Shown here piece by piece: positions 1 to 64,000 of a stretch of 64,000 nucleotides of DNA. The position numbers were made by a program, and so were the translations under genes. The DNA is from Halobellus litoreus (GTDB lineage: Archaea; Halobacteriota; Halobacteria; Halobacteriales; Haloferacaceae). Under the pieces are notes generated by a model that made no database searches, was not told where the DNA came from, and saw nothing but the letters and a program-made list of their open reading frames with translations. The DNA lies in assembly GCF_024464595.1 (NCBI RefSeq), contig NZ_JANHAW010000003.1:248001-312000 (forward strand). The letters run 5' to 3'. How positions within the stretch are numbered: position 1 is the first letter of the stretch; each line of letters starts with the position of its first letter.

Positions 1-1
1 C

Positions 2-220
2 GCGTCGGCCACCGTCTCCGTAATCAGAGCGGTCGCCGAAGTCGAAGACGTGACGCCGGGCGATTTACCGGTCTTAGGCGACGTAATCGATCCAGAGGCG
101 CTCGACGGCGTGTTCGAGGGAGGTCAGCGCGTCGGGCGGTCGAACGCGCGGCTATCGTTCGACTACTGTGGGTACACCGTCACCGTCACCGAGGACGTCG
201 TGACGCTCAGCGTTCGATAA
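2..220 (+). CDS. HalOD1 output-domain protein, C-terminal part
   Basis: This is the last 72 residues of a protein that starts before the window. The frame runs open from position 2 to a TAA at 218-220. The segment DLPVLGDVIDPEALD followed by FDYCGYTVTV matches the C-terminal half of the HalOD1 domain, a small haloarchaeal domain thought to act as an output module in signalling. It resembles the complete small protein at 9828-10082. Partner domains upstream cannot be seen, so the function of the whole protein is unknown. Confidence 0.7.
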   Translation, partial: ASATVSVIRAVAEVEDVTPGDLPVLGDVIDPEALDGVFEGGQRVGRSNARLSFDYCGYTVTVTEDVVTLSVR

Positions 221-557
221 CCAAGTCTCGGGGAGCTTCCTAACGGGAGCGGTGGGGACTCTATATCGTGCCTTCTGAGGCGGTTATCACGCCAATTACG
301 GATCGAAATCGACCGTTTTTCCGACAGGAGCGATCGACTATTTTTGTCAGCCAGTAGGAATCACTTAACGAACAATCGGCTATTATGGTTCTTTTGACCG
401 TCCGTCGACTTTCTCCAAGGCTATTCATTACAATACTTTAATCCGGTGTCAGGCCGGATATGCATAGCTCCGGCCAGAGAACACACGCGTTGCTCCGGAC
501 GATTGATGCCCTCGGTGGGACTGTTCCGCCTCGTTCGACGCTGGTTGCGTCTCACGT
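221..557. other. intergenic region upstream of glmU
   Basis: This is 337 nt without a convincing gene. The stretch from about 280 to 445 is AT-richer than the surroundings and holds a TATA-like ACTTTAAT at 435-442. That would give the glmU-glmS transcript a leader of about 90 nt, unlike most genes here. No strong inverted repeat was seen. Confidence 0.5.
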
Positions 558-1736
558 ATGACTTCGATCGATCAAGCGGTGGTACTCGCTGCGGGCGAAG
601 GTCGTCGGATCCGTCCGCTGACTCGGTATCAACCCAAACCGATGCTTCGAATCGCCGGTCGTCCGATACTCGAATACCCCCTGGACGCGCTCGCAGACAA
701 CGACGTCGAGTCCGTCGTCCTCGTGGTCGGCCACGCGAAAAACCGGATTCAAAACCACTTCGAGAGTAGCTATCGGGACCTCGAAATCACGTACGTCACG
801 CAATCGACGCAGTTGGGAAGCGGTCACGCGCTCCAGACCGCCGAGGAGTACACCGACGAGGAGTTCCTCGTCGTCAACGGCGACAACGTCATCGACGCGG
901 CGATGGTACGGGAAACCGTCGATCGATACGTCGATTCCGCCGCCGCCGCGTGTCTCGCCGTCGCGGCCTCGAAGCGGACGGCGGAGTACGGGACGGTCGG
1001 GATCCGCGACGGCGTCGTCGAGCGGATCGACGAGGACGGGCACGGCGGATCCGCCCGCGTGAATACGGGCGTGTACGCGTTCGATCGGCAGATATTCCAC
1101 GCCCTCGACCGCACTGACTTCGAGGACGGCGAACGCCCGCTCACCGGTGCGATCGACGAGCTCGCGGGCGACGTCGTCGCGGCGACGCCCAACGGCGTCT
1201 GGTTCGATCCGTCGTACCCGTGGGATCTCCTGTCGACGAACCGGACGCTGATTTACTCGCACTCCGAGCTCGTCGCGGCCGACTCTCCCGTCGACGAGTC
1301 CGCCAGGGTGCACGATTCGGCGGTCGTCGGCGAGAACGTGCTCATCGGTCCGGACTGCAAGGTGTCCGCCGGTGCGGTCGTCAGTGACGGGACGTGCCTC
1401 CACGCGAGTACGATCGTCGGGGAGAACACGGTCCTGGAAGGGTCCATCGTCGGGCCCGATTCGCGCGTCGGGTCCAACGCCGTCCTCCGGGACACGATCG
1501 TCGGCGGCGGCGCGACGATCGGCGACGGCACGGTCTCGCCGGGGCGATCCGCGACGCTCGTCGTCGACGGCACCGAGTACGTCGATCGACGGCTCGGCGG
1601 GGTGGTCGCCGACCGCGCGACGGTCGGATCGAACGTCACGGTCAGGCCCGGGTGTCGAATCGGACCGCGAGGGATGATCGCTTCCGGAGTCGATCTCAGA
1701 AACGACGTTTCCGAGGGCGCGGAGGTGCTGGGATAA
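558..1736 (+). CDS. glmU: GlmU-like bifunctional sugar-1-phosphate nucleotidylyltransferase
   Basis: The 392-residue protein has an N-terminal nucleotidyltransferase domain with LAAGEGRRIRPLT, the downstream Lys-Pro (QPKPM) and metal-site GDN. Its C-terminal left-handed beta-helix consists of hexapeptide repeats from about residue 240. This is the architecture of archaeal GlmU/Sta-type enzymes, which acetylate glucosamine-1-phosphate and transfer UMP to give UDP-GlcNAc. The stop TAA overlaps the ATG of glmS by one base, so the two are translationally coupled and belong to one pathway. Substrate specificity within the family (Glc, GlcN or GalN phosphate) cannot be fixed by eye; the neighbour favours GlcN-1-P. 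Confidence 0.85.
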   Translation: MTSIDQAVVLAAGEGRRIRPLTRYQPKPMLRIAGRPILEYPLDALADNDVESVVLVVGHAKNRIQNHFESSYRDLEITYVTQSTQLGSGHALQTAEEYTDEEFLVVNGDNVIDAAMVRETVDRYVDSAAAACLAVAASKRTAEYGTVGIRDGVVERIDEDGHGGSARVNTGVYAFDRQIFHALDRTDFEDGERPLTGAIDELAGDVVAATPNGVWFDPSYPWDLLSTNRTLIYSHSELVAADSPVDESARVHDSAVVGENVLIGPDCKVSAGAVVSDGTCLHASTIVGENTVLEGSIVGPDSRVGSNAVLRDTIVGGGATIGDGTVSPGRSATLVVDGTEYVDRRLGGVVADRATVGSNVTVRPGCRIGPRGMIASGVDLRNDVSEGAEVLG

Positions 1737-3547
1737 TGTGCGGTATCACCGCCCGGGTCGGGCGCGGCGACGCGGTCGAGGAACTGGTTTCGGGACTCCG
1801 TAACCTCGAGTACAGAGGATATGACTCCGCCGGCATCGCCACCGCAAACGCCGACGGCCTCGACGTCGTCAAGCGGGAAGGCGAGATCGACGCTCTGTGC
1901 GACGCGGTCGAGACGGCTTCGATTCACGGGACGATCGGCATCGGTCACACGCGTTGGTCGACCCACGGTCCGCCGACTGACGCGAACGCGCACCCACACA
2001 CCGACTGTCGGAACCAGGTCGCAGTCGTTCACAACGGCATCATCGACAACTACGCCGAGCTCAAATCGGAGCTCTCGACGCACGAGTTCACGAGCGAGAC
2101 GGACACCGAGGTCGTCCCGCACCTCATCGAGGAGTTCCTCTCGGCCGGCTATTCGCCTGAGCAGGCGTTCAGACGAACGATCGATCGGATCTCCGGAAGC
2201 TACGCGATCGCCGCCGTGTTCGAGGGCAGCGACACGGTGTTCGGCACTCGGAGCGGCTCGCCGCTGGTGCTCGGTCGGTCAGCCGACAGCTACTACCTGG
2301 CCAGCGACGTGCCGGCTTTCCTCGAATACACCGACGAAGTCGTCTACGTTCAAGACGGCGACGTGGTCGCGATCCGCCCGGACGGCTACACGATCACCGA
2401 CTCCGACGAGGAGACCGTCGATCGTCCGGTCGAGACGGTCGAGTGGGATCCCACCGACGCCGGCAAGGGCGGGTACGACCACTATATGCTCAAAGAGATC
2501 TACGAACAGCCGACCGCGCTCAGGCAAACGATTCGCGGCCGGAGCAACCAACTCGACAACCGCGCGGAACTCGAAGCGCTCCCTCGCGGGGTGTTCTCAG
2601 ACGTGGAGTCGGTCCACCTCGTCGCGATGGGGACGTCCTACCACGCGGCGATGTACGCACGGACGTTGCTCGCGGATCGGGGGATTCCCGCACAGGCGTT
2701 CCTCTCGGGCGAATACGGCTCCAACCCACCGCCCACGGGCGATCGGACGCTCGTGATCGCGGTCTCTCAGAGCGGGGAGACTGCCGACACCCTGTCGGCG
2801 ATCCGAAGCGTGCAGGGAACCGGGGCGCAAACGCTCGCCGTGACGAACGTCGTCGGATCGACGCTCACCCGAGAGTGCGAAGACACGGTGTACATCCGCG
2901 CCGGGCCGGAGATCGGCGTCGCGGCCACCAAGTCGTTCTCCGCGCAGGTCGCGACTCTGGTGCTCCTGAGCGAACGGATGAGCCAGGACATTCAGGGCGG
3001 GACGCCGAGAGCGACCAGCGATCTGCTCGACTCGATCGCGGTGCTCCCCGACGACGTCCAGCGCATCCTCGACGAGTCGACCGCCGAATCGGTCGCGAAG
3101 GCGTACCACGACAGCGACTCGTACTTCTTCATCGGTCGCGGCATCGGTCACCCCGTCGCGCTCGAAGGGGCGCTGAAATTCAAGGAGATCACGTACGATC
3201 ACGCAGAGGGGTTCTCCGCCGCGGAACTGAAACACGGGCCGCTGGCGCTCGTTACGGAGCGGACTCCTGTCTTCGCGATTTTCACCGGCCGAAACGACAC
3301 GAAAACGCTACACAACGTCAAGGAGGTGCGGGCCCGCGACGCGCCGGTCGTGGCTGTCGCCGCGGACGGGTTCGGTGAGATCGACGAGTACGCCGATCAC
3401 GTCCTCCGGATTCCGGACACCCACAACGACGTCGCCGGCGTCCTGGCCAACGTCCAGCTCCAACTCGTCTCGTATCTCGCCGCCGACGAACTGTCACGGC
3501 CGATCGACAAGCCGCGTAACCTCGCCAAGAGCGTCACTGTAGAGTGA
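1736..3547 (+). CDS. glmS: glutamine--fructose-6-phosphate aminotransferase (isomerizing)
   Basis: The protein is 603 residues, close to the roughly 609 of Escherichia coli GlmS. It begins MCGI, placing the class II glutaminase nucleophile at Cys2. Two SIS sugar-isomerase domains follow: one near residue 297 (AMGTSYHAA) and one near 463 (GRGIGHPVALEGALKFKE). The C-terminus PRNLAKSVTVE is the near-universal GlmS tail. It converts fructose-6-phosphate and glutamine to glucosamine-6-phosphate in the cytosol. The start is fixed by the need for Cys2 and by the 1-nt overlap with glmU; an in-frame upstream extension would bury the catalytic cysteine. The product feeds the WecB/WecC branch at 10229-12621. 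Confidence 0.96.
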   Translation: MCGITARVGRGDAVEELVSGLRNLEYRGYDSAGIATANADGLDVVKREGEIDALCDAVETASIHGTIGIGHTRWSTHGPPTDANAHPHTDCRNQVAVVHNGIIDNYAELKSELSTHEFTSETDTEVVPHLIEEFLSAGYSPEQAFRRTIDRISGSYAIAAVFEGSDTVFGTRSGSPLVLGRSADSYYLASDVPAFLEYTDEVVYVQDGDVVAIRPDGYTITDSDEETVDRPVETVEWDPTDAGKGGYDHYMLKEIYEQPTALRQTIRGRSNQLDNRAELEALPRGVFSDVESVHLVAMGTSYHAAMYARTLLADRGIPAQAFLSGEYGSNPPPTGDRTLVIAVSQSGETADTLSAIRSVQGTGAQTLAVTNVVGSTLTRECEDTVYIRAGPEIGVAATKSFSAQVATLVLLSERMSQDIQGGTPRATSDLLDSIAVLPDDVQRILDESTAESVAKAYHDSDSYFFIGRGIGHPVALEGALKFKEITYDHAEGFSAAELKHGPLALVTERTPVFAIFTGRNDTKTLHNVKEVRARDAPVVAVAADGFGEIDEYADHVLRIPDTHNDVAGVLANVQLQLVSYLAADELSRPIDKPRNLAKSVTVE

Positions 3548-3610
3548 CTACCTGTCGAGTCAGCCGATTCTTGCGGTGCCGTTTCGCGGCGGGCGATCTC
3601 GGCGAGAGAG

Positions 3611-3653
3611 ACGGACGGTTCCTGGCGGTTGGATCGTCGACCCGACCGTCCGT
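3611..3653 (+). repeat. 9-bp inverted repeat, possible 3' stem-loop of glmUS
   Basis: ACGGACGGT at 3611-3619 is perfectly complementary to ACCGTCCGT at 3645-3653, with a 25-nt loop. It is followed by a weak T-containing stretch (CAATTTG). It could end or stabilise the glmU-glmS message. Archaeal terminators often need only a U-tract, so this role is uncertain. Confidence 0.4.
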
Positions 3654-3862
3654 CAATTTGATAACACCTGAACCCATACGTTAGCACGGGACCCTGGTCG
3701 CGAGATAACCAAACAGCTTGTGTGCCAGCAACTGTGTGCCACGGTCCGGGTCCCGTCTTTACTCTCCGAGCGACGCGTCAGTGATTCGCCCAGGGGACCT
3801 CCGGTCGCACCGCGAAAGCTACTTTTCCAGCAACTGAGGGTATTCCGCCATCAGGCACCGAC

Positions 3863-3870
3863 TACTAAAC
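3863..3870 (+). promoter_or_regulatory. TATA-like element for the epimerase gene
   Basis: TACTAAAC is centred about 28 nt before the ATG at 3895, the spacing expected for a leaderless haloarchaeal transcript. Confidence 0.4.
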
Positions 3871-3894
3871 CGGCTGTCGCCCCGACTGGGCGGT

Positions 3895-4794
3895 ATGGAA
3901 GCTCGGCGCGTCTTGGTCACGGGCGGTTCCGGGTTCATCGGCGGGGCGCTCGTCGACTCCCTCCGGTCGGACACGGACGTTCGGATCTTGGATGTCGACC
4001 CCGGCGCGAGGGCACCCGGCGATGTCGAATTGATCGAAGGCGACGTTCGCGATCCGGAGACGGTCGCGGACGCGGTCGAGGGCGTCGACGTCGTCTTTCA
4101 TCAGGCTGCCTTGGTCAGCGTCGCGGCGTCGGTCGACGATCCGCTAGAGAGCCACACGATCAACGCTACCGGCACGCTCCAGGTACTGGAGGCCGCCCGA
4201 CGACACGACGCCCGGGTCGTCCTCGCGTCGAGCGCTGCCGTCTACGGCGATCCTGAACGCGTCCCGGTCTCGGAAACCGACCGACTCGTTCCGCGGTCGC
4301 CGTACGGACTGGACAAGTTGGCCTCCGATCACTACGCGCGACTGTACCACGACCGCTACGGGCTGGAAACAGTCGCGCTTCGCTACTTCAACGTCTACGG
4401 GCCCGGACAGTCCGGCGGCGATTACGCCGGCGTTATCGACGTCTTTCTCGAACAGGCCCGGAACGGCGACCCGATCACGGTCCACGGCGACGGCGCGCAG
4501 ACGCGGGATTTCGTCCACGTTCGAGACGTCGTTCGCGCGAACCGCTTGGCTGCCGAAACCGACGACGTCGGCGTCGCCTACAACGTCGGAACCGGCGAGT
4601 CGACGAGCATCGTCCGACTCGCCGAGCGGATCAGAGCGGCGGTCGGATGCGATTCACCTATCGTTCACACGGACGCCCGCGAGGGAGACGTCAGCCACAG
4701 TCGGGCGGACCTCTCCCGGGCCCGGTCGCGACTCGGCTACGAACCGACCGTGGGTCTCGACGCCGGGCTCGAAACCCTCGTCGACGAGACGTAG
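3895..4794 (+). CDS. NAD-dependent epimerase/dehydratase (GalE-like)
   Basis: This 299-residue extended short-chain dehydrogenase has the N-terminal Rossmann motif TGGSGFIG (residues 8-15). It also has the LASSAAVYGDP strand and the catalytic YxxxK (SPYGLDK). The downstream RYFNVYGPGQ and GDGAQTRDFVHVRDV motifs are typical of UDP-hexose 4-epimerases. It most likely interconverts UDP-Glc/UDP-Gal or their N-acetyl forms for surface glycans. The length is on the short side for GalE (about 310-330). The exact nucleotide sugar cannot be told from motifs. A TATA-like element 28 nt upstream supports this start. Confidence 0.88.
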   Translation: MEARRVLVTGGSGFIGGALVDSLRSDTDVRILDVDPGARAPGDVELIEGDVRDPETVADAVEGVDVVFHQAALVSVAASVDDPLESHTINATGTLQVLEAARRHDARVVLASSAAVYGDPERVPVSETDRLVPRSPYGLDKLASDHYARLYHDRYGLETVALRYFNVYGPGQSGGDYAGVIDVFLEQARNGDPITVHGDGAQTRDFVHVRDVVRANRLAAETDDVGVAYNVGTGESTSIVRLAERIRAAVGCDSPIVHTDAREGDVSHSRADLSRARSRLGYEPTVGLDAGLETLVDET

Positions 4795-4962
4795 CTCGAT
4801 GAATCGATCGGTTCGAGAAATCGGCTCGCGGTTACGGTCGGCATACGCGGCTGGCATTCACGCCGGATCTGCGTCGCCGCTCTCCGTCGTTTCACCTCCG
4901 AGTAACACGGGACCATCTGAGAGGGGTCGCCAGTGACCGCGGCGCTAAGTTATTACGACCTC

Positions 4963-4974
4963 CATAAACTTATC
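4963..4974 (+). promoter_or_regulatory. TATA-like element for nucleotidyltransferase gene
   Basis: CATAAACTTATC is centred about 28 nt before the ATG at 4997, consistent with a leaderless transcript. Confidence 0.45.
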
Positions 4975-4996
4975 CCGAAACGTCGACAGTGCCCGT

Positions 4997-5728
4997 ATGC
5001 AAGCAGTCGTACTCGCTGCTGGGAAGGGGACGCGACTCCGTCCGTTGACCGACGACAAGCCGAAAGTCCTCGTCGAGGTCGACGGAACACCGCTCATCGA
5101 GGACGTTTTCGACAACCTCATCCAGTGCGGTGCGACCGAGTTCGTCGTCGTCGTCGGCTACAAGAAAGAGCAGATTATCGACCGCTACGGGGACGCCTAC
5201 GAAGGAGTCCCGATCACCTACGCGCATCAACGCGAACAGTTGGGGCTCGCGCACGCAATCCTCCAAGCGGAGCCACACGTCGAGGACGACTTTATGCTGA
5301 TGCTGGGAGACAACGTATTCAGAGGGAACTTGGGCGACGTTGTGAACCGTCACAGAGAGGAACGGGCCGACGCCGCCTTCCTCGTCGAGGAGGTCCCGTA
5401 CGAGGAGGCGAGTCGGTACGGCGTCCTCGACACCAACGGGTACGGCGAAATCGTCGAGGTGGTCGAGAAGCCGGACGACCCGCCGTCGAACATCGTAATG
5501 ACGGGATTCTACACGTTCACGCCGGCGATCTTTCACGCCTGTCACCTCGTTCAGCCGTCCGACCGCGGCGAGTACGAACTCCCGGACGCCATCGACCTCC
5601 TCCTTCAGTCCGGGCGGACGATCGATGCCATCCGTCTCGACGGCTGGCGGATCGACGTCGGCTATCCGGAGGACCGGGAGGCGGCCAGCGAGCGCCTGGC
5701 CGAGGACGTCGGCGTCGAGGAGGCCTAA
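4997..5728 (+). CDS. sugar-phosphate nucleotidylyltransferase (RmlA/AglF type)
   Basis: The 243-residue protein is a single nucleotidyltransferase domain. It has the signature LAAGKGTRLRPLT with the following DDKPK lysine, MLGDNVF at the metal site, and a TGFYTFTP strand. No C-terminal hexapeptide helix is present, unlike the protein at 558-1736. Such enzymes activate glucose-1-phosphate (or dTDP/UDP analogues) and the haloarchaeal AglF protein in N-glycosylation is of this type. It sits next to the epimerase, suggesting supply of UDP-Glc/Gal to the glycan island. It converges with the next gene across 113 nt. Confidence 0.87.
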   Translation: MQAVVLAAGKGTRLRPLTDDKPKVLVEVDGTPLIEDVFDNLIQCGATEFVVVVGYKKEQIIDRYGDAYEGVPITYAHQREQLGLAHAILQAEPHVEDDFMLMLGDNVFRGNLGDVVNRHREERADAAFLVEEVPYEEASRYGVLDTNGYGEIVEVVEKPDDPPSNIVMTGFYTFTPAIFHACHLVQPSDRGEYELPDAIDLLLQSGRTIDAIRLDGWRIDVGYPEDREAASERLAEDVGVEEA

Positions 5729-5841
5729 TCCGAAGACGACGGCGTGGTGGCAGACGGCTGATCGCTCCGGAAGGGTAACACTGCGGACGACGGGGAGTGC
5801 ACCGGAATCCGAATCCCCGCCGCCGCAGCGACGGCCGACCG

Positions 5842-6855
5842 TCACTTGTAGCCTTCGCTCGCCAGGTGGTGGTTCATCACTGCCTGAATTCCGTCGACGA
5901 ACGCGTCGGCGTCGACGCTCTCGACCTCTGAGGTCCGTTTCCGAACCGTCTTGTTTCGGATCTCCCACTCGCGGACGAACTCCGACTCGATCCCGTGTGA
6001 TTTGATCCGATCGATCAGCCTGCGCACCGTTTTCTCGTCGGCCTCTGTCACCTCCGTCGGCGTGATGACGCCGCGCCTGAGCGCGCAGACGACGACGCCC
6101 GAGCTGAAGTCGCCCTCCGCGAGCTCGCGTTCCCAGGTCGTGATCCAGTTGCCGATCCGGGCCATCTGCTGGAGGTCACAGATCAGACTCCGGAGCGCGC
6201 CGTACTCGTCGCGGTCGAACGACGGCGAGTGCATCAGATCGATCCCCGCGTACGGGAACATCGCCATATTGTACGCGTCGTGTCGCTCCGCTTCGGTCCG
6301 GTTCGCGATCATCGGTTGGTCGTTCAGCAGTCCCGAATACTCCATCGCATCGAACGTCTGTCGGAGGTCGTAGTCGAACACGTCCGCGTAGTCCCCGTAC
6401 TGGGGGGCTTCTCGGAGACCGCCGTCGATCTCGCCCCACAGGTCCGCGAGCAACTCTAGGACGGGTGCTTCGAGGCCGGCACGTTCCAGGTCGATGTCTG
6501 GAAATCCGTCGACGCCGAACGGGATGCGACGGCCGATCTCGAACGTGGGCCGGTCGCCGCTCCGTTCTGCGAGGTCGTCGAGGACGGTCACGAAGATCGT
6601 CAAGAGCGTTTTTCGTTCGTACACGTCCGCTAACGCCCCCTTCGACACCGAAGAAAGGGTGAACTCCTCGAAGAGGTTGTGGATCCACTTCCAGAGAAAG
6701 CGGTCTCTGTCGCCGATGACCCGGTCGCAGCGGTTCGCGAACTCGCGAACGCTCGGTGGTAGCTCGACGTTTTCGACCGACCGCTTGTACTCCCCCATAT
6801 TCACGTCCGTTCCCCCGCTGATTGTGGTGACCTGCCCGCGAGCCTCGTGTGCCAT
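5842..6855 (-). CDS. class I terpene-synthase-like protein
   Basis: The 337-residue, mainly helical and soluble protein lacks a signal peptide. Residues 93-97 read DDLAE, matching the Asp-rich DDxx(D/E) metal motif of class I terpene synthases. Residues 236-244 read NWITTWERE, matching the second NSE/DTE motif (N-x-x-x-S/T-x-x-x-E) with Trp in place of the usual Asp. The following AEGDFSS also resembles bacterial sesquiterpene cyclases. The length fits that family (300-370). I infer cyclisation of a prenyl diphosphate, or a degenerate homologue. The gene diverges from a Bat-type regulator across 277 AT-rich nt. A TATA-like element 30 nt upstream supports this ATG. The family assignment rests on motifs read by eye. 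Confidence 0.6.
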   Translation of the reverse strand: MAHEARGQVTTISGGTDVNMGEYKRSVENVELPPSVREFANRCDRVIGDRDRFLWKWIHNLFEEFTLSSVSKGALADVYERKTLLTIFVTVLDDLAERSGDRPTFEIGRRIPFGVDGFPDIDLERAGLEAPVLELLADLWGEIDGGLREAPQYGDYADVFDYDLRQTFDAMEYSGLLNDQPMIANRTEAERHDAYNMAMFPYAGIDLMHSPSFDRDEYGALRSLICDLQQMARIGNWITTWERELAEGDFSSGVVVCALRRGVITPTEVTEADEKTVRRLIDRIKSHGIESEFVREWEIRNKTVRKRTSEVESVDADAFVDGIQAVMNHHLASEGYK

Positions 6856-6880
6856 ACCAGGTTAGTATCTACATAACGAA

Positions 6881-6888
6881 GTTAAATC
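6881..6888 (-). promoter_or_regulatory. TATA-like element for terpene-synthase-like gene
   Basis: On the minus strand the sequence reads GATTTAAC, centred about 30 nt before the ATG at 6855. It fits a leaderless promoter within the AT-rich divergent spacer. Confidence 0.45.
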
Positions 6889-7132
6889 TTTTGTTCACGC
6901 ATTAAGCATAGTTAAAAAAGTATGATTTTGTGACTATCATAAATATTCTGGTAACGTATCGTATGTATTTCCGCCAGATAATGAACGATTTACAGAACGT
7001 GAGAGTCTGGATTTCGGCTTTTATGGCCGTTATCTATCATCCAATTGTATAATGATGTGTGAATATGACGGAATATTTATCAATATCCGTGGGCACTGAA
7101 CGACGTGTCGCGACACCGCAGGTGGGGGCCGA

Positions 7133-9670
7133 ATGACTGGTGACGGAGCGTCGTCTGAAGAGTCGACCAGCGTGGGGTCGTTTCTCGATCGAGCGATCAC
7201 GGGGTTCCTGTTGATCGACAATTCATTGACCATCACCGCCGCGAACGACACGAGCGCCGGGTTGCTCGACATCGACGGCGATCCAGTCGGGAGCGATTTG
7301 GCGACGATCGATCCGATCGTCGGCCCCGAGCTGGCGGAGATCGTCGACGACGCCGCCCACGGCGACACCATCGTCGAAACCGAGGTAACGCTCGACCGGG
7401 GGCGGACGGTCGAGGTGCGTGCGGTTCCCACCGGTGGCAACACCGTTTCGATCCTCGTCCGGGACGCCAGCGACCGGGTCCGAATGCGGTGGAAACTTCA
7501 GCGATCGAATCGGATCCTCGAAACGCTGGAAGACGGCGTTTACACGCTCGACGAGGCGTTCGTCATCACCTCGGTCAACGACGCCGTCACGTCGATGACG
7601 GGGTACGACCGCGACGAACTCGTCGGGTCCCACGCGTCGATGCTCGCCGGCGAACAGACGCTCTCGATGGCGGACGAGCTCATCGAGCAACTCCGCGGCG
7701 ACGGCGCGGACGTGGGGATGATCGAATCGTCGATTCGGACGGCCGATGGCGACTCGCTTCCCATCGAGACGCACTTCTCCTCGGTCGAGTTCCCCAACGG
7801 CAGACAGGAGCGCGTCGGCGTCATCAGAGACGTGACCGACCGGAAGCAGAACGAACACGCGCTCCGGGAACTGAACCGATCGGCCCGCCTCCTCCTGGGC
7901 GCGGAGGAGACAGAGGCGGTCTATCAGACGATCGTGGACGTCGCCAGGTCAGTGTGGCCCGCCGCGGCCGTCGTCGCCTATTCGCTCGATCGCTCCGCGT
8001 CGGTCCTCGCTCCGGTCGCGGCGTCGATAGACGACCCCGAGGTGGGCGAACCTGGGACCACCGTCTGGGAGGCCTTCTCGACCGCCGACAGCGGAGGCGG
8101 AGCCCCGGCGTCGACGGGCGAACGGAGCGACCCAACGAGCGACGGTTCGGCCGAGTCGGCTCCGTCGTTCCACCGCATCAGTTCCGCCGCTCCCGAGCCG
8201 ATGGGAGGCGAGGGGGGACCAGACACACCGTCGGGAAACGTGGTCGAACGCTCGGACGACGCGGATTCGACCGGGACTCGGACGCTCTATGCGACCCTCG
8301 ACGAGTACGGGCTGTTGCGGATCGAATTCCCGGACGCCGATCCGGCCGGCAACGTGGGGGAGTCCGTGGAACTGCTGGCGGCGAACGCGGTCGCGGCGCT
8401 CGGTCGGGTCGAACGCGAGGCCGAACTCGCACAGCACCGGGAGACGCTCAGTGAACGGACGCGCAAACTCCAGCGGCTCCACGGGTTCAACGACCTGCTC
8501 CGTCGGATCAACGGCGCGCTCGTCGAGGCCGACACGCTCGAAGAGATCGCGACTGCCGTCTGCGACCCGCTCGTCGAGGCCGAGTCGGTCGCGTTCGCCT
8601 GGTTCGGGGAAACGTATCGGACCGGCGGACGCCCGCGACCGGTCGCGTGGGCAGGTGACGACCGAGGGTATCTCGACGAGCTTTCCGCGGCGACAGATTC
8701 GACCGAGTCCCCGGAAGGTGGGTCACTCGATGAACCGAGCCACAGCGCACTCGATTCGGGGGAGCGGGTGCACGTTCCGGACGTCTCCGACGGCCTCCGC
8801 AAGTCCCCGTGGCGCGAACGCGCCCTGGTCCGGGGGTTCGGTTCGGTCCTGAGCGTGCCCCTCGTCTACGACGACGTCGAGTACGGCGTCCTTTCGGTGT
8901 ACGCCGACAGGCGGGGCGCGTTCGAGGGTGAGTTCGGTGAACTGCTCGGGGAACTCGGCGACACCGTCGCCGACGCGATCAACAGCATCGAGACGAGACG
9001 GTCGCTCCGGAGCGAGTCCGTCGTGGAACTCGACGTCCGAATCGACGGGTCCAACGCGGTCCTGCCGCGGATCGCGACCGCGCTCGGCGAACGGGTCCAC
9101 GTCGAGGGGACGGTGCGGCAGTCCGATGACCGGTCCCTGGTCTACCTCGATACCGAGGCGGACCCGACCTCGCTGTCGGAGGCCGTCCACGCCGTCGAGT
9201 CAGTTCGCGTCCTCGACGGCGACTCGGCGGGTCGGGTCGAGGTAGTGATAGCGGGCGCGACCGTCGTCGATCGGTTGACGAAACACGGCGTCACCGTGGA
9301 GCGTCTGGTCGCCGATTCCGCGGGGTTCGACGCGACCGTGACGCTGTCACCCGCTGTCGACGTTCGAACGGTCCTCGAGAGTCTGGGCGATCGCTACGAA
9401 TCGGTCGAACTACTGGCCCGCAGGGACCGCGAAATGGGAACCCGCGACGCGAGGGACCCGGGCGCGATGACGGGGGAACTCACGGACCGGCAGCGTGAGG
9501 CGGCGCGAACCGCCTACCTCAGCGGCTACTTCGAGTGGCCCCGCGCGAGCACGGGTGAGAACGTCGCAGCGGCGATGGGAATCACCCAACCCACGTTCAA
9601 CAGACACCTCCGGACGGCCGAACGCAAGCTCTTTTCCTCGCTGTTCGAGACTCCCGGCGACGACGGGTGA
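7133..9670 (+). CDS. PAS/GAF sensor with Bat-type (bacterio-opsin activator) HTH
   Basis: The 845-residue cytosolic one-component regulator contains, in order: a PAS-like domain at about 14-110, a PAS domain at about 125-240 ending VIRDVTDRKQ, and a GAF-like region interrupted by a Ser/Gly/Glu-rich linker at about 250-430. A second GAF follows at about 450-615. A bacterio-opsin-activator-associated region lies at about 625-770 and an HTH_10 domain at about 783-840 (LTDRQREAARTAYLSGYFEWPR). Halobacterium Bat, of this architecture, responds to light and oxygen and controls retinal and carotenoid synthesis. Here the gene diverges from the terpene-synthase-like gene, which is therefore a candidate target. 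The sensed signal is unknown. Confidence 0.9.
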   Translation: MTGDGASSEESTSVGSFLDRAITGFLLIDNSLTITAANDTSAGLLDIDGDPVGSDLATIDPIVGPELAEIVDDAAHGDTIVETEVTLDRGRTVEVRAVPTGGNTVSILVRDASDRVRMRWKLQRSNRILETLEDGVYTLDEAFVITSVNDAVTSMTGYDRDELVGSHASMLAGEQTLSMADELIEQLRGDGADVGMIESSIRTADGDSLPIETHFSSVEFPNGRQERVGVIRDVTDRKQNEHALRELNRSARLLLGAEETEAVYQTIVDVARSVWPAAAVVAYSLDRSASVLAPVAASIDDPEVGEPGTTVWEAFSTADSGGGAPASTGERSDPTSDGSAESAPSFHRISSAAPEPMGGEGGPDTPSGNVVERSDDADSTGTRTLYATLDEYGLLRIEFPDADPAGNVGESVELLAANAVAALGRVEREAELAQHRETLSERTRKLQRLHGFNDLLRRINGALVEADTLEEIATAVCDPLVEAESVAFAWFGETYRTGGRPRPVAWAGDDRGYLDELSAATDSTESPEGGSLDEPSHSALDSGERVHVPDVSDGLRKSPWRERALVRGFGSVLSVPLVYDDVEYGVLSVYADRRGAFEGEFGELLGELGDTVADAINSIETRRSLRSESVVELDVRIDGSNAVLPRIATALGERVHVEGTVRQSDDRSLVYLDTEADPTSLSEAVHAVESVRVLDGDSAGRVEVVIAGATVVDRLTKHGVTVERLVADSAGFDATVTLSPAVDVRTVLESLGDRYESVELLARRDREMGTRDARDPGAMTGELTDRQREAARTAYLSGYFEWPRASTGENVAAAMGITQPTFNRHLRTAERKLFSSLFETPGDDG

Positions 9671-9827
9671 GTTGTCTCCGGCGGTCGCGTTCGCTGGAGA
9701 CTTTACTTCAGATCGGCCCGGACCAGCGTGTGCGTGCTCCCACGGTTTCTACATACGTAGTACCTGATTGATTGACATACCATACGAATCGAAACAACTG
9801 CAATGCCCCTGTGACCGCACTGTACAG

Positions 9828-10082
9828 ATGGAGCCAATGACACCGGACTTGGTTGACGACCTCTGCTGGCACATCGTCACGACGGTCGCCGACGAACGCG
9901 ACGTAGAACCCGAACAGATCGACGACAGACTGTACGACGTGATCGACGTCGAATCGCTGGCACACCTCGTCGATCAGGCGCGCAGTTCCGAGTCGATCGA
10001 CCTATCCGTTTCATTTCGGATGGCCGGGTGTTTCGTCACGGTGACCGGCGAAGAGACCGTCCGGGCGACCGCTCCGAACTGA
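9828..10082 (+). CDS. HalOD1 domain protein
   Basis: The 84-residue protein consists almost entirely of a HalOD1 domain. An N-terminal helix (DLVDDLCWHIVTTVAD) is followed by DRLYDVIDVESLAHLVDQ and a beta strand pair ending FRMAGCFVTVTGE. HalOD1 is common in haloarchaea, alone or fused to response regulators, and its biochemical role is not settled. An upstream TTG at 9768 would add 20 residues, including two cysteines (CPC). I prefer the ATG at 9828, but the longer form is possible. It lies 157 nt after the Bat-type regulator on the same strand. Confidence 0.75.
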   Translation: MEPMTPDLVDDLCWHIVTTVADERDVEPEQIDDRLYDVIDVESLAHLVDQARSSESIDLSVSFRMAGCFVTVTGEETVRATAPN

Positions 10083-10131
10083 CTCGCGACCAGGGAGACG
10101 TACCGGGAGGAAAGCGCCGGGGGACCGACAT

Positions 10132-10160
10132 GGGGTGGGGAGAGGGGGCGGCGTCGGGGG
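10132..10160 (+). other. G-quadruplex-type run
   Basis: The plus strand carries four G-tracts of 4, 4, 5 and 5 bases at 10132-10135, 10137-10140, 10144-10148 and 10156-10160, with loops of 1, 3 and 7 nt. Two more G-runs occur at 10210-10222. It lies in the convergent spacer between the HalOD1 gene and wecC. Confidence 0.45.
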
Positions 10161-10228
10161 ACGCACGCCGGAAGCGGGGTCGAACGCCCGCGTCAGAGGC
10201 ACCCACATCGGGGGATGGGGGGAAGGCA

Positions 10229-11521
10229 TCACACTCGCCGGGCTTCGAACCCCGCGTTTCGCCACCGTTCGAGATCGAGGATGGCCCGCGTATCGACGAC
10301 GTTCGGGTCCGCCATCAGTTCCCGAAGCCGATCGGGGTCGAGTTCGGCGAACTCGTCGTGATCGGTGGCGATCACGATAGCGTGCGCGTCCGTCGCAGCC
10401 TCCTCCACGTCCAGGAGTCGCAGCGTCGGATCCCGAACGTGCGGATCGTGGATCGCCACGCCGGGTGTGTCGAGCGTTCCACCGTCCGTCGCGGGCGCCG
10501 AGGGCTTTTGCCCGTGCTGTAACTCGCGGACCAGCTCCAGACCTGGACTCATTCTGGTGTCGTCGACGTTGCCCTTGTACGCGGCTCCGAACACGGCGAC
10601 GCGCTTCTCATCGAGGTCGGAGAGCAACTCCTCCAGGAGGTCGACGACGAACTCGATCATCCCGTCGTTGACCGCCCGCGCCGTCGGGACGAGATCGAGC
10701 GCGTCGGAGTCGGCCCCGAGGAACCACGGATCGATCGGGAGGCAGTGGCCGCCTACGCCGGGCCCCGGTTGCAGGATGTCGACACGCGGGTGCGCGTTGG
10801 CCATCTCGATCGCCTCCCGTGAATCGATCCCGTAGTCGTGTGCGATCCGGGCGATCTCGTTCGCCAGTGCGATCTCGACGTCGCGGGCGGTGTTCTGGAT
10901 CAGTTTCACGAACTCCGCCGTCGTCGGGCCCTCGGTCGAGCGGATCGCACCGTCCACGAACGACTCGTAGAGCCTGACCGCCGCGGTCGCGGAGCGGGCG
11001 TCGACGCCGCCGACGATCCGGTCGTTCTCCCGGAGTTCGGCGATGACGTCTCCCGGGAGCACGGTCTCCGGACAGTGCGCCAGTCCGAAATCGCGCCCGG
11101 CTGCCAGTCCGGACTCCGACTCGATGACGGGCTTCAGGTGTCTCTCGGTGGTTCCCGGCGGGACGGTCGATTCGAGGATCACGGTGTCCCCCTCCCGGAG
11201 GACTGTACCGACTGTCCGCCCGGCGGCGGTGACGTAGTCGAGATTCGCCTCCCGTCGGTCCTCGTCGAACGGTGTCGGCACGCAGATCACGTGGTAGGCC
11301 GCGGCCGCGACATCGTCGACGATCCGCAACCGTCCCGACTCGACCGCCCGCGCGACGAAGGCCTCGAGTCCCGGTTCGTCGAGGCTGACGTCGCCGTCTC
11401 TGAGTTCCCGGGTCAGGACCGGATCCGTGTCGTAGCCGTACACGTCGTGGCCGTGCGTCGCCAGCATCGCGGCGGTCGGTAACCCGACGTATCCTAACCC
11501 GTGGACGCAGACCGAACTCAT
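10229..11521 (-). CDS. wecC: UDP-N-acetyl-D-mannosamine dehydrogenase
   Basis: The 430-residue protein belongs to the UDP-glucose/GDP-mannose dehydrogenase family. The N-terminal NAD fold begins VCVHGLGYVGLPTAAMLA. The catalytic cysteine is Cys260 in GVGGHCLPIDP. The C-terminal UDP-binding domain contains VFGAAYKGNVDDTRMSP. The four-electron oxidation of UDP-ManNAc to UDP-ManNAcA is inferred mainly from its coupling to wecB, since the ATG overlaps the wecB stop by 4 nt (ATGA). Without that context, UDP-Glc dehydrogenase would be an alternative. It is the last gene of the GT2-wecB-wecC operon and converges with the HalOD1 gene. Confidence 0.9.
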   Translation of the reverse strand: MSSVCVHGLGYVGLPTAAMLATHGHDVYGYDTDPVLTRELRDGDVSLDEPGLEAFVARAVESGRLRIVDDVAAAAYHVICVPTPFDEDRREANLDYVTAAGRTVGTVLREGDTVILESTVPPGTTERHLKPVIESESGLAAGRDFGLAHCPETVLPGDVIAELRENDRIVGGVDARSATAAVRLYESFVDGAIRSTEGPTTAEFVKLIQNTARDVEIALANEIARIAHDYGIDSREAIEMANAHPRVDILQPGPGVGGHCLPIDPWFLGADSDALDLVPTARAVNDGMIEFVVDLLEELLSDLDEKRVAVFGAAYKGNVDDTRMSPGLELVRELQHGQKPSAPATDGGTLDTPGVAIHDPHVRDPTLRLLDVEEAATDAHAIVIATDHDEFAELDPDRLRELMADPNVVDTRAILDLERWRNAGFEARRV

Positions 11522-12621
11522 CGCGCGACCTCCCGGGACTTGGTTTCCAGCGGCAGCGACTGCAGGATCCGTTCGGCGGCGTCACCGTCTCCGAAGGGGT
11601 TCTCCCAGTCGTCGCCTCGCAACAGCATCTCCGTCGCGCTCGCGACGATCTGGCCGGGATCGCACGAACTGAGGCGGTTCGCTCCGACGTCGATAGTCTC
11701 GGGCCGTTCGGTGTTGTCCCGCATCGTCACGCACGGGGTGCCCAGGATACACGCTTCCTCCTGAACGCCCCCCGAATCTGTCAGGATCAACTCCGCTGTC
11801 GAAGCGAGCCGCAGGAAATCGAGGTACTCCAGCGGCTCTACCGCCCGTATCGGATCGGGGACCTCGATTCCGAACGTCTCGATTCGGTCGCGTGCGCGGG
11901 GGTGGACCGGATAGATCACGTCGGCGTCGTGTGCCTCGGCCGCCCGCTCGACGCCTGCCAGTAGGTCTCTGAACCGGGCCTCGTCGTCGACGTTTTCCTG
12001 TCTGTGCGCCGTCATCACGAAGAAGTCGCGGTTCTCGATTCGGAGGTCCGCGAGGACGGTGCTCTTCCGTCGGGCGATCTCCCTGTTCCGGAAGAGGGCG
12101 TCGACCACGGTGTTCCCGGTGACGGTGATTCGGCGTTCGGAGAGGCCCTCGTCCAGGAGGTACTTCTTGCTCTGCTCGGTCGGCGCGAACAGGTGGTCCG
12201 AGACGTGGTCGGCGATGACCCGGTTGGTCTCCTCCGGCATCGATCGGTCGAAACTCCGCAGGCCCGCTTCGACGTGGCCCAACTCCGCGTCCATCTTGCT
12301 GGCGGCGAGCGCGCCGGCCAGGACGCTGTTCGTATCGCCCTGGACCAGGACCACCTCCGGGGCAGTCTCCGCGAGCGCCCGCTCGACGCCGATCAGCATC
12401 TCGCCGGTCTGCTCGCCGTGCGACGACGAGCCAACGCCGAGGTCGTAGTCTGGCTCCGGCAGTTCGAGTTGGTCGAAGAAGACCGAATCGAGGCTGTCCG
12501 AGTAGTGCTGTCCGGTGTGGACGATCGAGTAGTCGACCTCCAGGCGGTGACACGCCTGAACGACCGGGGCGAGTTTGATGATCTCCGGTCTCGTTCCCAA
12601 GACGAACGTGACGTCGGTCAT
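11518..12621 (-). CDS. wecB: UDP-N-acetylglucosamine 2-epimerase (non-hydrolysing)
   Basis: The 367-residue protein has the WecB/MnaA signatures: N-terminal FVLGTRPEIIKLAPV, the VQGDTNSVLAGALAA strand, GHVEAGLRS, and the C-terminal TDSGGVQEEA. It interconverts UDP-GlcNAc and UDP-ManNAc. The start at 12621 is set by the conserved N-terminus and by GGAGGAGGG six nt upstream; an in-frame opening up to 12783 would add an Arg-rich tail that only shadows the GT2 gene. It overlaps both neighbours by 4 nt, so the three genes form a tight operon. The UDP-GlcNAc would come from GlmS/GlmU. Confidence 0.94.
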   Translation of the reverse strand: MTDVTFVLGTRPEIIKLAPVVQACHRLEVDYSIVHTGQHYSDSLDSVFFDQLELPEPDYDLGVGSSSHGEQTGEMLIGVERALAETAPEVVLVQGDTNSVLAGALAASKMDAELGHVEAGLRSFDRSMPEETNRVIADHVSDHLFAPTEQSKKYLLDEGLSERRITVTGNTVVDALFRNREIARRKSTVLADLRIENRDFFVMTAHRQENVDDEARFRDLLAGVERAAEAHDADVIYPVHPRARDRIETFGIEVPDPIRAVEPLEYLDFLRLASTAELILTDSGGVQEEACILGTPCVTMRDNTERPETIDVGANRLSSCDPGQIVASATEMLLRGDDWENPFGDGDAAERILQSLPLETKSREVAR

Positions 12622-13733
12622 TGTGAACCCTCCTCCGCCGACGCGGCCGTGGTTCCGCCGTCCTGGTATACCTCGAGGCCAGAGGACACGTGTGGAAGGT
12701 CCTCGGTTGTCTCGTCCGCGACCTCCCGTCTCGAGTAGTCGACCTTCCGGACGAGCCCCTCGTTTTCCGAGACGTCGAACCACAGTCCGAGCACGATCAG
12801 TAGCCCGCCGAGCGTGCCGACGGCGACCGACACCATCCCGCCGAGGAACGAGTCCACCGCGGGCGAAGACAGCGCGTGCAGTCCACCGGCGACGCCGGCG
12901 AGCGTCACGACCGCGCCGAGCACGTAACAGGCGATCAGCGGGTGGAACATCCGGAGGACGTACGATCGGGTGAGTCGCTCGACGAAGTTCCGGCCCAGGA
13001 GGAAAGAGACCCGCGGGATGAACGTCCAGTAGTTGATGCCGCTTTGCTCGTCCGCGTAGACGGCCGGGTGTGAGACGTCTGCGATCGGTTCCCTGTTGAC
13101 GTTGAGCGCGAAGAGCACGTGGTTCAGGAACCCGTACCGATCGTAGAGACGTTCGAAGCCGATGGTCCGCAACCCCTCGTTCGATATCGCCGTGAAACCG
13201 TTCTGTGGATCGGACAGCTCCCAGTAGCCGCTGGCGATTCGCGTCAAGAGGGTGAGCGAGACGTTTCCGAAGAGCCGCCAGTTCGACATCGAGGCGTAGT
13301 CCTCGCGCGAGGACAGCCGGTTTCCCTTCGAGTAGGTGACGTCACCGCTCGTGACGGGCGCGAGGATTCGATCGAGGTGGGCCGGGTCCATCTGGCCGTC
13401 CCCGTCCATCACGGCAGCCACGTCTATCCCGTCTTCGAGCGCGCACGCGTAGCCAGTCTTCACGGCCGCCCCCGCGCCCCGGTTGCGCTCGTGTTGTACG
13501 GTGACGACGCGCGCTGCAGCATCCCTCTCATCACCGCCGACGGCGCTGGGCCCGGCCTCGGAGTTGATACGGCGGGCCGACTCTCGTACTTCCTCCCAGG
13601 TGCTGTCGGTCGAGGCGTCGTCGACGGCGTAAATACGGTCGACGTACGTGGGCATCGTCTCGAGTACGTCACCCACCTGACCGGCTTCGTTGTACGCGGG
13701 GACGACGACGCCGATAGTCTGTCCGTCGTACAT
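12618..13733 (-). CDS. GT2 family glycosyltransferase with C-terminal membrane segments
   Basis: This 371-residue protein has a GT-A domain beginning IGVVVPAYNEAG, with AVDDASTDST for nucleotide binding and a catalytic metal motif AVMDGDGQMDP. It resembles polyprenyl-phosphate (dolichol-phosphate) hexosyltransferases. Two hydrophobic segments follow near residues 265-285 and 295-320, then an acidic cytosolic tail. It likely charges dolichol phosphate with a sugar at the membrane. The ATG at 13733 is preferred over a TTG two codons earlier. Its 3' end overlaps wecB by 4 nt, implying that it acts with the ManNAc/ManNAcA precursors. The transferred sugar is not known. Confidence 0.88.
   Translation of the reverse strand: MYDGQTIGVVVPAYNEAGQVGDVLETMPTYVDRIYAVDDASTDSTWEEVRESARRINSEAGPSAVGGDERDAAARVVTVQHERNRGAGAAVKTGYACALEDGIDVAAVMDGDGQMDPAHLDRILAPVTSGDVTYSKGNRLSSREDYASMSNWRLFGNVSLTLLTRIASGYWELSDPQNGFTAISNEGLRTIGFERLYDRYGFLNHVLFALNVNREPIADVSHPAVYADEQSGINYWTFIPRVSFLLGRNFVERLTRSYVLRMFHPLIACYVLGAVVTLAGVAGGLHALSSPAVDSFLGGMVSVAVGTLGGLLIVLGLWFDVSENEGLVRKVDYSRREVADETTEDLPHVSSGLEVYQDGGTTAASAEEGSQ
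12628..12636 (-). promoter_or_regulatory. ribosome binding site of wecB
   Basis: On the minus strand GGAGGAGGG ends six nt before the ATG at 12621. It lies inside the end of the GT2 gene and decides the wecB start. Confidence 0.6.
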
Positions 13734-14109
13734 CGTCAACTCGCGACCTCGTTCGGCGTCGCGAGTCTCCCCGACGTCCAGTTCGCGAAGCGGGGTCGGT
13801 ACGGGCGAACGGTCTCGGTACTGAATCGGTGCATATAGGATCCTCCATAGGTTCCCGACGCGCGCGGTTCGATCACCGCCAACACGGCGGGGCGTATCCG
13901 TACAACCGCTCTATGTGGGTTTTGTTATACACTGCCTCAGTGACCGCCCGGGGACGGAGTCGCACGTCGGCTCCGGTGGTCGGAGTTATCGAACCGAGAG
14001 ACCACTGACACGATATTCGGCGGTTTCAGGCGCATTAGCCGATCGATCTTCGGTTAACAGGACACTTACTCAGCGGATCGAAAGCCTCGGCCAGCGGGTC
14101 CTCACACCC
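13734..14109. other. intergenic region upstream of the GT2-wecBC operon
   Basis: This is 376 nt between PadR and the operon, both minus strand. It holds GTTTTGTTATAC at 13919-13930, shared with the PadR promoter. It also holds a minus-strand frame of 32 codons (13736-13834) ending two nt before the GT2 ATG. An imperfect 6-7 bp inverted repeat lies at 13975-14006. If 13919-13930 is the promoter, the operon has a leader of about 165 nt. Confidence 0.5.
13919..13930 (-). promoter_or_regulatory. 12-nt element shared with PadR promoter
   Basis: GTTTTGTTATAC here is identical to 14418-14429. On the minus strand it reads GTATAACAAAAC, a plausible TATA box for the operon. As a duplicated sequence it may also be an operator for PadR. 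Confidence 0.4.
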
Positions 14110-14394
14110 TTACAGATTCACGTATTGGTCTTCCCACTCTCGCCGGGACCTGAGGCTTTCGGTCCCCTTCTCCGTGATCTCGTACACGTTCGTCCGACGG
14201 TCGCTCTGTCCCTTTTCGACGTATCCCTTGTTCACGAGCGTATCCAGGTTCGGGTACAATCGCCCGTGCGTGATCTCGCCGATCACCTCCTGCAGTTCCG
14301 TTTTGATCTCCTGACCCGATGGACTGGACAGTCCCACGATCACGTAGAGCAGGTCCCGTTGAAAACTGGTGAGCTCGAAAAGCGGTTCGGACAT
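14110..14394 (-). CDS. PadR family transcriptional regulator
   Basis: The 94-residue protein is a single winged-helix domain of PadR type. A helix-rich start (ELTSFQRDLLYVIVGL) is followed by SGQEIKTEL, the recognition region GEITHGRLYPNLDTLVNKGYVEK, and the wing RRTNVYEITEKGTESL. Stand-alone PadR proteins of this length are common in haloarchaea and usually repress their own and neighbouring genes. It is transcribed toward the GT2-wecBC operon. Its promoter element at 14418-14429 recurs upstream of that operon, so it is the natural candidate regulator. The ligand is unknown. Confidence 0.92.
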   Translation of the reverse strand: MSEPLFELTSFQRDLLYVIVGLSSPSGQEIKTELQEVIGEITHGRLYPNLDTLVNKGYVEKGQSDRRTNVYEITEKGTESLRSRREWEDQYVNL

Positions 14395-14818
14395 ATTCCT
14401 GTGCTCCGCCCGTGAGTGTTTTGTTATACGGAACTAAACGCCCGACCGGTAGTACATATCCAGCCCTTTGTGATCGACGTCGCAGAACAGACGCTCCCAC
14501 GGTTAAAAACAGTGGTCGGCGGAGACATTCGGACGCCGGTTGTCTATCTATTAGCTACGTATTTACCGGCGTCCGGTCCGTACAGCTGCTCTCGTCTCTA
14601 ACGACGGGGAGACGATACCAACGACATCGATTCTGACAGCGGCCGGTCGGCAACGACGTTGATATCGGCAGCCGCCGGTCTGGAGGGAGACAACCTCCCG
14701 AACCGACGGCGATGCCAGGATCGTCGCGTCACATAGAGATCCGAGGAAGTCGTCTCGACGGCCGCGAGATCGGAGTAGTCTAATACTAACTAACCCCAGG
14801 TGACTAGTCAGACCGAGT
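14395..14818. other. divergent intergenic region between PadR and the DUF457-like gene
   Basis: This is 424 nt without a convincing gene. The PadR promoter element lies at 14418-14429. The rest is GC-rich without strong repeats until the AT-richer CTAATACTAACTAACC near 14780-14795, a possible promoter region for the plus-strand gene at 14819. Confidence 0.5.
14418..14429 (-). promoter_or_regulatory. PadR promoter/possible auto-operator
   Basis: On the minus strand GTATAACAAAAC is centred about 30 nt before the PadR ATG at 14394, the spacing of a leaderless TATA box. The same 12-mer occurs at 13919-13930. Confidence 0.45.
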
Positions 14819-15412
14819 ATGTGGCCTTGGGAACACGCACTCTTCGCATACGTGTGTTACTCGCTGTATCTCAGGGGACGCTATCGATCCCGACCCGCCG
14901 ATTGGCCGGTCGTCGCGCTCGCGGTGGGATCCGCCTTTCCGGATCTGGTCGACAAGCCGCTCGCGTGGCAGTTCGGGTTTTTCGAGAGCGGATACGCGGT
15001 CGCACATTCGGTGTTCGTGGCCGTTCCGGCTTCTCTCGTCCTCGTCGCGGTCGCGAGACGATACCGACGTGAACGGATCGGAATCGCCTTCGCCACCGGC
15101 CATCTGCTCCATCTGGTCGGCGACGTGCTCCCCGCGTCGCTCTCGTCTCAAACGCTGTATCTCACGCCGGTCCTGTGGCCGATCGCTCCCAGCCGAGTTA
15201 TCGTCGATCGGGGATCGTTCGCCGACGGCGTCCGAAGCCTCCTGACCGAGTACGTCGCACAACTACTCACCCTGGACCTCACGGCGGTGATCGCGTTGCA
15301 GATCGGATCCGTCATCGTCGGACTGGTACTGTGGTTCGCCGACGGATTGCCCGGGCTGATGCTCGTGCGCTCCACGGTCGGGCGGACGATGAAATACAGG
15401 CGGAGTGACTAA
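14819..15412 (+). CDS. membrane-bound metal-dependent hydrolase family protein (YdjM/DUF457-like)
   Basis: The 197-residue protein has several hydrophobic segments. It has conserved His/Asp positions typical of the YdjM/DUF457 family: WPWEHALFAY at the start, GSAFPDLVDKPLAW, AHSVF and GHLLHLVGDVLP. These residues are thought to bind metal in the membrane. The true substrate of the family is not established, although it is often labelled metal-dependent hydrolase. The gene stands alone, divergent from PadR and followed by 279 nt before the first GT of the island. I am confident of the family and not of the reaction. Confidence 0.7.
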   Translation: MWPWEHALFAYVCYSLYLRGRYRSRPADWPVVALAVGSAFPDLVDKPLAWQFGFFESGYAVAHSVFVAVPASLVLVAVARRYRRERIGIAFATGHLLHLVGDVLPASLSSQTLYLTPVLWPIAPSRVIVDRGSFADGVRSLLTEYVAQLLTLDLTAVIALQIGSVIVGLVLWFADGLPGLMLVRSTVGRTMKYRRSD

Positions 15413-15656
15413 ACGAAACCGTTGAATCGGTGTGTGGACTCATTCTCAAACGACGGGTGGGACGTCGGCGTCGAGTCACGGATGCACCAGACTGAGGAGC
15501 ACCGAATATCGGGCACCTGGACCGATCGCGGGCTCGGTCCCGCCCGTCGCTGAAGTGTTCCGATGTTAGCGAAACCCAGGAGATCCGGGCTTGACCCATC
15601 GCCATCGAACTGAATCCACGAGGATTAGATATAAAAAAAAAATAACGATAGGGACG

Positions 15657-15666
15657 AATTAACAAA
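15657..15666 (+). promoter_or_regulatory. TATA-like element for GT2 gene at 15692
   Basis: AATTAACAAA is centred about 31 nt before the ATG at 15692, in an AT-rich stretch that also contains a run of ten A (15630-15639). Confidence 0.4.
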
Positions 15667-15691
15667 TTGACCCATCTTCCAAGGGACGCAT

Positions 15692-16621
15692 ATGCCACCG
15701 ATCATCTCGGTCATCATTCCCACCTACTATCGGAACGAGCTTCTTTCAAGAGCGATCGAGAGCGTCCTCAGACAGGACTATGACCCCGTCGAGCTGATCG
15801 TCGTCGACGACTCAGGAGAGGGGAACGCCGATCCCGTCTTACAAAGATATGACGGAGTGAAGCGAATCACTCGCGATCAACCCGGTCACTGGAATGCGGC
15901 ACTAACTACTGGAATAGAGGCCTCGACGGGTGAATACATCCAATTCCTCGATGATGACGACGAGCTCCTTGAGGGGAAGCTTACGAAGACCGCTGAAATA
16001 CTGCAAGAGAATCCGGACGTGGGTGTCTCATACTGCGGCGTCATCAGGGGCGACGAACGACACTACCCGAAGCCGAGTGTCCGCGGCGACTTTCTCGAGG
16101 AAGCCCTGGCTTTCCAAACGTTCCCACTGTGGACGGGATCGATGCTGATGAGGCGGGACGTGTTGATCGATTGCTTGCCGCTCGCGGGGATGGGCGAAGA
16201 CGACGATCTGGATATCATACTGGGGGACACGGACCTGAAGATCGAACTGGCTCGGCGGACTAAAGCCGACTACGTGGACGAGTGTCTCGCCTTTTATCGT
16301 CAGGAGACGAATAGTCTATGGACCGGACCCAACCGATTCGAGATTGTGAAAAAGACAACCCAACACCAACGAGAACTTTACGATCGGTATCCAGAAATCC
16401 GACGGAATCTCCTCTCCTCTTGGCATCAAAAGCAAGCGGTCTACTGGCTCGAAAAGAGATTCTGGTCTCCGAAGGCCATTTCCCACTTCCTCAGGGGCGC
16501 CTACTACGCCAATGGGCTTACGAACCGGGCAAAATGCGGGGCTGGAGCTGCGGCGTCGATCCTGGGTCGTCCGGGCTGGAACGCCGCCGAAAAAGTTCGA
16601 AATTCACTCCATCACGGTTGA
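15692..16621 (+). CDS. GT2 family glycosyltransferase
   Basis: This is a 309-residue GT-A glycosyltransferase. It has the N-terminal SVIIPTYYRNELLSRAIESV, then VVDDSGEGN, and the metal motif FLDDDDELLEGK near residue 90. A conserved late segment contains WTGSMLMRRDV. No clear transmembrane helix is seen, so it should act at the inner face of the membrane on a lipid-linked acceptor. Its codon use is less GC-rich than that of the wec operon, suggesting a different history. It starts the plus-strand run GT2, ABC flippase, Wzx and lies 65 nt before the ABC gene, probably in one transcript. Donor and acceptor are unknown. Confidence 0.9.
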   Translation: MPPIISVIIPTYYRNELLSRAIESVLRQDYDPVELIVVDDSGEGNADPVLQRYDGVKRITRDQPGHWNAALTTGIEASTGEYIQFLDDDDELLEGKLTKTAEILQENPDVGVSYCGVIRGDERHYPKPSVRGDFLEEALAFQTFPLWTGSMLMRRDVLIDCLPLAGMGEDDDLDIILGDTDLKIELARRTKADYVDECLAFYRQETNSLWTGPNRFEIVKKTTQHQRELYDRYPEIRRNLLSSWHQKQAVYWLEKRFWSPKAISHFLRGAYYANGLTNRAKCGAGAAASILGRPGWNAAEKVRNSLHHG

Positions 16622-16686
16622 CACTCCGGGCTGTGACGGTGATAGGACCGTATTAACAAACTCCGTTCGAGGATACTTAAACAACG

Positions 16687-18468
16687 ATGCCCGAAGATCT
16701 AGGATTTCGAGAAAAGCTTAACGCGCTCTATCTGATTGCGTCGTTCAAGCCTCGTTTCACCACCGCTATCGTCGGGTTCGGTGTCCTGACCGCGCTGCTT
16801 GAGGGAGTCGGTGTGACGCTAATCGTCCCGCTGATCGAAGTCGCCCAGTCATCGGGAGCGGCGCCCGACGGCGGGATCGCCGGGGCCTTCGCCAGCATCT
16901 ACGAGTTTCTCGGACTGCCGTTTACGGTCGGGTCAATCGTCCTCGGAGTCGGGCTTGTACTGACGGTTCGCTACGCCTTCACGTTCCTGACGGAGTGGGC
17001 ACGCGTGCACCTACGGATGAATTACGTTTGTGACCTCCAGTCTCGTGGCTTCGACAACACCTTGGAAGCGCGTATCGCTTACTTCGACCGCGAGGGTTCC
17101 GACGACATCCTCAACGCGATCGTCACACAGGCACAGCACGCCGGTGAAGCGATCGAGGCGTTTGTCCGGATGTTCCAGCGGAGTATGCTCATCGTGATGT
17201 ACCTCGGTATCGCGCTGTACCTCGCTCCGAGGCTCACGGTTGTGTCGGTGGGGCTCGTCGGCATCCTGACCTTCGGGCTCCGCAACACGATCGAATCGGG
17301 GTATACAATCGGAGACCGCGTCGCCGACGCCAACGAAAAAATCCAGCGTGCGGTCCAGGCCGGGACGCAGGGGATTCGTGAGGTGAAGACGCTGCGGTAC
17401 GGCTCAAAACTCCGCAACGACTTCGGCGACGCGATGGGACAGTTCGTCGACGCCTCGATCCGGGTCAAACGGAACGAGGCCCTGATCGGCAACGCGTACA
17501 ACCTCTCCATCGCACTGCTGATATTCGGGCTGATCTACGCGGCGTTCGTATTTACGAGTATGTCGTTCGGCGTGCTCGGGGCCTTCCTGTTCGTGATGTT
17601 CAAACTCGGACCCGTAGTGAGCGGTACGAACAAGCGGTTCTACCAGTTGGAGGGGATGTTGCCCCACCTCATCCGGACCGAGGAATTCATCGATACGCTG
17701 CAACGTCATCCGGAGATCGAAGGTGGCGAGGAGCCGGTTCCGGAGGACCCCTCCCCGGTTACCTTCGAGAACGTCTCCTTCTCGTACGACGGGACCGAAG
17801 AGGTGCTCTCGGACGTTTCGTTCCGGATGGACGAGGGTGAGTTCGTCGCCTTCGTCGGCGAGTCCGGGGCCGGTAAATCGACCATCGCGTCGCTTCTCGC
17901 GAGACTGTACACGCCGGATTCGGGACAGATCACGGCGGCGGGACGACCGGTGAACGAGTACGATATCGACGACTGGCGCTCGCGGGTCGCATACGTGCGA
18001 CAGAATCCGTTCATCTTCAACACGACCCTCGAAGAGAACCTCCGTATCGCGAACCAAGATGCCAGCCCCCAGGAACTGGAGCGCGTCTGTGAGATCGCAC
18101 AGGTCTCAGAGTTCGTCGACGACCTTCCGAACGGATACGGGACCGAACTCGGAGACGATGGTGTCCGTCTCTCCGGGGGACAACGCCAGCGGGTCGCCCT
18201 CGCCCGCGCCTTGCTGGAAGACGCGGACGTTTTGGTCCTCGACGAGGCTACGAGCGACCTAGACACGAACATCGAATCCCGAGTTCAGGCCGGCATCGAG
18301 TCGATGGACCGTGAATTTATGATTCTCGCCATCGCGCACCGTCTCTCGACCATTAGCGACGCCGACCGGATTTATACTGTCAAAGACGGAACGATCGTCG
18401 AGCGGGGCGAACACGAGTCGTTGCTCGAAGACGACGGCCAGTACGCGGAACTGTACTCCGCGCAGTGA
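16687..18468 (+). CDS. ABC half-transporter, lipid-linked oligosaccharide flippase type
   Basis: The 593-residue fused permease-ATPase has an N-terminal membrane domain of about six helices (residues 20-320). The nucleotide-binding domain has Walker A GESGAGKST at about 391-399, signature LSGGQ at about 495, and Walker B VLVLDEATSDLD near 516. The organisation matches MsbA and PglK, which flips the lipid-linked oligosaccharide in Campylobacter N-glycosylation. Its place between a GT2 and a Wzx-type gene supports a role in moving a glycan lipid across the membrane. A peptide or lipid exporter is the main alternative. An AT-rich element about 33 nt upstream may be its own promoter. Confidence 0.85.
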   Translation: MPEDLGFREKLNALYLIASFKPRFTTAIVGFGVLTALLEGVGVTLIVPLIEVAQSSGAAPDGGIAGAFASIYEFLGLPFTVGSIVLGVGLVLTVRYAFTFLTEWARVHLRMNYVCDLQSRGFDNTLEARIAYFDREGSDDILNAIVTQAQHAGEAIEAFVRMFQRSMLIVMYLGIALYLAPRLTVVSVGLVGILTFGLRNTIESGYTIGDRVADANEKIQRAVQAGTQGIREVKTLRYGSKLRNDFGDAMGQFVDASIRVKRNEALIGNAYNLSIALLIFGLIYAAFVFTSMSFGVLGAFLFVMFKLGPVVSGTNKRFYQLEGMLPHLIRTEEFIDTLQRHPEIEGGEEPVPEDPSPVTFENVSFSYDGTEEVLSDVSFRMDEGEFVAFVGESGAGKSTIASLLARLYTPDSGQITAAGRPVNEYDIDDWRSRVAYVRQNPFIFNTTLEENLRIANQDASPQELERVCEIAQVSEFVDDLPNGYGTELGDDGVRLSGGQRQRVALARALLEDADVLVLDEATSDLDTNIESRVQAGIESMDREFMILAIAHRLSTISDADRIYTVKDGTIVERGEHESLLEDDGQYAELYSAQ

Positions 18469-18630
18469 GGTGGCGGTCGTTCCTTCTGGCCGCGAACTCC
18501 TGCCAGTGGGTATCTGTGCCGATCGCCGGATGCACGCGTCACGATAGCCGGGACATTCCGACGTCCGACGATTCAACGAGCTGTCCCACGGGGTGGGGTC
18601 GACCTCCGGAGTTGTACGAATCCTAACCTG

Positions 18631-18636
18631 TTTTTT
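18631..18636 (+). terminator. T-tract downstream of the ABC gene
   Basis: A run of six T after AACCTG lies about 160 nt past the ABC stop in a 285-nt spacer. U-tracts alone can terminate archaeal transcription. The distance makes this tentative. Confidence 0.25.
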
Positions 18637-18753
18637 GTCGTGATTACCTTTGTCTGGTGGTTGCGATATCGAGTCATACGGGTGAGACCGCAGTATGAGC
18701 AGACCGCCTAGAGGACTGACGAGATCGCTACCCGATTCGACCGGGGGACGACC

Positions 18754-20253
18754 GTGAAAGACCGCCTCCGTAGTCTCCTGGAATCAGCCATTCCGAGCGG
18801 ATCGATAGTGGATCGCAGCATCCAGAGCGGGCTGTGGGCCGGCGGAATCAAGTTTTCCAGTCGATTCCTGCAGATTCTGATGTTGATAATCCTCGCGCGA
18901 CTGCTCGTGCCCAGGCAGTTCGGACTCGTCGGTATCGCGTTGATCTCGTTGAGCGCGACGCGAAACTTCTCGAAGATCGGTCTGAAGTCGGCGCTCGTCC
19001 AGCGACGCGACGAGAACGTCGACAAGTATCTCGATACGGCCTGGTGTCTCGAGGCGCTCCGAGGTGCGGTGATCTTCGGGGTGCTATTCGCGTTGGCTCC
19101 CACCATCGCAGGCGTCTTCGACGAACCGTCTGCGACGCCGTTGATCCGAGTCATCGGGCTCGGTCCACTCCTGTTCGGCCTCCGGAACCCGGGCATCATC
19201 TACTTTCGGAAGGATCTCGAGTTCCACAAGGAGTTTGTCTACAAAGTCAGCGGCGGGTTCGTCCAGTTTTTCGTCGGCGTCGGCTACGCGCTCGTCTCGC
19301 CGACCGTCTGGGCGCTCGTGTTCGCGTACGTCTCGGCGGACGTGTTCCGCTTCGGACTCTCGTACTTCATCCACGACTACCGCCCCCGGCCTTCGTTCGA
19401 CAGCTCGATCGCGAAGGAACTGATCGACTACGGGAAGTGGATCACGGCGTCTTCGGTCCTCTATTTCCTGTACCGGGAGGGCGACGACGCCTTCGTCGGG
19501 TGGTTCATTTCAGCCACCGCGCTCGGGTTCTACCAGTACGCGTACCGAATCGCCGACACGCCGTCGTCCGAGGTCTCCGAAGTGATCGCCAGTGTCAGTT
19601 TCCCGGCGTTCTCGAAACTCCAGGACAAACCGGCTGAACTCCGTCAGACGCTTCTCGCAACGACGCGCGTCACGGGTTTCGTCACGATTCCGATGTCGCT
19701 CGGCATCGCGATTGTCGCTCCGAGCTTCGTCCCGGTCGTCCTCGGATCGGAGTGGACGCGGATGATCCGACCGATGCAGTTGCTGGCGCTGTACGGATTG
19801 TTTCACTCGATCACGCGGAACTTCGGTTCTATCTTCAAGGCGCTTGACCGCCCCGATATACTGGCGAAGCTTGCTGCCCTCAGAGTCGCTTGTATCGCCG
19901 TGCTGATCTGGCCGGCGGCTGACCTGTTCGGCATTGAAGGCGTCGCGCTCGTCGTCGTCGGCGTGTACGCCTTCCCGATGCTCCCGCTCGACGTGTTCGT
20001 GGTATCAAGGCTCACGCAAACGGCGCCGATGGCGCTCGTCAAGGAGTGGTTCTATCCGGCCATCGCTGCTGGCATTATGCTCGGTATCCTCTGGCAGCTC
20101 CGCAGGATGTTAGAGGTGGGGCCACTGGTAGAACTCGTCGTCTTGATCCCGTCAGGTATCGTCGTCTACACCGTTAATTGCCTCCTCTTCGCGCGGTACT
20201 TGTCGTGGCGGATCGAAGACGATATTCGGTCCATCGGCCGCAGCCTTGGATGA
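18754..20253 (+). CDS. Wzx-like polysaccharide flippase (MOP superfamily)
   Basis: The 499-residue protein begins with GTG and has about 12-14 hydrophobic segments. Its N-terminus (QSGLWAGGIKFSSRFLQILMLIILARLLVPRQFGLVGIA, split by one loop) is typical of the RfbX/Wzx branch of the MATE-like MOP flippases, as is VLGSEWTRMIRPMQLLALYGL later on. Such proteins move undecaprenyl- or dolichol-linked repeat units to the outer face. It is the second flippase candidate in the island, after the ABC protein. No ATG fits the conserved start. It converges with the asparagine-synthase-like gene across only 40 nt. Confidence 0.88.
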   Translation: MKDRLRSLLESAIPSGSIVDRSIQSGLWAGGIKFSSRFLQILMLIILARLLVPRQFGLVGIALISLSATRNFSKIGLKSALVQRRDENVDKYLDTAWCLEALRGAVIFGVLFALAPTIAGVFDEPSATPLIRVIGLGPLLFGLRNPGIIYFRKDLEFHKEFVYKVSGGFVQFFVGVGYALVSPTVWALVFAYVSADVFRFGLSYFIHDYRPRPSFDSSIAKELIDYGKWITASSVLYFLYREGDDAFVGWFISATALGFYQYAYRIADTPSSEVSEVIASVSFPAFSKLQDKPAELRQTLLATTRVTGFVTIPMSLGIAIVAPSFVPVVLGSEWTRMIRPMQLLALYGLFHSITRNFGSIFKALDRPDILAKLAALRVACIAVLIWPAADLFGIEGVALVVVGVYAFPMLPLDVFVVSRLTQTAPMALVKEWFYPAIAAGIMLGILWQLRRMLEVGPLVELVVLIPSGIVVYTVNCLLFARYLSWRIEDDIRSIGRSLG

Positions 20254-20293
20254 ACGGCCCACACCGGTTGCGACGCTTATCGTATTTTCTACC

Positions 20294-21946
20294 TTACCCC
20301 TGGAGTGCACGGTCGAATTCGTTCTGCACCGGAACGTCCCAGAACCCCCTCTGATACAGATAGAGGAGCAGCAATGTCCTCGGCCTTATTGTATAGAATG
20401 ACATCGATTCGAACTCCTCTTTACTGATAATTCCATATCTAGGGTCCTGTTCGTACCAATCGATATCACGTTGATCGTAGTACGTCTTGCGTATGTAATC
20501 CATCAGTGAGTCAGGGAGACTGTGGATTAGTCGGGTCGCCGAACTCCAGGTCCTCTCTCGAAATGATTCTCCAGTACCACGGGGATCAAACTCCTCACTT
20601 TCACCGACTATGCGAACGTGTAGCTCGTCGACGTAGTTCTCAAGGATGCGTCGTTCAATCTTGTCCTGATACCTGGTTCGCTCGTAAAACGAACACAATC
20701 GGCGATCGAGTAACGGATACCACATATCGAAACCCAGATATTCGTACTCGCGCCGAGCGAGAATGTACTTCGGCAACCGTTCCCGCCAATACCACTGTTC
20801 GTATCCTCGAACAGCGTCCATCGTCGACTCGAAGTTTCCGTGTTCATACAGGGCTCCCGGGACTCTATCCAGAATTCGACCCTCGAACAGTCTTCGAAAG
20901 TCAGTGTCTCCCTGTGCGATCCAGTTGGCGTAGTGGCGGTTCCACATCAGATCTAGAAACTGGCCCCGGCTGATCCCATCCTGTTCCCTAATTTGGCCGG
21001 AAAGGGACTCACCAGCGCTCATCAGTTGGTGGCCCAGTACGTGAACGACGTCTTCGACTTCTACTCCAGCCTCCTCGAGTTTTCGACGGAGTACGAACTT
21101 GTATAAGTGTGGATATTCTGATAAAAATCCCACATCGTGGATAAGGCTACTCTGATCTGCCGTCTGTAGCTGCTGGAAGTCCGACTTTTCACTCGTAATC
21201 TCGATGTGCTCGAAATTTAGTTTTTCAGCGATTGATTCAGCGATTCGCATCTTCTCCCGGCTTCCTGAAGCAGTCAGTGTCGTGTATGTCACTGTGTCAT
21301 CGTACCCCAGACGGCGGAGCATCAACGCCATGAGGCGCGAATCGTATCCGCTGGAGAGTCCTAATAGTATCGTACGTCCGTCGGCGTACCGGATCAACCG
21401 CTTAAACACTTCTACGAGTCTTTCCTCGAAGGTCTCTGCACTGGCTGGTTCGACGTTTCTACCGGGGTCATAGCAGTAGTACTGCTCTTTATTGATGGAA
21501 GATTCCGCATTGCCTTCCCGAAATATAACCAACTCCCCGGCCTGAATCTGCTTGACGTCGTTACTTAGCGTGTCGCTCCCGGTTACATAACACGTAAATA
21601 TGTATTCGTCCGTGGCTGTCGGATCGTAGCCGTTTTGACCTCCTGACTTATGCACCCATTCCGACGAATCACTGACGTACACCTCGTCGGTGTTTGCGTA
21701 GTAAAGGGGCCAACTTCTGACGTGATCGACGGCGGCGTAGACCGTGTCGCCCTCACGGTGTATTACGGAGAAGAAGCCATTAGCTCGGGATAGTATTGAC
21801 AGTAAACCGGCTTTTCCATCCGCGTCAGATATCCTAGCAGCAAATTCCTCCCGTGATACGTGTTCCCCGTCAATGAACGCGTTTCCGCTGACCAGCGTCT
21901 CCCCGGACTTCGACCAATGGTCATCGGATCGAATATGTATCTCCAT
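20294..21946 (-). CDS. asparagine-synthase-like amidotransferase lacking the glutaminase cysteine
   Basis: The 550-residue protein has an N-terminal Ntn-like domain (ANGFFSVIHREGDTVYAAVD, residues 55-74; PLYYANTDEVYVSDSSEW, 80-97). The synthetase domain carries the pyrophosphate loop LSSGYDSR at 197-204 in place of the usual SGGxDS. There is no Cys after the initiator Met (it starts MEIHIR), so glutamine hydrolysis is unlikely. AsnB homologues in glycan loci amidate uronic acids, and a UDP-ManNAcA pathway lies upstream at 10229-12621. That role is inference. The gene is visibly AT-richer than its neighbours, a sign of transfer. Free ammonia or an external glutaminase would be required. Confidence 0.8.
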   Translation of the reverse strand: MEIHIRSDDHWSKSGETLVSGNAFIDGEHVSREEFAARISDADGKAGLLSILSRANGFFSVIHREGDTVYAAVDHVRSWPLYYANTDEVYVSDSSEWVHKSGGQNGYDPTATDEYIFTCYVTGSDTLSNDVKQIQAGELVIFREGNAESSINKEQYYCYDPGRNVEPASAETFEERLVEVFKRLIRYADGRTILLGLSSGYDSRLMALMLRRLGYDDTVTYTTLTASGSREKMRIAESIAEKLNFEHIEITSEKSDFQQLQTADQSSLIHDVGFLSEYPHLYKFVLRRKLEEAGVEVEDVVHVLGHQLMSAGESLSGQIREQDGISRGQFLDLMWNRHYANWIAQGDTDFRRLFEGRILDRVPGALYEHGNFESTMDAVRGYEQWYWRERLPKYILARREYEYLGFDMWYPLLDRRLCSFYERTRYQDKIERRILENYVDELHVRIVGESEEFDPRGTGESFRERTWSSATRLIHSLPDSLMDYIRKTYYDQRDIDWYEQDPRYGIISKEEFESMSFYTIRPRTLLLLYLYQRGFWDVPVQNEFDRALQG

Positions 21947-22155
21947 ACTGCCCGGACTTGCTCACAGAACATTGTTACCAGATTCCTAATCTGAACAGAT
22001 AGTACATTCACTCAGTTCCACGTGAACCTGTTCCCTTCGTTCGGAGGTACTTCGCTCCGCACGCCTCAATGCGGGTTCGATAGGACCTTGACATACGGCC
22101 GTTTCACGGGTCTTCGTTACTTTTCCGGAGCGATCGTTGGCCGAGCGAGCGCTGT

Positions 22156-23517
22156 TCACTCTAAGTAGCCCAGGTCTTCGAGTTGGGACTCGATACCGCG
22201 TGAGAGGGTTTCCGGCTCCGCCTTGGCTCCGTCGCCCCGTTCGGCGAGTCTCGCCACTCGACTCTCCATCGCCTCTGCGAACTGGTTCCGCAGGTCCCCT
22301 TCGTTCTTGGAGAGCTGACTTCCGTCAGGACCGAACAGGTACTCCCTGCCGTCCTCGGCCCTGACGTATCGGTGCGTGCCGTCGGAGAGGACCCGCCACC
22401 GTGTGGTCGGTTCGCTGGTCCGCCCGGTGTGCGGCACGTAATCCTCGACGAAAGCGCCTTCGTCGCCACACAGCGCCGCCGTCGGCGACAGTTCGGGGTC
22501 CGAGGCGAGATCGAAGATCCCAGTCAGCTCCGCGGGGTGTGACACCCGTTTCGGGTCGTCTTGTCCGGGTCGTTTGACGACCAGTGGAACATCTGTGTTG
22601 ACGCTCCGGGTCGAGTGCGGTGGCGTTCCGTTGCGGTCGTGCTCCCCGAGGTTCTTCCCGTGGTCGGCGACGATCACCACAAGCGAGTCGTCGTACCGCC
22701 CGGTCTCTTTCAGTACCGATAGCAACTGGCCGAGCTTTCGGTCCTGGTATCGGAGGCTCGCGTCGTAGAATTCCAGGACCCGTTCGCGTTGCTCCGGTGC
22801 TAGGTCGCTTCGACCGAGGACGTACGCGAGAAGTCTCGTGTTCAACAGCCGTGGCTCGATCGGCCCTGGAGGCGAGAGGTCCAGCGCCTCGAAGGCGTCT
22901 CTCGGCGGGAAGTACGGGCTGTGTGCCTCCATCAGGTTCAGGAACGTGAACGTCGGCGGGCCATCGCGGGCGGTCGCTCGCAGCCATCTGGTCGCCCGTT
23001 CGACCAGATTCGCCGTGAACATACGTCGCTTCAACAGGAAAACCGGCTGGCGAGCGGCCTGTGCGAGCAGCCCGTGTGCCGCCGAGTACAGTCGATCCCG
23101 CGTCGTCGAGATGTCGGTGTCGCCGTCGACGCCGATCTCGAGGTCCCACTCGACGTACTCGTCGAACCCCCTGTCGATTCCGGACAGCGAGCCGACCCAC
23201 GGGTTGTTCGAGAACCCGGCGGTCCGATATCCGTCGGCCGAGAGTCGTTCGGTGAGCGTATCGATCGATTCGGGGAGACGCAACGACTGGTCGGAGAAGC
23301 CGTTCGTGACGCCGTGCTCGCTGGGAAATACCCCGGTAAACATCGAGCAGTGCGACGGTAAGGTCCAGGGAGCCGGCGTGTAGGCGTCTTCGAACAGGGT
23401 CGCCTCCTCGGCGAGTTGGTCGAGGTTCGGGGTCGTCGTTCGGTCGTGGCCGTACGCCGAGACACGGTCCCGGCGAACCGAGTCGAGAACGACGAACAGG
23501 ATATCTGGATCAGCCAT
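22156..23517 (-). CDS. sulfatase-superfamily enzyme with Thr at the nucleophile position
   Basis: This 453-residue member of the alkaline-phosphatase superfamily has the metal site near the N-terminus (FVVLDSVRRDRVSAYG). Family motifs LMEAHSPYFPP and VIVADHGKNLGEH follow. Where true sulfatases carry Cys/Ser-x-Pro-x-Arg, this protein reads T52-L-P-S-H, so formylglycine cannot form at that position. A Thr nucleophile is known from LtaS-type phosphoglycerol transferases, so a phosphotransferase or phosphodiesterase acting on glycans is as likely as a sulfatase. No signal peptide is seen. It lies 49 nt after the GT4 gene on the same strand. Confidence 0.85.
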   Translation of the reverse strand: MADPDILFVVLDSVRRDRVSAYGHDRTTTPNLDQLAEEATLFEDAYTPAPWTLPSHCSMFTGVFPSEHGVTNGFSDQSLRLPESIDTLTERLSADGYRTAGFSNNPWVGSLSGIDRGFDEYVEWDLEIGVDGDTDISTTRDRLYSAAHGLLAQAARQPVFLLKRRMFTANLVERATRWLRATARDGPPTFTFLNLMEAHSPYFPPRDAFEALDLSPPGPIEPRLLNTRLLAYVLGRSDLAPEQRERVLEFYDASLRYQDRKLGQLLSVLKETGRYDDSLVVIVADHGKNLGEHDRNGTPPHSTRSVNTDVPLVVKRPGQDDPKRVSHPAELTGIFDLASDPELSPTAALCGDEGAFVEDYVPHTGRTSEPTTRWRVLSDGTHRYVRAEDGREYLFGPDGSQLSKNEGDLRNQFAEAMESRVARLAERGDGAKAEPETLSRGIESQLEDLGYLE

Positions 23518-23566
23518 ACGAGGGTGGAACAGCCGTATCGGCTTCGTTATGGACTAATTGACGCGA

Positions 23567-24733
23567 TTACTCCCGGCTAGACCGCGTGAGAATTCGCGTT
23601 ACGTGTTGCCAATCTTCGGCAGCGTCGGCGATGGAGAAGCGATTCCGAACGCCGCGGGCGTTCGCACCGAGCCGTGCCCGTCGCTCCGGATTCGCAAGTA
23701 GTTCTTCGATGGCCGTCGCGAAGCCCTCGATCGTCGCCGGGTCGACCACCCGGCCGTTCCAGTCGTCGACGAGGAGGTCTGAGACGTTTCCGACGGCGGG
23801 CGCTACCGGAACGGTTCCGCTCGCCATCGCCTCGATCAGTGTCAACGGCAGTGCATCGCGTTCCGACGTCAGTGCGAATACCGACGCGTCGGCATACCAC
23901 GGGGCCGGGTCGTCGACCCAGCCCGGCGTGTCGATCACGTTTTCGAGCCCGTAGTGTGCGATCCGTTTCGTCACGTCGGCCGAGAGCGGACCGTCTCCGA
24001 CGATGACCGCCCGTACCGAGGGATACCGTTCGGCGACCACCGCGATCACGTCGACGAACAGCACCGGACGCTTTTCGGCGGTTAGCCGACCAACCCACAG
24101 CAGGTCGTAGGGCCGCTCGGCGTCTTCCCCTCCAGGAAACCGATCGGCGTTGATCGGATTCGCCAGAATCGCTGTCCGGTCCCAGGGGACGCCGACGAAG
24201 CGGTGGAGCCGTCGTCTGTGTGTGGGTCCGGGAACCGTCACCGCATCGAACCGACGGATGAGCCACCGGACCGGGCGACCGTACCACGCCCGGGCGTGGA
24301 CGTCGATGTCGTAGCCGATGATTCCGAGATGAGCCGGAATCCCATTCCATCGAGCGGCGAGGAGTCCGAGGCAACCGTGGGGGAACAGTGATACAGACAC
24401 GACGGCGTCGTAGTCTCCTCTGATCGACTCGACTGCTGTGAGCAGGGATAACAGGAAGATGTCCAGTAGACGGACGCCCGTCGAGGGGGGTGAGAGCTGG
24501 TTGATCCCGGTTACGTTCGGATGGGGTTGGGTGCAGAGGAGCGTCGTCGTGCCGACGACGTCTGCCAGGGGTTCGATGTGCCGCTCTATTTTCTCGATGT
24601 TCGTCGGTCCGTATACAGCCAACACCCGTTCGATGTCGCCACCGACATCCGAGTCGGTCCGTTCGGAGCCCGCTCTCGGGACGGTGTCGTTCTGCCACCT
24701 GTCGGACTGATAGACGCCGTCAGTCGTCGCCAT
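23567..24733 (-). CDS. GT4 family glycosyltransferase
   Basis: The 388-residue GT-B retaining glycosyltransferase has an N-terminal acceptor domain. Its C-terminal donor domain has the LLWVGRLTAEKRPVLFVDV strand, AVIVGDGPL, and the E(x7)E region PLTLIEAMASGTVPVAP typical of GT4. It is soluble or membrane-associated in the cytosol and adds a sugar from an NDP donor to the growing lipid-linked glycan. It is probably the first gene of a two-gene unit with the sulfatase-like gene. The start ATG at 24733 leaves an unusual acidic, unstructured 25-residue leader; a later start is possible. The donor is unknown. Confidence 0.88.
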   Translation of the reverse strand: MATTDGVYQSDRWQNDTVPRAGSERTDSDVGGDIERVLAVYGPTNIEKIERHIEPLADVVGTTTLLCTQPHPNVTGINQLSPPSTGVRLLDIFLLSLLTAVESIRGDYDAVVSVSLFPHGCLGLLAARWNGIPAHLGIIGYDIDVHARAWYGRPVRWLIRRFDAVTVPGPTHRRRLHRFVGVPWDRTAILANPINADRFPGGEDAERPYDLLWVGRLTAEKRPVLFVDVIAVVAERYPSVRAVIVGDGPLSADVTKRIAHYGLENVIDTPGWVDDPAPWYADASVFALTSERDALPLTLIEAMASGTVPVAPAVGNVSDLLVDDWNGRVVDPATIEGFATAIEELLANPERRARLGANARGVRNRFSIADAAEDWQHVTRILTRSSRE

Positions 24734-24793
24734 CTCCTGAGCATTGCGGGCGATCAGTCATCGTTACGATGTGGCTACTTCTGACGACTTTAC

Positions 24794-24830
24794 GCCACCG
24801 GCGGACAACCCCGATCACTTTGCCGGTGGC
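24794..24830. repeat. 9-bp inverted repeat
   Basis: GCCACCGGC at 24794-24802 pairs perfectly with GCCGGTGGC at 24822-24830 across 19 nt. It may be a regulator site or a stem-loop in the divergent region. Confidence 0.4.
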
Positions 24831-25072
24831 GGGGGTCGTCCTCGACACGTGCTACCGAGTTCTCGACAGACGGACCCGACACGCTCCCTACGGTTGCACG
24901 CAGCAGTCTACACCGGCGTTAAGACCTTGTTAATACGATGATAACGACTGATTTCCTACGTGTTTCTCCTCCCGGCAAATCGGCTCAAAAAATGCAGGAC
25001 TTCTGGACATTACACTTTAGAAATATGTTTTTCTGTGATATTCACAAGATCGAGAACATATAATTAACGATA

Positions 25073-25080
25073 CATTTATC
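25073..25080 (+). promoter_or_regulatory. TATA-like element for large beta-helix gene
   Basis: CATTTATC is centred about 30 nt before the ATG at 25107. A very similar ATATTTATTG precedes the related small gene at 44766 at the same spacing. Confidence 0.45.
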
Positions 25081-25106
25081 CGGGTTACGTAGATATTACA
25101 GCCTGC

Positions 25107-27944
25107 ATGGCACGCAAGCTGGCAGGCGAGGACTTCGATAGCGACAGGTCCACCCAGGTCGAGGAATCGGACGACGAGCACACGGACGGCGGGCGGTTGC
25201 TGAACCGGCGCGACTACGTGAAACTGAGCGCGGTGACGGCGGGGACGGTCATCGCGTCGACTGGAGTAGGCTCGGCTGCTGTCGAACGGCACGGGATCCA
25301 GTTCGATCGCGTGCTCGACGCCGTCGAGGATCTCGGTATGGATCCGAACGGCGACGACCCGATAGATTCGGCGTTAAGCAGCGCGTACGAGACCGGAACG
25401 TTGATCGAGTTCCCGGAAGGAACGTATCGGATCGACGACGAGGCACCGATCTCTGGGTCGAAGAGTCGGTTCGGAATGAGAGGTCTCGGTGACTCCCAAC
25501 GGGACGTCCAGTTCGTGTTTCCGAACGCCGCCTCGTCGGACGGCTATTGGGCCTTCCGTCAGTACGGCGGTACGGACGTACTGTACGAGAACTTCTCGAT
25601 CCAACTGACCGACGACCACGAAACCAGCGTCTCGATCCAATTCGACGTGAACGACAACGGGCTCGCGATCGACCTCGAGTGGCTCGGATTCATTCCGCCA
25701 CAGGTCGAATCGAACGGGTCCCTGCTCCGGATGAACGTCGACGGCGACCGCGGCGCGACGACGGAGGGCGTCAACATCGCGCGACGTATCACGATGGGGA
25801 AGCAGGGCAGCCACCTCGGCGGTCATATGTCTTCGACGGACGACACTCCCGGCACCACGTTTATGCGTCACGATACGTCGCATATCGGTGAGTTGCGGCT
25901 CGAGGACGTCCACTTCGAGCAGTGCGGGCACAACGCGATGCGGTCGACGAACAACGACGGGGTCGTCACGGTCAAAGGCGGGTACTTCCTGAACTGTGAC
26001 GTCTCGAGCCTCCGTTTCCAGGGCGGGGACCACCCGACGAAGACGTCAGTCATCGACGGGGCGCACATCGAAAAAGACCACTCGAAGCTCAACGACACCG
26101 GCGGCACCGAACCGCATCAAGGGGCGGGCATTATGGTCGACAGTCGCGTCGGTAACTCGGGTCTCGTGATCAGAAACTGCGACATCGAGTACAAGGACCT
26201 CTCGGTCGCGCCCGACAACGCTGGCTCCCTGTGGGGAGTAATCCGTGTCACCGACACCGCCAACAGCAACCCGGGTGGTATCACCATCGAGAACACCCGA
26301 ATCCACAACGAAACCCTCGCGCCGAACCTCTGGTTCCAGACTATCGATTCGGGGGCCAAGCAGCCGCACGAAGTCGTCTTAGACGGCGTTCATCTCACCT
26401 CTGAGTCGGAGAAATCGAGGAATATCGACTCGTTGGTGTACTTCGAGGAGGGCCGAGATGGGTCCGTGATCCGGAACTGTTGTTTCTATGCGCCCAACGG
26501 CGACGTCGACGCGGTCCTGTTCGAGGGATGCGATGACGTCGTCGTCGAGGACTCGAACATCAACGTGACCGGTGAAGCCGTGCAGTTGCAGAACTCCGAC
26601 GGAAACGTCCGGAACATTACCCACGATGCGACCTGTGACGTCCCGGACTTCTCCAACGACGATTCCAACTCGGACGATTCGACCGACGATGACTCGAATT
26701 CGGGAGATTCCACCGACGACTCGTCGGACGAAACCGACGGTTCAGACGGCGATTGGACCTCGCTCGCGGTCGACGGCACCGACTCGGACACCACCTCGGA
26801 GTACGAGTTCGTCGTCGACGGCGACGCACGCGAGAACACCGAACTGAGCGAGTACGGAACCGTCAACACGATCGAAACGCTCGACGACGGCACCGTCCGC
26901 GTCGCCGGCGCGATCCGCTCCGGCGTCGACGCGTTCGACTACACCGGCTCGATTCGGAGTTTCACTGCCGGCGACGATATGGACCTCGAACGAGACGGGG
27001 AACTGATCACCAGAGACGAGGTCGTCGACGGAGACTCCGATACTGACGAGTCGACCGACGACGGCTCTGCCGACAGCGGCTCGGACACGGACGACTCCAC
27101 CGATGATTCGTCCGAGAGTGACGATTCGACGGACGAAACTGACTCGTCGGACAGCGACTGGATCTCGTTCGCTGTCAACGGCACCGACTCGGACACCACC
27201 TCGGAGTACGAGTTCGTCGTCGACGGCGACGCGCGCGAGAATATGGAACTGAGCGAGTACGGAACCGTCAGTACGATCGAGGCGCTCGACGACGGCACCG
27301 TCCGCGTCGCCGGCGCAATCCGCTCCGGCGTCGACGCGTTCGACTACACCGGGGCGATTCGGAGTTTCACTGCCGGCGACGATATGGAGTTCTCGCGAGG
27401 CGGGACCGAGATCTCCCGCGACGAGGTCGTCGACAGCACCTACGAGCATTCTCTGCGGATCGTCGGGACCGGAACGACGTCCACCTACGAGTTCGCCGTC
27501 GACGGCGAGGTCGCGGCCGCGCCGGGGTGTGAAGGAGAGTGCGCAGACGCGATCTCCGGTACCGAGGTTGCGGGTGAACTGTCTTCGGGTACCGCCTCGT
27601 TCCGCTTCGACGGCGACGTCACCGAGTTCTCGCTGGACGGCGAGGCTGGTGTCTACCTCGACGACAGACAGGTCGACGCCGACCTGCTTGGCACTGACGC
27701 GGACCCGTTCCTCGAGAACTGGCTCACCGTCGACGGGATCGAGGACGAAACCTCCTACCAGTTCGCCGTCTCGGGGACGCTCCACAAATCGCCGGACCTC
27801 GGCTCCGCAGAGGCCGACGACGTTATCGAGGACGGGATGGTCATCGGCTCGGTGTCCGACGACGTCGACGGCTACCGCTTCAACGGTGACGTGACGATGA
27901 TGCGGGTCCAGGGGACCGCCGAACTCCGGTTCGACGAGGAGTGA
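25107..27944 (+). CDS. Tat-exported right-handed beta-helix protein with four C-terminal repeat domains
   Basis: The protein has 945 residues. A 33-residue acidic leader precedes a twin-arginine motif (R34-R35 in LNRRDYVKLS) and a hydrophobic stretch ending near residue 58, so Tat export is expected. Residues 60-525 form a right-handed beta-helix with pectate-lyase-like coils and a start typical of tail-spike-like proteins (FPEGTYRID). Asp/Ser/Thr-rich linkers at about 525-548 and 643-684 separate domains at about 549-642, 685-777, 781-861 and 871-945. These share a core like GTxxTSxYEFxVDG and a later GDVTxFxLDG. The helix is paralogous to 29195-30739 and the repeat domain recurs alone at 44766-45212. 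It is likely a surface polysaccharide lyase, epimerase or adhesin; the catalytic site is not recognised. Confidence 0.8.
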   Translation: MARKLAGEDFDSDRSTQVEESDDEHTDGGRLLNRRDYVKLSAVTAGTVIASTGVGSAAVERHGIQFDRVLDAVEDLGMDPNGDDPIDSALSSAYETGTLIEFPEGTYRIDDEAPISGSKSRFGMRGLGDSQRDVQFVFPNAASSDGYWAFRQYGGTDVLYENFSIQLTDDHETSVSIQFDVNDNGLAIDLEWLGFIPPQVESNGSLLRMNVDGDRGATTEGVNIARRITMGKQGSHLGGHMSSTDDTPGTTFMRHDTSHIGELRLEDVHFEQCGHNAMRSTNNDGVVTVKGGYFLNCDVSSLRFQGGDHPTKTSVIDGAHIEKDHSKLNDTGGTEPHQGAGIMVDSRVGNSGLVIRNCDIEYKDLSVAPDNAGSLWGVIRVTDTANSNPGGITIENTRIHNETLAPNLWFQTIDSGAKQPHEVVLDGVHLTSESEKSRNIDSLVYFEEGRDGSVIRNCCFYAPNGDVDAVLFEGCDDVVVEDSNINVTGEAVQLQNSDGNVRNITHDATCDVPDFSNDDSNSDDSTDDDSNSGDSTDDSSDETDGSDGDWTSLAVDGTDSDTTSEYEFVVDGDARENTELSEYGTVNTIETLDDGTVRVAGAIRSGVDAFDYTGSIRSFTAGDDMDLERDGELITRDEVVDGDSDTDESTDDGSADSGSDTDDSTDDSSESDDSTDETDSSDSDWISFAVNGTDSDTTSEYEFVVDGDARENMELSEYGTVSTIEALDDGTVRVAGAIRSGVDAFDYTGAIRSFTAGDDMEFSRGGTEISRDEVVDSTYEHSLRIVGTGTTSTYEFAVDGEVAAAPGCEGECADAISGTEVAGELSSGTASFRFDGDVTEFSLDGEAGVYLDDRQVDADLLGTDADPFLENWLTVDGIEDETSYQFAVSGTLHKSPDLGSAEADDVIEDGMVIGSVSDDVDGYRFNGDVTMMRVQGTAELRFDEE
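26773..26983 (+). repeat. 211-bp intragenic direct repeat, copy 1
   Basis: This segment recurs 405 nt downstream at 27178-27388 with about 11 mismatches by my reading. It encodes the core of the first C-terminal domain of the beta-helix protein. Confidence 0.85.
27178..27388 (+). repeat. 211-bp intragenic direct repeat, copy 2
   Basis: This is the second copy of the repeat at 26773-26983 and encodes the core of the second C-terminal domain. Near identity at third positions points to recent duplication or conversion. Confidence 0.85.
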
Positions 27945-28111
27945 TCACTCGTCGGATCGGGGCATCCCCCCGTTCCGACCCATCAGTGTAGCGAACAGTT
28001 CGGCCGATCGCCTGCCGCGTGGATTTCTGCTCGCGGGTCGAACGCACGTGTTCGATCCCCGGGGCTTCTGACACTGGCCGCTCGTTCGTTTCGTTGGCCG
28101 TTTCGACACTC

Positions 28112-29092
28112 TCAGGGGTTTTTGCCCGCTTTCACGCCGCTGAGTCTCCGCTTGATCCGGCTCGCTGGTTCGAAGGTGAACGGTCCACCGAGGGCCAGAC
28201 AGAGGTACAGGTACGTTCTCGGATCGAACGGATAGTACGCGAGTGCGACGAGGAGGTATTTGATCGCGTCCCGGTAGTAACCGTTCGAGAGTCCGGAGAA
28301 CCCGAGCGTCTTGGAGAGACCGGCGACGAATCGGCGTTCGGCGAGCGGTCCCTGTTCCGCGGCGAACGCGCGGTGTTTTTCGATGAACTTCGGGTAGGAA
28401 ACGTCGCGCTTCCGTTCGAAGTCGTCGCTGATACGACCGCCGGCGTCGATCCGCCGTTCGACGAGAACCGTCCTCTCCGAGGCGAACGTGTAGTGCTTCG
28501 CGAGCCTGAAGTACCACTCCCGGTCCTGCCAGCTCGGGAACGACTCGTCGAGCAACCCAGCACGCGCGACCGCCTCCGCCCGGACCATCACGCGCGAGAA
28601 CGACCCGACGATGCCGCCGTTCAGGAGCGGCTCGATAGCGTCTCCTTCGACCGAGGACCGCTTTACGCCGATCTGGGTCCCGTTCTCGTCGACGATCCGG
28701 CTCCCGACGGTGACGACCCCGAGGTCGTCCGGTCCGTTTCTGAATCGCTCGACCTGTCTGCTAACCTTCGTTTGTAACCACCAGTCGTCGTCGTCGAGGA
28801 ACGCGATGAAATCGCCGTTAGCCTCTCGGATACCGGTGTTCCGGGCCGCGTTCGCGCCCCGGTTTCTTTCGTGGCGAACGCATCGGACGGTCGAGATGGA
28901 ATCGACGGGTACCTCCCCGAGCGTCTCGGCTGCTGGTTCTGGCGATTGATCGTCGACCACGAGGAGTTCGATCGAGGGATACGTTTGATTGCACACGCTC
29001 TGCACCGCCCGCTTGAGATACTCCGGGCGGTCGTAGGTCGGGAGCACGACGCTCACTAACGGCGATTCCCCGTCGCCCCGGTCGTCGGTCAT
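28112..29092 (-). CDS. GT2 family glycosyltransferase
   Basis: The 326-residue GT-A glycosyltransferase begins PLVSVVLPTYDRPEYLKRAV. It has LLVVDDQSPEPA and the metal motif IAFLDDDDWWLQTK around residue 100. The central WQDREWYFRLAKHY carries the acidic catalytic region. A C-terminal segment (YLLVALAYYPFDPRTYLYLCLALGG, split by a break) is moderately hydrophobic and may associate with the membrane. The ATG at 29092 is preferred to a GTG two codons upstream. It sits between the two beta-helix genes on the opposite strand and diverges from the second across about 100 nt. Donor and acceptor are unknown. Confidence 0.88.
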   Translation of the reverse strand: MTDDRGDGESPLVSVVLPTYDRPEYLKRAVQSVCNQTYPSIELLVVDDQSPEPAAETLGEVPVDSISTVRCVRHERNRGANAARNTGIREANGDFIAFLDDDDWWLQTKVSRQVERFRNGPDDLGVVTVGSRIVDENGTQIGVKRSSVEGDAIEPLLNGGIVGSFSRVMVRAEAVARAGLLDESFPSWQDREWYFRLAKHYTFASERTVLVERRIDAGGRISDDFERKRDVSYPKFIEKHRAFAAEQGPLAERRFVAGLSKTLGFSGLSNGYYRDAIKYLLVALAYYPFDPRTYLYLCLALGGPFTFEPASRIKRRLSGVKAGKNP

Positions 29093-29163
29093 CGACACTG
29101 TACGCGCCGTCGGTGGGGTAACCAGTTAGTTAATTCTCAGTTTATCCGGAAGAAGGGTGTTAA

Positions 29164-29173
29164 CAATATATCC
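29164..29173 (+). promoter_or_regulatory. TATA-like element for beta-helix lipoprotein gene
   Basis: CAATATATCC is centred about 27 nt before the ATG at 29195, as in a leaderless promoter. Confidence 0.4.
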
Positions 29174-29194
29174 AACCCGCTTATCGGACGCAGT

Positions 29195-30739
29195 ATGAAG
29201 CGGCTGAGTCGGAGAGCAGTTCTCGGCAGTCTCACGACAGGACTCATCGCGGTAAGTGGCTGTAACACTCCGGACCAGGCAGAGGTCACGTCTACTGACA
29301 CTCCCGATGCTGTTAGCACCGAAACCCCGACACCCGGCTACGACCTCGGCGGATTCGACCCCGACGCGTACGACATCGAGTTCGATCGCACCCTGCACGC
29401 GGTCGAGGACCTCGGAATGGATCCGTCCGGCGAGGAGCCCATCGACGACGCGTTGAACGACGCCTTTGAAACGGGCACCCGCATCGACTTCCCTCCCGGC
29501 GACTACACCGTCGCCGAGCAGCCCCCGGTCGATCCGCCACACAACCCCTCACGGTTCGGCCTCGTGGGTATCGGCGAGTCGCACAGAGACGTCCAGTTCC
29601 ACTTCCCGAACGCCGCTGATCAAGAGGGGTTCTGGTTCGTGTATCAGAAGGGCGGCGAGGACATCATCCTGGCCAACTTCTCCATCCAACTGACCCAGGA
29701 CGACCGCACGTCCGTCTCCATTCTACTGGACGCCAACGACAACGGTATCGCCGTCGACCTCGAGTGGCTCGGGTTTATTCCACCGCAGATCGAGTCGGCT
29801 GGGTCCTTGCTCCGGATGAACGTGGACAGTGCCAACGGCGCGACGACGGAGGGCGTCAACATCGCACGACGAATCACGATCGGGAAGCAGGGCAGCTATC
29901 TCGGCGGTCACGAATCGTCGACGAATACGACGCCTGGCACCACGTTTATGCGCCACCAGCCGACACACGTCGGCGAGTTGCGGCTCGAGGACGTCCACTT
30001 CGAGCAGTGCGGGCACAACGCGATGCGGTCGACGAACAACGACGGGGTCGTCACAGTCAAGGGAGGGCACTTCCTGAACTGCGACGTGTCGAGCCTCCGC
30101 TTTCAGGGCGGGGACCACCCGACGAAGACGTCCGTCATCGACGGGGCGCGTATCGAGCACGATCACTCGAAGCTCAACGACACCGGCGGAACCGAACCGC
30201 ATCAGGCCACTGGCATTATGATCGACACCCGCGTCGGTAATTCGGGTCTCGTGATCAAAAACTGCGACCTCATTTACAAGGACATCTCAGTTGCACCCCA
30301 GAATGCCGGCTCGCTGTGGGGAATGATCAGATGTACCAACACCGTCGAGAGTAACCCCGGCGGATTCACCGTCAAAAACTGCCGAATTCGGAACGGAACG
30401 GAGGCCCCGACGCTCTGGATTCAGTCCAGGCAGCCCGGCGCTAAGGAACCGCGAGCAGTTACTTTGGAAAATCTCGACGTGCGGGTCACCGCCGAGAAAC
30501 AGACCAGGAGTTCAGTCTGCGAAATACACAGCAACCGCGATGGATCGAGGGTCTCGAACTGCTGCATTCAGGCGGTAAACGGCGACTTCGACGGGGTGAC
30601 GGTCAGCAACTGCACCGACGTGCTCGTTCAAGATTCGAACATCGACGTCAGCGGCGATGCCGTTCACTTGATCAACAGCCAGGGCGACATCTGGAACATC
30701 AGTGTGGAGAGCTTCTGTGGCGACGGCGAGGCGGAGTAG
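29195..30739 (+). CDS. Tat lipoprotein with right-handed beta-helix
   Basis: The 514-residue protein begins with a short Tat signal (R6-R7, LSRRAVLGSL) and a lipobox AVSGC with the modified Cys at residue 23, followed by a Thr-rich tether. The rest is a right-handed beta-helix nearly collinear with residues 60-520 of the protein at 25107-27944. It lacks the four C-terminal domains. Parts are almost identical, including an 80-nt block of perfect DNA identity (29975-30054). The family may cleave, epimerise or bind the surface glycan made by the island. Lipid anchoring contrasts with the free, multi-domain paralogue. No specific catalytic residues were recognised. Confidence 0.82.
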   Translation: MKRLSRRAVLGSLTTGLIAVSGCNTPDQAEVTSTDTPDAVSTETPTPGYDLGGFDPDAYDIEFDRTLHAVEDLGMDPSGEEPIDDALNDAFETGTRIDFPPGDYTVAEQPPVDPPHNPSRFGLVGIGESHRDVQFHFPNAADQEGFWFVYQKGGEDIILANFSIQLTQDDRTSVSILLDANDNGIAVDLEWLGFIPPQIESAGSLLRMNVDSANGATTEGVNIARRITIGKQGSYLGGHESSTNTTPGTTFMRHQPTHVGELRLEDVHFEQCGHNAMRSTNNDGVVTVKGGHFLNCDVSSLRFQGGDHPTKTSVIDGARIEHDHSKLNDTGGTEPHQATGIMIDTRVGNSGLVIKNCDLIYKDISVAPQNAGSLWGMIRCTNTVESNPGGFTVKNCRIRNGTEAPTLWIQSRQPGAKEPRAVTLENLDVRVTAEKQTRSSVCEIHSNRDGSRVSNCCIQAVNGDFDGVTVSNCTDVLVQDSNIDVSGDAVHLINSQGDIWNISVESFCGDGEAE

Positions 30740-30836
30740 CGGCTCGGATCGTCTCTCCGGCTCTCGAGTACTTTCTCCGGCGACTGACCTGGTATGCGAC
30801 GGGTGGAAGTCGCTGTCGGGACGGGTCTGTCCCCGG

Positions 30837-31979
30837 CTACCCGACCGTTCTGGGTTCCGTCGAGAGTCGCGGGGCCTCCGTGAACGTGGCGGGATGACTG
30901 ACGAGAATCTGCCCGTGGTTGTGATCCGTGTTGAACGGATTAATGAGTACCGCTCCCTCCGGCGTCGTCCCCAGAAACGCGTACGCGTTCGCGGTCGGAA
31001 TCCCTGGCACCGTCGTTCCGAGCGCAGGTGACCGTTCGAGAGAGAGCAGTTGGTGCCACCGTTCGTATCCGGACCGCCGCGAAGCAGCAACCACCTGCAC
31101 CGGCCCCGATCCGGTTCCGTCGGTCCCCGGGCCGGTGCTGTCCGTTCCAGTCGTTGCCGCAGTCGAGAACACAACCCAGGCCGTTCCCCCCGACTGAATC
31201 GTCACCGCGTAGAACACCGGCGAATCGACTGCACCAACGACATCAGGAACGGGACTGTCGGTGTCGGACGGTTCGGGAGGGATGTCGTCTCGCGATAGCC
31301 GTAGGATCTCGATCCGGGGGGCGTACGAGCAGTCCATCCCCCAGAGCACCGACTCGGGAGTGAAGGCGAGGTCGACCGCTCGCCAGGTCTGGCTCCCGCC
31401 ACCGACGGGGTGGAACTCGCCGTCCACGAAGCGTCCGATCGCGCTCTCCTCGTTCGTATCCCCGGTGGTCCCCCACAGCGAACCGCTGTACGGGTCGTGA
31501 AAGACGCCGTGGAAGTGACGCACGTCAGAGCGACTCACGTAGGTCGACCATCGCCGGCCGTCGTCGCTGACCACTACTCTCGCCGCCTCGCCGCCGAGGG
31601 GATACTCGGCGAGGTAAAGGCGGTCCTCGTGCCGACAGACGGCGGTCGGAAGCACGCCCATCGGTCCCGATGACTCCGGCAGTCTCCTGACGAGACGCCA
31701 CGACTGTCCACGATCGGACGATTGGAACAGTTCGGCGCCGACGGTGGCCAGCAGCCGATCGCCACCGATCGGCCACAGGTTCGTCGTCGTGACGGATCCC
31801 GTGACGCGATCGAGCAGTCCGCTGATCGGTGGGATATCGAATAGCCGTGCGGCGACGTTCGATCCCGGTATCGATCCGATCCGTTCGAACCCCCGTCCCC
31901 GACTCCACGTTCCGGCGGTCAGTCCTCGGGTGGCGTAGACGGTGCCGTGTTCGACGCCGCCGAGTTTCAATCCCGGCAT
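30837..31979 (-). CDS. Asp-box (BNR/sialidase-like) beta-propeller protein without signal peptide
   Basis: The 380-residue protein has beta-propeller character. Two Asp-box motifs are clear (SSDRGQSW near residue 88, VSDDGRRW near 138), and other blades are divergent. Asp-boxes occur in sialidases, sortilin-like proteins and other propellers and do not prove glycosidase activity. The sialidase catalytic Arg triad and Tyr-Glu pair could not be identified. It has no signal peptide, so it appears cytosolic. It starts directly beside the stop of the membrane protein gene upstream (no gap between 31979 and 31980), so the two are co-transcribed and probably act together on a glycan or its assembly. 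Confidence 0.65.
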   Translation of the reverse strand: MPGLKLGGVEHGTVYATRGLTAGTWSRGRGFERIGSIPGSNVAARLFDIPPISGLLDRVTGSVTTTNLWPIGGDRLLATVGAELFQSSDRGQSWRLVRRLPESSGPMGVLPTAVCRHEDRLYLAEYPLGGEAARVVVSDDGRRWSTYVSRSDVRHFHGVFHDPYSGSLWGTTGDTNEESAIGRFVDGEFHPVGGGSQTWRAVDLAFTPESVLWGMDCSYAPRIEILRLSRDDIPPEPSDTDSPVPDVVGAVDSPVFYAVTIQSGGTAWVVFSTAATTGTDSTGPGTDGTGSGPVQVVAASRRSGYERWHQLLSLERSPALGTTVPGIPTANAYAFLGTTPEGAVLINPFNTDHNHGQILVSHPATFTEAPRLSTEPRTVG

Positions 31980-33872
31980 TCAGGTCCCGCTTATCTCCTG
32001 TCCCGTCTCGGGGTTCCTCGGTGTGACGTAGTACAGGTCGAATCCACCGTTGTCCTGTATGTGATGCACACCCGATCGAGTCCCGATCGATTCGAACGAC
32101 TCCGTCGAGTACCGAAGCTCGCGGTAGGCGATCACTTCCCGGTCCCGGTCGATCTCCGATACCGGGAGATATCTGACCTCCTCGAACTCCCCTGAGAGGA
32201 GTTGGTCGAGGTCCTGATCCCCGTACGTTGAGGCGCCCGTACTCACTGCCGGGCGAGTGTACATTCCCACTCCGGGTGCAAGAGCGTCGAACTCCCTTCC
32301 AGGTCCTCTTCGGATCCCGCTCCACTGGATGTCATCGCTGCTGTGTTCGATCGCCGTCTCGAAGCCGTTGAAGTGCTGATCCGTCACGTGATGCGACGCG
32401 TTGTAAATAAACGGCGACGCGAAAATGGTCGATAGAGAGAGGGCGAGCGCGACGACGAGGATCCCGATTGCGACCGGTTTTGCCATCGTACGCCACCCGC
32501 TCGTCGAGAGCCACGACGCGAGATGGTGGATCATCACGGCTCCGAGGATGGTAACGAACACCATCGCGAACCCGTAGTGTCGGAAGAACAGATGTGACAC
32601 CGGCCCCATGAAGTGGGCCAGGAAGAACGGACCGAGAACGAGTCCCGCGTACCCGAAGTACGTGATGACGGATCGGCCGTTGTGCGCGGCTTTGGCGTCC
32701 CGGTGTGTCCCGTCGGTGAACGGGATCCGAAGCTGGAGGAGCACCGCCAGAAGCGCCAGCACGGAGTACGTCGCCGGGACTAGGAACAGTTTTACGAATA
32801 GCTCCAAGAGCGTCGCCTCGACCGCTCGCGCCGACTGGACCTGGGTCTCGACGGACTCGCCCGGGTCGGTCGTTCCGATGATCGCCTCGTAGGTGGACAC
32901 GAGCACCCGTTCGCCGACGTTGAACACCTTATCGAACTGGAGGACCCACACCAGCCAGACGAGCAAGAGGAGAACGAACACACCGTAGACCGGGCGCAGG
33001 TCCGAGACCACGAGTTTCTCCCGGTTCCGAAACGCGACGTGCAACACGACCAGCGTTCCGAGGAGGATGACGATGTTTAACGCCAGCTGCGGGTGCGTGA
33101 CGACGAGTGTGATCCCCAGGATCGCGAGCACGAGGTTCCAGGAACCGATACGGTCGAACGCCGATCGGGCCGTTGGAGCGCTCGTGAGGTGTTTCACGAG
33201 AGCGTACAGAAACACGGGGAACAACAGCATCGCCATCGAGTACGTGTGGAAATACAGCCCGTTGCTGATCTGATTGATCGGCAGCACCATCGTCCCCGAG
33301 AACGCCGCGATGACGGTCAACCGCCGATCCTCGAACAGCGCTTTCGCCGTCAGCGGAATAAAGATCGTATACAACGCGAAACACAGGGCCGCAAACAGAA
33401 TCATCCCACGTTCGATCGGGACTCCCATCGAATCCGTCAGCAGCGCGGTGATACTGTGCCCAGCAGGATAAAAGAGGTCACCGAACCGCATACGACCCGT
33501 CATAATTTCGGTGGCCCACCCGAGATGGGTCAGCGAATCCGAGCGGCCGTAAAAGCGAAAACTCCTGATGACCGGGAGTGCCCCGATCGTGATGGTAGTC
33601 AGCAGCCCGAGCCCAACCGCTACCCCTGCGTTCCGGTCGCGACACGACGCCAGCGTGACGAGCGCAGCGGAGAGTAACCCGACCGCGGCCCCGACCCAGA
33701 AGACCCTCGGCGTTCCTGCGTACACGGACACTTCGTACCCCGTCGCGGGCGTTTGCCAGGCGCTGATCGTCCCGATAGCGACGGCGAGGAAGCCGGCGGT
33801 GAGGACAAGCTTTCGCCAGTCGCCAGTCGGTCGATCACGAACTGACCCCAAACGATCGCGCATCGGCTGCAT
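31980..33872 (-). CDS. polytopic membrane protein, candidate Wzy polymerase or GT-C enzyme
   Basis: The 630-residue integral membrane protein has roughly 12-14 hydrophobic segments and an extended loop after the second or third helix. That loop contains FYGRSDSLTHLGWATEIMTG, reminiscent of the acidic D-x-x-x-H loop near helix 1-2 of GT-C glycosyltransferases. A C-terminal region of about 120 residues is soluble. Position and topology fit a repeat-unit polymerase, a ligase or a dolichol-phosphate-sugar-dependent transferase; sequence alone does not decide. It abuts the propeller gene without a gap. A TATA-like ATTGTTAT near 33893 would favour the internal ATG at 33863 over 33872. Confidence 0.6.
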   Translation of the reverse strand: MQPMRDRLGSVRDRPTGDWRKLVLTAGFLAVAIGTISAWQTPATGYEVSVYAGTPRVFWVGAAVGLLSAALVTLASCRDRNAGVAVGLGLLTTITIGALPVIRSFRFYGRSDSLTHLGWATEIMTGRMRFGDLFYPAGHSITALLTDSMGVPIERGMILFAALCFALYTIFIPLTAKALFEDRRLTVIAAFSGTMVLPINQISNGLYFHTYSMAMLLFPVFLYALVKHLTSAPTARSAFDRIGSWNLVLAILGITLVVTHPQLALNIVILLGTLVVLHVAFRNREKLVVSDLRPVYGVFVLLLLVWLVWVLQFDKVFNVGERVLVSTYEAIIGTTDPGESVETQVQSARAVEATLLELFVKLFLVPATYSVLALLAVLLQLRIPFTDGTHRDAKAAHNGRSVITYFGYAGLVLGPFFLAHFMGPVSHLFFRHYGFAMVFVTILGAVMIHHLASWLSTSGWRTMAKPVAIGILVVALALSLSTIFASPFIYNASHHVTDQHFNGFETAIEHSSDDIQWSGIRRGPGREFDALAPGVGMYTRPAVSTGASTYGDQDLDQLLSGEFEEVRYLPVSEIDRDREVIAYRELRYSTESFESIGTRSGVHHIQDNGGFDLYYVTPRNPETGQEISGT

Positions 33873-33991
33873 CTGGCACCCCTACGGAAATTGTTATCCA
33901 GGTCCTAAACGGTGCTATACGTCCTGAGAGTACGTTTTGGCTCCGTCTCGGGACGCAATATCGCGGGTAGCCGCGAACGTGACTGGTCAGC

Positions 33992-34771
33992 TCAATCGAT
34001 CACGTCGCGAAGATCGGGGTGGTCTGCGTACTCCGCCACTCCGGCGGCACGGACGTCCCCGTCGAAACGATGTACTCTTTCCCGGACCTGTTGCCACTCG
34101 GCGTGCCTCGCGAGCACGTTTACCGGCACCTCTTCGACCCCCACGAGTTTCGCTATCGCCAAGCGATGGAACCCCTCTGCGAGGAACGGTTCGCCGTCTC
34201 TCGCGATGAGCACCAGTGGTTCGAGAGAGTGGAGGTGTTGGAACTGGCTCTGTCGGCCGTCGATGTCCGGCGCGTCGTGAGCGGCTCTGTGATTCGGCCG
34301 GTATCCGTTGTCTCGTATGTCGTGGTACAGCCGCTCGACGTACGCCAGCCGGTCCGTCTCGGCCTCCGAAATCGAGTGTTTGCGCTGCTGATAGTACTCC
34401 GTGTCCTCCCACTCGTTCCCTTCCTGAAACCGCTGTTTCAGCCCCCGGTAATGAGTCGTCGAGCGGATGGGTGCACAGTTTTCCGGGGCGTCCCAGTCTC
34501 CGCCTTTGATGATCCCGAGCCCGCGGTTCGTATCGATGGCCTCGTTGAAGCGTTCGATCTCGTCGGTGGGAATGTTGATCACCTTGTACGGGTCCGCGGG
34601 CGCGTCGTACCGCAACCGTTGAACCCTGTATCGGACCGCCGTCACGCGTTTGAAGAGCATATCGCTGCGAGCAACGGTTTTCGCCTGACGAACCGCTGAC
34701 CGACACACCGGACGTAGTCCCTCCCTCTGATATTTTTTGACCGCCTTCCGGGCCAGTCCGAGGGTGCTCAT
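33992..34771 (-). CDS. ParB/sulfiredoxin-like domain protein of the glycan island
   Basis: The 259-residue protein has a basic N-terminal helix region (residues 1-50) that may touch membranes or nucleic acid. A central region follows (INIPTDEIERFNEA). The C-terminal segment EPLVLIARDGEPFLAEGFHR then LAIAKLVGVEEVPVNVLARH matches the ParB/Srx nuclease-like fold, in which a GxHR motif binds nucleotide. Proteins of this kind outside plasmid partition include serine kinases and sulfiredoxin relatives. No partition partner (ParA) is present. Its place among glycosyltransferases suggests a metabolic or modifying role, which I cannot specify. A promoter-like element 29 nt upstream supports the start. 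Confidence 0.65.
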   Translation of the reverse strand: MSTLGLARKAVKKYQREGLRPVCRSAVRQAKTVARSDMLFKRVTAVRYRVQRLRYDAPADPYKVINIPTDEIERFNEAIDTNRGLGIIKGGDWDAPENCAPIRSTTHYRGLKQRFQEGNEWEDTEYYQQRKHSISEAETDRLAYVERLYHDIRDNGYRPNHRAAHDAPDIDGRQSQFQHLHSLEPLVLIARDGEPFLAEGFHRLAIAKLVGVEEVPVNVLARHAEWQQVRERVHRFDGDVRAAGVAEYADHPDLRDVID

Positions 34772-34793
34772 ACCCGTACCTCGAAGGGCCCCG

Positions 34794-34806
34794 AATAAGT
34801 AATATT
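34794..34806 (-). promoter_or_regulatory. TATA-like element for the ParB-like gene
   Basis: On the minus strand AATATTACTTATT is centred about 29 nt before the ATG at 34771. Confidence 0.45.
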
Positions 34807-34886
34807 CTCGGTACGCGGGGTATTCTGTGGCTAACGGTTGGTCGCAGCGATCACGATTTCGTCGCTCGCAGTGTCACATCTTCGTA

Positions 34887-36260
34887 TCACACCCGGACTT
34901 CGCCGTGCCCCCGTTTCAGGAACGCCGACAGCGCCAGGCACATCCACGCCTGATTCCACCGGATGTACGGCGTTTCGTCGGTCACGAACCGCCCGATTCG
35001 GCGGTGAAAACATCCCTCGGAGTCGTACAGTCGGTCCAAAGTCCACTCGAGGACGCGGCGTGCGAGTTCCACGTCCTCAGGCCGCTCGCGACGCGTGAAG
35101 GTTATCAGCGCCTGTGCCGCGGCGTGGACGTCGTAGGGCCGAGACTGGTCGTCCTCGAACTTCGGCGCACCGTCGGACTCGAAGTGGTTTTGTCGGTGGA
35201 ACCGCATTCCCCGGTCGTAGGCTTCCCGGGCAGGGTGATCGGCGTCCCGTTCCCGGACGTACCGGCTGAGGCTTTCGAGCACGAACCCCGTGTGAAAGTT
35301 GTCGTACCCCAGGTGTGAATCCGACGCCGGGGCCGAATAGTGCCAGCCGCCCTCCTCGGTCTGCGCGTCGACGACGAACGCAAACAGCTCTCGCGCGCGA
35401 GATTGGAACTTCCGCTCGTCGAGCCGCTGGCCCACCCGCCACAGCAGGTCAGCCGCGAGCGCGTTCGCATTGATCGCCACGTACGAGTCGTACGGCGTGT
35501 ACGTGAGTACTTCGTGACCGTCGACGGACTCGGTCCCGATGTCCTCCAGGAGGAACTCGGCGGCGTCGCGCGCCACCTCGAGCGACCGATCGTATCCCGT
35601 CAGATCGTGGTGCTGGAGGAACGGCCGGGCACAAAACACAGTCACGACTCCGCAGGGGTGGGTCGCCGGGAGAAAGAACTTCGTCGAGTTCTGCCAGTCG
35701 AAGTTGTATCCCCACGAGGAGCGATCGAACGCCGGTGACCTGTTGTCCGCGAGCCAATCCAGCAGTCGTTCTGCCTCGCCGAGGGCGACGTCCTCGCCCG
35801 TCCGTTCGTACTCGTTCAAATACGCACTGGCGAACAGTCCGACTCCCTTCGGGTTTCGTTCCTTGGGGACGCCCAGGTACGGCCTGAGGTTCAACGGGAA
35901 CTTCTGGACGCCGTGGATCACCACCAGTCTGAGCAGCCAGTGTCGAGCGGCGGCCGAGAGCACCGGACTGTTCAGTCCGTCGTACGGATCGTACCCGGCG
36001 TAGTCACGCTCGCGAGCCCACGCCAGAGCGGTTCGACAGACGGCCGCCGCATCGTAGCCGGCGACCGCCGGGCCGTCTCGGGAGCCGATACCGTCCCGTT
36101 CAAAGTCCCGACCCACGGTGAAATCGGGGTTCTTTCGGCGCTGATCTGCCGCGACTGGACGCTCCCAGTCCGGTGCGGTCGCTCCTCCGCCCGAGTCGGA
36201 ACTGACTGTCGACCGCGCTCCTGATCTTTCGGCGTCAGTATATCGGGCGTCCCGATCCAT
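34887..36260 (-). CDS. alpha/alpha-toroid protein (prenyltransferase/glycosidase-like fold)
   Basis: The 457-residue soluble protein begins with about 80 disordered, charged residues. A series of paired helices with Gly/Trp turns follows (GGWHYSAPASDSH, YDNFHTGFVLESLSRYV, DVHAAAQALITFTRRE, RWNQAWMCLALSAF). This pattern fits an (alpha/alpha)6 toroid as in GH88/GH105 uronyl hydrolases, N-acyl-glucosamine epimerases or squalene-cyclase-like proteins. No signal peptide is present, so it would act in the cytosol on an activated or lipid-linked sugar. A TTG at 36287 opens the frame earlier. The ATG at 36260 is preferred because a TATA-like element lies 30 nt upstream of it. The reaction is unknown. 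Confidence 0.6.
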   Translation of the reverse strand: MDRDARYTDAERSGARSTVSSDSGGGATAPDWERPVAADQRRKNPDFTVGRDFERDGIGSRDGPAVAGYDAAAVCRTALAWARERDYAGYDPYDGLNSPVLSAAARHWLLRLVVIHGVQKFPLNLRPYLGVPKERNPKGVGLFASAYLNEYERTGEDVALGEAERLLDWLADNRSPAFDRSSWGYNFDWQNSTKFFLPATHPCGVVTVFCARPFLQHHDLTGYDRSLEVARDAAEFLLEDIGTESVDGHEVLTYTPYDSYVAINANALAADLLWRVGQRLDERKFQSRARELFAFVVDAQTEEGGWHYSAPASDSHLGYDNFHTGFVLESLSRYVRERDADHPAREAYDRGMRFHRQNHFESDGAPKFEDDQSRPYDVHAAAQALITFTRRERPEDVELARRVLEWTLDRLYDSEGCFHRRIGRFVTDETPYIRWNQAWMCLALSAFLKRGHGEVRV

Positions 36261-36285
36261 TCTATCCGTCACTCGGAGCGGTTTC

Positions 36286-36297
36286 AAAAAGTTATAG
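36286..36297 (-). promoter_or_regulatory. TATA-like element for the toroid-protein gene
   Basis: On the minus strand CTATAACTTTTT is centred about 30 nt before the ATG at 36260 and helps choose that start. Confidence 0.45.
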
Positions 36298-36351
36298 AGC
36301 GGTTTCCGCGTCTCATCTCACGTCGGTCTTTGATCGGATTCAACCGGATGT

Positions 36352-37455
36352 TCACTCGGTCCGGTGCAGATTAGATCCCTCGACCGGCCCCGGATGCGAG
36401 CCGAGTGCAGGGTCCTGCGGGTTCTCGATCAGCGCGCGCACGAGCGAAGACGCCTGCTCGCGTACCTCGAAGCAACGATCCCGATCCGGGACTCGGTCCG
36501 TCGTCCCGACAGCTGATAGGTGCGAGACGATTTCGTCAGGGTCACGCGAGTGAACGATCAGCCCGTCGTCGACCATCGATCGGTCGACCGACAGCAGCGG
36601 TCCGGGGAAGAACGAGACGGCCGGCTTCCCCATACAGGCCGCTTCACGGGCCATCGTTCCCGACCCCGTCAGGACGCCGTCAGAGTGCCAGGCGAGTTGC
36701 AGACCATCGAGCGCTCCGTCAGGCACGAACACGCAGTCTTCTGTGTAGGGATCCGCGTACGCTCGATCTCCCGGCCTGCGGGGGAGGTATACGACGCTCG
36801 TTCCCGCCGCCGTGAGCGCTTCAAGCAACCGGGGCACGAGCGATTCCGCTTCGTCGACGTATGCCGCCCCCAGCGCCTCGGGACGGAGCACCACGAACGT
36901 ATCGAACGGAAGCGCTTCGGGAAACGTCTCGTCGGGTTCGAAGTTCGCGACGTAGATGTCCTCCTTGTAGCCGTCGTACGTGTGGATTCGTTCCGGGTCC
37001 GCGCCCCACCGCGTCAGCTCAGAGGTCTGAAACGCCGATGGCACGACGTGATGGCTTGCGGTCGACCTGAACCGACAGAAGGCCCGCTCGACGAGGGGTG
37101 CGTCGACGTACGCCGTGATGTCGTTGTCGGTGAAGTGGATCGATGGGATCCCCCGTGCCCGCGAGGCCAGCACGCACATCGCGTTTCGGGCCGACAGCGA
37201 CACGTCTGCCGTCGGAGCCTGCACGGCAGCTTGAACGGTCCGCAGCGGAACGGCTGCCGTTCGCAGGGCGACGTTCTCGAAGTCCCGCCCCAGCGTCTCG
37301 AATTCGAACCCTGCCTCACGGGCCAGGTCGACGGTCTCGGTCTTCCGTCGGACGGTGGTCCGAAACGTGACATCCCCCAGGTCGTCCAGTAATCCCTCGA
37401 AAAAGAACGGATGCGACGGGCTAATTAGATCGAGCCACGCCGTGACCTCGGTCAT
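36352..37455 (-). CDS. DUF354 family glycosyltransferase-like protein
   Basis: The 367-residue protein has the DUF354 layout. An N-terminal half resembles a GT-B acceptor domain (AWLDLISPSHPFFFEGLLDD, the family start). The second half has the donor-side sequence GVLTGSGTMAREAACMGKPAVSFFPG, comparable to WecB/MurG-like proteins. DUF354 genes are widespread in archaeal glycosylation loci. They are assumed to encode glycosyltransferases, without a firmly established reaction. The start is placed at MTEVTAW, four codons inside the longest frame, because the family begins there. It precedes the toroid-protein gene by 91 nt on the same strand. Confidence 0.75.
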   Translation of the reverse strand: MTEVTAWLDLISPSHPFFFEGLLDDLGDVTFRTTVRRKTETVDLAREAGFEFETLGRDFENVALRTAAVPLRTVQAAVQAPTADVSLSARNAMCVLASRARGIPSIHFTDNDITAYVDAPLVERAFCRFRSTASHHVVPSAFQTSELTRWGADPERIHTYDGYKEDIYVANFEPDETFPEALPFDTFVVLRPEALGAAYVDEAESLVPRLLEALTAAGTSVVYLPRRPGDRAYADPYTEDCVFVPDGALDGLQLAWHSDGVLTGSGTMAREAACMGKPAVSFFPGPLLSVDRSMVDDGLIVHSRDPDEIVSHLSAVGTTDRVPDRDRCFEVREQASSLVRALIENPQDPALGSHPGPVEGSNLHRTE

Positions 37456-37694
37456 CTCGGATCCCACCCGCAGTCCTCTGTTCGGATCGCACTCGGAGTG
37501 AGTGCGCTGTCGGTTGGATTCCGTTCGGGTCGACGCTTCGGAGCTCGTGGATCGTTCCTGTGCATAACCTATCTCGTTGCGATGTACCGCAGGACGTGTC
37601 CCGACCCGCGACGATGGCCGGTTGAAACGTCCATACGCACTTCGTTATGGACGACCTCACTGGTGGGGACGATGCTGGACGCGCACCCGCTTGG

Positions 37695-38642
37695 CTATTC
37701 GACGTCAACCCAGACGTGAACCGCCCGGTACGCAGTTTCGGGTCCCGGGTCGGTCGGTGGTTCGTCGCGGTACAAGAAGAACCGCAATCGAACGTCGTCA
37801 CCAGTTATCGATCGCACCGCGCTGTGACTCCTGATAACGGTCTCGCCCGGGTCGACAGTCACGGTGAAGCCACCCGCGCTCTGAATGGCGGTTACAGTGC
37901 CGTCCTCCACTCGCTCGAAGCGGGCGACGACGTGGTATTCCGTGAGTTTGTCCTCGCTGTTCTCGATGAGCACAGCCGTCTCGGCCGCTTCGCCGACTGC
38001 GAGGTCTTCGGGGTAGCCGTCGGTAACGAATTCGCCTCCTTGCTGAGTTCCGACCGCGAAATCGGTGAACGTCGCACCTTCCTGCGGAACGGCGAAGGCG
38101 ATACCGACGGCCCCGACGGCCAGCACGATACTTCCAGCGAGCGCGACGTTGACCACGGCCGCCCCCGTCGAGTTCTCGCGTACCGATGTTATCGACTCCT
38201 CGAACCACCGCTCGATCGGAATCTCGAAGCGGTCCGGCTCGGGGACCCGCGACCGCCGGTACCCCCCAAGGAGGGCCATACCAGCCGAGAAGACGGCGGT
38301 GGCGACGATTATTGGGCCGACGACCTGGCCGAGAACGAGGTCGAACACGAACGCGAACAGCGGAAGCAGTCCGACGCTCAAGCCGACGGCGAGTGCGGCT
38401 CGTTCGACGGTCCCGAGCCGCGAGATTCCGTTTGTCGCGGTCGACCTCTCTCCGACGGGTCGTCCCGGGAACAGTACCGTACTGAGGGTAAATCCGGGCA
38501 GGAACAGCAACACCGGCGCCAAGAGTGCAATTCGGATCGGTGAGAGGAGTTCGATCCACTGGAGTGGAACGACCGCGGCTGCATAGCTGAGAACCGCAAC
38601 GACGTCCCACGTGAGTATTCGTTTGGATGGGATTTCGATCAT
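37695..38642 (-). CDS. DUF1616 membrane protein
   Basis: The 315-residue protein starts with two hydrophobic segments (VVAVLSYAAAVVPLQW, IALLAPVLLFLPGFTLSTVL). Two more follow near residues 80-125, and one near 175-195, all characteristic of DUF1616. The C-terminal half (residues 195-315) is an all-beta extracellular-type domain with ITGDDVRLRFFLYRDE. DUF1616 proteins accompany haloarchaeal N-glycosylation and surface-glycan genes. Their function is unknown. The internal ATG at 38642 gives the conserved N-terminus; an upstream in-frame codon would add a Gln-rich 11-mer. It faces the same direction as the surrounding GT genes. Confidence 0.85.
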   Translation of the reverse strand: MIEIPSKRILTWDVVAVLSYAAAVVPLQWIELLSPIRIALLAPVLLFLPGFTLSTVLFPGRPVGERSTATNGISRLGTVERAALAVGLSVGLLPLFAFVFDLVLGQVVGPIIVATAVFSAGMALLGGYRRSRVPEPDRFEIPIERWFEESITSVRENSTGAAVVNVALAGSIVLAVGAVGIAFAVPQEGATFTDFAVGTQQGGEFVTDGYPEDLAVGEAAETAVLIENSEDKLTEYHVVARFERVEDGTVTAIQSAGGFTVTVDPGETVIRSHSAVRSITGDDVRLRFFLYRDEPPTDPGPETAYRAVHVWVDVE

Positions 38643-38887
38643 CTGTGATCTCTGTTGCTGTCGTCCCGCCTGCACGCTCGGTCGAAACGAACCCTCGAAC
38701 GGACTCCGAGAGGACCGATGTCGATTTCGATCTCGACATCGATGCTGGACGTGACCCCGGACGTGCAGCGCTTCCGTGAGCCTCGTTAGGACGAATGTGG
38801 ACTTCGTTAGGCGGTCCCTTCGCTCGAATTTCGATTGCTATGTGCGGATACCCGCTCCACTTTGGCGCGACTCCCCCCGTGACCCGG

Positions 38888-40018
38888 TCACTTCGTCTCC
38901 TCCGGGCATCGGTACGTCCGCGCTGCATCGAGCGTATACACGTCACGCGTCCGTTCGGCCACGCGGTCCCAGTCGTACGCTTGCGCCACATCGCGATTCC
39001 GCAGCCCCATCTCCCGTAACCGCTCGCGGTCGTCTATCGCCCGTCGAAGCGCGACTTTGAGCCCTTCGGCGTCTCCGGGATCGTACAGATGCCCGCCCTC
39101 GGATCCGACCAGTCCGGGGAGACACCCCATCAACGGCGCCACGACGGCGCGGCCGAACGACATCGCCAGAACCACGCTGCCGGAGGTGAGAACCGAGTCG
39201 AAGGGCAGCGCCACCGCGTCCGTGGCGCGCATATACACCTGTATCTGGTCTTCGGGCACGTATTCGAGCACGGTGTGTACCCGCTCATCGTCGGCGTTGG
39301 CTGCGCGCACCCGGTCCGCCACGTCATCGTTCCACGGGTTTCCGACGACGAGGAGCCGCGCGGTCCCGGAAAGGCGTTTGAACGCCTCGATCAGCCCAGG
39401 GACGTTCTTGTAGGGCCGGATCAGTCCGAAGAAGGCTACCACCGGGACGTCGGGCGGGAGGTCGAGTCGCTCGCGGGCTGTCGACTGCGACACGTCATTC
39501 TCGTAGACGTTCACGAAGTTGCCGTGAGGGACGACGCGGACGCGGTCAGCGACTCGCTCGGGAAGTCGGTACGTCTCCTCGACTGAATCGGCCGCCGCAT
39601 CGCAGTGGACGATAATTCTGTCGACGAGGCGTGCCACTGCGTGTCTGACGGCGAGTTCGCTGCGCGGGGCGGTCCGTTCGTGATCCAGTAGGTTGTGGAC
39701 GGTCCAGACAATCCGGACGCCGAGCGCCCGCAACAGTGCGATCTCGAGAACGAGCCTCGCGCCGAGCAGTATGGCGAGCGCCGCGGGAAACCGGCGGTTG
39801 GTGATGACGAAGCGATGGAGCCAGTGGAGGTGGAGCACGTCCGGCACTCCCTGACGACGAAGCCCCCGGAGGAGCGGGAATGCCCACCCCGCATCGGTCG
39901 CCGTAACCTCGACGCTGCGGGTCTCTAATCCCGCGATCAGTTCGGACTGGTACGGGTTCGATTCCCTGTAGTCCGGACACATCAGCACCGTGAGTTGGTC
40001 GCTGTCGGGTACGGTCAT
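38888..40018 (-). CDS. GT4 family glycosyltransferase
   Basis: The 376-residue GT-B protein starts LTVLMCPDYRESNPYQSEL, a form seen in GT4 proteins with a short N-terminal acceptor loop. The sequence VLHLHWLHRFVITNRRF lies near residue 65, and RIVWTVHNLLDHE follows. The donor domain contains VAFFGLIRPYKNVPGLIEAF, LVVGNPWNDD and the acidic loop region ALPFDSVLTSGSVVLAMSFG. It likely transfers a hexose from a nucleotide sugar at the cytosolic membrane face. The ATG at 40018 is chosen over a GTG two codons upstream. It diverges from the FG-GAP protein gene across about 220 nt. The donor sugar is unknown. Confidence 0.88.
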   Translation of the reverse strand: MTVPDSDQLTVLMCPDYRESNPYQSELIAGLETRSVEVTATDAGWAFPLLRGLRRQGVPDVLHLHWLHRFVITNRRFPAALAILLGARLVLEIALLRALGVRIVWTVHNLLDHERTAPRSELAVRHAVARLVDRIIVHCDAAADSVEETYRLPERVADRVRVVPHGNFVNVYENDVSQSTARERLDLPPDVPVVAFFGLIRPYKNVPGLIEAFKRLSGTARLLVVGNPWNDDVADRVRAANADDERVHTVLEYVPEDQIQVYMRATDAVALPFDSVLTSGSVVLAMSFGRAVVAPLMGCLPGLVGSEGGHLYDPGDAEGLKVALRRAIDDRERLREMGLRNRDVAQAYDWDRVAERTRDVYTLDAARTYRCPEETK

Positions 40019-40195
40019 CGCCACCGTCTGCTCGCGTGCACGAACATCACATACTCCGAGAGGCCGACGAGCGACATTGTTATGGGCTTTTGAACGGTCG
40101 TGTGATCGGCCTTCGGACCGAATTCGACATCACAACCCGGGGTCGATGGCTGGTGGACGAGTGGTGCAGCTAGGAGGGGGCGACCAGCTGGACGC

Positions 40196-40203
40196 GTTTA
40201 ATG
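40196..40203 (+). promoter_or_regulatory. TATA-like element for FG-GAP protein gene
   Basis: GTTTAATG is centred about 41 nt before the GTG at 40241, which implies a short leader of roughly 15 nt. Confidence 0.35.
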
Positions 40204-40240
40204 AGCGTCTACTCTTGGCCAGTCGATTCGAAGCTCCGGT

Positions 40241-41374
40241 GTGAAATACCGACACGAACGTATCGACGACAATCCTCCCTGTGGCCGACTCGGGTTCTGC
40301 CTGACGCCGGACCTCACCGGCAACGGACGGCCCGACGTGCTCGTCGGCGGAATGGGTTCGAAGATGGAAGTGGAGGTACTCGGCAAACGGGTCGTACTTC
40401 GGTACCTGCCGGTCGTCGGGTCGGTTATCGAACGGCTCGAATCTAACGTGTTCTGGTACGAGAACCCCGGTTGGGAGCGCCACGAAGTCGCACGGATCCC
40501 CGATCTCTCGGTCGGCGGGTCGATCGGCGACCTCGACGGCGACGGGAATCCCGAACTCGTGATCGGGCAGAACGACGGGACTGACCTCTATTGGTTCGAC
40601 ATTCCGTCGAACCCGCGACGCACCTGGACCAGACGCCTCATCACCGACGAGTTCCGGAAGTACCACGATACGGCGATAGCCGACGTCGACGACGACGGCG
40701 AGCCGGAGGTCGTCGTTCTCTCTCAGCAGAGCGAGACGGTCTGTTACTACGACGTTCCCGAAGACCCATCCGTCTCTCCGTGGCCCGACGACCACAGACA
40801 CGTGATCGCCGACGACCTGAACGTCGAGGGTGTCGCCGTCACCGACCTCGACGGAGACGAGACCACCGAAATCGTCGCCGGACCGAACGTGTTTCGGCGG
40901 AACGGATCCGAGGACGAGTGGGACCGCGAACGCTTGGGCGACGACTGGCAGTGGACGCGAGTCGGCGTTGCAGACCTCGACGACGACGACGACAAAGAGA
41001 TCGTCTTGACCGAGGGTGACCTTCCGTACCAAGGAGACCGCCGAGGTCGGGTCGGAATATTCGACCCGCCGGACTGGTCCGTGATGACACTCGACGACGA
41101 TCTGTACAACCCACACACGATCCAGACCGCTGACTTCGACGGCGACGGCCGACCGGACCTGCTCGTCGCCGAAATGGGATTGGACGGCAGGGAGACCCCA
41201 CGAATGTTCGTCTATCGGAATACGGACGATGGGTTCGAGCGTGTCGAGATCGATCGCGGAGTCGCGACTCACGAAGCGAAGGCGGTCGACCTCACCGGCG
41301 ACGGTTCGATCGACATCGTCGGCAAGTCGTACGGTCCCGACTGTCACGTCGACGTCTGGTACCGCCGGGACTGA
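40241..41374 (+). CDS. seven-repeat FG-GAP/VCBS beta-propeller protein without signal peptide
   Basis: The 377-residue protein begins with GTG. Seven Asp-rich, probably calcium-binding repeats are visible: DLTGNGRPDVLV, DLDGDGNPELVI, DVDDDGEPEVVV, DLDGDETTEIVA, DLDDDDDKEIVL, DFDGDGRPDLLV and DLTGDGSIDIVG. They are spaced roughly 45-70 residues apart, as in a seven-bladed integrin-type propeller. Most proteins of this type are secreted. This one shows neither Sec nor Tat signal, so it is either cytosolic or exported by an unseen route. It may bind glycan in the cytosol like the Asp-box protein at 30837. The promoter-like element upstream argues against a missed N-terminal signal. Confidence 0.78.
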   Translation: MKYRHERIDDNPPCGRLGFCLTPDLTGNGRPDVLVGGMGSKMEVEVLGKRVVLRYLPVVGSVIERLESNVFWYENPGWERHEVARIPDLSVGGSIGDLDGDGNPELVIGQNDGTDLYWFDIPSNPRRTWTRRLITDEFRKYHDTAIADVDDDGEPEVVVLSQQSETVCYYDVPEDPSVSPWPDDHRHVIADDLNVEGVAVTDLDGDETTEIVAGPNVFRRNGSEDEWDRERLGDDWQWTRVGVADLDDDDDKEIVLTEGDLPYQGDRRGRVGIFDPPDWSVMTLDDDLYNPHTIQTADFDGDGRPDLLVAEMGLDGRETPRMFVYRNTDDGFERVEIDRGVATHEAKAVDLTGDGSIDIVGKSYGPDCHVDVWYRRD

Positions 41375-41553
41375 TGCTCGCAGCCCAGTGCGATTGGGGA
41401 CGTGATCGATCGGACGCATTGGCCGAAAGAGAGAACGACGATGTACCCGGAGAGGATACCCCACCTGCCGTCAAATCCGCCCGTACCGTCGTCGCCAAAC
41501 GCCCAAGACGCACCGTGACCACACAGCTACTTCTCCGCGTACTCGATAGATAG
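41374..41553 (+). CDS. possible small protein coupled to the FG-GAP gene
   Basis: A 59-codon frame opens with an ATG overlapping the stop of the FG-GAP gene (TGATG), the arrangement of translational coupling. The product is charged and low in complexity (MLAAQCDWGRDR at the start, TTQLLLRVLDR at the end) and matches nothing I recognise. Third-codon bias is weak, so it may be chance. Confidence 0.22.
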   Translation: MLAAQCDWGRDRSDALAERENDDVPGEDTPPAVKSARTVVAKRPRRTVTTQLLLRVLDR

Positions 41554-41617
41554 TTTGGCCTTCCGGTCGCGGACCGTCAGACACTGTTCAGTCGATCTGC
41601 CGACTATATCAAATATA

Positions 41618-41635
41618 TAGCAATAGCGATTGCTA
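41618..41635. repeat. 7-bp inverted repeat, 4-nt loop
   Basis: TAGCAAT (41618-41624) and ATTGCTA (41629-41635) are perfectly complementary around AGCG. The dyad could be an operator or a small hairpin. Confidence 0.5.
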
Positions 41636-41640
41636 AAACC

Positions 41641-41675
41641 CGAGCGGGAGCGTTATCGTGTATCAATCCCGCTCG
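41641..41675. repeat. 9-bp GC-rich inverted repeat
   Basis: CGAGCGGGA (41641-41649) pairs perfectly with TCCCGCTCG (41667-41675) across 17 nt, five nt after the previous dyad. It may form a strong stem-loop. Confidence 0.5.
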
Positions 41676-41820
41676 TTCGGATGGACTGTCTCCAAGTCAG
41701 GAAGAGCATATTCGCGATATGGACGTGATAACAAATTGAATGAAGCACAATATACGGGTATTCGGATCGCTTGGACACCGAGGGGGCGAAGAACCCGCTG
41801 TTGGACAATGAGATTATGTC

Positions 41821-42342
41821 ATGAACACGACGGAGGAACTCACGAAAGACGACGTATTCGAGGTGCTGAGCAGTTCGAGACGGCGACGGATCCTGTATCA
41901 CCTCCACCGTCGCGGCGGTACCGCTGACCTGCGGACTCTCGCCCGGGATACGGCGGTCGACGAGACGGGTGAATCGGTCGAAGACGACGTCGTGAAACGA
42001 TTCTACATCTCGCTGTACCAGACACACGTTCCGAAACTCGAGGAGGTCGGGATCGTCCGGTACGACAGCGACGAGAAGACTGTCTCGCTGACGGATCGGG
42101 TTGAGGACATCGCACGGGTGCTAAACCACGATGTCGGTCCGGACCGACAGTGGGCGACGTACTACGGGGGGCTCGCAGCGTTCGGAGTACTCCTCGCAGT
42201 CGGGCAGATCCTCGGGGCCATCCCACCGGCGACGAGCCTCCTGTTCGCTGGCGCCGTGCTGGCGCTGGCGCTGTACCAGTACTACGAAACGAACGTCAAG
42301 GCGGTCGAGTACTCTTTTCTCGAACATCTCATCAACGACTGA
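41821..42342 (+). CDS. membrane-anchored winged-helix regulator (DUF7344-like)
   Basis: The 173-residue protein has an N-terminal winged helix (DDVFEVLSSSRRRRILYHLHRRGG, in two parts; LYQTHVPKLEEVGIVRYD as recognition helix and wing). Two C-terminal transmembrane segments follow near residues 115-150. This arrangement is common in haloarchaea and frequent near surface-glycan and pilus genes. It suggests a repressor or activator tethered to the membrane. It converges with a paralogue at 42396-43019 across 53 nt. Targets are unknown, but the island promoters are candidates. Confidence 0.82.
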   Translation: MNTTEELTKDDVFEVLSSSRRRRILYHLHRRGGTADLRTLARDTAVDETGESVEDDVVKRFYISLYQTHVPKLEEVGIVRYDSDEKTVSLTDRVEDIARVLNHDVGPDRQWATYYGGLAAFGVLLAVGQILGAIPPATSLLFAGAVLALALYQYYETNVKAVEYSFLEHLIND

Positions 42343-42395
42343 CGCGGGACTCGGAGTGACACCGACCGGCAGAACCGGATTCGGCATCGGGCGTG

Positions 42396-43019
42396 TCACT
42401 GCCAATACTGAATTCCGACGATGAGGACGATACCGACGACGCTCACCAGCGTCCATCCCGTCGGCGGAACCCTCGAGAGGGCACCGACACCGACGGTGCC
42501 AAGGGAGACGACGACGACGAGGCAGGCCGCGATCGCGGGAACCGTCCAGTCCCACTCCATTTCCCGCCCGTCTTCCACCGGATCGACGTACGGTAGGAGC
42601 TGTGTCACCGATTCCTGTAGTTCGATCGTCCCGCGGTTCTTGTCGTACTCGACGACGCCGAGTTTGTCCATCTTCGGGAGGTGACACTGGTACAAACCGA
42701 TGTACACGCGCTTGCGCTGGTCAGAAGAGAGCTGTCTCACCGTCGTATCGTTCTCCTCGGCCGCGATGTGTTCGGCGACGTCTTTCAGTTCCGCGCTGCC
42801 GCCGTTGTCCCGAAGGTACTGAATCGTGCTCCGGCGACGACTGTTTTTCAGTAGGTCGAAGATCTCGCCTTTGTCCAGATCAGACCCGTTCGATCGAGAT
42901 TCCTGGCCGATCATTTCTAAGTTGCCATTGTCGTCGGTGTCTGCGGCATCCTCGTCCGTCGAACCGTCTGTTTTCCCGAGCGATCCCCTGTTGAGTGACC
43001 CCGATTTTCCCGCGCTCAT
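42396..43019 (-). CDS. membrane-anchored winged-helix regulator, paralogue of 41821
   Basis: The 207-residue protein has a disordered acidic N-terminus of about 48 residues. A winged helix follows (KGEIFDLLKNSRRRSTIQYL; LYQCHLPKMDKLGVVEYD), and two transmembrane segments lie near residues 165-205. The wHTH matches the neighbour at 41821 in the ExFxxLxxSRRRxxxxYL and LYQxHxPKxxxxGxVxYD patterns, so the two are paralogues in convergent orientation. The ATG at 43019 is chosen because a TATA-like element lies 29 nt upstream; a longer frame would overlap that promoter. A divergent spacer of 468 nt with a 17-bp palindrome separates it from the oxidoreductase gene. Confidence 0.82.
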   Translation of the reverse strand: MSAGKSGSLNRGSLGKTDGSTDEDAADTDDNGNLEMIGQESRSNGSDLDKGEIFDLLKNSRRRSTIQYLRDNGGSAELKDVAEHIAAEENDTTVRQLSSDQRKRVYIGLYQCHLPKMDKLGVVEYDKNRGTIELQESVTQLLPYVDPVEDGREMEWDWTVPAIAACLVVVVSLGTVGVGALSRVPPTGWTLVSVVGIVLIVGIQYWQ

Positions 43020-43040
43020 AGGGCCCCTTAATCGTTCTTG

Positions 43041-43056
43041 TACTATAGATATAATT
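43041..43056 (-). promoter_or_regulatory. TATA-like element for regulator gene at 43019
   Basis: The minus strand carries AATTATATCTATAGTA, centred about 29 nt before the ATG at 43019. Confidence 0.45.
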
Positions 43057-43320
43057 AACTTAACGGTGAATCTACAAGTGAGCCCCGTTCCCACACATTG
43101 AGAATGACCGAGTAGAAATTTCAGTGAATTGGGGGGTCTGTCGTCCGATTTTGGTCGGTAATGACTCCTTAACAGGCTCCCTTCGACTGTCGAATCGATT
43201 CGGTCCGCCGTCGACTGAGAGCTGACATACGACTGAAGACAGCGCGCGCGACCCGGAGCTCCATAGGCGGAGTAACACGGTTTCATTCGGAAAGTACATT
43301 ACTATTAATGAGACTGTGTG

Positions 43321-43337
43321 CTCGAATCGAATTCGAG
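43321..43337. promoter_or_regulatory. 17-bp palindrome, operator candidate
   Basis: CTCGAAT-CGA-ATTCGAG has perfect 7-bp arms around a 3-nt centre, the form of a homodimeric regulator site. Confidence 0.4.
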
Positions 43338-43452
43338 TGATTCCGCTTCGAGATACGTCGGTCGCACAGGACCCCGAGAGCGGCCGATCGGGATTGGGGG
43401 TCACCGCCTGGTTCCGTGTCATCAGGAACGTTAGACCGCGGCGTTAGCAGCC

Positions 43453-43462
43453 GTATACTATT
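43453..43462 (+). promoter_or_regulatory. TATA-like element for oxidoreductase gene
   Basis: GTATACTATT is centred about 31 nt before the ATG at 43488 and supports that start over a longer in-frame extension. Confidence 0.4.
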
Positions 43463-43487
43463 GCTTCGATCCCGAGAGGGTCCGACA

Positions 43488-44645
43488 ATGACACACCGTG
43501 TGGCGATCATCGGAACGGGGCCGGACCCCGAGACGAGAGACCGAGACGGATACGCGATGGCGTACCGACACGCCGCGGGATACCAACGGCTCGATTCGTG
43601 TTCGCTCGTCGCCTGTGCGGACATCGTCCCCGAGAACGCGCGGGCGTTCGCCGACCACCACGACCTCACCGAGGTCTACGAAGACCACGAAACGATGCTC
43701 GAAGCGGTCGAACCGGACATCGTGAGCGTCTGTGTCCCCCCGGCGGTGCACGCCGACCTCGTGGTAGACAGCGCTGAGACGGCCTCCGTCGACGCCGTGC
43801 ACTGCGAGAAGCCGATGGCGACGACGTGGGGCGACTGCCAGCGAATGGTATCGACGTGCGATGCCGAGGACGTCCAGTTGACGATCGATCACCAGCGACG
43901 GCTCGCAGAGCCCGTCCAACGTGCCAAGAAGCTCCTGAAAGACGGCGAGATCGGTGAACTCGAACGGCTGGAGTGGTCCGAGGTGAACCTCTTCGACGCC
44001 GGCTCACACCTCTTCGACCTCTGCGATTACTTTGTCGACGGCGCGCGCGCCGAGTGGGTGCTGGCCGGGATCGACTGCTCGCACGAGAATCGGTGGTTCG
44101 GCGCCCTGAACGAGACGCGGGCCATCGCCCGCTGGCGATACGCCGACGGTACAATCGGGTTCGCGTCGACCGCCGAGGACGGCGACACCGTCGTCGACGC
44201 GTACCTCCGGATCGTCGGGGAAGACGGCGTCATCGAGATCCATCCCGACGACGGACCGCCGCTCAGGATTCGCACGGACGGCGGGTGGAACGAGATCGAC
44301 ACCGACGAGAGCGTTTACGGACCGAAGCCCGGTATCGTTCATCTCGGACTCGAGAAGGTCACAGAGCGTATTCCGTTCGTGCCGTCGCCCTCACGTCCCC
44401 CTAATCACTACGAACAGGCCATCGAGCACCTCGTTTCGTCCCTCGATGCCGGAAGAGAACCGGTCTTTTCGGGCCGGCGTGCCGTTCGTGGGACGGAGTT
44501 GATCTTCGCCAGTTGGGAGTCGGCCCGACAGCGGGGCCGGGTCCACTTGCCGCTCTCCGTCGAGGGGAATCCGCTCGAAGAAATGTACGAATCCGGGCAA
44601 CTGGGGGGGATGGACGAGTGGGCAGAGACGCCGCTCGCCGAGTAG
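43488..44645 (+). CDS. Gfo/Idh/MocA family oxidoreductase
   Basis: The 385-residue protein has an N-terminal Rossmann domain starting HRVAIIGTGPDPET, with an insert before the usual helix. It has the family motif VHCEKPMATTW near residue 106, where the conserved EKP lysine contributes to catalysis. A C-terminal alpha/beta domain contains EWSEVNLFDAGSHLFDLCDY. These enzymes oxidise or epimerise sugars and nucleotide sugars with NAD(P). It may act on a glycan building block, perhaps together with the isomerase at 45331. The loop GTGPDPETRDRDG is longer than the common GxGxxG loop. The substrate is unknown. Confidence 0.85.
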   Translation: MTHRVAIIGTGPDPETRDRDGYAMAYRHAAGYQRLDSCSLVACADIVPENARAFADHHDLTEVYEDHETMLEAVEPDIVSVCVPPAVHADLVVDSAETASVDAVHCEKPMATTWGDCQRMVSTCDAEDVQLTIDHQRRLAEPVQRAKKLLKDGEIGELERLEWSEVNLFDAGSHLFDLCDYFVDGARAEWVLAGIDCSHENRWFGALNETRAIARWRYADGTIGFASTAEDGDTVVDAYLRIVGEDGVIEIHPDDGPPLRIRTDGGWNEIDTDESVYGPKPGIVHLGLEKVTERIPFVPSPSRPPNHYEQAIEHLVSSLDAGREPVFSGRRAVRGTELIFASWESARQRGRVHLPLSVEGNPLEEMYESGQLGGMDEWAETPLAE

Positions 44646-44730
44646 CGGAGGAGTGCGTGCCGACGAGCGGTATCGGCGGAACTATCGCCCGTTGAGACAT
44701 TCTTTCATTGGTGTATATGTAAATTTCCGA

Positions 44731-44740
44731 ATATTTATTG
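44731..44740 (+). promoter_or_regulatory. TATA-like element for small exported-domain gene
   Basis: ATATTTATTG is centred about 31 nt before the ATG at 44766, similar to the element before the large beta-helix gene. Confidence 0.45.
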
Positions 44741-44765
44741 CGGTTAATACCGCATTAACGCTCGC

Positions 44766-45212
44766 ATGGCACGCAAGCTGGCACACGATTCGGAGTCCGG
44801 TAGCACGGAGCGGGAGTCGAACGGCGTCGGTCCTCCCGAGGAGCAGTCGACCGAAAGTAGCACCTTCGAACGCCGGGGGTACGTTCGTCTCGGTGCCGCG
44901 GCGGTCGCGACGGTTCTCTCACTCGGGGGTTCTGTCACCGCCGCAGTGGCGACCGAAACCGAGCGCGACGACAAAGAACACCACCTCAGGATCAGCGGCA
45001 CCGGAACCGCATCGACGTACGAACTGACTGTCGACGGTGAGTTGGTTCCGGGTGAGGATTCGAGTTCGGACGCCGCGGCTCGCATCTCCGAGTGCACCGC
45101 CGAGGGGGCGATCACGACCGGCGACAGGCGGTATCGATTCAGCGGCGAACTCCGCGACCTGCAGGTCGACGGCGACGCTGCTGTCGTTCTCGACGGGGTC
45201 GACGTTCGGTAG
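44766..45212 (+). CDS. small Tat-exported protein with one copy of the beta-helix C-terminal domain
   Basis: The 148-residue protein begins MARKLA, with the first 18 coding nucleotides identical to those of the gene at 25107. An acidic leader follows, then a Tat-like RRGYVRLGAAAVATVLSLGG (residues 39-58). The mature part (about 70-148) reads LRISGTGTASTYELTVDGEL and later YRFSGELRDLQVDG. It is a single copy of the domain repeated four times at the end of the 25107-27944 protein. This is a stand-alone member of an apparently undescribed exported domain family. It could cap, bind or compete for the same glycan. Function is unknown. Confidence 0.75.
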   Translation: MARKLAHDSESGSTERESNGVGPPEEQSTESSTFERRGYVRLGAAAVATVLSLGGSVTAAVATETERDDKEHHLRISGTGTASTYELTVDGELVPGEDSSSDAAARISECTAEGAITTGDRRYRFSGELRDLQVDGDAAVVLDGVDVR

Positions 45213-45330
45213 TCGTACCCCCACACATCTCTGCGTTTGCGCCCGGAGACACGCCCGACCAACCGCTACCGGGCAACGACGTGAACAGACGACTAGTAAC
45301 GCGCCGAGAACTCGTAGCACCAGCCCCGTC

Positions 45331-46233
45331 CTACCCGACCGAATCCAGAGCGAACAGAGAGCTACCGTGTCGAATCGCCGTTTCGGGTGTCTCCGGATCG
45401 TCATCCTCGTAGACGATCCAGTCGACGTCGGCCCGACGAGACGCCTCGAGGACGCGATCGAGGTCGAGGATCCCGTCACCGGGCGGGACCGATCGATACA
45501 GGGGCGGGAACCGTCGCGTCCGCCGAGTGTCGGCGACGTGGATCAACGCCACCCGATCGTCGAGGTAGTCGAACAGCTCGACGGGGTCGTACCTGGCCGC
45601 GGCGATCCACCCGACGTCGACCTCGAAGGTCAGATCATCGGTCTGTGATACGAGGCGACCGAATGCCGTGGTCTCGACGGCGCGAGCGGATCCACGGATC
45701 GTGAGATCGATCGCTTCCGCGAGGAGTCGCCAGACGACGTCCGGCGTCGGGAGGTCCACTGTGGGTCCGAGCCCGAAACTGTCGAGTCGGGGGAGCAACG
45801 GCTCCCGCGAGACGTGATACGAGAGCTGTATCCCGTAACTGTCCAGACGGTCGGCGAGGTTTTCGAGGCGCAACGCGAGCCCGTCGATGTCGGACTTCGT
45901 CCTGAAGTAGCCGCCACTGAGGTGGGGAATGATCGCGTGCCCGCAGCCGACGTGCCGCAGTCGGTCCGCCAGCGCCTCGACGTTCGATTCGATCCGCGTC
46001 AGGTCCACGTGAGCGGCCACCGGCGTCACGCCAGTTTCGTCGAGGGACTCACGAACCACGTGCGGATTCGATTCCAGGAATCTCCCGGCGAATTCGACGC
46101 CCTCGAAGCCCGCGTCTGCGACGCGCCGTATCGTGCTCGGGAGCGGGCTGTCGATATCTCGGAGTGTATGAAGTTGTATCGCCGACCGGGGTCGAGATGT
46201 CGGTTCCGAATCCGCAGCGGTTTTCTGCGCCAT
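45331..46233 (-). CDS. sugar phosphate isomerase/epimerase family protein (xylose isomerase-like TIM barrel)
   Basis: This 300-residue TIM-barrel protein of the AP-endonuclease-2 family starts SAIQLHTLRDIDSPLPSTIR. It has GFEGVEFAG at strand 2 and probable metal ligands: His in PVAAHVDL, Glu and Asp/His in DLTFEVDVGWIAAA and VALIHVADTR, and Glu near the end (IVYEDDD). Relatives interconvert keto and aldo sugars or inositol derivatives. Its neighbour oxidoreductase is a typical partner for such enzymes. The start is placed at MAQKTAAD rather than a GTG 48 nt upstream. The substrate is unknown. Confidence 0.85.
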   Translation of the reverse strand: MAQKTAADSEPTSRPRSAIQLHTLRDIDSPLPSTIRRVADAGFEGVEFAGRFLESNPHVVRESLDETGVTPVAAHVDLTRIESNVEALADRLRHVGCGHAIIPHLSGGYFRTKSDIDGLALRLENLADRLDSYGIQLSYHVSREPLLPRLDSFGLGPTVDLPTPDVVWRLLAEAIDLTIRGSARAVETTAFGRLVSQTDDLTFEVDVGWIAAARYDPVELFDYLDDRVALIHVADTRRTRRFPPLYRSVPPGDGILDLDRVLEASRRADVDWIVYEDDDPETPETAIRHGSSLFALDSVG

Positions 46234-46680
46234 TACCGGGCGTTCGGTGGAGGAGAAAAGGTAATGAACCGCATATATCACGGTAGATACCAGTTATATC
46301 TCCGGGATCGATGCAGTTGCCCGAACCGACGGCGCAGTCGCCCCTCGTGACACGACGCGTCTTCGTATTCCGTTCTCGACAGACCGGCTCCCGATCGTGG
46401 ACCGCGCGGCGCGAGCGAATGAGTTCGGGTCGCACGGGGTTGCCTCTGTTCGGATCATAGAAACGATCCGACGCTTCGCTCCGACGGACACGACTATTTA
46501 CCCCTTCTGTGCTCCGAGGGAACCGTACCCTCTCGGAGAGTCACTCACCCCATCCGAGACGCATCTCGGCTGTGAGAGGGTGGTCCGCGAGTCGTTTTCC
46601 GGATGAAAGTTCTACGTGGGTCCTGGGATATCCTGCTCCTTTCGGGTACCCACTAGGTGGTGAACGGGAGACGAGCCCGC
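46234..46680. other. intergenic region with several hairpins
   Basis: This is 447 nt between the isomerase start and the end of the peptide transporter operon. The half nearest the transporter can fold into at least three hairpins: 46512-46538 (7-bp arms CTCCGAG/CTCGGAG), 46554-46569 (perfect 6-bp arms, CGCA loop) and 46616-46653 (GTGGGT/ACCCAC). No protein gene, tRNA or known RNA motif was recognised. Confidence 0.5.
46512..46653. other. cluster of hairpins, possible 3' end structure or unknown RNA
   Basis: Three inverted repeats follow one another, with an additional CTCAC/GTGAG pairing closing the second. The block lies 28-170 nt beyond the last gene of the minus-strand transporter operon. 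It may be its 3' structure or an independent RNA. Confidence 0.35.
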
Positions 46681-47790
46681 CTACTCCTGGCGTGCGTCCT
46701 CGTACTGCGCCGCGGACAGGCCGGGACGGTCGGTGCTGCTGGTACCGGCCGCAGCGCTGTCCTCGGTCGAGCCGATTTCCTCTGCCTCTGGGACGCGGAT
46801 GCAGCGCACTTCGTGTCGATCGTGCGATTCGAACGCGGGGAAGTCCTCGGCACACTCCTCGGTCGCGATGGGACATCGCGGATGGAACCGACACCCGGCC
46901 GGTGGGTCGCTGGGTTCGGGAACGGTACCAGGAAGCGTGATGTCGTTCTCGGCGGTATGGTGTGGGTCCGGGACCGGAACGGCGGAAATGAGCGCTTGCG
47001 TATACGGATGCTTCGGGTCCCCGAACAGGGCCTCAGTTGATGCTTTTTCGATCACGTTGCCGAGATACATCACCGACACGTCCGTCGCGAAGTGGCGGAC
47101 GACCGAGAGGTCGTGGGTTACCATCACGTACGTCAGATCGTACTCGTCCTTGATTTCGTCCAGCAGTCGGAGAATCTTCGATTGAACGCTGACGTCGAGG
47201 GCGCTCGTGGGTTCGTCTAGGAGGAGGAGGGAGGGATTTAGACTGATGGCCCGGGCGATTGCCACCCGTTGCTGCTGGCCGCCCGAGAGTTCGTGTGGGT
47301 AGCGCCCGTAGTACCGCGGCCCGAGTCCGACGTCATCCAACAAGCTCACGACCCGTGCGTCGATCTGCTGCGTCGATGCCTCCGTATGCAGATGCAGCGG
47401 TTCGCTGATTATCTGGCCGATGGTATTGCGCGGATCCAGCGAGGATTCGGGATTCTGAAAGACGATCTGGATCTGGCTTTTGAGCGCCCGCTTTTCGGAA
47501 CCTGAGAGGTCACCGATCGACGTCCCATCGTACGAAATAGTCCCGGCCGTCGGCTCTTCGAGACCGAGAAGCGTCTCCAGCAGCGTGCTCTTTCCACATC
47601 CGGACTCGCCGACGATGGCGTGTGTATCACCGGGATAGACGTCGAGGTCGACACCGTCGACGGCGCGTACCGTTCCGGTCTGTCGCCGGAGGATGCCCTC
47701 TTTGATCGGGTAATGCTGTTTCAGCCCTCTAGCCTTCAGCAGCGGCTCGTCCGTCGTCGCGTCCGCTTCTGACTGCGTGTGGTGGCTCAT
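46681..47790 (-). CDS. peptide/oligopeptide ABC transporter ATP-binding protein (DppF/OppF type)
   Basis: The 369-residue ATPase has Walker [10 protein letters not shown], the signature region [15 protein letters not shown] and Walker [20 protein letters not shown]. The C-terminal oligopeptide-transporter extension has GCRFHPRCP, whose cysteine cluster is usual in the family. It energises the importer formed with the permeases at 48758-50625. The ATG at 47790 overlaps the stop of the preceding ATPase by 4 nt (ATGA), so the subunits are coupled. It is the last gene of the operon. An Ala/Ser-rich tail of about 40 residues follows the conserved domain. Confidence 0.93.
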
Positions 47791-48761
47791 TGGTCCCCTG
47801 CGTCGTGCACCAAACACGAGGCCTGGTGCTCTTGTCCCTCGACGCTGTCGGGACGTGTCGTCTCACACTGCGGCTCTGCATCGGGACAGCGCGGGTGGAA
47901 GGCGCAGCCACTCGGTGGGTTCCGCATATTGGGGACCGTTCCCTCTATCACGCGCAGCTCTTCGTCTGCGCGCTCGATGTTCGGAATCGTCCGCAGTAAC
48001 TCGCGCGTGTAGGGATGTGCAGGTCGATCGAAGATGTCGTACACGCTGCCGTATTCGACGACCTCCCCCGCGTAAATGACCGCGATCTTGTCGCAGAACT
48101 CGGCGACTACCCCTAAGTTATGAGTAATCCAGAGTACTGATAGGTCTTTCTCAGATACGACGTTTTGGAATATGTCCATTACCTTTTTTTGGACCGTTAC
48201 ATCCAGTGCAGTCGTTGGTTCGTCGGCTATAATAAGATCCGGTTCGAATCCTAACGCCATCGCGATAGATACGCGTTGCTTCATTCCTCCTGATAGTTCG
48301 TGCGGGTAGCTATCCAGAACCCGTTTCGGGTTCGGCATATCGACCATCTCGAGGTATTCGATCGCGACCGACTCCGCTTCGGAATCACTGAGGTTCCGAT
48401 TGTGCCCGATCGTCTCGATCATCTGGCTTCGGATTGAGTACACGGGGTCGAGCGAGGTCGACGGGTCCTGGAAGATCATCGTGATGTCACGGCCCCGGAC
48501 GCTCTGCATCTGCGACGACGAAAGCGACAGCAGGTCCTGTCCGTTGAGTTCGATCGATCCGTCGACGATCTGACCGGGCGAATCGACCAGTCTGAGGATC
48601 GACTGTGCGGTGACCGACTTGCCGCTTCCGGACTCGCCTACGAGCCCAACGCGTTCACCTTCGTTGATCGTGAGGTTCACGCCCCGAAGCGCGTTTACCG
48701 TGCCCGAGTTAGTGTCGAACGTGGTTCGCAGATCGTTGATTTCGAGGAGTTTCTGTGTCAT
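47787..48761 (-). CDS. peptide/oligopeptide ABC transporter ATP-binding protein (DppD/OppD type)
   Basis: The 324-residue ATPase has Walker [14 protein letters not shown] near residue 40, signature [15 protein letters not shown], and Walker [18 protein letters not shown]. The C-terminal cysteine-containing [11 protein letters not shown] is typical of the D subunit. Together with the F subunit it forms the heterodimeric motor. The central part of the gene (about 48100-48300) is AT-richer than the rest of the operon. The start is supported by GGAGG seven nt upstream and a 4-nt overlap with the permease gene. Confidence 0.93.
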
Positions 48762-49696
48762 CGTTTGTCCTCCAGTTTCGGATCGATCGTGTCGCGGAGT
48801 CCTTCACCGAGGAAATTGAACGACATAATCACAAGAACGATCGCAAGTCCCGGGAATACCGAGATCCACCACGCGGAGGTGATGTACTGCCGCCCGGTAG
48901 ACAACATAATACCCCACGAAGGGGTCGGGGGTTGGACGCCGAGTCCCAGGAACGACAGCGAGGCCGCCACCGCGATGGCGTTCCCCATCTGGAGCGTGAC
49001 GACGACGAACGCGGGGATGATCGCGTTTGGGATGAGGTGTTTGAAAATGATCTTGGTGTCGCTCAGACCGATCGCCTCCGAGGCCTTGATGAAGTCGAGT
49101 TCACGGAGTGACAGGACCTCGCCGCGCACGAGTCTGGCGAAGACTCCCCAGAACACCAAGCCGATGGCGACCAGGACCGTCGTGAGGTCCGGTTCCAGAA
49201 TCGACGCCAGCGCCAGTCCCATTATGATCGCCGGAAACGCCCACGTCGTGTCGATCGCCGTCCGCACGGCAGCGTCGACCCAGCCGCCGTAATATCCGGC
49301 CAGCGCACCGAGCAGGGAGCCGACGACGAAGGCAATCCCCATCGACGTGACGGCGATCTGGAGCGCGATCCGAGTGCCGAAGATGACTCGAGAAAGGATG
49401 TCCCGACCGAGGCTGTCGGTTCCCATCGGATGCGCCACGGACGGCGCTGCTCTGACCGCCGTCGGTTGGACCGCAGTGGGGCTGTAGGGGGCGATTTGGG
49501 GCGCGAAGATGGCGACGACGGCGACTCCCAACAGCAGCACTCCGCCGACGATCGAGAGGCGATGGCTCGACAGGTCCTTGATAAAGAACCAGACGCGTTC
49601 GAAGCGGGACTCCGCGCTGCTGATCTCCGCTACCTCCTCGTTCCACTCTTCGAGTAGTCCGTCCCAGTCGATTTCGGTCGTTGTGCGTTCACTCAT
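48758..49696 (-). CDS. peptide-type ABC transporter permease (DppC/OppC type)
   Basis: The 312-residue protein has a cytosolic N-terminal stretch of about 50 residues and a first membrane helix (SIVGGVLLLGVAVVAIFAP). The C-family loop HPMGTDSLGRDILSRVIFGT follows, then about five further helices. The EAA motif region is SEAIGLSDTKIIFKHLIPN, which contacts the ATPases. It forms the channel with the B-type permease, whose gene ends only 2 nt before this start. The long N-terminal extension is usual for OppC-like proteins. Confidence 0.94.
   Translation of the reverse strand: MSERTTTEIDWDGLLEEWNEEVAEISSAESRFERVWFFIKDLSSHRLSIVGGVLLLGVAVVAIFAPQIAPYSPTAVQPTAVRAAPSVAHPMGTDSLGRDILSRVIFGTRIALQIAVTSMGIAFVVGSLLGALAGYYGGWVDAAVRTAIDTTWAFPAIIMGLALASILEPDLTTVLVAIGLVFWGVFARLVRGEVLSLRELDFIKASEAIGLSDTKIIFKHLIPNAIIPAFVVVTLQMGNAIAVAASLSFLGLGVQPPTPSWGIMLSTGRQYITSAWWISVFPGLAIVLVIMSFNFLGEGLRDTIDPKLEDKR
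48769..48773 (-). promoter_or_regulatory. ribosome binding site of the DppD-type gene
   Basis: On the minus strand GGAGG ends seven nt before the ATG at 48761, inside the end of the upstream permease gene. Confidence 0.5.
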
Positions 49697-49698
49697 TG

Positions 49699-50625
49699 TT
49701 ACTCGTAGCGGATCCGCGGATCGACCAGGCCGTACAGGATGTCGGCCAGGAAGTTACCGAGCATAATCGTCGTGACCAGAATCATCAGGATCGCGCGCAC
49801 CACCGGGTAGTCTCGCTTGAAAATGCTGTCGACGAGTAGATGGCCGACGCCGGGGCGGTTGAACACGATCTCGATCACCAATCCCGACGCCAGAATGTAC
49901 CCCAATCGCAGTCCGAATAGGGTGATGATCGGGATGAGCGCGTTTCGAAGCGCGTGTTTGAACACGACGCTTCGCTCCGGGAGTCCGTGAGCGCGCGAGG
50001 CGGTGATGAACTTCTCGTTCAGCGTCTCGATCATCGAGGATCGCATCACTCTGGTCTCTATCGCGCTGCCGCGAAGTCCGAGGGCGACCGCCGGGAGCAC
50101 GAGCAACCCGATCGTCCCATAGCCCACGGCAGAAACCCACTGTAACTGGATCGCGAAGATCAAGATGAGGATGATCGCGAACCAGAAACTGGGGAACGAG
50201 ATGGCGAGGAGCACGAACCCCATCGAGAGGTAGTCCCAGGTGGTGTGCTGCTTGATCGCGCCGACGATGCCGAACGGGATCGCGACGGCGTACGAGATCA
50301 GCAGCGCCAGAGCCGAGAATCTGAGACTGATCGGGACCCGAAGGGCAATCATATCGGTGACTGGTCGTCGCGTTGCGGCCGACAGCCCGAAATCACCCTG
50401 CAGCATATTCGCCATCCAGGTCAGATACTGGATGTACAGCGGTTCGTCGAGACGCCACTTCTCTCTCAGAGCCGCGAGTTGTTCGGGGCTCGCTCGGGGG
50501 GGTGCCAGCGTGGTGACGGGGTCGCCGGGAGTGACCTGTACCAGGAAGAACACCACTCCCGAGGCGATGAGCAGCTTGGGAATCAGCCCCAGCGTCCGGC
50601 GTGCGAGATATGATTGAAAACTCAT
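49699..50625 (-). CDS. peptide-type ABC transporter permease (DppB/OppB type)
   Basis: The 308-residue protein has a first helix LGLIPKLLIASGVVFFLVQV followed by the conserved TPGDPV and a periplasmic-type domain. Five helices follow, with the EAA-type loop ASRAHGLPERSVVFKHALRN. It pairs with the DppC-type subunit. Its start lies 16 nt downstream of the binding-protein gene and the five genes form one operon (binding protein, B, C, D, F). No departure from the family's usual length of 306-340 was seen. Confidence 0.94.
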   Translation of the reverse strand: MSFQSYLARRTLGLIPKLLIASGVVFFLVQVTPGDPVTTLAPPRASPEQLAALREKWRLDEPLYIQYLTWMANMLQGDFGLSAATRRPVTDMIALRVPISLRFSALALLISYAVAIPFGIVGAIKQHTTWDYLSMGFVLLAISFPSFWFAIILILIFAIQLQWVSAVGYGTIGLLVLPAVALGLRGSAIETRVMRSSMIETLNEKFITASRAHGLPERSVVFKHALRNALIPIITLFGLRLGYILASGLVIEIVFNRPGVGHLLVDSIFKRDYPVVRAILMILVTTIMLGNFLADILYGLVDPRIRYE

Positions 50626-50640
50626 CGGTAGCCTGGCGAC

Positions 50641-52344
50641 CTACCACTCTTCGCTCTCGACGGGCCACATTACCGCGCCTTTGTAGTGCGGTTGCCAGTG
50701 CTGGATGTGGCTTCCCCAGGCGTCCGCCGCCTTGGGATACATCAGGTAGATCATCGGGACGACGTCTTCGAGGAGGTACTTGTGCGCCTCCTTGTACCGT
50801 TGTGTGCGTTCTTCGAGCGTGGTCGCGTCCTGCGCCCGATTCGTCAGTTCGGTCGCCCGTGGGAACTGCTGCCACGCGTTGGAGTTGAGGTAGTACGAGT
50901 CCTCCGCGTCTTCGCTCGTCGCCCACCAGAGCTGGTCGGCGTTGCCCCAGTCGTAGAAGGTTGACATCCCAGCGGCGAAGTTACCGCTGCCGACGTCTTC
51001 CTTGAACGTTGAGGTGTCTGTCGTGCTCACCTCCATTACGACCCCGATGTCCTGCAACTGCTCTTTGATCAGTGTCGCTCGCCGCCGCGACAGTTCCGTG
51101 TTCTGCGTCAGTAACGTGAAGCGCGCCTCGCGCCCGTTCTTCGTGCTGACGCCGCCGGGATTCACCGTCCAGCCGTTCTCACGCATCACCGTTCGCGCCC
51201 GTTCGAGATCGTAGGTGTAGTTGTACTCATCGGGGATGTTGTGCGCGTCGACGGTTGGAACCAGGTAGTTCGGTGCGGGTTCGCCCACGCCGTTGAACAC
51301 CACGTCGACGATCTCCTGCCTGTCGATCCCGTACGAGATTCCCTTCCGGAGACTCAGGTCCTCCGCCAGCACGGGTGCCGTGCTCGTCTCCGGATTCAGG
51401 TTGAGCATAATGAAGATCTGTTCGGTACTCGCCGGTGGCGTCCCGGTGTTGTACTGGTCGCTCTCCTGGTAGTTCGGGTACTTCGAGTACGGCACGCCGG
51501 CGATCATTCCGTCGATGTCGCCGGCCTCGAACGCGGAGGTTCGGGTGGCCGTCTCGGGATAGGACTGATATTCGAGTCGCTTCGGCCGCACCTCGACGTC
51601 ACCCTCGTACAGTTCTTCCTGCCAGGGCTTCGGCCAATCCCACTCCTCGTAGCGTTCCAGTACCGCGTGACTCGTGTCGTGTTCGACTTCCTTGAACGGC
51701 CCGGCGCTGACGACTTTGCCGCTCTGACCGTATTGATCCCCGTACTCCTCGACCGCCTCGCGGCTGTGGATCTGCCCCCACGCGGAGGCGAGGTCCCAGA
51801 GGATGTAGGGGTCCGGCGAACTGAACTGTACTCGGGCACGGTACGTGTCCTCGACGACCACGTCGTCGACGTTGCTGACGATATAGGACGTTCCCGACCC
51901 GTTCGCGAGGAAGTCCGTGAGGTGCCACTTGACGTGTTCGGCGTTGAACTCCGACCCGTCGTGGAAGACGACGTCTTCCCGCAACTCCATAACCAGTTCG
52001 TTGCCGTCGTTCTCGAACGACCAGTCGGTCGCCAGATGCGGTTCGACGGCCCCCTCTCGATTGAACGTCGTGAGCGTGCTGATGACCCGGTAGTTGTGTG
52101 CGCCGTCGTCGGCTGCCTTCCGGGTGTCCATTATCGACGGAATCGGCTCCGGAACCCCGATCCGAACCGTCCCCCCGCCCCCCGAATCGTCCATATCGCC
52201 CGAATCGCCGCTGCTGTCGGTTTCGGTCTCCCCTTGGCCTTCCGTCTGGAGACCGGTTTGTGCACCGTCTTGGTCGCTACTGCAGCCGGCGAGCCCAACT
52301 GCACCCAGCAGTGCGCCTCTTCTGAGGAGCTTGCGTCGCCGCAT
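50641..52344 (-). CDS. peptide-type ABC transporter substrate-binding lipoprotein
   Basis: This 567-residue SBP_bac_5 protein has an N-terminus MRRRKLLRRGALLGAVGLAG with a twin-arginine motif and a lipobox ending at Cys21, so it is a Tat-exported lipoprotein. A Gln/Gly/Asp-rich tether of about 35 residues precedes the binding domain. The motif FHDGSEFNAEHVKWHL is a hallmark of the family. Ligands include peptides, but also nickel, sugars and aromatic or opine compounds, so substrate is open. The ATG at 52344 is preferred to one at 52356, because the TATA-like element would place the transcript start near 52350. The catabolic genes that follow may use the imported compound. Confidence 0.92.
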   Translation of the reverse strand: MRRRKLLRRGALLGAVGLAGCSSDQDGAQTGLQTEGQGETETDSSGDSGDMDDSGGGGTVRIGVPEPIPSIMDTRKAADDGAHNYRVISTLTTFNREGAVEPHLATDWSFENDGNELVMELREDVVFHDGSEFNAEHVKWHLTDFLANGSGTSYIVSNVDDVVVEDTYRARVQFSSPDPYILWDLASAWGQIHSREAVEEYGDQYGQSGKVVSAGPFKEVEHDTSHAVLERYEEWDWPKPWQEELYEGDVEVRPKRLEYQSYPETATRTSAFEAGDIDGMIAGVPYSKYPNYQESDQYNTGTPPASTEQIFIMLNLNPETSTAPVLAEDLSLRKGISYGIDRQEIVDVVFNGVGEPAPNYLVPTVDAHNIPDEYNYTYDLERARTVMRENGWTVNPGGVSTKNGREARFTLLTQNTELSRRRATLIKEQLQDIGVVMEVSTTDTSTFKEDVGSGNFAAGMSTFYDWGNADQLWWATSEDAEDSYYLNSNAWQQFPRATELTNRAQDATTLEERTQRYKEAHKYLLEDVVPMIYLMYPKAADAWGSHIQHWQPHYKGAVMWPVESEEW

Positions 52345-52369
52345 GACGTATGCCATCTATGAACATAGA

Positions 52370-52384
52370 TACAAAAATTTTTCT
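52370..52384 (-). promoter_or_regulatory. TATA-like element for the ABC importer operon
   Basis: The minus strand reads AGAAAAATTTTTGTA, centred about 33 nt before the ATG at 52344. Confidence 0.45.
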
Positions 52385-52632
52385 ACCATAGGAACCGTGA
52401 GCGGTTACTCACGCCGCGAACAGATACTTTCGAATAGATCCAGAAATAAAATAACGAGCGAACAGGTCCAAACTGATCGCTGTTCATTTGAGTACTCCGA
52501 TCGTAATCGAAATCGTAGACGGTTCTCACCTCTGGGGCCGTCGGGGCGTCCCGATATATTCGCGCGTGTCCAATCCACGGTGTGCGACACGATGACGACG
52601 CGGACTTGGACGGACCTCGACCATCGAGCTGT

Positions 52633-54054
52633 TCAGTCGCTGTAGTCGATCGCGACGGACTTCAGGTGCGTCATCGAATCGAGATGCCAGCGGCCCTTGT
52701 ACTCACCGCCGCTGCCGCTCTGTTTGACGCCGCCGAAGGGGAGCTGGTGCTCCCAGACGTTGTTCGTTGCGTTGACGACGACGCCCCCGGATCGAAGTCC
52801 GTCGATCACCTGATGTGCATCACGGATTGATTCGGTGAAAACGGCTGCCTGGAGTCCATACCGCGTGTCGTTTGCGATCTCCACCGCTTCCTCGCGGTCT
52901 GCGACGGGAATGATCGGAGTGAGCGGACCGAACGTCTCCTCGGTCGCCGCCCGCATTTCTGGCGTGACGTCGGCGAGCACAGTGGGTTCGATGTACCGGT
53001 CACCGACGGAACCACCAGTGGTTACGCGAGCGCCCGCCTCGACGGCCGCCGTGATCTGTCGCTCCGTGGTCGACCTGACGTCGTCGTTGATGGGCGGCCC
53101 GACGTCGGTTTCTTCCTCTCGGGGGTCTCCGACCGTGAGTTCCTCGGTGCGCTCTGTGACCGCCGAAACCAACTCGTCGTAGACCGGTTCTGTCGCGATC
53201 ACGCGCTCGGTCCCCGAACACGACTGCCCGCAATTGTAGTTGCTTCCTAACACGATCGCGTCTGCCGCCCGCGCTACGTCCGCGTCGTCGAGTACCAGTA
53301 CCGGATCTTTTCCCCCGAGTTCGAGCAGACACTCCGCGCTCCGCTCGGCCGCCGCCGCTGCGATGCCCTGTCCCACGTCGGTGCTGCCGGTAAATGCCAG
53401 GAGCCGGACATCCCGATGGCCGCTCAGTGCCGCACCCACAGTCCCACCGGCCCCGGGAACGAAATTGAACGCTCCCTCGGGGAGCGAAGTCTCCGCGAAG
53501 GCCTTCGCGATGTGGGTTGCGGTCAGCGCGGCCTCGGACGCTGGCTTCCACGTGACCGGGTTCCCCGCGACGAGGGCCGCCGAGAGGTGGTCCGTCGGAA
53601 TTTCGAACGGGTAGTTCCACGGCGTGATGATGCCGGCGGGACCGTACGGCTCTCGCCGGGTGAAGTTGTGACGGCCGTCGAACCGCGAACGCGTCACGTC
53701 GCCGGAGAGTCGAACGGCGTCGGCCGCGTACGCGCGGCCCGACCGGACGGCGCTGGCGACTTCCTCCCGGGCTTCGCCTCTCGTCTTCCCCACTTCCGAC
53801 GTCATCGTCTCGGTAATCTCGTCGGCCCGGTCTTCGATGACGTCCATCGCTGCCTCGACGGCGTCGGCGCGTCGGTGCACGTTCATCTCCCGGAGCGCGT
53901 CCGACGCGCTGACAGTCGCGGCGACTGCGTCGTCGACGTGTTCCGCTGTCCCTGCGCCGACCGTTCCCAGTTCGCTTCCATCGATCGGGGAGGTCACACG
54001 GATTCCGCCGGAATCCGGTTCGATCCACTGACCGTTGATGTACAGCGGCTCCAT
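52633..54054 (-). CDS. NAD(P)-dependent aldehyde dehydrogenase
   Basis: The 473-residue protein has the complete ALDH layout: N-terminal YINGQWIEPDSGG, cofactor-site WNYPFEIP, FTGSTDVGQGIA, the general base in LELGGKDPV, the nucleophile Cys279 in NCGQSCSGTER, and ETFGPLTPI near the end. The succinate-semialdehyde/vanillin-type subgroup seems closest by general features. It would oxidise an aldehyde released by the ThDP enzyme at 58393 or derived from the aminotransferase product. The ATG at 54054 fits the family start and has a strong TATA-like element 31 nt upstream. The substrate is unproven. Confidence 0.92.
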   Translation of the reverse strand: MEPLYINGQWIEPDSGGIRVTSPIDGSELGTVGAGTAEHVDDAVAATVSASDALREMNVHRRADAVEAAMDVIEDRADEITETMTSEVGKTRGEAREEVASAVRSGRAYAADAVRLSGDVTRSRFDGRHNFTRREPYGPAGIITPWNYPFEIPTDHLSAALVAGNPVTWKPASEAALTATHIAKAFAETSLPEGAFNFVPGAGGTVGAALSGHRDVRLLAFTGSTDVGQGIAAAAAERSAECLLELGGKDPVLVLDDADVARAADAIVLGSNYNCGQSCSGTERVIATEPVYDELVSAVTERTEELTVGDPREEETDVGPPINDDVRSTTERQITAAVEAGARVTTGGSVGDRYIEPTVLADVTPEMRAATEETFGPLTPIIPVADREEAVEIANDTRYGLQAAVFTESIRDAHQVIDGLRSGGVVVNATNNVWEHQLPFGGVKQSGSGGEYKGRWHLDSMTHLKSVAIDYSD

Positions 54055-54079
54055 TGGTCCGTGGTATGGTACACGACCG

Positions 54080-54090
54080 CATAAATTTTT
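54080..54090 (-). promoter_or_regulatory. TATA-like element for the aldehyde dehydrogenase gene
   Basis: The minus strand reads AAAAATTTATG, centred about 31 nt before the ATG at 54054. Confidence 0.5.
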
Positions 54091-54144
54091 GTCGCCTCCA
54101 CGAAACGTTTTTGTCCGCGCCAATACGCCGTTTCAGTGGGAGCG

Positions 54145-55032
54145 ATGTCAGCTACGCTTGCCGTCATAGCGCTGTCGCTTGCCTCGGGGGCCCTGTGGGG
54201 AGTCGGGCCCGTCTTCTCGAAACTCGGTATGGAACGGGGCGGCCAGCCGCGGCGAGCGACGCTCATCGTCCTCTTTGTCGGGGCGGCGGTCTTTTGGATC
54301 GTTCCGCTCGTTGGGGGGTGGAGTCACGGGTTCGTGACCCGACTGCCCGTGATGGACATCACCGTGTTCGTCTTTTCGGGGGTCGTCGGGACCTCACTGG
54401 CCTGGTTGCTGTGGTTCCGAGGAATCAGACGGGTGGGGGCGAGCGTCGGTAACGTCCTCTTCTACACGCAACCGCTCTTCGCGACGCTTCTGGCGGCTCT
54501 TTTGCTTGGCGAACGGCTGACGTCCGTCACCGGGGCCGGTGTCGTCCTGATCGTCCTCGGCGTCGGATTGCTGTCACTGTCGGACGGGACGAACGTTCGA
54601 CTCCGGTTCTCGAAAGCGCTGTTGCTCCCGCTGGCGGCGGCGGTGTTCGCCGCGGTGAGCAACGTGGTGAACCGCTTCGGGTTCGAGACGTCGGCCGCGA
54701 CGCCGCTGGAGGCTGCGGCGATCAATCTGACCAGCGCACTGCCGCTCGTCGTCGGACACACCCTCGGCTATCAGCCAGAAGTGCTGACAGCGCCCGGCCG
54801 CTCCGACGCGTACTTCCTCTGCTCGGGACTCACGAACGTGGGTGCCGTCTTCACGATGTTCACAGCCCTCGCGAACGGACCGGTAGTGGTGGTCGTACCG
54901 CTCGTGAGCACCTCACCGCTGTTCACGACTGCGCTGGCATACGTCTTTTTGAGCGACGTCGAGACGATAACCTCGCGAACCCTGATCAGTGCGGTACTGA
55001 CGGTGGTCGGCGCAGCGATAACGGCTCTTTGA
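54145..55032 (+). CDS. EamA family (DMT) transporter
   Basis: The 295-residue protein has about ten transmembrane helices arranged as two EamA halves (residues 5-140 and 150-290). Family features are ALWGVGPVFSKLGMERGG in the first half and the inner repeats around TLLAALLLGERLTSVTGAGV and VVPLVSTSPLFTTALAYVFL. DMT proteins export or import amino acids, nucleotide sugars or metabolites. Here it stands within a catabolic gene group and may move an intermediate. A GTG three codons upstream is possible; the ATG at 54145 is taken. It diverges from the aldehyde dehydrogenase gene across about 90 nt. Confidence 0.9.
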   Translation: MSATLAVIALSLASGALWGVGPVFSKLGMERGGQPRRATLIVLFVGAAVFWIVPLVGGWSHGFVTRLPVMDITVFVFSGVVGTSLAWLLWFRGIRRVGASVGNVLFYTQPLFATLLAALLLGERLTSVTGAGVVLIVLGVGLLSLSDGTNVRLRFSKALLLPLAAAVFAAVSNVVNRFGFETSAATPLEAAAINLTSALPLVVGHTLGYQPEVLTAPGRSDAYFLCSGLTNVGAVFTMFTALANGPVVVVVPLVSTSPLFTTALAYVFLSDVETITSRTLISAVLTVVGAAITAL

Positions 55033-55078
55033 ATCGGCTGGGGTAGCGTTATGCTTCTCCGGTCGGGTACGCTTAGCT

Positions 55079-55468
55079 ATGCCAGACGACGATCCCCCCC
55101 GGCCGGCAAATCTCCCACCCGGGTTCGACGAGGAGTCTCCGTACACCGAGGCCGAACTGGAAGCGTTTCCCGAGTGGTGGAGACGAAACGTCGAGGAGTT
55201 TCGAGACCACGAAATGCGGCCCTACCGTCCGCCGCGTCTGGCCGACGGGACGGTCACGACGGAACTCGTTGACCGCCTCGAGTCGGCGTACGGCGTTGAC
55301 ATTCGTATTCGAGCGGTCGATCCGCACGACGGCGGCGCGTGGGAGATCCTCGTCGACGACGAGGTCGTCCGATCGGTCGAGCGAACTCGGACCGAAGCCG
55401 GCAACACGCGGTACGAGATAACCGAGCGCGGGTTCGAGGCCGCCGTGACGGACGCCGTCACCGAGTGA
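55079..55468 (+). CDS. small hypothetical protein
   Basis: I do not recognise this 129-residue protein. The first 45 residues are Pro/Asp/Glu-rich (MPDDDPPRPANLPPGFDEES). The rest predicts a mixed alpha/beta domain with WEILVDDEVVRSVERTR and ITERGFEAAV. It is soluble and acidic without a signal peptide. Third-position bias is strong, so the frame is likely real. It lies 46 nt after the EamA gene on the same strand, probably co-transcribed, and its stop is 4 nt from the stop of the convergent amidohydrolase gene. Confidence 0.6.
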   Translation: MPDDDPPRPANLPPGFDEESPYTEAELEAFPEWWRRNVEEFRDHEMRPYRPPRLADGTVTTELVDRLESAYGVDIRIRAVDPHDGGAWEILVDDEVVRSVERTRTEAGNTRYEITERGFEAAVTDAVTE

Positions 55469-55472
55469 CCGG

Positions 55473-56612
55473 CTACGAAAGCCCGTAGACGCGTTCGACG
55501 TTGTCGGCCATTATCGCCCCGAGTTCCTCCGCGGTGACCGACTCGGCCAGTCGATCGACGACCGTCTCCGGGAGGTCGCTGATCCCGTGGGGGAGGTCCG
55601 ACCCGAACAGGACGTTCTCGGGACCGATCATGTTCACCATCGCCGCGAACTGCGGGTCGCCTTGGGGCGGCTGGTTCATCGGTTGCGTCGTCCAGTAGAA
55701 CGACTCGGAGAGATACGCGCTCGGCAGTTGCGTGAGCGCGGGAATCTCGTACCCGAGCTCGAGGTAATGGTCGTCCAGCCGGTGGGTGAAGGACGGGACG
55801 AAGCCGATGCCCGCCCCCTGGACGACGAAGTCGACGTCGTACTTTTCCGGGATGCCTTCGAACAGTATCGACGTGAGGTTGCGCATCTGGACGAATCCGT
55901 GCTGATAGACGAAGTCCTCGGGGAACGACTGGGCCCACCAGTACTGCTGTCCGAAGCTCTTGTTCCCGACCGTCGACTTCATCGCGATCGGGAGGTCGTG
56001 CGAGTCGGCGGCGTCGTATATCGGTTCGTACTGGCGGTGGCCCGGCGGCGGCAGGAGGCCGCTCGCGGGCAGTTGGACCCCCACGATGTCGTCCTCGTCA
56101 GCGAGTCGGTCGATCTCCTCGGCCGCGCGAGTCGGGTGTTGCGGGGCGACGACGGCGTTCCCAACCAGGCTCGGACAGTCGTCGAGTTGGGCGAGCAGCC
56201 AGTCGTTGTACGCGCTCGCCAGCGCGACAGCGAAGCGGTCGTTGTTGACTTCCGCGAGGCCGAGGTTCAACGTGGGATTGACCACGCCGGCGTCGATTCC
56301 CGCGGCACGTGCCCGGTCGGCGAGTTCGGTCGCACCGATAGCGTCGTCGACGTCGTCGTCGGCGACGCTCTCGCCGCCGCCGTTGGTCCGTTTGTACTCG
56401 TAGAGCGGATAACTGGACGGACCGGCATAGATCATATCGTGCCGGAGTTCCGTGAGCGAGATGACCCGGTGGGCACCCGAGGATTCGTCCATATGCTCCA
56501 ACAGCGCCTCGGGCGTTTCCTGCACCTGCGCGTCGGCGTCGACGATCCGGTCGAGGTCCTCGGCACTCCCGAGTCTGTCCTCCTCGGGGACCTGCAGTGC
56601 GCTGTCCAGCAT
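55473..56612 (-). CDS. amidohydrolase-2 family protein with degenerate metal site
   Basis: The 379-residue TIM-barrel protein is of the PF04909 (ACMSD-like) family. The first metal motif, usually D-x-H-x-H/E, reads VDADAQVQET. The later His seen in the paralogue (SMHTS) is Lys here (AMKST). The final acidic position FGSDLPH is retained. So two or more ligands are missing, and it may be a metal-poor enzyme or a regulatory partner of the paralogue at 57103-58233, which shares NAGVVNPT-, VAPQ.PTR- and EEIDRLAD-type segments. An ATG at 56639 would add nine residues. It lies on the same strand as the Rieske gene, after a gap of about 135 nt. Confidence 0.82.
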   Translation of the reverse strand: MLDSALQVPEEDRLGSAEDLDRIVDADAQVQETPEALLEHMDESSGAHRVISLTELRHDMIYAGPSSYPLYEYKRTNGGGESVADDDVDDAIGATELADRARAAGIDAGVVNPTLNLGLAEVNNDRFAVALASAYNDWLLAQLDDCPSLVGNAVVAPQHPTRAAEEIDRLADEDDIVGVQLPASGLLPPPGHRQYEPIYDAADSHDLPIAMKSTVGNKSFGQQYWWAQSFPEDFVYQHGFVQMRNLTSILFEGIPEKYDVDFVVQGAGIGFVPSFTHRLDDHYLELGYEIPALTQLPSAYLSESFYWTTQPMNQPPQGDPQFAAMVNMIGPENVLFGSDLPHGISDLPETVVDRLAESVTAEELGAIMADNVERVYGLS

Positions 56613-56746
56613 AGTCACGCGTTGCGATGCGGGGCACATAATACTATCGTGGCTCCGGATGTTTCGCTCGGCCCGATTGGCGGCGTCCGGGCTGAGGCCG
56701 CACACGAAGCACCCTCTCGGGCGACGACCGGCGGAAGCGATAGCCG

Positions 56747-57106
56747 TCACCGAACGGCGTAGACGGTGCCGTCTTCGACCTCGACGTCGTAGGTCGGGAC
56801 GGCGTATCGCTCGTCTTTGGGGCTCCGTCCGGTCTCGATGTCGAACATCCACCCGTGCCACGGGCAGACGACGTAGCGCTCCTCGTCGTCGTACGCCCAG
56901 TCCCATCCGTCGTCGTCCGTGGTGATGCTGCCGCTGAGCGCGCCTTCACACAGCGGGCCAGCCTGATGAATGCAGTAGTTCGCGAGCGCGTGATACTCCC
57001 CTTCGTGCCGGAACACGGCTATTTCCTGCCCCTCGACTTCGGTAATCACGCGCGATCCGTCACCGCTGAACTCGTCCACGTCGGCGACCGCGTACCGTTC
57101 AGTCAT
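56747..57106 (-). CDS. Rieske-type [2Fe-2S] ferredoxin
   Basis: The 119-residue protein is a single Rieske domain. Cluster ligands are C45-x-H47 (NYCIHQAGPLCEG) and C81-x2-H84 (VVCPWHGWMFD), followed by ETGRS, the usual bacterial-ferredoxin form. The ligand pairs are about 33 residues apart, with an acidic insertion (TTDDDGWDWAYDDEE) longer than the common 15-17, as in naphthalene-dioxygenase-type ferredoxins with an added loop. It would pass electrons to an oxygenase or reductase, but no oxygenase alpha subunit is in the window. Its ATG overlaps the stop of the upstream amidohydrolase by 4 nt, so it is tightly coupled to that enzyme. Confidence 0.92.
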   Translation of the reverse strand: MTERYAVADVDEFSGDGSRVITEVEGQEIAVFRHEGEYHALANYCIHQAGPLCEGALSGSITTDDDGWDWAYDDEERYVVCPWHGWMFDIETGRSPKDERYAVPTYDVEVEDGTVYAVR

Positions 57107-58233
57107 TCGATATCGTACACGTCCATCGCGTTTTCGCCCATCATTGCGGTCACCTCGTCGGCGCTGAAGTACGCGCGCACCCGGTCGAAGAGTTCCTCCG
57201 GTGTGTCGAAGTCGGGATGAGGTGCGTCCGCGGCGAACAGCAGGTTCTCCGGTCCGACGAGTTCGACGAGCCACGCCAGGTGTCGAGGCGTCTCGGCGGT
57301 GTGACCGAGCGGCTGCGTACACCAGTAGAACGTCTCGGCGACGTAGTCACTCGGCGGCGCCGAAAGCGCGGGCACCTCGTCGGGGAACTCGTGATACGCG
57401 GTGTCCAGACGGCCGAGCAAGTACGGCACGTAGCCGATCCCGGCCTCCTGGAACACGAACGTCAGCTCCGGGAACCGCTCCGGGACGCCGTTGAGGAGGA
57501 GCGACGTGGCGTTCACCGTATGGGCGAAGGGGTGCTGCGTGACGTGATCCTCGGCGTACGTTTCCGCCCAGAACGACTGTTCCGGGAACGGCTTCATTCC
57601 GGCACCGCTCGTATGCATACTGATCGGGAGGCCGTTCGCCTCGGCCGCTTCGTAGATGGGATCGTACGAGGCGTGCCCGGCGGGCGGAACGAGCGCCGTC
57701 CCGAGCAACTGGACTCCGGCAATGTCGGCTTCGTCAGCCAGACGGTCGATCTCCTCGGCGGAGCGGGTCGGGTCCTGCGGCGCGACGACGAGATTCCCGA
57801 CCATGTTGTCGTACCGATCCAACTCCGAAACCAGCCAGTCGTTGTACCCCTGCATAATCGCGACGGCGTAGTCGCGTTCGCGGACGAAGTTCAAGTTCAG
57901 GATGAGGGTCGGGTTCACCACTCCCGCGTCGACGCCGATCCGTTCCGTCACTGCCGCCGTCTGTTCGAGGCCCGCTTCGTCGTAGAGACCGGTACTCTCG
58001 TCCTCCCGGTCTTTCATATCCTCGTACAGGTACGTCGGCGTCGGGGAGTGATAGAGGTTCATCTCGGTCCCCGGCGCGGGCGAGGACTCGAAGAACGACT
58101 CGAAGCGTTCGTGGGACCCGTCGAGGTGCGCACGGATGTCGTCCCACGACGCTTGGGCGTGAGCGTCGGCGTCGATGACCGTCTCGACCTCGTCGAGCGA
58201 CGTAAGCGATCGCTGTTTGATATCCTGTGTCAT
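57103..58233 (-). CDS. amidohydrolase-2 family protein (ACMSD/decarboxylase-like)
   Basis: The 376-residue TIM-barrel protein of the PF04909 family is paralogous to 55473-56612. Its first motif reads VIDADAHAQAS, keeping one His but with Gln where His or Glu is expected. It keeps His in PISMHTSGAG and Asp in LLFAADAPHPD. This subfamily has FQEAGIGYVPYLLGRLD in place of the usual second His region. Members decarboxylate or hydrolyse aromatic or keto acids. It is the first gene of a unit with the Rieske ferredoxin (4-nt overlap). The ATG at 58233 is favoured by a strong TATA-like element 27 nt upstream. Substrate unknown. Confidence 0.85.
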   Translation of the reverse strand: MTQDIKQRSLTSLDEVETVIDADAHAQASWDDIRAHLDGSHERFESFFESSPAPGTEMNLYHSPTPTYLYEDMKDREDESTGLYDEAGLEQTAAVTERIGVDAGVVNPTLILNLNFVRERDYAVAIMQGYNDWLVSELDRYDNMVGNLVVAPQDPTRSAEEIDRLADEADIAGVQLLGTALVPPAGHASYDPIYEAAEANGLPISMHTSGAGMKPFPEQSFWAETYAEDHVTQHPFAHTVNATSLLLNGVPERFPELTFVFQEAGIGYVPYLLGRLDTAYHEFPDEVPALSAPPSDYVAETFYWCTQPLGHTAETPRHLAWLVELVGPENLLFAADAPHPDFDTPEELFDRVRAYFSADEVTAMMGENAMDVYDIE

Positions 58234-58255
58234 TATCAACGATTTGTAGAATCCG

Positions 58256-58266
58256 AATAAAAAATG
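58256..58266 (-). promoter_or_regulatory. TATA-like element for the amidohydrolase-Rieske unit
   Basis: The minus strand reads CATTTTTTATT, centred about 27 nt before the ATG at 58233. Confidence 0.5.
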
Positions 58267-58392
58267 TTGTGACCGGCCGAATTCACCCAGGCGACGCGCT
58301 CGCTGATTCCACGAACCGAGTTACCGTGCCCCGCTGGATCAGACAATTTTTGCCAGTGGAGTACGAGGCGCTGACTGCTGTTGACAATACCC

Positions 58393-60075
58393 ATGCAATC
58401 TGAGAACGTAACCGGTTCCGAGCTGTTCGTCGAAGCGTTGGAGTCGTACGGGGTTACGCATCTCTTCGGTAACCCCGGGACGACGGAACTACCGATTATG
58501 CGCGCGATCGCCGACTCCGACCTGACGTACGTGCTCGGCCTGCACGAGGACATCGCGGTCGGGATGGCGGGCGGCTACGCGAGCGCACGGCGGTACCAGG
58601 CCAACCACGATGCGTCGATTACGCCGCTCGGCGTCGTGAATCTCCACGTCGCGCCGGGGTTGGCGCACGGACTCGGGAATGTCCAGAACGCCTCGTGGTC
58701 CGGGGCGCCACTCCTCGTCACGGCAGGAAACCACAGCACCGACTTCCAGCACGAGGAGCCGATCCTCTCGGGCGAACTCGCCGGAATGGTCGACGAGTAC
58801 TGCAAACTGAGCGCCGAGATCACCGACGTCTCGAACGTGTCGACGATGGTGAGACGCGCGGTCAAAACAGCGCTGACGCCGCCGATGGGCCCGGTTTTTC
58901 TCGGACTTCCGATGGACGTGATGCGCGCCGAGACGTCGGATTCCCCGGACCGGCTCGGCGCGGTGCCATCTCCGGGACGCGGGGAACGGTCGCAGATCGA
59001 AGCCGCGGCGGCCGCCCTGGAGACCGGCGACGATCCGGTACTCGTGCTGGGTGATCGGGTGGCACGAACGGGACCGGACGCAATCGAGGCGGCGGTCAGG
59101 TTATCCGAGTCGACCGGCTGTGCCGTGTATAGCGAGATGAACACCTGTGAAATCAACTTCCCCCCAGACCACGAGCAGTGGGTCTCGTATCTCACCCCGG
59201 ATCCGGAGATGGGGCGCGCGGCGTTCGAAGCCGACACGCTCGTGTTCGTTGGCTGTACGACGAACACGCCGTACATTCCGTACGACGAGCCCTACGTGCC
59301 GTCGGACGCGACCATCGTAGACATCGACGTCGATGACGCCGACATCGCGAAAAACGACCCCGCGGACGTCGCCATCGTCGGCGACTTGGCGTCGGTGATG
59401 GGGGAGTTGGCCGACTCGGTAGACGTATCCGAGCAGCGTCGACGAGCGCGCAAGCGGGACCTGCCCGATCGCCGCTCGGAAGCGGCGGCGTTTCTCAGTG
59501 TCGGGAGCGAATCCGCAACCGACGGATCGATCTCGAAAGACACGCTGGCCGCGGCGATCGCCGACGTCGCCCCCGACAGCTACGTGCTCAACGAGAGCAA
59601 CACCAGTAAATTCGCGCTGCTCTCTCGGTTCCGCCCGGGTCCCGAGCAGTTCGTCTCGAACAAGAACGGCGGACTGGGGTACAGTCTCCCCGCGACCGTG
59701 GGGGCTGCGGTCGCACACAGGGAGGGAGGCGACGACCGCCCGGTCGTCGGCTTCATCGGCGACGGTTCCTACCTCTACTACCCGCAGTCACTCTACAGCG
59801 CGGCTCGATACGACCTCGACCTGACCGTCGTGGTGCCGAACAACCGGAACTACCGGATTCTGAAAGACGGGATGCTCGACATCTACGGTGGGTCCGACGA
59901 GGAGCACGACTACGTCGGGATGGACTTCGATCCGGCGGTCGACCTCGCGGCGAACGCCGAGAGCCACGGCGCGAGCGGCTACAGGGTCGCGGAGGAGTCA
60001 GAACTATCCGACACGCTGGCCGAGGCCATCGAATCCGGCACGCCCGCCGTCGTCGACGTCCCCGTGCGCGACTGA
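58393..60075 (+). CDS. thiamine-diphosphate-dependent decarboxylase/synthase (benzoylformate decarboxylase-like)
   Basis: The 560-residue ThDP enzyme has three domains. The N-terminal PYR domain starts VTGSELFVEALESYGVTHLF, with FGNPGTTELP at 25-34 and the cofactor-activating Glu52 preceded by His51 (GLHEDIAV). A central domain follows. The C-terminal PP domain has the ThDP-Mg motif GDGS (456-459) and NN at 483-484. The start GNPGTTE and LLVTAGNHSTD resemble benzoylformate decarboxylase more than acetolactate synthase. It would cleave a 2-keto acid to an aldehyde, which fits the aldehyde dehydrogenase at 52633. The ATG at 58393 is preferred to a TTG four codons before it. Confidence 0.88.
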   Translation: MQSENVTGSELFVEALESYGVTHLFGNPGTTELPIMRAIADSDLTYVLGLHEDIAVGMAGGYASARRYQANHDASITPLGVVNLHVAPGLAHGLGNVQNASWSGAPLLVTAGNHSTDFQHEEPILSGELAGMVDEYCKLSAEITDVSNVSTMVRRAVKTALTPPMGPVFLGLPMDVMRAETSDSPDRLGAVPSPGRGERSQIEAAAAALETGDDPVLVLGDRVARTGPDAIEAAVRLSESTGCAVYSEMNTCEINFPPDHEQWVSYLTPDPEMGRAAFEADTLVFVGCTTNTPYIPYDEPYVPSDATIVDIDVDDADIAKNDPADVAIVGDLASVMGELADSVDVSEQRRRARKRDLPDRRSEAAAFLSVGSESATDGSISKDTLAAAIADVAPDSYVLNESNTSKFALLSRFRPGPEQFVSNKNGGLGYSLPATVGAAVAHREGGDDRPVVGFIGDGSYLYYPQSLYSAARYDLDLTVVVPNNRNYRILKDGMLDIYGGSDEEHDYVGMDFDPAVDLAANAESHGASGYRVAEESELSDTLAEAIESGTPAVVDVPVRD

Positions 60076-60156
60076 GGCGGGCGCGCGTCGTTCGGCCTCC
60101 ACCGAAAGCGGCGACCGACCAAAGAAGTATGTGGCCGTCGAGTGAGTGTACACGTG

Positions 60157-61146
60157 ATGTCTTCCGAGACGCCAGTGCGAATCGTACACATCGACCCGGA
60201 CGGCTTCGAAGACGTGGCAATCGAACGATCGACGTTGGAGGCGGAACTGGGCTCGATCGCGTTCGAGACGGTCGACGTCGGCGGCGCGGACGTCGCCGAG
60301 GCGGTCGACGCCGCCGACATCTTGCTCACGCACTACGCGTCGGTTCCGGCCTCGGCGATGGACGCCACGGGATGTTCCGTCGTGACCTGCTACGCCACCG
60401 GGGTCGACAACGTTGACGTCGAAGCGGCCACGGAGCGAGGAATCGCCGTGACAAACGTGCCGAAATACTGCGACGAGGAAGTGGGCGAACACATCGTGAC
60501 GCTCGCGCTCGCGTTGCTCCGCGGGCTCCCGCAGTACCAGACACACACGGCCGAGGGCGGATGGGACTGGCGAGCGGCCGACTCGGTACGGACGGCCGAG
60601 ACCCAAACGTTCGGGTTCTTCGCCTTCGGACGGAAGGCCCGCGTCGCAGCGGCGCGGGCGAAGGCGTTCGGATTCGATGTCGTCGCACACGACCCGTACC
60701 TCTCCGCCGAAGAGATACGGGAGGCCGGCGCGGATCCCGTCTCGTTCGACGACCTCGTCGACGAGTCCGACGTTCTCTCGCTCAACGCACCGCTGACACC
60801 GGAGACCGAACAGCGGTTCGACGCGTCGGTCTTCGATCGGATGCGGCCGGGGTCGATCTTGATCAACACCGCCAGGGGGAAACTCGTAGACGAAGACGCG
60901 CTCCTCGACGCCCTCGACAACGGGCCGCTTCGCGGTGCCGGACTCGACGTTCTCGCCAGCGAACCGCCCGAGCAGACCAACCCACTGCTTCGGCATCCCG
61001 AGACGATCGTGACACCGCACGCGGCGTGGTACTCGCCGGGGGCCGTCGAGCGGGTCCGACGACGGGGATCGAAGATCGCTGCCGCCGCCTACAGGGGTGA
61101 AGCAGTCGACGGCGTGGTGAATCCCGACGCGCTCCACGTCGAGTGA
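60157..61146 (+). CDS. D-isomer-specific 2-hydroxyacid dehydrogenase (CtBP-like branch)
   Basis: The 329-residue protein has the D-2-hydroxyacid dehydrogenase fold. The catalytic Arg is in NTARGKLVDEDAL, the Glu in ASEPPEQ and the His in TPHAAWYS. The dinucleotide loop is unusual: GFFAFGRKARV, where GxGxxG would read like GFGRIG, so two glycines are Ala. It likely reduces a 2-keto acid or oxidises a 2-hydroxy acid with NAD(H). It follows the ThDP gene by 81 nt and precedes the acyl-CoA dehydrogenase by 73 nt. The ATG at 60157 is chosen over a GTG five codons upstream. Confidence 0.9.
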   Translation: MSSETPVRIVHIDPDGFEDVAIERSTLEAELGSIAFETVDVGGADVAEAVDAADILLTHYASVPASAMDATGCSVVTCYATGVDNVDVEAATERGIAVTNVPKYCDEEVGEHIVTLALALLRGLPQYQTHTAEGGWDWRAADSVRTAETQTFGFFAFGRKARVAAARAKAFGFDVVAHDPYLSAEEIREAGADPVSFDDLVDESDVLSLNAPLTPETEQRFDASVFDRMRPGSILINTARGKLVDEDALLDALDNGPLRGAGLDVLASEPPEQTNPLLRHPETIVTPHAAWYSPGAVERVRRRGSKIAAAAYRGEAVDGVVNPDALHVE

Positions 61147-61188
61147 TCTCTCGTGCGCGATCACTGGCTGGGTCGGCGGCCCATGCCT

Positions 61189-61197
61189 ATATTTATC
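61189..61197 (+). promoter_or_regulatory. TATA-like element for acyl-CoA dehydrogenase gene
   Basis: ATATTTATC is centred about 27 nt before the ATG at 61220 and indicates a separate leaderless transcript. Confidence 0.5.
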
Positions 61198-61219
61198 GTG
61201 CGGCCGAACGGGCGGTCGT

Positions 61220-62356
61220 ATGAGGCTGTCAGATGCGGAGTCAGAGCTTCGGGAGCGAGCAGCGTCTTTCGCCGCCGAGCGAATCGAACCTCTAGCGGTC
61301 GAACACGAGCGGACCGGGACGCATCCGACAGATATCGTCCGGGCGGCCGCTCGAGAAGGGCTCACTTCGGCGGCGCTCCCCGCGGAATACGGGGGCGGCG
61401 GTCTGGGAATCACCGGAAGCCTGCTGGTGCGCGAAGCGCTGTACGCGGCTGACCCGGGAATCGCCGAGGCGATTACCGGGTCGATGTTCGGCTGCGAGAT
61501 CATCGCCGAGGAGGGAACCGACGCGCAGGCCGAGCGATGGGTACGGCCGGTGACGGACGGCGAACTGATCACGGGCGCGGCGATGACCGAACCGCGCGGC
61601 GGGTCCGACTTCGCGAACACCGAGACGCGAGCCACCCGGGACGGCGACGAGTACGTCCTCGACGGCGAGAAGATCTTCATCGGGAACGGTCACATCGCCG
61701 ACGCCGTTCTCGTGTTCGCCCGCACGAGCGACACCGACCCGCCGCACAGGGGGCTTTCGTCGTTCGTCGTCGAGGCCGGGACCGACGGCTTCCGTCGCGA
61801 GGAACTCGAGGGGTTCGTCGGACCGGGCGCGATGGCGCTCGGTGAACTCACGCTCGATGGCGCTCGAGTCCCCGTCGAGGCGCGCATCGGCGACGAGGGA
61901 GACGGGTTCTACCAGGCGATGCGGACGATGAACGGGAGTCGGCTCGAAATCGCGGCGAGTTCGATCGGTGCCGCCCGCGGGGCGCTCGATCGGACGATCG
62001 AGTACATCTCCGAGCGCGAGACGTTCGGGAAACCGGTCAAGGAGCGCCAGGCCGTCCGTCACCGCATCGCGAACTACGAGGCCCGACTCGAAGCGCTCCG
62101 AACGTTCACCTACGCGACGGCACGTGATCTCGAAGAGAACGTCGACCTCGCAGAGGAGCCGGCGATGGCGAAGCTGTTGGCTGCGCAGTTGGCTGAAGAA
62201 GTGGCGAGCGACGCGATCCAACTGCATGGCGGGTACGGCCTCCTCGACGAGTACCGCGTCGAGGAGTACCTCCGGTGGGCGAAGATCGCTCAGATCTACG
62301 ACGGGACGAACGAAGTGATGCGGAGTATCATCGCCGAATCCGTCCTCGACGAGTAG
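61220..62356 (+). CDS. acyl-CoA dehydrogenase
   Basis: The 378-residue flavoprotein has the usual three domains: an N-terminal helical domain, a beta domain with ITGAAMTEPRGGSDFANTET and IFIGNGHIADAVLVFART (FAD contacts), and a C-terminal helical domain with RETFGKPVKERQAVRH and QLHGGYGLLDEYRVEEYLR. The position of the usual base (YEGT) reads YDGTNEV, Asp instead of Glu. It would introduce a double bond into a short or branched acyl-CoA. An electron-transfer flavoprotein is not in the window. It could act after oxidation of the aldehyde to an acid and its activation to CoA. Confidence 0.93.
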   Translation: MRLSDAESELRERAASFAAERIEPLAVEHERTGTHPTDIVRAAAREGLTSAALPAEYGGGGLGITGSLLVREALYAADPGIAEAITGSMFGCEIIAEEGTDAQAERWVRPVTDGELITGAAMTEPRGGSDFANTETRATRDGDEYVLDGEKIFIGNGHIADAVLVFARTSDTDPPHRGLSSFVVEAGTDGFRREELEGFVGPGAMALGELTLDGARVPVEARIGDEGDGFYQAMRTMNGSRLEIAASSIGAARGALDRTIEYISERETFGKPVKERQAVRHRIANYEARLEALRTFTYATARDLEENVDLAEEPAMAKLLAAQLAEEVASDAIQLHGGYGLLDEYRVEEYLRWAKIAQIYDGTNEVMRSIIAESVLDE

Positions 62357-62481
62357 TCAGTTCAGTGCCGGCGGCGACCCAGCGCGGCGCTACACCGGAC
62401 CATCGCCGGTCGGATCACCTCTAGAGGTAGTAGCTCGCACAGGCGCCAGTGATCTCACAGCCCGCGATTCCGATTCCCCCC

Positions 62482-63861
62482 TCAGCGACCCGTCTCGTCG
62501 GTCACTGTACCGACCACGTCCTGGAGGATGTCCATTCCCACGTGCGCCTGTTCGTCGGTCAGGACGAGCGGCGGGAGCAGTCTGAGGATGTGTCCCTCGA
62601 TCCCGGCCGTCCACACGATGAGGCCACGCCGCAAACAGCGTGTTTGGATAGACTCGACGAGATCCGGAAGCGGGGCTCCATCGGCGTCACGGAACTCGGC
62701 ACCGACGAGCAGCCCGCGACCTCGCACGTCGACGAGTCGCGGACACTGTTGCTTCAGTTCCCGGAGCCGGTCCTGCAGATAGGCGCCGAGTTCGGTCGCG
62801 CGGTCGAGTAAGTCGTGCGCTGCTATGTACTCGATCGCCCGGGAACCCGCTTTCATCGCCGGAACGTGCCCACGGAAGGTCCCGGCGTGAGCACTCGGTC
62901 CCCACGTGTCCAGCTCTTCGCGGTACACCGTCGCCGAGAGCGGCAACCCGGCGCCGCCGACGGCTTTGCCGACTGTCACCGCATCGGGGGTGATATCGGC
63001 GTGATCGCTGGCGAACCACTCGCCAGTTCGGCCCATCCCGGTCTGGATTTCATCGACGATCAACAGCACGTCGTGTCGGGCGGTTATCTCGGCCAGTTCC
63101 TGCAGAAAACCGTCCGGGGGAACGACGACGCCACCGGAGCCCTGGATAGGCTCCACCCAGAGGCCAGCGGGCGGCGTTTCGAAGTCCTCCGAACGCCCGC
63201 TGACGACGGCTCGGACCTCCTCGAGTGAGGCTTCGAGCGCGGCTTCCGACGTCTCGTACTCGTTCGGGCGCGGATACGGAACGTGAGCGACGTCCGGGAG
63301 CAGGGGGGTGTAATCGCTCTTGTACGAAGACCACCCGGAGAGACTGAGCGCTCCCATCGTCCCCCCGTGATAGCCGCGATCGAACCCGACGATCCCGTTT
63401 CGTCCCGTGTTGTACTTCGCCAACTTGATCGACGCCTCGATGGCGTTGGTACCCGTGGGGCCACCGAACGCCACTCGGCTGTTCCCGGGGAGCGTTCCCG
63501 GGGCAATCGAGTCGAGCGCGTCGATGAACTCGAGGCGGGCCTCGGTCGGGAAGTCGATGGTGTGTGCGACCGCACCGAGTTGTTCCTGGGCGGCCTCGAG
63601 CACGTACGGATTGGAGTGTCCGACGTTCGCGACGCCGATACCTGCAGCGAAGTCGAGATAGACGTTCCCGTCGACGTCTTCGATCGTCGCTCCACGTGCG
63701 GAGTCGATCGCGATGGGTAGCGACAGCGGGTACGCCACCGTGCTCGCTTCTTTCGCGGCCTGTTCGTCGAGTAGGTCGCTGGACCGCGGACCGGGGATCG
63801 GTTCCGTCACGGTCGGCCGCTGCGAGAAGTGAAGCTCCTCGGGCGGCGGTCCGGTTGACAT
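62482..63861 (-). CDS. class III (omega-type) pyridoxal-phosphate aminotransferase
   Basis: The 459-residue class III aminotransferase has FGGPTGTNAIEASIKLAKYN, characteristic of the diaminobutyrate/GABA branch, and FDRGYHGGTMGALSLSG. It also has LLIVDEIQTGMGRTGEWFA and the PLP lysine K299 in VGKAVGGAGLP. It transfers an amino group from an omega-amino acid or diamine to 2-oxoglutarate or pyruvate. A 2,4-diaminobutyrate aminotransferase is a reasonable guess, and other substrates are possible. The ATG at 63861 has a TATA-like element about 29 nt upstream. It converges with the acyl-CoA dehydrogenase gene and may feed the keto acid used by the ThDP enzyme. Confidence 0.92.
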   Translation of the reverse strand: MSTGPPPEELHFSQRPTVTEPIPGPRSSDLLDEQAAKEASTVAYPLSLPIAIDSARGATIEDVDGNVYLDFAAGIGVANVGHSNPYVLEAAQEQLGAVAHTIDFPTEARLEFIDALDSIAPGTLPGNSRVAFGGPTGTNAIEASIKLAKYNTGRNGIVGFDRGYHGGTMGALSLSGWSSYKSDYTPLLPDVAHVPYPRPNEYETSEAALEASLEEVRAVVSGRSEDFETPPAGLWVEPIQGSGGVVVPPDGFLQELAEITARHDVLLIVDEIQTGMGRTGEWFASDHADITPDAVTVGKAVGGAGLPLSATVYREELDTWGPSAHAGTFRGHVPAMKAGSRAIEYIAAHDLLDRATELGAYLQDRLRELKQQCPRLVDVRGRGLLVGAEFRDADGAPLPDLVESIQTRCLRRGLIVWTAGIEGHILRLLPPLVLTDEQAHVGMDILQDVVGTVTDETGR

Positions 63862-63885
63862 ACCCACACACAGCGACGCGAACAA

Positions 63886-63895
63886 GTAAATTATT
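63886..63895 (-). promoter_or_regulatory. TATA-like element for the aminotransferase gene
   Basis: The minus strand reads AATAATTTAC, centred about 29 nt before the ATG at 63861. Confidence 0.5.
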
Positions 63896-64000
63896 GCGGC
63901 GATCGGGAGTCTCCTCGACCGGAGCCCCCACCGCGTCCGACCCGGTCCCGTGATCCAGCGGGTATGAATCTTTAGGTAGTTGTGGGCAGCAGCATCAACC

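Follow-up and report, generated by a model that had tools for sequence, protein, structure and literature searches.

Terpenes are the chemistry behind scents and resins, and a gene of the haloarchaeon Halobellus litoreus raises the question of whether its product belongs to the enzymes that make them, and under what control it stands. The gene lies in a window of 64,000 nucleotides, the whole stretch of DNA that we analyzed, and a likeness of its product to class I terpene synthases had been proposed from the sequence. The features of the gene and of its regulatory neighborhood are collected in Table 1.

Table 1. Coordinates of the synthase-like gene, its motifs, the upstream elements and the divergent regulatory genes in the window.
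Feature	Position	Strand	Remarks
Class I terpene-synthase-like gene, 337 aa	5842..6855	minus	stop codon included
DDLAE, residues 93-97, first (Asp-rich) metal-binding motif	6565..6579	minus	
NWITTWERE, residues 236-244, NSE-type second metal motif	6124..6150	minus	Asp replaced by Trp
Promoter-like element GAACAAAAGATTTAA (BRE/TATA-like), about 27-41 bases before ATG	6882..6896	minus	conserved, 10 intergenic regions
Operator-like composite ACCAGA-N7-TGATAGTCAC, imperfect TGA-N3-TCA palindrome at -84	6930..6952	minus	
Divergent PAS-GAF-BAT-HTH_10 regulator, 845 aa	7133..9670	plus	Pfam BAT 1.1e-30, HTH_10 4.4e-19, GAF_2 8.6e-16, PAS 3.7e-14
HalOD1 output-domain protein, 84 aa, downstream of regulator	9828..10082	plus	PF18545 1.6e-16

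Metal-binding motifs, fold and family membership

Bacterial class I synthases carry a DDXX(X)D motif near residue 90 and an NSE motif near residue 230 (PMC8450962). In the window protein, DDLAE provides the Asp-rich motif DDXX(X)D/E near residue 90, the NSE metal ligands N, S/T and E near residue 230 are present as N236, T240 and E244, and the spacing of the two motifs is consistent with that of the bacterial enzymes (PMC8450962). Both motifs were found at exactly the residues of the 337-residue protein where the original prediction had placed them. In a 40-member alignment of relatives, D93, D94, N236, W237, T240 and E244 were each conserved in 40/40 sequences and E97 in 39/40, so that DDLAE and NWITTWERE are not chance occurrences. 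The original prediction named no strand; the reading frame is on the minus strand, and the plus strand across 5842-6855 is interrupted by stops. The N-terminus is kept among relatives, which supports the ATG at 6855 as the start codon, and a conserved promoter block ending at this ATG supports it further.

An AlphaFold2 model computed with a 12-row alignment (A1) as input showed the all-helical class I fold (pLDDT 83, pTM 0.84). When the model was compared with the PDB using Foldseek, the best 50 of 109 matches at E≤0.001 were all class I isoprenoid synthases (probability 1.00), including FPP synthases and class I cyclases such as aristolochene, hydropyrene and geosmin synthases. For these best 50, TM was moderate (about 0.47-0.6) and rmsd was high (7-10 Å). 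Since FPP synthases ranked level with the cyclases among them and TM was moderate, the fold search by itself cannot separate the two. The sequence does separate a cyclase-type enzyme from FPP synthases: the window protein has an NSE-type triad and a single DDxxE, without the second of the two DDxxD motifs that are a trait of trans-prenyl diphosphate synthases, and neither it nor the alignment members matched PF00348 (polyprenyl_synt) among the Pfam families listed.

Searched alone, the window protein matched PF19086 (Terpene_syn_C_2) with an E of 0.0018 and 18.5 bits, against a gathering cut-off of 23.7. The same family was matched by 12/12 close relatives (best 4.1e-6) and by 25/29 diverse relatives (best 6.9e-8), and its curated cut-off was exceeded in nine haloarchaeal genomes, the relatives reaching 35.5 bits. 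No NCBIfam family matched the window protein, and PDB sequence searches gave no useful match for it. An hhalign comparison of family alignment A2 with nine canonical terpene synthases placed DD on DD and N236 to E244 on the NSE triad (E 0.011). The outcomes that the original prediction had named as refuting it did not occur: the modelled fold was the all-helical class I fold, and profile searches found Terpene_syn_C_2 in relatives with no clear match elsewhere. The class I fold and a kinship with terpene synthases are supported by the model and these alignments, and the original interpretation was largely right. The protein appears to be part of an archaeal branch of terpene-making enzymes that is both divergent and widespread.

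The diphosphate site compared with known synthases

Our canonical comparison set comprised nine synthases: epi-isozizaene synthase (the sequence used agrees with 3kb9 except at the first residue), six plasmid-borne genes from bacteria and two canonical genes from haloarchaea. E175, R179, Y190, R194, N240, D241, S244, E248, N256 and an RY pair were invariant in all nine, and the sensor R194 lay 46 residues before the NSE Asn. At the positions aligned with this pyrophosphate sensor, members of the haloarchaeal family share no conserved Arg, in either the 40-member alignment or the profile alignment; an Arg at 191 is restricted to the window protein's own branch and a few other members. The C-terminal RY pair is absent from the haloarchaeal family. 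W237 occupies the NSE Asp position in all 40 relatives and this Trp is invariant in the main family, with methanogen-side members such as L079, L084 and L085 retaining the Asp. At the position of the Asn at NSE+8 the family has Ser, which is S252 in the window protein.

The original prediction had seen the Trp correctly, but its suggestion that metal binding could be altered needs correcting. In selinadiene synthase the NSE Asp hydrogen-bonds the pyrophosphate-sensor Arg and is not a metal ligand, and the sensor Arg hydrogen-bonds both the diphosphate and the NSE Asp (PMC8450962). Given this invariant Trp and the simultaneous lack of the sensor Arg, the change would concern diphosphate recognition. 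Judged from the alignments, the metal ligands are intact, and what the family lacks is the sensor Arg together with the Asp that it pairs with. Together with the missing RY pair and NSE+8 Asn, this points to a divergent class I branch.

The closest known enzymes are bacterial PF19086 synthases (epi-isozizaene, pentalenene and selina-4(15),7(11)-diene synthase). The window protein shares with them an all-helical class I fold, a single domain of about 340 aa, an Asp-rich motif near 90, an NSE-type triad near 236 and E-x3-GD after the triad. It differs from them in the Trp for the NSE Asp, in the lack of the RY pair and of the sensor Arg 46 residues before NSE, and in the Ser for Asn 8 residues after NSE, and it is too distant for PDB sequence matches. 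Like the archaeal family, SmTS1, the sestermobaraene synthase of Streptomyces mobaraensis, naturally lacks the sensor Arg, NSE Asp and NSE+8 Asn, which are replaced there by Gly, Gln and Arg, respectively, and it is still active (PMC8450962). SmTS1 is a bacterial GFPP cyclase and serves as a precedent only.

Two other loci, L114 (Halocatena marina) and L115 (Actinarchaeum halophilum), carry Terpene_syn_C_2 in the same archaeal order as the window protein. Unlike it, they have the full canonical motifs, including the sensor Arg and the RY pair, and an N-terminal SRPBCC domain, and no tblastn match at E 1e-6 connected them with the window protein. They are a separate branch of terpene synthases in haloarchaea. 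On these plasmids (L114:5494-7878 and L115:2154-7856) the SRPBCC-fused canonical synthases are followed by a polyprenyl synthetase, and in Actinarchaeum a second SRPBCC-synthase gene lies nearby. To judge by its title, a preprint by Samusevich et al. (bioRxiv 10.1101/2024.01.29.577750), cited as reference 48 of MARTS-DB, reportedly deals with terpenoid biosynthesis in archaea. Given that title and the canonical haloarchaeal synthases, archaeal terpene synthases as such are already known. Of the divergent diphosphate site and the linkage to sensors we found no description in the literature searched, where most subscription papers lay outside coverage.

The family was present in 73/243 genomes and 31/77 genera of the order, with a paralogue at 37% in the same genome. 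The haloarchaeal plasmid records that we found label the gene "hypothetical protein", as does the record of the 85% identical Halobellus limi gene, WP_103992445.1. The earlier expectation that a dedicated cyclase would be notable in haloarchaea is not borne out by this distribution, nor by the canonical synthases of Halocatena and Actinarchaeum. The family is more widespread and more divergent than was thought at that point, and has a regulatory context that had not been seen. Members also occur outside the order in the same phylum, some of them clearly degenerate. Distant or fragmented members outside the order (L088-L091 and L096-L098), some without DDxxE or with internal stops, may be read as decaying copies or as having a different function.

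Neighboring regulators and the intergenic region

The synthase gene is linked to regulators. In the window its divergent neighbor is a Bat-type regulator whose PAS-GAF-BAT-HTH_10 architecture was confirmed by Pfam. Among close relatives with wide flanks, the pair was kept in 9/9 and the HalOD1 gene in 7 of the 9 nearest; genes for sugar-nucleotide enzymes and glycosyltransferases flank the pair and vary between these relatives. At E≤1e-120 the regulator was found in 3/243 genomes of the order, and these same three also have the most similar synthase genes. The flanking genes around the module (558-4794 and 10229-16621, with an order that varies among relatives) include two nucleotidyltransferases, a GlmS-like protein, an epimerase, a UDP-sugar dehydrogenase, a WecB-like protein and a GT2.

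In more distant members the neighbor changes but is often still a regulatory gene: a Bat-type regulator with HalOD1 lies upstream of the synthase gene on the same strand (L047 and L049), PAS histidine kinases adjoin the gene in three orientations (L048 and L051; L012 and L053; L058 and L061), and HVO_A0261/FilR1-type HTH regulators lie directly downstream of it (L011, L052, L055, L056 and L057). Mapping the histidine-kinase label onto a 45-member tree takes 7 changes, and well-supported branches force at least 3 of them. Over 31 loci, kinase, Bat or DUF7344 genes occupied 20/62 places at ±1 and 2/180 at ±3 to 5. For non-redundant loci the counts were 11/42 (±1) versus 2/120 (±3 to 5), with a p of 6e-6 that is optimistic because the counted families were chosen partly for recurring near the synthase gene. 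Genome-wide there were 28 HTH_10 and 40 HATPase_c matches in 3.86 Mb; as a rough baseline, if about one gene per kb is assumed, a random gene has a 3-4% chance of such an immediate neighbor. No regulatory neighbor was found for about a third of the members, the paralogue in the same genome included. One branch of synthases (L054, L057, L060, L103, L104, L106 and L107) has a metallo-beta-lactamase-fold gene as neighbor, which lies beside ribosomal protein L21e in L054 and probably also in L060.

Among the neighbors scanned with Pfam no P450 was found beside the gene, and no prenyl synthase was found beside it in haloarchaeal loci. The exception is L014, at 30% identity the most distant relative used in A1, where genes for a SAM methyltransferase, the relative of the synthase, a 7TM histidine kinase and also a polyprenyl synthetase form a group on one strand. 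It is the only locus that unites precursor supply, synthase and sensor. The group (L014:177-5912) lies on a contig of 30% G+C, also encoding MraZ, in a bin labelled Lysobacteraceae; the contig is probably mis-binned, and in view of its G+C we did not take it as evidence for a Lysobacteraceae host. In Halobellus limi, a "prenyltransferase/squalene oxidase repeat" protein and a methyltransferase next to the orthologue were considered as a class II cyclase pathway and rejected. The repeat protein (L117:14168-15328) is without DXDD and weakly matches GH127/GH88-type toroids; these match better, so its record name is misleading for terpenes. Both proteins fit the surrounding polysaccharide locus.

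Alignment of ten intergenic regions revealed a block resembling BRE/TATA, GAACAAAAG-TTTAA, which lies 27-41 bases ahead of the start codon; the corresponding element of the window would be expected to serve as the promoter. TGA-N3-TCA(C) occurred at -82 to -84 in 9/10 intergenic regions of close loci, and ACCAGA or close variants preceded it in most of the ten. The composite, of which the genome holds one exact copy, is a candidate operator for the neighboring regulator. A wider regulon was considered and rejected: the genome has no second exact copy, and its 52 near matches are only a modest excess over the 37 of the reversed control. The intergenic regions did not contain a Halobacterium Bat UAS pattern. 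According to a passage of PMC3184054, Halobacterium Bat induces bop under low oxygen and light. By analogy, a light or oxygen cue for the synthase would be a reasonable first guess.

Function of the family

The explanation that we favor, with a probability of about 0.72, is that the product of the gene is a metal-dependent terpenoid synthase of a divergent class I type, whose expression is probably controlled by the divergent regulator via the -84 site. Mg2+, held by D93, D94 and E97 and by N236, T240 and E244, would bind a prenyl diphosphate, which in haloarchaea would most plausibly be GGPP or FPP, perhaps GFPP. This substrate would be ionized and the carbocation quenched to a cyclic or linear terpenoid. 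Other conserved residues would take over the diphosphate contacts that sensor Arg, NSE Asp and RY pair normally make, with R222, R233, N196 and K337 as candidates. The PAS-GAF-BAT-HTH_10 regulator would probably control expression of the synthase through the operator-like site. Cyclization by the window protein is putative, and other class I lyase reactions are possible.

One possibility is a class I enzyme that does not cyclize, and ionizes a prenyl diphosphate to yield a linear alcohol or alkene or to transfer the prenyl group to another acceptor. This would suit the rebuilt diphosphate-sensing residues and the rank of prenyl diphosphate synthases beside cyclases in the best 50 of 109 fold matches. 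However, where such an enzyme could have another Asp-rich motif the protein has one of NSE type, and alignment members had no polyprenyl_synt match among the Pfam families listed; we consider this reading unlikely. That the enzyme elongates chains as a prenyl diphosphate synthase is very improbable: FPP synthases are among the best structural matches, but the second DDxxD and a polyprenyl_synt match are lacking, and in the L014 gene group a polyprenyl synthetase is encoded separately. It is scarcely credible that the protein is not an isoprenoid enzyme and that motifs and fold match are coincidental, since the Pfam matches in relatives, the fold and the profile alignment agree independently, even though the window protein alone falls under the Pfam cut-off.

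A protein of class I fold without catalytic activity, which would bind an isoprenoid diphosphate and signal its level to the regulators next to it, could also explain why PAS, BAT, histidine kinase and FilR1-type regulators recur beside the gene and why the canonical diphosphate contacts are lost. This is quite improbable, as mere binding need not preserve the metal-ligand positions, which are invariant or nearly so over 30-100% identity. One may further speculate that the family is the synthase half of an archaeal terpenoid signaling system, the terpenoid being the signal sensed by the neighbor. The synthase would then be encoded next to its cognate receptor, a PAS-containing Bat-type regulator or histidine kinase, in a LuxI/LuxR-like manner. 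We regard this signaling reading as rather unlikely.

About a third of the order's sampled genomes carry this terpene-synthase-like family, which the haloarchaeal plasmid records that we found label "hypothetical protein". With its metal sites retained and most of the known diphosphate contacts lost, the family tests which class I features are truly needed. The sensor and switch genes beside it hint at a regulated or signaling terpenoid in archaea, and their repeated linkage makes such a regulated, possibly signaling, archaeal terpenoid directly testable.
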